Below are positions 1-15,203 of a stretch of DNA of 15,203 bases, in pieces. Source of the stretch: a bacterium (GTDB lineage: Bacteria; CSSED10-310; JAJRTK01); contig JAJRTK010000462.1 of NCBI GenBank assembly GCA_024278345.1, positions 1 through 15,203 of the forward strand. The letters run 5' to 3'. A model generated the notes under the pieces. It did no database searches. It was given only the letters and a program-made list of their open reading frames with translations, and had not been told where the DNA came from. Position 1 is the stretch's first letter, and each line of letters begins with the position of its first letter. Made by a program: the position numbers and the translations under genes.

Positions 1-55
1 AGTCCACGCACGAAAGGAACCCACCGTTCAATTTCGTGAATCCCGTCCAGCCCGC

Positions 56-74
56 CACCGGCAAGATGCCGGTG
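56..74. repeat. Perfect 8-bp stem, 3-nt loop hairpin (REP-like)
   Basis: The left arm CACCGGCA (56-63) and the right arm TGCCGGTG (67-74) pair perfectly around the loop AGA. Neither strand has a T-run after the stem, so it is not a classical intrinsic terminator, although it lies about 80 bp past the clpP stop. The geometry (7-8 bp stem, 3-nt loop) matches two hairpins at the right end of the window. From memory, dispersed repeats of this form are common between genes in several deep-branching phyla; the copy number in this genome is unknown. Confidence 0.6.
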
Positions 75-157
75 CCACCAGGGCGGCGCCGCGGAGTGTA
101 AAGCAAACACGCGGGGATTTGATAGGTCCCGTTTTTTCTTCCCTGTTCTGTCCCGCC

Positions 158-796
158 TTACGTGGATACCCTTTGCTCCAAGATGTGTGTCAGTTCTTGC
201 CTGGAAGCAATCACATGATCCACGAGCCCGTATTCCTTGGCCTCCGTGGCGCTCATCCAGAAGTTCCGGTTGATGTCAGCCTCTATTTTCTCTTTTTCCT
301 GCCCCGTGCGCTCCGCAAGAATGCCGATGGTCAAGTCCTTCAGCTTCAGAATTTCCTGAGCCTGGATGTCCACGTCAGAAGCGGCTCCACGAATCCCGCC
401 CCAAGGCTGATGGATCATGAGCCGGGCGTTGGGCAGTGCAAACCGCCGCTTCCGTTGCCCAGAAACCAGGATCGTCGTCCCCATGGAGGCCACCAACCCG
501 CTGGCAATCGTGATGACTTCCGACTCAATAAAATTGATCATGTCGAAGATCGCCAGTCCGGAATAGATTTCGCCACCGGGAGAATTGATGAACAGGTGGA
601 TTGGTTTCCCGCGGGCGGTTGCGTCCAACAACAGGAGCTGGTTGATCACCTTCTTAGCGCTCTGGGCGTTGACATCTTCACTCATGAAGATCACCCGTTC
701 CTCGACCATCTTCGACAATAGCAAAGACTCAAAGCGATCGTCGTCCCCTGATTTTTTCTGCTCCTCGGGCTCATTGTCGTCCAATAACGGAATCAT
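158..796 (-). CDS. clpP: ClpP-type ATP-dependent Clp protease proteolytic subunit, catalytic Asp replaced by Asn
   Basis: This is a 212-residue serine peptidase subunit that would form the tetradecameric barrel fed by a Clp/Hsp100 unfoldase in the cytoplasm. The family is clear: NSPGG (71-75), the nucleophile Ser104 in the ASMGT segment, His129 in MIHQP, and the C-terminal SATEAKEYGLVDHV block. Aligned by spacing to E. coli ClpP (49 residues after the catalytic His), the third triad position is Asn178 (codon 263-265) in the segment DINRNFWMSA, not Asp. The N-terminus is acidic (LLDDNEPEEQ...DDD) and unlike the usual axial-loop sequence. I chose the ATG at 796 because AGGAG (802-806) lies 5 nt upstream and homology begins just after; an in-frame start at 880 would add 28 residues unlike ClpP. 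No tig, clpX or lon is adjacent. The Clp assignment is secure; activity is uncertain. Confidence 0.95.
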   Translation of the reverse strand: MIPLLDDNEPEEQKKSGDDDRFESLLLSKMVEERVIFMSEDVNAQSAKKVINQLLLLDATARGKPIHLFINSPGGEIYSGLAIFDMINFIESEVITIASGLVASMGTTILVSGQRKRRFALPNARLMIHQPWGGIRGAASDVDIQAQEILKLKDLTIGILAERTGQEKEKIEADINRNFWMSATEAKEYGLVDHVIASRQELTHILEQRVST

Positions 797-1140
797 GATC
801 GCTCCTCTCTTCTCTTCACCCCAACGGCGGCTTCCATGCCCAGTCCTTTGACCCGGACCAAGCACCCCATCCGCAACCACGTCCTACCACAGACTGACTA
901 GATGCCCATTTAGCACAGCCTCACCAGGGCCTCAACTCTCCCCCGGAAAAGACCGGCCACGTCAAGACACCTACGGGGCACGATTCCCGTGAGTGGCCTC
1001 TTTTTCCTGGGTGGTCTTCCAATCCCATCGCTCACAAAAAGGCGAGTGGCGGCGGTCGGATGGACGCCGCCGTGAGCGGACCCAACCCAAAAAGATAAAA
1101 GCGTTTTGATCGATTCGTGCCGTCAAAGTGGAAAGGGTCT
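797..1140. other. Intergenic region between pruA and clpP, probable clpP promoter region
   Basis: These 344 bp contain no convincing gene. The length suggests that clpP is transcribed from its own promoter. A weak minus-strand candidate has TTGAGG (complement of 930-935) and TAAATG (complement of 907-912) separated by 17 bp; the match is poor and I would not rely on it. A GC-rich hairpin nearer to pruA is listed separately. Confidence 0.5.
1036..1071 (-). terminator. Possible terminator after pruA (GC-rich hairpin plus T-run)
   Basis: Reading the minus strand, GGCGGCG (complement of 1065-1071) pairs with CGCCGCC (complement of 1048-1054) over a 10-nt loop. Seven bases later comes a run of five T (1036-1040). 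The stem is strong and it sits 70 bp past the pruA stop, but the T-run is short and displaced. An outer pair of arms, CGCTCAC (1029-1035) and GTGAGCG (1072-1078), can close the same region into a larger structure that would bury the T-run, so this may instead be a folded RNA element. Confidence 0.3.
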
Positions 1141-2772
1141 CTACTCTTCGGCCATGAATGGATAATCAAACTTCCGAGGCGGGCAAAAAGTCTCTTTGAT
1201 GGATTGCGGCGAAACCCAGCGGAGAAGATTCAAGTAGCTTCCCGCCTTGTCGTTTGTACCTGATGCCCGAGCGCCGCCGAACGGCTGTTGCCCGACCACC
1301 GCCCCCGTGGGTTTGTCATTCACATAGAAATTTCCGGCGGCATTTCTAAGGCTGTTGGCGGCCTGGATGACCGCTCTCCTATCCCGGGCAAAGACTGCTC
1401 CCGTCAGCGCGTATGGGGAGCCTTGGTCGCAGATATCCAAGGTCTCCTGGAACTTGTCGTCGGGATAGACATAGACCGTGAGGATCGGACCGAAGATCTC
1501 TTCAACCATGAGCTTGTGTGCCGGATCCGTCACTTGCACGAGGGTCGGTGGGATAAAGTAACCTTCGGACTTGTCGTATTTCCCTCCAGACAGGATCTCC
1601 GCGGTGGCGGACTCATGACCGAAGTCGATATATGCAGCAATCTTGTCGAATGCCTTTTCGTCGATGACGGCGCCCATGAAGTTCCTAAAGTCGGCCACAT
1701 CTCCCATACGTATCTGGGCGATTTGGGCAACCAGGAGTTCCTTGAGCTGGCGCCAAAGCGATGCGGGGAGATATGCCCTGGACGCCGCGGAGCACTTTTG
1801 GCCCTGGTATTCAAAAGCACCACGAATCAAGGCTGTGGCTAGCTCTTCCAAGTCCGCGGAGCAATGAGCGAAGACAAAGTCCTTTCCGCCGGTCTCTCCC
1901 ACGAGCCTGGGATAGGTCCTGTAGTTGGCGATATTCTGGCCGATCTGTTTCCAAAGACTCTGGAAGACGCCAGTGGAGCCCGTGAAGTGAATCCCTGCAA
2001 AGTTTGGATCCCCGACAACTCGGTCCGTCATCACAGCCGGTGACCCAGGCAGTAGATTGATCACGCCCGGTGGCAGGCCCGCTTCCTGGAAGAGCTCCAT
2101 GATGATATGGGCAGAGAAGACTGCGGATCGAGCTGGTTTCCAAAGCACGGTGTTGCCCATGATAGCGGGTGCGGAGGGGAGGTTTCCCGCAATCGACGTA
2201 AAGTTGAAAGGTGTCACGGCAAAAACGAAGCCTTCCAGAGGCCGATGTTCGAGGCGGTTCCAGATTCCCGTGCTTGAGCGGGGTTGATCCCGATAGATCT
2301 GTTCCATGAAGCAGACATTGAAGCGAAAGAAATCGATGAGCTCACACGCGGAGTCAACCTCAGCTTGGTGCGCGGTCTTTGACTGGCCCAACATGGTGGA
2401 GGCATTGAGGATCTGTCGATAACGGCCAGCAAGGATCTCGGCAGCTCGGAGAAAAATCGCGGCCCTCTCTTCCCAAGGGGTCCGCGCCCACTCTTCCTTC
2501 GCACCCATTGCCGCGGCAATTGCATCGCCGACGTCCTCTTGGCGAACGCTGTGATAAAGGCCTAATCGCCGCGAATGTTTGTGAGGCATCCGGATCTCCT
2601 TACAGTCACCGGAATAGACCTTCTTGCCGCCGATCACTGCTGGAACCTCCACCTCGGTGCTGCTCATGTCGGCAATGTTCAGCTTCAGATCGGCTCTCTC
2701 CGGACTCCCGGGACGGTATTCCAGGACCGGTTCATTGGTGGGCTCCGGGAGCCGACAAATCGCATTCGTCAT
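1141..2772 (-). CDS. pruA: L-glutamate gamma-semialdehyde dehydrogenase (1-pyrroline-5-carboxylate dehydrogenase, ALDH4 type)
   Basis: The 543-residue enzyme oxidises glutamate semialdehyde, the open form of P5C, to glutamate with NAD, the second step of proline catabolism. It is a stand-alone ALDH4A1-like enzyme without the PutA proline dehydrogenase domain. Visible ALDH landmarks are TPFNFTSIAGNLPSAPA near residue 190, the cofactor-binding FTGSTG near 263-268, the general base Glu293 in VGETGGKD and the nucleophile Cys327 in YQGQKCSAASR. The end of the protein has the expected FGGARASGTNDK block. The ATG at 2772 is preferred: GGAGG (2779-2783) is 6 nt upstream, whereas an in-frame TTG two codons earlier abuts that site. 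It lies 35 bp after the kinase gene and is probably co-transcribed with it. Proline dehydrogenase is not in the window. Confidence 0.94.
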   Translation of the reverse strand: MTNAICRLPEPTNEPVLEYRPGSPERADLKLNIADMSSTEVEVPAVIGGKKVYSGDCKEIRMPHKHSRRLGLYHSVRQEDVGDAIAAAMGAKEEWARTPWEERAAIFLRAAEILAGRYRQILNASTMLGQSKTAHQAEVDSACELIDFFRFNVCFMEQIYRDQPRSSTGIWNRLEHRPLEGFVFAVTPFNFTSIAGNLPSAPAIMGNTVLWKPARSAVFSAHIIMELFQEAGLPPGVINLLPGSPAVMTDRVVGDPNFAGIHFTGSTGVFQSLWKQIGQNIANYRTYPRLVGETGGKDFVFAHCSADLEELATALIRGAFEYQGQKCSAASRAYLPASLWRQLKELLVAQIAQIRMGDVADFRNFMGAVIDEKAFDKIAAYIDFGHESATAEILSGGKYDKSEGYFIPPTLVQVTDPAHKLMVEEIFGPILTVYVYPDDKFQETLDICDQGSPYALTGAVFARDRRAVIQAANSLRNAAGNFYVNDKPTGAVVGQQPFGGARASGTNDKAGSYLNLLRWVSPQSIKETFCPPRKFDYPFMAEE

Positions 2773-2807
2773 GGTCAACCTCCATCTTCAAGGTGGGGCA
2801 AGGAAAG

Positions 2808-5800
2808 CTACCGGCACCGGCGTCGGCGGCGCCTTTTCGCCTGTCTCAGTTTTTTCGACAGGTCCTCATCGCCAGGCTTGAACTCCAAGGCTTGCTGGTA
2901 GTTCTCAATAGCGTTGTTGCAGTTCTTGAGGCCAAGGTTCAGGTCTCCCAGGTATTCCCATGATTTGCTGGTGGGCTTTGCCTTTCCATGGAACCCCAAA
3001 AGCACCGTTTCGGCCGCCTTGTATTTCTCTTGTTGGATCAAGACGGCTGCAAGCGGAAGAACGAACCGCTCCTCAGCCCCTCCAAGGAGCAAGGCCTTCT
3101 GGTAGAAAGTGGCCGCGGCTTCAAGCCTGTTGTTGAGCTCGGCCAAGCGCCCTTGCTTGAGGCGGTATTCCGCTTCGTCGGGGTAGAGGCTTGGATTGGC
3201 GGCAATCAGTTTCTCCGCCCTGTCATACTGCTCAAAACGAAGCAGCAAATCGAGGTGGAGATCAAGAACGGCCCTGCGTCTGAGACCCAACTCATAAGCT
3301 CGCTCCAGATCATTTAGGGCCCCTTCAAAATTCTCCCGCTGAACCGCGAGGCTCCCGGACAAATAGAAATTCTCGGGCTCCGCCGACTGGACCCGAGTGA
3401 GATAACTCGATTGCGCCTCGGCCAGATCCAACTCTCCGCCCTCGAGAGCCAGCCATCCATATTCTCTGCGTGCGGAAAAAAATCGTTGATCGCTAGAAAT
3501 GAGAGATTGCAAGATCTGACGCGCTTCCGCCTCGCCCCCCGATTCCGCCAGGGATTTCGCCAGCAAGAAACGATCATTGGCGGTGGGGTTTTCTCCATCG
3601 ACCAGCCGGCGAAGCACGGGGACGGCATCTGGTGCCCGCCCTTGTAGAAGCAAGATCCGCCCGTGGGTTCTCAGGATTCTTGGGTCGTCGGGCAAGAGTT
3701 CCTTGGCCTTCCGGATGGCGACGTGGGCATCGTCAAAGCGGTGTTGTGTCGCCAATCTGGAAGCTCGCCGAAGAATCTCTGTCAACTGCTGGGCTCGCAT
3801 TTGAGGGAGAACGACGCCAAATGCGAGCCAAAGCCCGACGAGAATCAACGCTCCCATGACGGCCAGAACGGGTTTCGATGGGATCCAGCGCTTGGTGAGC
3901 AAACGCCGCCTTGAAAAGCGTTCCAGCTCTTTTTTGAGCACTCTTGCCTCATCGAGTTGGGGCCTGAGGCTCAACGCTCGATGTAGCTCGACCAGGGCCT
4001 GCGCCGGGTTCGAGTCCTTGATTTTTTGCGCCCGTCTGAGGGCCATGTAAGCACGGGTAAGCTTGTCACTCTGGAGCCGAGATTCAAGGGCGTGCCGCCG
4101 CTCTTCGGCTACGGAGTTATCTGGGACGATTTCCAGTATCTCGCCGTAAAGGACAAAAGCCTTAGCCACATCCCCCCGGCGTTCCAACTTGGAAGCCTCA
4201 TCAAAGAGGCTCTGAAGTTTTCGTTTGACCGCGGGGTCATCCACGATAGGCTCTGAGAACTTCCCACCATCCGGTTCTGGTCTTGGGGTCACCTTAGGTT
4301 TCGTCTCGCTCATCGATGGCGAGGAAGCAGAAGCCGACGAAGAATGGCCCCCAAGATCGAAGACGACATCATCTTCCGATTCCGCTTCCGACGCTTGAGG
4401 CTGTCCAGTTTCAAAGGTGATGTCATCAAAGCCTTCCGACTCCTCTGAAAAGCCGTTTCCGAGATCTTCATCTTCCATGAAACCGACGGAGAGATCGAAC
4501 AGCTCAGCCTCTTGTTCCTCCGCGCCATGAGAAGGCGCCTTCACCTGCCCGGCCCCAGTACTGGATCCAGCGGAGCCACCACCCTCCGAAAAAGTCTCGT
4601 CGCCACCAACCTGAAGATCCCATTCCCCCCAGACCTGTTCGGTCTCTACCGAAGCTAGCGAATCCTCACGGACGCTCAAGACAGGCTCATCTACTCTTGC
4701 CTCCGACAGAGCCATCTTGGCAATTGCCAAGCCTTCTTCCGCCTCCGAATCACCGGGACGAGCTTCCAGCAACCTCTCCCAGGCCTGAAGCGCACCAGAA
4801 GCGTCTCCAGCGGTTGCGTAGGCGCGAGCCTCCAATCTGGTCTCCTCGATATGGCGGAGGTCCGCGAGCTTCGCCCGAGCCAGTTCCAGGTTGAAATAGG
4901 CATCTGAATCGTTGGGATCTTGGGAGAGGATTCGCTCAAAGGTGTCCGCGGCAGCGTCATATCGGCCCGTTTTGTAGAGTTTTTTGCCCTGGTCAAAAAG
5001 GGACTGATCCCCGGAGATCACGGGTTCAGGGCCGCCGCGGAATCTGGCGGAAGGTGGCCTGGCCTGGGGAATAGCGGCAGATCTTGCCGAAGGAGAGCGG
5101 GCCGCGGAAGGAGGCGACCCGGCTGAACGGCCTATGGGCTCCAACCGAGCAGGGGTACCTCCAGAGAGAGCGTTCCGAGCTGATTCAATGCCTTTCCGCG
5201 CATGCAAATCACCGGGATTCGCATCAAGCACGCGCTCCCATTCGCTGATGGCGGCCTCATAGTCGCCAAGCTCATAGAGAGTCGCCGCTTGAAACAGAGC
5301 CCCCTCTAGGTCGCGTCTGTCGGCTAAACGAGCTTTCGCAATCTCTAGTTTGAAATAGGCCTCCGGATGGTCAGGCTCCATTTGGAGCAATTTTTCCAGA
5401 AGATCCCGTGCCTCTTGGAGCTGACCTGCCTCCAACAATCGCACCGCCTTGGCATAAGGGTCAGGATCTTTGGAGCGGGCGGCAGCGCTGTGGGGGTGGG
5501 GGGACGAAGCATGCTTTGGAGGAAAGTGTGCCGCTGAAGTTTCATCGGGGAAAGCAGTATCTAACAATGCCGTGGTTACGGGATTGAACCCTTGTTCACC
5601 GCCCACCAGATCCGACTGGGAAAAATCGAGTTTCCCGCCCAATTTGCCGGTGTGGCCCGATCCGGAAGGCTGTTCATCCCCAGGCAAATCACCATCCCCG
5701 AAAGCAGCATCAAAAAAGGCTGTCGTCACTGGATTAAACTGATCGCCGGAAACGCTGCCTGACTCGGCGTACGGCTCTCCTCCAGGCAAATCATCATCCC

Positions 5801-7070
5801 CGAAAGCAGCATCAAAAAAGGCTGTCGTCACTGGATTGAACTGGTCGCCCGAGACGCTACCTGCATTCGGGAAATCCAGCAATCCCAATGACTCTCCAGT
5901 CTTTTCCGGTTTCTTTTCGGCACCGGAAGATTCGAGAAGGTCATCTGGAAAAGCCGCGTCAAAGAAGGCCGTGTTGATCGCCTGAAAATCTCCCTGGTCA
6001 TCGACAGCCCAAAGCGCCTCCTTCTGCCTGTTTCCGGCGTGAGACTTCGACTCTGGCAAAATTGGCTTTGCACCATCGCCAGTTTGGTCTCCCTCTGGAG
6101 CTGTCAAAAAACCCATTTCATCTTCCCACTGGCTCACGACCCCAGCCAAAGACAACGAAACCGAGTCCATCGATCTGTTGGGCGATGGAACGGGAATCGA
6201 AACGGGCATATTCCCGTGGGAAGTCGGGGGACTTACAGGCCGAGCGGCTTCTTCACTCAGGGCCTGCTTGATAGCGACGAGCTCCTGGAGAATTGGCTCG
6301 AAATCGGTGTACCGGGCAGCAACGTCTTTTTCGAGACACCGTTTGAGAAGCTTCACCAAGCGATGAGGAATCCCGGGCAATTCCAGTGGCGGGACCGGTT
6401 CATTGAGGATTTTGTACACCGTGGACGCCGGGTTATTGCCTTCAAATGGCGGCATGTAAGCCAAAAGCTCATAGAGTACTATTCCAAAGGCAAAGACGTC
6501 AGATGCATTGGTGAGGTCACCCCCTCGAATTTGCTCCGGAGACATGTAGGTGGGACTTCCCACAACGGAACCTGCTCTCGTCATTCGGCTCAAGACCTGA
6601 GAAGTGATCATGGCGATCCCGAAGTCCATCAGCTTAACGACGCCGTTGTTGAGGATCCGTATGTTCCCCGGCTTGACATCCCTGTGAATGACACCCTTGG
6701 AATGGGCGTATTGAAGGGCACGGCCGACCTGAATGGCGATATTGATCTTCTGGCGCAAGCTCAGCTCGACGCTTTGATCAATGAGATCTCGTAGATCTTG
6801 GCCCTCCAAGTATTCCATGGCGATGAACAAGACACCATCAATCAAGCCCAGGTCGTGGATGATAACGATGTTCGAATGGGTCAAAGAAGCGGAGACTCTG
6901 GCTTCGTTGAGGAACCGTTTCCGGAGATCATCATCCGCCTGCAACCGCTGGTTGATCACCTTCAAAGCCACATCCCGCCCGAGCATCGTATCTTTTGCCC
7001 GAAAGACAATGGCCATACCGCCCACTCCAAGGCGACCCAGCAACTCGTATTTTCCCAGCCTCCGACCCAT
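2808..7070 (-). CDS. Transmembrane Hanks-type Ser/Thr protein kinase with cytoplasmic and extracytoplasmic TPR arrays
   Basis: This 1420-residue protein begins with a complete PknB-like kinase domain (about 8-264): glycine loop GRLGVGGMAIVF, Lys37 in VALKV, HRDVKPGN (129-136), DFG (149-151), and GSPTYMSPE (171-179). All catalytic residues are present, so activity is likely. A disordered linker (about 270-535) carries four copies of an FNPVTTAFFDAAF-like motif near 362, 411, 445 and 495. Two related TPR modules follow (about 538-636 and 690-790), then an acidic linker (800-940), another TPR-like segment (949-1050) and a single membrane helix (about 1067-1088). The remaining part (1095-1410) is TPR-rich, presumably extracytoplasmic, and ends in a basic tail with six consecutive Arg. 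The ATG at 7070 places the glycine loop correctly; GAGG lies just upstream at poor spacing. Its substrate is unknown. Confidence 0.93.
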   Translation of the reverse strand: MGRRLGKYELLGRLGVGGMAIVFRAKDTMLGRDVALKVINQRLQADDDLRKRFLNEARVSASLTHSNIVIIHDLGLIDGVLFIAMEYLEGQDLRDLIDQSVELSLRQKINIAIQVGRALQYAHSKGVIHRDVKPGNIRILNNGVVKLMDFGIAMITSQVLSRMTRAGSVVGSPTYMSPEQIRGGDLTNASDVFAFGIVLYELLAYMPPFEGNNPASTVYKILNEPVPPLELPGIPHRLVKLLKRCLEKDVAARYTDFEPILQELVAIKQALSEEAARPVSPPTSHGNMPVSIPVPSPNRSMDSVSLSLAGVVSQWEDEMGFLTAPEGDQTGDGAKPILPESKSHAGNRQKEALWAVDDQGDFQAINTAFFDAAFPDDLLESSGAEKKPEKTGESLGLLDFPNAGSVSGDQFNPVTTAFFDAAFGDDDLPGGEPYAESGSVSGDQFNPVTTAFFDAAFGDGDLPGDEQPSGSGHTGKLGGKLDFSQSDLVGGEQGFNPVTTALLDTAFPDETSAAHFPPKHASSPHPHSAAARSKDPDPYAKAVRLLEAGQLQEARDLLEKLLQMEPDHPEAYFKLEIAKARLADRRDLEGALFQAATLYELGDYEAAISEWERVLDANPGDLHARKGIESARNALSGGTPARLEPIGRSAGSPPSAARSPSARSAAIPQARPPSARFRGGPEPVISGDQSLFDQGKKLYKTGRYDAAADTFERILSQDPNDSDAYFNLELARAKLADLRHIEETRLEARAYATAGDASGALQAWERLLEARPGDSEAEEGLAIAKMALSEARVDEPVLSVREDSLASVETEQVWGEWDLQVGGDETFSEGGGSAGSSTGAGQVKAPSHGAEEQEAELFDLSVGFMEDEDLGNGFSEESEGFDDITFETGQPQASEAESEDDVVFDLGGHSSSASASSPSMSETKPKVTPRPEPDGGKFSEPIVDDPAVKRKLQSLFDEASKLERRGDVAKAFVLYGEILEIVPDNSVAEERRHALESRLQSDKLTRAYMALRRAQKIKDSNPAQALVELHRALSLRPQLDEARVLKKELERFSRRRLLTKRWIPSKPVLAVMGALILVGLWLAFGVVLPQMRAQQLTEILRRASRLATQHRFDDAHVAIRKAKELLPDDPRILRTHGRILLLQGRAPDAVPVLRRLVDGENPTANDRFLLAKSLAESGGEAEARQILQSLISSDQRFFSARREYGWLALEGGELDLAEAQSSYLTRVQSAEPENFYLSGSLAVQRENFEGALNDLERAYELGLRRRAVLDLHLDLLLRFEQYDRAEKLIAANPSLYPDEAEYRLKQGRLAELNNRLEAAATFYQKALLLGGAEERFVLPLAAVLIQQEKYKAAETVLLGFHGKAKPTSKSWEYLGDLNLGLKNCNNAIENYQQALEFKPGDEDLSKKLRQAKRRRRRRCR
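5673..5861 (-). repeat. Tandem 102-bp-period duplication inside the kinase linker
   Basis: Two copies of an 87-bp unit (5673-5759 and 5775-5861) lie 102 bp apart and differ at about ten positions; a 43-bp core (5693-5735 and 5795-5837) is identical. Each encodes GSVSGDQ followed by FNPVTTAFFDAAFGD and DLPG. Two more diverged copies of the motif lie on either side, near 5544-5588 and 5940-5987. The two close copies suggest recent unit duplication or homogenisation. Confidence 0.85.
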
Positions 7071-7098
7071 CCTCTGCCGACCCTCGTTCTAGGGAATT

Positions 7099-7153
7099 CC
7101 CCCGCAATTTACCCCCACCCTTCCGATACCCCCCTCACAAAATCCATTCCCCC
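7099..7153 (-). promoter_or_regulatory. G-tract cluster in the leader of the kinase gene (possible G-quadruplex)
   Basis: On the minus (mRNA-sense) strand five G-runs of 5, 6, 3, 5 and 5 bases (complements of 7149-7153, 7129-7134, 7118-7120, 7112-7116, 7099-7103) lie within 55 bp. They are all in the 91-bp gap between the TPR-anchor gene and the kinase ATG. Loops are 14, 8, 1 and 8 nt, slightly longer than a strict G4 rule allows. A role in limiting kinase translation or transcript elongation is inference. Confidence 0.35.
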
Positions 7154-7161
7154 ATGGCGCC

Positions 7162-8523
7162 TCACCAACTCCCGATAATCTCCTGTCCCCCCAAAAGATA
7201 CCAGGCGACCGCCCCGGCAATCAGCACCATCATCACAAAACAAAAACCCAACAGACGTCGGAACTTTCGGGCACGTCTTCCGCGGGCAAAGGAGCCTCTC
7301 TGCAAATGTCTTAGCAAAGACTGGGCCTCGACGAGATTTGGCCGTATCTGAAGAGCCGCCCGAAGAAGATCCATCGCCTTGGCGGGATTGTGCTCCGATA
7401 TCTCTTGGGCCTCCGCCAACTTGACTTTCGCGTTGCTCAGCGCACGGCTTTGCGAAATCTGTAGCATAGTCCGGAGCGAACTCAGCCGTTCCTGAGCCAA
7501 CACACTCTGAGGCGCCAATTCCATGATCTGTTCGTAAAGTTGAATCGCCGCTTCGGTAGATCCCTGTGCCTCCGCCTTCGAGGCTGCATCGACAAGCTGC
7601 CGAATCTTACGCCTTTGTTTTTTTGGGGGTCCACTTGCCAGCACTACATCCAGCGTATCCGGATCGATGCCATCATCATTCCTCTGGCCATTCCCTGGCA
7701 ATGCGGAATAGAAGTCATCCGTTCCAAAATCTTCGGCAAAGATTCCTTCTTCCGCCTCCGAAGACTCGTCTGCAAATTCATGGGAGGTTCGGACACCAGA
7801 GGGCTCCCCGTGGCCACTGGCGGAAGCAGGCGCGGACCCGACGTCCGCTTCTCCAAGGCGAGCGAGGCCCGCGGTAGCTCGCTGATTCCCGGGATCGAGA
7901 TCGAGAACTTTCCGCCACTCTCGCGCCGCACCCTCGGGATCTCCAGCTTCTTCCAGGGCCTTGGCTGTCAGAAGGGTCTCTTCCAAGAACTGTTGGTCGC
8001 CTTCCTTGGCCTTCGCCAGCTCGCTGTACATGTAGGCATCAGCATGATCGGGGTCCAGGTCTAACGCGGCTTCAAACCGGTCGCGTGCCTGGCGATAACG
8101 CCCGCGGTCAAAAAGCCGTTTTCCTTCCTTGAACAGCATTTCCGGATTCGCTTCGCCATCGCTCAAAGGCTTATTTTCCGCCGCCACCGCAACGGTGTGC
8201 TCCTCTTCCCGCAACTCCTCTTCTCCAAGAGAGCTGAGAGCCGCCTTAAGTGTCCCCTTTTCGGTCTCCGCGATCTTGGCCCGTGCCGCATCTACGTGTT
8301 TGAGAGTCTGCCGATGGCCGGGAACTCGTTCTAACACCAGATCCCAATAGGCCAAAGCCTGGCCATAGTCCCCTGCTCTAAAACAATCGACCCCCTTCTT
8401 GAACAAATCAGCCAGTTTTTTCTGTCCAGTGGAAGTTTGCACGTGCCCCATCCGTGGCCCCTTAGCGACCAATTTCTTGGAGGAATTCAAAGTGAGTGCA
8501 TTACCCATTTGATCTTGACTCAT
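7162..8523 (-). CDS. TPR protein with C-terminal membrane anchor, kinase-less paralogue of the neighbouring kinase's TPR-membrane region
   Basis: The 453-residue protein has no kinase domain. It has a degenerate TPR pair (about 36-90) and a full TPR module (128-224) that closely follows the kinase's 690-786 module, sharing the LF..GK.L...GRY..A pattern, ELA.AK and EET.L.A.A. An acidic linker (about 230-297) follows. Residues 302-410 resemble kinase residues 949-1055, ending in the same HNPAKAM..LRAAL.IRP pattern, basic stretch and a single hydrophobic helix (424-444). Only nine residues follow the helix, so most of the protein should be cytoplasmic and tail-anchored. The ATG at 8523 has a GGAGG-type site about 7 nt upstream. 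It lies between the secreted TPR gene and the kinase in one probable operon. It is likely a scaffold, adaptor or kinase partner; function is not known. Confidence 0.85.
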   Translation of the reverse strand: MSQDQMGNALTLNSSKKLVAKGPRMGHVQTSTGQKKLADLFKKGVDCFRAGDYGQALAYWDLVLERVPGHRQTLKHVDAARAKIAETEKGTLKAALSSLGEEELREEEHTVAVAAENKPLSDGEANPEMLFKEGKRLFDRGRYRQARDRFEAALDLDPDHADAYMYSELAKAKEGDQQFLEETLLTAKALEEAGDPEGAAREWRKVLDLDPGNQRATAGLARLGEADVGSAPASASGHGEPSGVRTSHEFADESSEAEEGIFAEDFGTDDFYSALPGNGQRNDDGIDPDTLDVVLASGPPKKQRRKIRQLVDAASKAEAQGSTEAAIQLYEQIMELAPQSVLAQERLSSLRTMLQISQSRALSNAKVKLAEAQEISEHNPAKAMDLLRAALQIRPNLVEAQSLLRHLQRGSFARGRRARKFRRLLGFCFVMMVLIAGAVAWYLLGGQEIIGSW

Positions 8524-8607
8524 CCAATCTCCTCCCCACCACCGCCTGATCCTTTCGACTCCCTCCGCGGGGCAAAGCCGCAGCTGTGGCGGGACACTCT
8601 GGACACT

Positions 8608-10275
8608 CTAGTCGTCACGAGGAATCTCAACAGTGGCAGTCTCAACCAGGCGAAACTGAAAAACTCCTGACATTCGCCCCTTTCGACGACTGTACTTGAG
8701 CTTTTCCCTGGTGCGTAGCCTCAGGATATTGTTGACTCCGGGGGCGATATCGACGCCAGCGTCGAACACCCATTCCTTGCTCTCCTCCCCCGCACCGCCA
8801 CGCACAACGATCTCAAGCTTCCGCCGACCCGCGGGCACATCGTCGAACAGGTAGTCTCCGGAAAAAACATGAATGTTCTTTGCGTGTCCCTTCTTGCCCT
8901 TTTTCGCGGGATGTTCGACCTCCGAATCAGTCAAATAGTAAACTGTGTCGCCATCGATACGAACAATCACCTCGATGTTGGTCTTCGACCGCTGCGTCGA
9001 GACTCTGGGATCAACTTTGGCCGACCACCAAAACGAATCTCCCTCGAACTCAAGCTTCACTCGGCCTTTGGGAGTCATCAGATCATCGAGCAACTGGATT
9101 TTCGCCTTGGCATCGGAATCGTCGGGTCTGAGGGCAAGGATCTTCCCGTAGTAGAATTTTGCTTCGGTGTACTTTTGATTCTCAAAGAAATTTTCCGCTG
9201 CACCGCGAAAGTAGTTTACGCGATCCCGTACCGCCTCGGGAGTCTCCTCACCTCGGACACCGAGAGCCTCGTAACACATTTCAAGGCCCTGCCTTGCCAG
9301 GATATCATCTGGAATGAGCTTGAGGATAGCTTGATAGTGCCTCTTGGCGGTGCGATAGTCCTTTCTGGCAAGGGCATCCTCCGCCCTCTGGAGCAACTCT
9401 TCGGGGCTGGTTTCCGCTTTGCCCGCAAGCGCGGCACGCGCTTCCGCAATCTTTTCATTGGCGAGAACGCGCCGCTCCCCCCACAAATCGACTCTTTTTA
9501 GCCTTTGAAAATAAGCGACTGCCTTCTGGAAATCCCCGCTGTCCAAGGCTTTGAACCCTTTGCGTTGATAAAAGGCACCGATCTTAGCCAAAAGTTCCCT
9601 GATCGTCGTGTTTTCCTCGTCAAGAGCCATGATCTGCCGCGCAACCTCCAGAACATTGGTCCCTTTCGGAGTCGTGTAATAATATTTCCGGAAGTAGAGT
9701 TTTGCCTTACTCTCAAGATTCGCGATCTCGCGCTTTTTCCGCGCCTCTTCCTCACCACTATCCTGATGTTCAATGGGCGCCAACCCGCTCCCACCCCAGT
9801 CATAGTCCCCGCCAATCGCCCCTTCGGCAGCCGGCGCTGGAGTTGGCGAAGAGCCTCCCGTCCCCAAAAGATCTTCGGGAGCAACCGATGGCTGATCCTC
9901 AGCATCACCCTCTTCACTCACTGCTGCACCAGAAGCAACCGGCGGCTCTGAAACGTCGCCCCCAGACTCGGGAATCCGGTCCTCCGAAACCGCATCCACA
10001 CCAGTCTCCTGGTCCGGCGACGGCGTGGGAGCAACCTCTGAATCAGATGCCTCTTCCGGAGTTTTTCCTTCATCTCCTTCGATGAGCTCCCGTGGATCAA
10101 AAAAATCTCCAGCTCCGTCAGCCTGCTCCTCCTCGGTCGATTCCTCGGAGGCAGACTCCGCCGTTTCGGGGGCGGACGTCTCTTTGCCGGATTCTCCCGC
10201 GCCGCCATCTTGACCTCGGGCTGGAACCCCTACCCACAAGAACACCAACAACCCTATCGATATCCATCGAAACAT
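8608..10275 (-). CDS. Secreted acidic TPR protein with C-terminal beta-rich domain
   Basis: From the ATG at 10275 the product is 555 residues. The start is chosen because it gives a clean signal peptide (Arg3, hydrophobic ISIGLLVFLWVGV, likely cleavage near ARG-QD at 20-23, no lipobox Cys) and GGAGG lies 9 nt upstream; the same frame extends to 10374 but the added 33 residues carry no signal. Residues 23-175 are Glu/Asp/Pro/Ser-rich and probably disordered. TPR-like helices span about 190-400. The last 150 residues are beta-rich and include DDVPAGRRKLEIVVRGG (478-494), reminiscent of PEGA or carboxypeptidase-regulatory-like folds. It is the first gene of the likely kinase operon and is the probable extracytoplasmic partner. 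No enzymatic motif is visible, and I do not recognise a named family. Confidence 0.8.
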   Translation of the reverse strand: MFRWISIGLLVFLWVGVPARGQDGGAGESGKETSAPETAESASEESTEEEQADGAGDFFDPRELIEGDEGKTPEEASDSEVAPTPSPDQETGVDAVSEDRIPESGGDVSEPPVASGAAVSEEGDAEDQPSVAPEDLLGTGGSSPTPAPAAEGAIGGDYDWGGSGLAPIEHQDSGEEEARKKREIANLESKAKLYFRKYYYTTPKGTNVLEVARQIMALDEENTTIRELLAKIGAFYQRKGFKALDSGDFQKAVAYFQRLKRVDLWGERRVLANEKIAEARAALAGKAETSPEELLQRAEDALARKDYRTAKRHYQAILKLIPDDILARQGLEMCYEALGVRGEETPEAVRDRVNYFRGAAENFFENQKYTEAKFYYGKILALRPDDSDAKAKIQLLDDLMTPKGRVKLEFEGDSFWWSAKVDPRVSTQRSKTNIEVIVRIDGDTVYYLTDSEVEHPAKKGKKGHAKNIHVFSGDYLFDDVPAGRRKLEIVVRGGAGEESKEWVFDAGVDIAPGVNNILRLRTREKLKYSRRKGRMSGVFQFRLVETATVEIPRDD

Positions 10276-10643
10276 GGAATCGAACCTCCGTCCACACACC
10301 GCCTTTTCCCCAACAAGACCCCGAGCAAGAGGCGTATTGCCCATCATCAGGCACCTTCCATTCATTGCACCCACCTGGCAGCTACGCCCTTAAACGTCCG
10401 TCATCATCGCAGCCAGGCGAATCATCGCCGCGACAGACGGCCATTGGCCAGAATCGCACCGCATCTGGAAAACTCCTTCGCAATTTGGCAGCCTAGCAAA
10501 GCGATGGACACTGAATCAAGTTGCCCCCGGACACAGGAGCTACGCCAAGGCAAATGAGGCGCCAGACTCTCTGGCTACGATCCAAGGTGACAAACTGGGG
10601 CTTGAGAGGCAATTGATCCACCAAGAAACGGGAGCAACACAGC
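10276..10643. promoter_or_regulatory. Divergent intergenic region between the TPR operon and the CPBP protease gene
   Basis: These 368 bp separate two genes that read away from each other and should hold both promoters, including the one for the whole TPR-kinase operon. Open frames crossing it have no recognisable product. I could not single out a convincing -35/-10 pair. Near 10439-10449 there is a small near-palindrome (GGCC-A-TTGGCC type), too short to call an operator. Confidence 0.5.
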
Positions 10644-11996
10644 TTGAACGGACATCCAAGACAATCCCCGCGCCGATCCTTCCCTCTCCTCCTCTGCGCC
10701 TTGGGGGCCACCCTTTACTGCGCGTCGTTTCTGGTTCTCATCGCCGTGGCACCGTCAGCCAGGGAATCTTCTCAAACTTTGCTCAAAGCACAGATTCGGT
10801 TGCTCGTAACCCTGCACGCTGGGCTTTCAGAGAACCACACAATGGCGAGCAACCTCCTTGAGTCGATGATCCGGGAAGCCCTGGAGATCGCGGGGACACA
10901 GAGCTTCGCGGAACAAGCGGTTTGGGTCGCTGAGCAGGGAGGGCCCGTTGCTCTTGAAGAGTGGGCGGCGAAAGGGAAGCCCCTCAAGGAGCCAGGCAGA
11001 TTGGAAACACTGGAAACCATCCAAGCAATCTTCGAGGGGGGCACGAGACCTAACCCGACAAAACTCCATAAGCTGCTTCAAGAAACGCACGGCCCTTTTC
11101 GGGAGTTGGTTCGGGGAAGGCTGGGAGAAGGTCAAGGCAGGGCAGCCTTTTACAAGAGAGGCCAAAAGGCTCTTTTCCTCGTTGGGTCGGGAGTCCTGCT
11201 CCTTTTGGCCCTGGGAGTCCTTGGGATAAGCATCCTGATGACGAACTGGTTGTGGCTGGGAAAAATCCATCCGGTCTCCCGGTTTCCTCCGGCGGACCCG
11301 GGCCAGCTTCGGGGTCTGGATATCTACCTTGTCTTCACTGGCTGGCTGTGCCTCTACTTCACGGTATCAGCCGCGGGCCCTCTCCTGATGGAGTCCCTTG
11401 GCCCAGCGGCCGTTTCTTGTTCCTATGCCCTCCACGGCCTTGGCGGGCTGTTTCTCATCCGCGTGTTGATTTTTCCCGGGCAATCGATTCGAACCATCGG
11501 TGAAAAACTCTTCGGAGGATCCAAGCTGGGTGGAATGCGATGCTTTCTCTTCGGATTGGGGGGCTATGCCGTGGCACTACCGGTGATTTTCTTCGTGGGA
11601 TGGGCCACGCGGATGTTCACCGGAACGCCGCCAGTAGCGGACAACCCCATCATTTCGATATTCCTTGGCTCGGGGTCCTGGCTGGACAGAGCCACCTTGG
11701 CCGCGACAGTCTTGGTGCTAGCGCCGATTTTCGAGGAAATCCTGTTCCGGGGCCTCCTTCTTCCTGCTTTTCGGCAACGGATCGGGGTGGTGGGCGGCCT
11801 TTCCGCAAGCGCTCTCCTGTTCGCCTTCATCCACTTCGACGCCCAGGCTTTTCCGCTTTTGGCGGCGCTGGGCTTCATTCTGGGCTTCGTCGCCCACAAA
11901 AGCGGTTCCCTCTGGCCAGCCATCGTCACTCACGGGCTTTGGAACACCCAGAGTCTGCTTTCTATCGAGATCCTCCGCCAACTGGGGGGAAACTGA
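10644..11996 (+). CDS. CPBP-family intramembrane metalloprotease (CAAX-protease-like)
   Basis: The 450-residue polytopic membrane protein carries the three CPBP/Abi signatures in order: EExxxR (Glu364, Glu365, Arg369 in FEEILFRG), FxxxH (Phe393-His397) and HxxxN (His430-Asn434 in THGLWN). These residues form the membrane-embedded active site in the Rce1/CPBP family. An N-terminal helix (about 13-37) is followed by an unusual soluble segment of about 135 residues (38-172), then seven or so further helices. The start is TTG at 10644; an in-frame stop lies 30 bp upstream with no other start between, and GGGAG (10630-10634) is at suitable spacing. The next ATG (codon 67) would remove the first helix. 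Substrate unknown; family roles include protein processing, immunity to bacteriocins and membrane-protein assembly. Confidence 0.9.
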   Translation: MNGHPRQSPRRSFPLLLCALGATLYCASFLVLIAVAPSARESSQTLLKAQIRLLVTLHAGLSENHTMASNLLESMIREALEIAGTQSFAEQAVWVAEQGGPVALEEWAAKGKPLKEPGRLETLETIQAIFEGGTRPNPTKLHKLLQETHGPFRELVRGRLGEGQGRAAFYKRGQKALFLVGSGVLLLLALGVLGISILMTNWLWLGKIHPVSRFPPADPGQLRGLDIYLVFTGWLCLYFTVSAAGPLLMESLGPAAVSCSYALHGLGGLFLIRVLIFPGQSIRTIGEKLFGGSKLGGMRCFLFGLGGYAVALPVIFFVGWATRMFTGTPPVADNPIISIFLGSGSWLDRATLAATVLVLAPIFEEILFRGLLLPAFRQRIGVVGGLSASALLFAFIHFDAQAFPLLAALGFILGFVAHKSGSLWPAIVTHGLWNTQSLLSIEILRQLGGN

Positions 11997-12075
11997 GACC
12001 GCTTAGGGCAGACCATCTTCACGACGCACCTATCACCGGTTCCGGGTCAGCCGTCCACTCCCCCCAGTCCTCGGT

Positions 12076-12906
12076 CTACAGGCGCACGTCGAGCCACGGA
12101 AAAAGGATGTCGAAGATCCGTTTTCTGTCGGGGTCACCGAAAATCTCGTGATACATGGCTTCGAATACGTCCAGCCGCTTGTCCGAGGCTCCCACCCGAC
12201 CATAGAAATCCTTGGTGGCCGAGAGGTCCGCGATGCGATCCGACCCGCCAGCAAGTAAGAGCAACGGAAGCCGCAGCTTGTCTGCCTGGGCCAGAGCCTC
12301 CCCGTGAGCCACAAGTTGCCGCGAAAAAGCTCTGGCTGTCGCCACCTTTCCATACAAGGGATCGGCTTTGGTTTTCTCCACCACTTCATGATTCCTGGAG
12401 AGATCCTCCGCCGGCAGATCGGTGGGCATGGAAAACGTCGGCCAAGCACGATTCAACAGGCTAGCCAACAATTTTTTCCAAAGAGGAAGGGCAAATCTCA
12501 ACCCCAGGTAAGGGGAAGAGAGGACCAGGCCTCGGATCGATTCTCCCCGTCCAGCCTGCAAAAACCGAATCGCCACCAACGCGCCCATGGAATGGCCCAC
12601 CAGAAAACGAGGCAGCTCCGACGCGGGCCCGATTCTCAACAGGGAATCGAGGTCATCGAGGTAGTGACCGAAACAAGCCGCATGGCCTCGTTGGCCAGCC
12701 GAGCGGCCATGGCCACGAAGATCGAGCGCCGAAACAGTGTAGCCCCGGCGAAGCGCCTCGCCAACGAACTCCGGATATCGACCGGCGTGATCCAGGTAGC
12801 CGTGGACAAGAACCAGCTCCCCCTTAGGCTCCGAGGCCGGCCAGCGATAACCAGCCAACATCGTCCCATCCTTCGAAGTTAACTGGAATGTTCGGGCATC
12901 CTTCAT
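12076..12906 (-). CDS. Alpha/beta hydrolase, monoacylglycerol lipase / lysophospholipase-like (S33 type)
   Basis: This 276-residue cytoplasmic serine hydrolase has the monoglyceride-lipase layout: oxyanion-hole HG (35-36) in VLVHGYLDHAGRY, LDLRGHGRS (61-69), nucleophile Ser106 in GHSMG, acid Asp223 in GGSDRIAD and His253 in MYHEIFGD. The triad is complete and spacing is normal for the family. Likely substrates are monoacylglycerols, lysophospholipids or similar esters, but specificity cannot be read from sequence. Its ATG at 12904-12906 overlaps the TGA of the upstream cyclic-nucleotide-binding-like gene as ATGA, so the two are translationally coupled. There is no signal peptide. Confidence 0.92.
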   Translation of the reverse strand: MKDARTFQLTSKDGTMLAGYRWPASEPKGELVLVHGYLDHAGRYPEFVGEALRRGYTVSALDLRGHGRSAGQRGHAACFGHYLDDLDSLLRIGPASELPRFLVGHSMGALVAIRFLQAGRGESIRGLVLSSPYLGLRFALPLWKKLLASLLNRAWPTFSMPTDLPAEDLSRNHEVVEKTKADPLYGKVATARAFSRQLVAHGEALAQADKLRLPLLLLAGGSDRIADLSATKDFYGRVGASDKRLDVFEAMYHEIFGDPDRKRIFDILFPWLDVRL

Positions 12907-13583
12907 GAAATCTTTTCCCTGCTAATCAGCCACTCGTTCGCTTCCGCCTTCTGGTCCAAATAACCCTCCAAATAGTTGGCGACACTGGAATCCTTGAGCA
13001 GATCCTGGATGACGCCAGACGCCTTGGAGATCAGGCCGCTCTTGTCGGTGGTGGCGCTGAAGTAGCGCCCCCTCATGCCGGTGAAGTGGTCTCGCATCTG
13101 GCACAAGAAGCGGAACATGTACATGAACTCCTGCCAGGTCTTGATGCTCTTGCTGGCAGCTACCGCCGTTTGTACCAGCGACCGCATGAACTCCTTGAGA
13201 GGAACAGCGATCACCGGAGTCTTCTGGTTTGCCGAAATAATTAGAAGACAATTTCTGGCGATCTGCCCCGTAAGACTCTTGAGGATGAGAGAGGTCACCT
13301 GATCATTCCCCAACTCGAAGACTTGCTTGACCAGGTTGGCGGGATACTCGATGACCGTGGAATTGTCTTCCAAGGCCACGACGCCAGCGGACCGAATGGG
13401 CTCTTCGCCGTCAAGAGTAAAAATCGCGTTCTCTCCCAACACCATCTTGGGGTAGATGAAGCCCACCAGCTCTTGCCCGGTCTTGACGGCAAGCTTTCCC
13501 TGTTCGAGGATGGCGATGGAGCGAGCACGGTCCCCTTTCTCCCAAAGGAGAGCATTCTTCGACAGGATGAGCTTCCTTTGCAT
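12903..13583 (-). CDS. Cyclic nucleotide-binding-domain protein without a DNA-binding domain
   Basis: The 226-residue protein starts with a cNMP-binding-like beta barrel (about 5-85). WEKGDRARSIAILEQGKLAV fits the first strands; GEN at 50-52 and the IRSAGVVA segment with Arg64-Ser65-Ala66 correspond to the phosphate-binding GE...R(S/T)A cassette of CRP-like domains. The remaining 140 residues are helical (VTSLILKSLTGQIA, then a helix-rich tail) and show no winged-helix, cyclase or kinase motif, so this is not a CRP-type transcription factor. The ATG at 13583 is preceded by purine-rich sequence rather than a well-spaced strong site. The stop overlaps the hydrolase start (ATGA). It may sense a nucleotide and act through protein contacts, perhaps with the hydrolase; that link is inference. 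Confidence 0.75.
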   Translation of the reverse strand: MQRKLILSKNALLWEKGDRARSIAILEQGKLAVKTGQELVGFIYPKMVLGENAIFTLDGEEPIRSAGVVALEDNSTVIEYPANLVKQVFELGNDQVTSLILKSLTGQIARNCLLIISANQKTPVIAVPLKEFMRSLVQTAVAASKSIKTWQEFMYMFRFLCQMRDHFTGMRGRYFSATTDKSGLISKASGVIQDLLKDSSVANYLEGYLDQKAEANEWLISREKIS

Positions 13584-13852
13584 CTCTTTATCTTTTTCCT
13601 TTGTTTTCAGGGTTTTTATTCCGATAAACAGCTATCTAACGCTCTACCTCAACCAAACCCGCCGGTCAAGTGACAGCCCGGCTAAGGCCTGTCAACCACC
13701 AAGATTCAGTTGATTTTTGCCTTCCGCTCCCATCAGGCGCTGGCCAGCACCCGCTGCTCGCCACTCACCACCCACGGGCCGGGTCATCGCACCCCAAAAG
13801 TGATGCCACTCCACGAGATCTCCGGGACACCAACAAAAGAAGGTTCAACCAG
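13584..13852. promoter_or_regulatory. Divergent intergenic region, AT-rich next to the cNMP-binding gene
   Basis: These 269 bp separate the minus-strand cNMP-binding/hydrolase pair from the plus-strand methyltransferase. The part next to 13584 is distinctly AT-rich compared with the rest of the window. On the minus strand TTGACC (complement of 13666-13671) is followed at 17 bp by TAGAGC, a weak sigma70-like pair, and TTTATC lies farther down. On the plus strand AGAAGG (13838-13843) serves as the methyltransferase ribosome-binding site. Confidence 0.4.
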
Positions 13853-14737
13853 ATGAAAGATGCCCGACCGAGCAAAACCGCTGAGGTCACCGCACTTCAG
13901 AGGGCCTCTGAACAAAAACGGCCACCTCCGGAGAGGATCTTGGACGACCCCTTCGCCAACTGTTTTCTGACAAAGACAACCCAAGCGGCGTTGGCGGCCT
14001 GGGAGCACCGAGGCAAACTCGGCAACCTTCTGGGATGGTTCTCCGTGGGCCTCACCACCTTCGTCCTGACCCGTCATCGGTACATGGATGACCGGCTTCT
14101 GGAAGCCCTGGCCTGTAAAGAGAAAGCGCCCCACCGGATCGTCGTCCTTGGAGCAGGTTACGACATGCGGGCTCACCGCCACGCCAAGGCCATCGACGGT
14201 CGACCTTTCCTGGAAGTGGATCACCCGGCCACGGGAAAGCGAAAAACGGGCATCCTGGACAAGCTGGAGCGAGAGGGCCGACTCACCGCGCCCCGGGCCG
14301 AACAGCTCCTCATCGATTTCCAAACGGAATCCCTGGAAGAACGGCTGAAGCAAGCGGGCCTCCAGGGAAAAGAACGGGTCTTTTTCATCTGGGAAGGCGT
14401 GTCGATGTATCTGACCCGCGAAGCGGTGAAGAATACACTTCGGACCCTGAGCAAGGTCTCGGCCCCGGGAAGCCAGATTGTGTTCGACTGCTGGTTTCTC
14501 CTGGATCAACCGGACCTCCGGAGTGCCTCTCACAGGTTTCTGGCCAACATGCTCCTCTTCCTGGGAGAACCGGTCCTCTTCGGGATCCACCCTGAGGACG
14601 CGGGCGGATTCCTGGATCAGTGTAACCTCAAGATGATGGAAACGGTCCTTCCCCGGGAGCTTAAAAGTCGCTACGTGCGGGACGACAGACGGGTTTACCC
14701 GGCCTGTTACACGGTCTGGGCACGGACAGGGGAATAG
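13853..14737 (+). CDS. Class I SAM-dependent methyltransferase, LCMT / TIGR00027 family
   Basis: The 294-residue product matches the leucine-carboxyl-methyltransferase-like family of bacterial small-molecule O-methyltransferases. Visible blocks are the conserved TAEVTALQRASE / DDPFA start, motif I VVLGAGYDMRAHR (97-109) for SAM binding, EVDHPATGKRK (121-131) with the acidic ribose contact, and WEGVSMYLT (180-188). The frame is open back to 13670, but homology starts at the ATG at 13853, which has AGAAGG 9 nt upstream. The acceptor substrate is unknown; relatives methylate carboxylates or polyketide-like compounds. It is transcribed alone, away from the cNMP-binding gene. No signal peptide or membrane segment is present. 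Confidence 0.92.
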   Translation: MKDARPSKTAEVTALQRASEQKRPPPERILDDPFANCFLTKTTQAALAAWEHRGKLGNLLGWFSVGLTTFVLTRHRYMDDRLLEALACKEKAPHRIVVLGAGYDMRAHRHAKAIDGRPFLEVDHPATGKRKTGILDKLEREGRLTAPRAEQLLIDFQTESLEERLKQAGLQGKERVFFIWEGVSMYLTREAVKNTLRTLSKVSAPGSQIVFDCWFLLDQPDLRSASHRFLANMLLFLGEPVLFGIHPEDAGGFLDQCNLKMMETVLPRELKSRYVRDDRRVYPACYTVWARTGE

Positions 14738-15076
14738 GGCGATTGGGGCGCCGATCATCGGTGGTCGGCGGAGTCGATTATCCGTTATGGCCCGCGGCCA
14801 TTGTCTCCGCTACGCTCCGGCTCGGTCGGCACCGGCCACCCACCAAATCCGCGGTGCCGAGCGCAGCGAGATGCCGAGCATAAGCGAGACCCACCGTACA
14901 AAGAGGGGTGGGGAACTCGTTGCTTTTTATTGCAACGGATCCTCGCGAGTCCCCTGGCGAGGTCCCTGCGCCGAGCGGAGAACATCCGCGGGCCGCCTCC
15001 GCTGGGAGCGCCGCGCCGAGGCCCTTTGAGCCGCGTCTCGCTGCGCTCGGCATCAGCCCCTCGCCAGGGAGCGCGC
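14738..15076. other. Repeat-rich region without a convincing gene
   Basis: This stretch follows the methyltransferase stop. Open frames of 66-100 codons on both strands have no recognisable family and are dominated by Arg, Ala, Gly and Pro produced by GC-rich repeats. It holds a hairpin ATGGCC-CGC-GGCCAT (14787-14801), a second small stem CGTTGC/GCAACG around a T-rich loop (near 14919-14938), and long inverted and direct repeats listed separately. Confidence 0.6.
14855..15052. repeat. 17-bp perfect inverted repeat, arms 181 bp apart
   Basis: TGCCGAGCGCAGCGAGA at 14855-14871 occurs as its exact reverse complement at 15036-15052. Partial forms (GCCGAGCATAAGCGAGA at 14873-14889) lie next to the left arm. 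The arms could be two copies of a dispersed GAGCGCAGCGAG-type repeat in opposite orientation or the ends of a small mobilisable element. No open frame with transposase character lies between them and no target duplication is evident. Confidence 0.7.
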
Positions 15077-15201
15077 TCATTTCCCCTTGCAGGCCTCGGT
15101 CATGGTACCGGCCACGGTGCAGATTTCAGACGCCGCCCCAGGGCTTCCAGCCCTGGAACCCGGCGGAGGCTCTGCCTCCGGACCTCCGCTGGGAGCGCCG
15201 C
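14996..15201 (+). repeat. 19-bp perfect direct repeat (14996-15014 and 15183-15201)
   Basis: CCTCCGCTGGGAGCGCCGC is present twice, 187 bp apart. The second copy lies directly after the paired hairpins at 15138-15180, consistent with modular building blocks of a dispersed intergenic repeat family. Confidence 0.75.
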
Positions 15202-15203
15202 TC
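15077..15203 (-). CDS. Possible C-terminal fragment of a gene entering from the right edge
   Basis: A minus-strand frame is open from the window edge to a TGA at 15077-15079. It would end in SEICTVAGTMTEACKGK. The last eighteen codons mostly end in G or C, as in the neighbouring genes, which suggests real coding. The 24 codons before that run straight through the two hairpins at 15138-15180 and read as Gly/Pro/Ala/Ser-rich sequence. Either a real gene has taken up repeat sequence near its 3' end, or the open frame is chance. No family recognised. Confidence 0.3.
   Translation of the reverse strand, partial: SGAPSGGPEAEPPPGSRAGSPGAASEICTVAGTMTEACKGK
15138..15180. repeat. Pair of adjacent 3-nt-loop hairpins (REP-like)
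   Basis: Hairpin one is CCAGGGCT-TCC-AGCCCTGG (15138-15156), a perfect 8-bp stem. Hairpin two is CGGAGGC-TCT-GCCTCCG (15164-15180), a perfect 7-bp stem. Both have three-base loops, the same geometry as the hairpin at 56-74. There is no T-run, so they do not look like simple terminators. Confidence 0.65.

Follow-up and report, generated by a model that had tools for sequence, protein, structure and literature searches.

Described kinases with outer TPR arrays

Ser/Thr kinases with a single membrane span and periplasmic TPR arrays have been published for Planctomycetota, e.g., 'Ca. Uabimicrobium amorphum' (PMC11032199). Another described arrangement, the conserved PknG-GlnX-GlnH operon of Actinobacteria, groups genes for a kinase, a membrane protein and a secreted sensor (PMC6069109, PMC8546545). 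The locus presented here lies in a 15,203-nt stretch of DNA, the whole of which is referred to as the window, from an uncultured bacterium of the phylum CSSED10-310. It consists of three intact ORFs, all on the minus strand, whose predicted products are a secreted TPR protein (gene 1, 10275-8608), a tail-anchored cytoplasmic TPR protein (gene 2, 8523-7162) and a PknB-like Ser/Thr kinase (gene 3, 7070-2808). A sequence-only reading had proposed three consecutive co-directed genes of this layout, which is borne out by the ORFs, the Pfam domains and hydropathy; its further statement that no named system has such a layout is too strong in view of the outer-TPR kinases (PMC11032199) and PknG-GlnX-GlnH (PMC6069109).

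Judged by its sequence and a structure model, gene 3 fits the receptor Ser/Thr kinases with an extracytoplasmic TPR array, its Hanks-type domain being complete and its predicted topology matching theirs. With the Planctomycetota kinases it shares the N-terminal cytoplasmic kinase, one span and tandem outer TPRs, and the host genomes have in common a large lineage-specific kinase expansion (PMC11032199). It differs from them in phylum and in having inner TPR modules as well, located between the kinase and the membrane; moreover, in the window the kinase gene is adjoined by a kinase-less partial copy and by a gene for a secreted protein of kinase-ectodomain type. By analogy of logic, PknG-GlnX-GlnH is the nearest three-gene counterpart, also combining a secreted protein, a membrane protein and a TPR-dependent kinase (PMC6069109, PMC8546545). 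However, PknG has no membrane span, whereas gene 3 is predicted to be membrane-spanning; GlnX is a multi-span protein with periplasmic four-helix bundles, whereas gene 2 has a single putative anchor and did not match a four-helix bundle; the lipoprotein GlnH binds solutes, whereas gene 1, composed of TPRs and a beta domain, has no solute-binding domain; and the operon is conserved in Actinobacteria, whereas the trio of the window has been seen once. The family closest in the kinase domain is that of the PASTA kinases PknB and StkP (NF033483), with which gene 3 has receptor topology in common. It scores 306.8 bits against this model over aa 6-277, below the family cut-off of 450, and carries a TPR solenoid instead of PASTA repeats, for which there was no Pfam match.

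The three genes and their predicted products

Gene 3 (2808-7070, on the minus strand like all features given below) encodes a receptor-type Ser/Thr kinase of 1420 aa. Its PknB-like domain (6285-7049; PF00069, E 7e-51, aa 8-262) retains the complete set of kinase motifs, i.e., the GxGGMA loop, K37, HRDVKPGN, DFG and SPE, and is predicted to be active. The linker (5542-5988) contains four copies of the motif 'TAFFDAAF' (TA[FL][FL]D[AT]AF), two of them inside a 102-nt direct repeat; a role of these repeats as a docking motif common to other proteins was rejected, since no protein elsewhere in the phylum matched the linker above noise. Two cytoplasmic paired-TPR modules (5181-5465, E 8.5e-33, and 4725-5009, E 7e-35, in the search with alignment A2), a juxtamembrane TPR block similar to gene 2 (3903-4229), a transmembrane helix (3807-3869; aa 1068-1088, hydropathy 2.54) and an extracytoplasmic TPR solenoid (2811-3806; aa 1089-1420) follow. 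Pfam TPRs were found at about aa 540-780 and 950-1055, on the cytoplasmic side, and at about aa 1109-1411, on the outer side. The helix at aa 1068-1088 is the one strong hydrophobic segment, and RRRLLTKRW precedes it as a positive-inside flank. In a single-sequence AlphaFold model of aa 940-1420 (mean pLDDT 66), helical hairpins, partly of low confidence in the solenoid, flank one long continuous helix that includes the membrane segment. The topology predicted from sequence and model is a single membrane span with the kinase inside and the TPR array outside. An identification as the PD-T4-6 anti-phage defence kinase (PADLOC) was rejected, all of the listed matches falling between aa 2 and 312, in the kinase domain; neither gene 1 nor gene 2 gave a PADLOC match.

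Gene 2 (7162-8523) encodes a putative tail-anchored cytoplasmic protein of 453 aa, in which Pfam detects TPRs. It comprises a paired-TPR module (7858-8145; alignment A2, E 1.7e-36), a juxtamembrane TPR block (7282-7617) with 41% identity to aa 948-1056 of the kinase, and a C-terminal membrane anchor (7189-7254; hydropathy 2.25). Basic residues, RGRRARKFRR, precede this sole C-terminal hydrophobic segment, so that an N-inside orientation is predicted. Collinear blocks of similarity to gene 3 run through the membrane segment (E 1e-23 and 2e-17), a likeness beyond chance, versus E 1e-5 for the best match of gene 2 in its own genome outside the locus. By homology, gene 2 is a partial paralogue of the kinase, a copy of its cytoplasmic TPR, juxtamembrane and membrane parts with their order kept and the kinase domain absent.

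Gene 1 (8608-10275) encodes a putative secreted TPR protein of 555 aa when read from the ATG at 10275; the frame opens farther upstream, at GTG 10374. The hydrophobic N-terminus has one signal-peptide-like segment, called by a hydropathy scan and not by SignalP, from which a putative signal peptide, MFRWISIGLLVFLWVGVPARG (10207-10275), was delimited, with the inferred cleavage site placed before Q. The 'YTxPxGxN' TPR-like domain (9436-9741), characterized by alignment A1, a genome search and its host proteins, has no specific Pfam family. It is followed by TPRs (9115-9405; P0003 aa 324-420) matching Pfam TPR_2, TPR_14 and TPR_1 and modelled as helices with pLDDT 66-91, and by a C-terminal beta-rich domain (8611-9054) with no family match, in which a low-confidence model has about seven strands. 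Identity of the latter domain with PEGA was rejected, as Pfam gave nothing at E<=10, and naming of its fold was abandoned, the model being too weak and the PDB matches being TPR folds only. In the genome search, eight of the 11 strong matches to the 'YTxPxGxN' domain with a readable host protein were kinases, and the domain lay C-terminal to the membrane span in all eight, three of which are alignment seeds and two more of which belong to the same family as a seed. It also occurs on non-kinase proteins, namely C408 of the same genome and G242. These hosts suggest that in other bacteria the domain is mostly the outer domain of membrane Ser/Thr kinases. The sequence-only reading had described the products as secreted (gene 1), tail-anchored (gene 2) and, for the kinase, furnished with TPRs inside as well as outside the membrane, and hydropathy, the positive-inside flank, Pfam and the model predict the same; the modules it had considered common to the three genes are recognizable in the collinearity of gene 2 with the kinase and in the domain of gene 1, elsewhere mostly of kinase-ectodomain type.

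The GC content per codon position is alike in genes 1-3 (0.63-0.66, 0.44 and 0.58-0.60), a pattern typical of coding sequence. Ribosome-binding sites precede the ATG at 10275 of gene 1 (GGAGG) and that of gene 2 (GGGGAGGAG); the site of the kinase gene is weaker than these two. The intergenic gaps of 84 and 91 nt are wide compared with a tight operon. They contain no convincing terminator, and promoter and terminator scans did not rise above shuffles; the genes may be co-transcribed. A co-directed gene for L-glutamate gamma-semialdehyde (P5C) dehydrogenase (1141-2778; TIGR01236, 803 bits) begins 29 nt past the kinase gene (35 nt if it starts at ATG 2772), has its own GGAGG, and possibly lies on the transcript of the kinase. 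A conserved link between the two was rejected, as none of four relatives of the dehydrogenase (55-60% identity), each from a different CSSED10-310 genome, had a kinase neighbour, which points to a labile neighbourhood.

Distribution of the trio and of its architecture

The trio was found in none of seven other CSSED10-310 genomes (0/7), none of which is from the family of the window, and a new conserved three-gene system, as proposed earlier, is not supported. The proposed check of gene-order conservation also came out negative and, as far as genomes outside the family can show, gave the result which that reading had named as its refutation: gene 1 had no orthologue in these seven genomes or in about 378 further genomes, and two kinases of the same layout as gene 3 (C157 and C94 of G007) are adjoined by neither gene 1 nor gene 2. 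A search of contigs with the kinase revealed no kinase orthologues in named genomes, and a named-genome search with the TPR-membrane-TPR alignment retrieved only the known CSSED10-310 members and weak TPR matches.

Across the phylum, TPR-membrane-TPR proteins occur with a kinase (the two of G007) and without one (G005 C28, G002 C19, G001 C59 and G003 C316). They have the same paired-TPR module and the same TPR-membrane-TPR order as the window kinase, but their gene neighbours differ from those in the window, the outer part of the window kinase is only weakly similar, and such kinases as they carry fall on a different branch of the kinase tree. In that tree the window kinase groups with paralogues from its own genome (FastTree support 0.92-0.94), the nearest of which bear SUMF1, PEGA-like or other ectodomains, indicating that domain shuffling is common. 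Inheritance of the layout from an ancestor shared with the G007 kinases was rejected by their separate placement, and the combination of a kinase with TPR-membrane-TPR probably arose at least twice.

Possible roles of the gene cluster

The trio is plausibly a sensing cluster, and its best reading, held tentatively at a little short of an even chance, is a receptor kinase attended by two further proteins, one secreted and accessory, the other a partner lacking the kinase domain. The complete catalytic motifs, the one span with its positive-inside flank and the TPRs on both sides favour this reading, as do the homology of gene 2 to gene 3, far above its other genome matches, the position of the gene 1 domain in the eight kinase hosts, the TPR-membrane-TPR proteins of the phylum, the gaps devoid of a convincing terminator and the precedent of outer-TPR kinases (PMC11032199). 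The outer TPR solenoid of gene 3 would bind another protein beyond the cytoplasmic membrane, the likeliest candidate being gene 1 as ligand or co-receptor. The signal would cross the single membrane helix, probably via clustering, and reach the PknB-like domain held on the inner TPR scaffolds; gene 2, on the same membrane, may act as a scaffold, competitor or substrate adaptor, and the TAFFDAAF motifs of the linker may be sites of autophosphorylation or docking. Of the earlier proposal of one machine signalling inward, outside-to-inside signalling is plausible; it is the conserved new system that finds no support.

The receptor reading is weakened by the restriction of the trio to one of the genomes examined, by the G007 kinases without partners, by the wide gaps and by the presence of the gene 1 domain on non-kinase proteins. 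In a rather unlikely alternative no joint machine exists: the kinase would be just another of the genome's about 100 receptor kinases, gene 2 either the remnant of a partial duplication of it or the donor of its TPR part, and gene 1 an unrelated secreted TPR protein located upstream by chance. The genome encodes roughly 100 kinases and at least about 85 ORFs for TPR proteins (a rough count from the 150 scored out of 927 candidates), and hence neighbouring genes may be unrelated; the single occurrence of the trio, the gaps, domain shuffling and the labile dehydrogenase neighbourhood also favour this alternative. However, gene 2 is intact and not decayed, with a good ribosome-binding site, neighbour-like GC and a complete anchor, and the domain of gene 1 is seen mostly on kinase ectodomains.

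A scaffold for envelope assembly, whether for secretion, a pilus or an outer-membrane complex, in which the attached kinase would control the TPR proteins on either side of the membrane, appears decidedly improbable. TPR solenoids flanking the membrane would suit it, and the kinase-less relatives in the phylum suggest a kinase-independent role. Weak resemblances, all below cut-off, link gene 2 or gene 1 to the models of BamD and PorE, and a type IV pilus protein model to both gene 2 and the kinase; but these matches represent generic TPR similarity far under the curated cut-offs, and genes for a secretin, a pilin, Bam or secretion are absent from the window. Nutrient sensing as in PknG-GlnX-GlnH, controlling glutamate or proline metabolism with the P5C dehydrogenase as co-transcribed target, is very improbable, for in spite of the similar logic (PMC6069109, PMC8546545) and the closeness of the dehydrogenase gene there is no solute-binding protein, gene 1 is not GlnH-like, and the relatives of the dehydrogenase have no kinase neighbours.

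A wider version of the receptor reading, in which signalling parts were re-used as separate proteins beside the receptor, the kinase-less membrane partner deriving from the inner TPR-membrane part of the kinase and the secreted ligand from a domain of kinase-ectodomain type, and in which the core acquired kinases more than once, is distinctly unlikely in our estimation. The phylum-wide TPR-membrane-TPR core with its optional kinase illustrates how domain fusion builds receptor kinases. Should gene 1 be the ligand and gene 2 the non-catalytic partner, the cluster would provide a concrete set of ligand, receptor and partner, testable in a recombinant system, and it bears on the nature of the activators of those receptor kinases that have expanded in uncultured phyla.

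Layout of the trio and anatomy of the kinase

Three intact genes, their order established computationally, lie as 1-2-3 on the minus strand of the window: gene 1 (10275, an ATG, to 8608) encodes a TPR-bearing protein predicted to be secreted, gene 2 (8523-7162) another TPR protein, which has one membrane segment, at its C-terminus, and gene 3 (7070-2808) a kinase of 1420 aa. The coordinates proposed in the sequence-only reading are correct, as is the internal start chosen for gene 1, preceded by the better ribosome-binding site. The gaps within the trio are 84 and 91 nt, no convincing terminator was found in either, and the genes may be co-transcribed. A fourth co-directed gene, for a P5C dehydrogenase, starts 29 nt past the kinase (35 nt for ATG 2772), closer than either gap within the trio. 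Elsewhere on this strand (12076-13583) an alpha/beta hydrolase gene and that of a cyclic-nucleotide-binding-domain protein share 4 nt and are probably co-translated.

The kinase domain (aa 8-262) of gene 3 contains every catalytic motif, and activity is predicted. Its best family model is the PknB/PASTA kinase, covering only the kinase domain and scoring under the cut-off, and PknA and PknB are the nearest solved kinases. There follow a linker, two paired-TPR modules, an acidic linker, a juxtamembrane TPR block, a membrane helix (aa 1068-1088) and an outer TPR solenoid, a topology that is likewise predicted. The first linker, rich in S, G, P, A and D, carries TA[FL][FL]D[AT]AF four times; two of the four repeats derive from a 102-nt tandem direct duplication (5655-5858), which is therefore fairly recent, as its halves are 83% identical in DNA. 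In a single-sequence model of aa 940-1420 (mean pLDDT 66), helical hairpins flank one long helix containing the membrane span.

Gene 2 and the TPR-membrane-TPR core

The suggestion that genes 2 and 3 have modules in common was borne out. In BLASTP, aa 47-221 of gene 2 align with aa 598-782 of the kinase (34%), and aa 304-453 with aa 949-1081 (35%), spanning the membrane segment; the blocks are collinear. The top non-self matches of gene 2 in its own genome are three sites in gene 3 (E 4e-19 to 6e-16), followed by a match at E 1e-5. By these alignments gene 2 is a partial paralogue of gene 3 that lacks the kinase domain, either a copy of the inner part of the kinase or its source, and the shared modules therefore reflect common descent.

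With the paired-TPR module as query, high scores (99 bits or more) went only to the window's kinase, gene 2, two kinases of G007, a genome of the same phylum (contigs C157 and C94), and four kinase-less proteins of about 730-760 aa, one each in the CSSED10-310 genomes G005, G002, G001 and G003. The G007 proteins are homologous to those of G005 and G002 along the entire TPR-membrane-TPR length; the outer parts of the C94 kinase and the G005 protein match at 25% (E 4e-31), and the outer part of the window's kinase is only weakly similar (E ~1e-5). By eye, the kinase-less protein occupies the same neighbourhood in G005 and G002 (L039 6684-8954, L040 8666-10846), with apparent obg, nadD, surE and a membrane protein on one side and a large protein on the other. 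In a kinase-domain tree of 46 sequences (FastTree, midpoint rooting), the window's kinase clusters with its own-genome paralogues C99, C222 and C101 (support 0.92-0.94), of which C99 has a SUMF1-type and C222, by eye, a PEGA-like ectodomain. The G007 TPR-kinases fall elsewhere in the tree; therefore, given this support and rooting, kinase and TPR-membrane-TPR core were probably joined at least twice.

Conservation of the trio and the domain of gene 1

The source genome is a 6.1-Mb draft in 550 contigs, 88% complete, of the phylum CSSED10-310, described as sister of Acidobacteriota (PMC8248873), and the window is one entire contig. It terminates (15092-15203) within a dispersed element of ~201 bp with 24-bp terminal inverted repeats (GGCCTCGGTCATGGTACCGGCCAC) and internal hairpins. 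Two complete copies (L174 120-320, L175 37-237) are both bordered by 8-bp target duplications, CAGGTTTG and GTTTTCTG; among 466 first-look candidates ~40 copies were scored at 98-100% identity, most of them close to contig ends. The element is MITE-like and probably fragments the assembly. About 100 Ser/Thr kinases are encoded in this 6-Mb genome (C1-C550), and at least 80 kinase matches were counted in each of two other genomes of its phylum, G006 and G007.

The computed comparison gave no conservation of the trio. An orthologue of gene 1 was found in none of the seven other CSSED10-310 genomes, nor in ~378 further genomes, and homologues of genes 1 and 2 are absent beside both G007 kinases of the same layout. 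The sequence-only reading named rare co-occurrence of the three genes, or a lone kinase in most relatives, as refuting the system; as far as it applies, the comparison goes against that system, the nearest genome compared belonging to another family.

Gene 1 carries a YTxPxGxN domain (aa 212-313 in the numbering from GTG 10374; window 9436-9741; motif like 'YTTPKGTNVLEVARQIMALDEEN'), for which no specific Pfam family was found and which is apparently unnamed. A five-row alignment was searched against 386 genomes and the host proteins of strong matches were read. Eight of the 11 resolved hosts are kinases (G007, G293, G186, G320, G041, G341, G321, G302), all with the domain after the membrane span; three of the eight are alignment seeds and G320 and G041 belong to the same family as a seed, leaving G341, G321 and G302 fully independent. 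The others are a secreted SUMF1-type protein (own genome, C408), an SH3-type protein (G242) and a short protein (G236). Judged by its relatives, the domain of gene 1 is one typical of kinase ectodomains. It recurs in outer parts of membrane kinases from unrelated genomes (L080, L078, L091, L092, L094), L094 having three tandem copies behind an FHA-like-looking segment. The last 148 aa of gene 1 match no family; a low-confidence prediction makes them beta-rich.

Known systems and a candidate mechanism

Membrane kinases with a cytoplasmic kinase domain and periplasmic TPR arrays have already been published: 'Ca. Uabimicrobium amorphum' has 115 TPR-bearing kinases, with TPRs mostly outside, in single-span proteins, and TPR-kinases are also reported in Myxobacteria (PMC11032199). 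A named three-gene precedent is PknG-GlnX-GlnH, in which a membrane protein relays the effect of a secreted binding protein to a kinase requiring its TPRs (PMC6069109, PMC8546545); the trio is alike in logic but lacks its defining features. In the likeliest mechanism gene 3 is a receptor kinase that would bind a protein partner through its outer TPR solenoid, gene 1 being the best candidate; the inner TPRs of the kinase may associate with gene 2 and substrates, the kinase might cluster, and its linker repeats might be autophosphorylated. A tie to P5C dehydrogenase and glutamate metabolism, by analogy with PknG, is tempting, but the adjacency with the kinase is not kept in four P5C dehydrogenase relatives.

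The trio is real and orderly, yet it is a variant within a known kind rather than a demonstrated new system. It merits bench testing, and the YTxPxGxN domain is a possible basis for a new family model.
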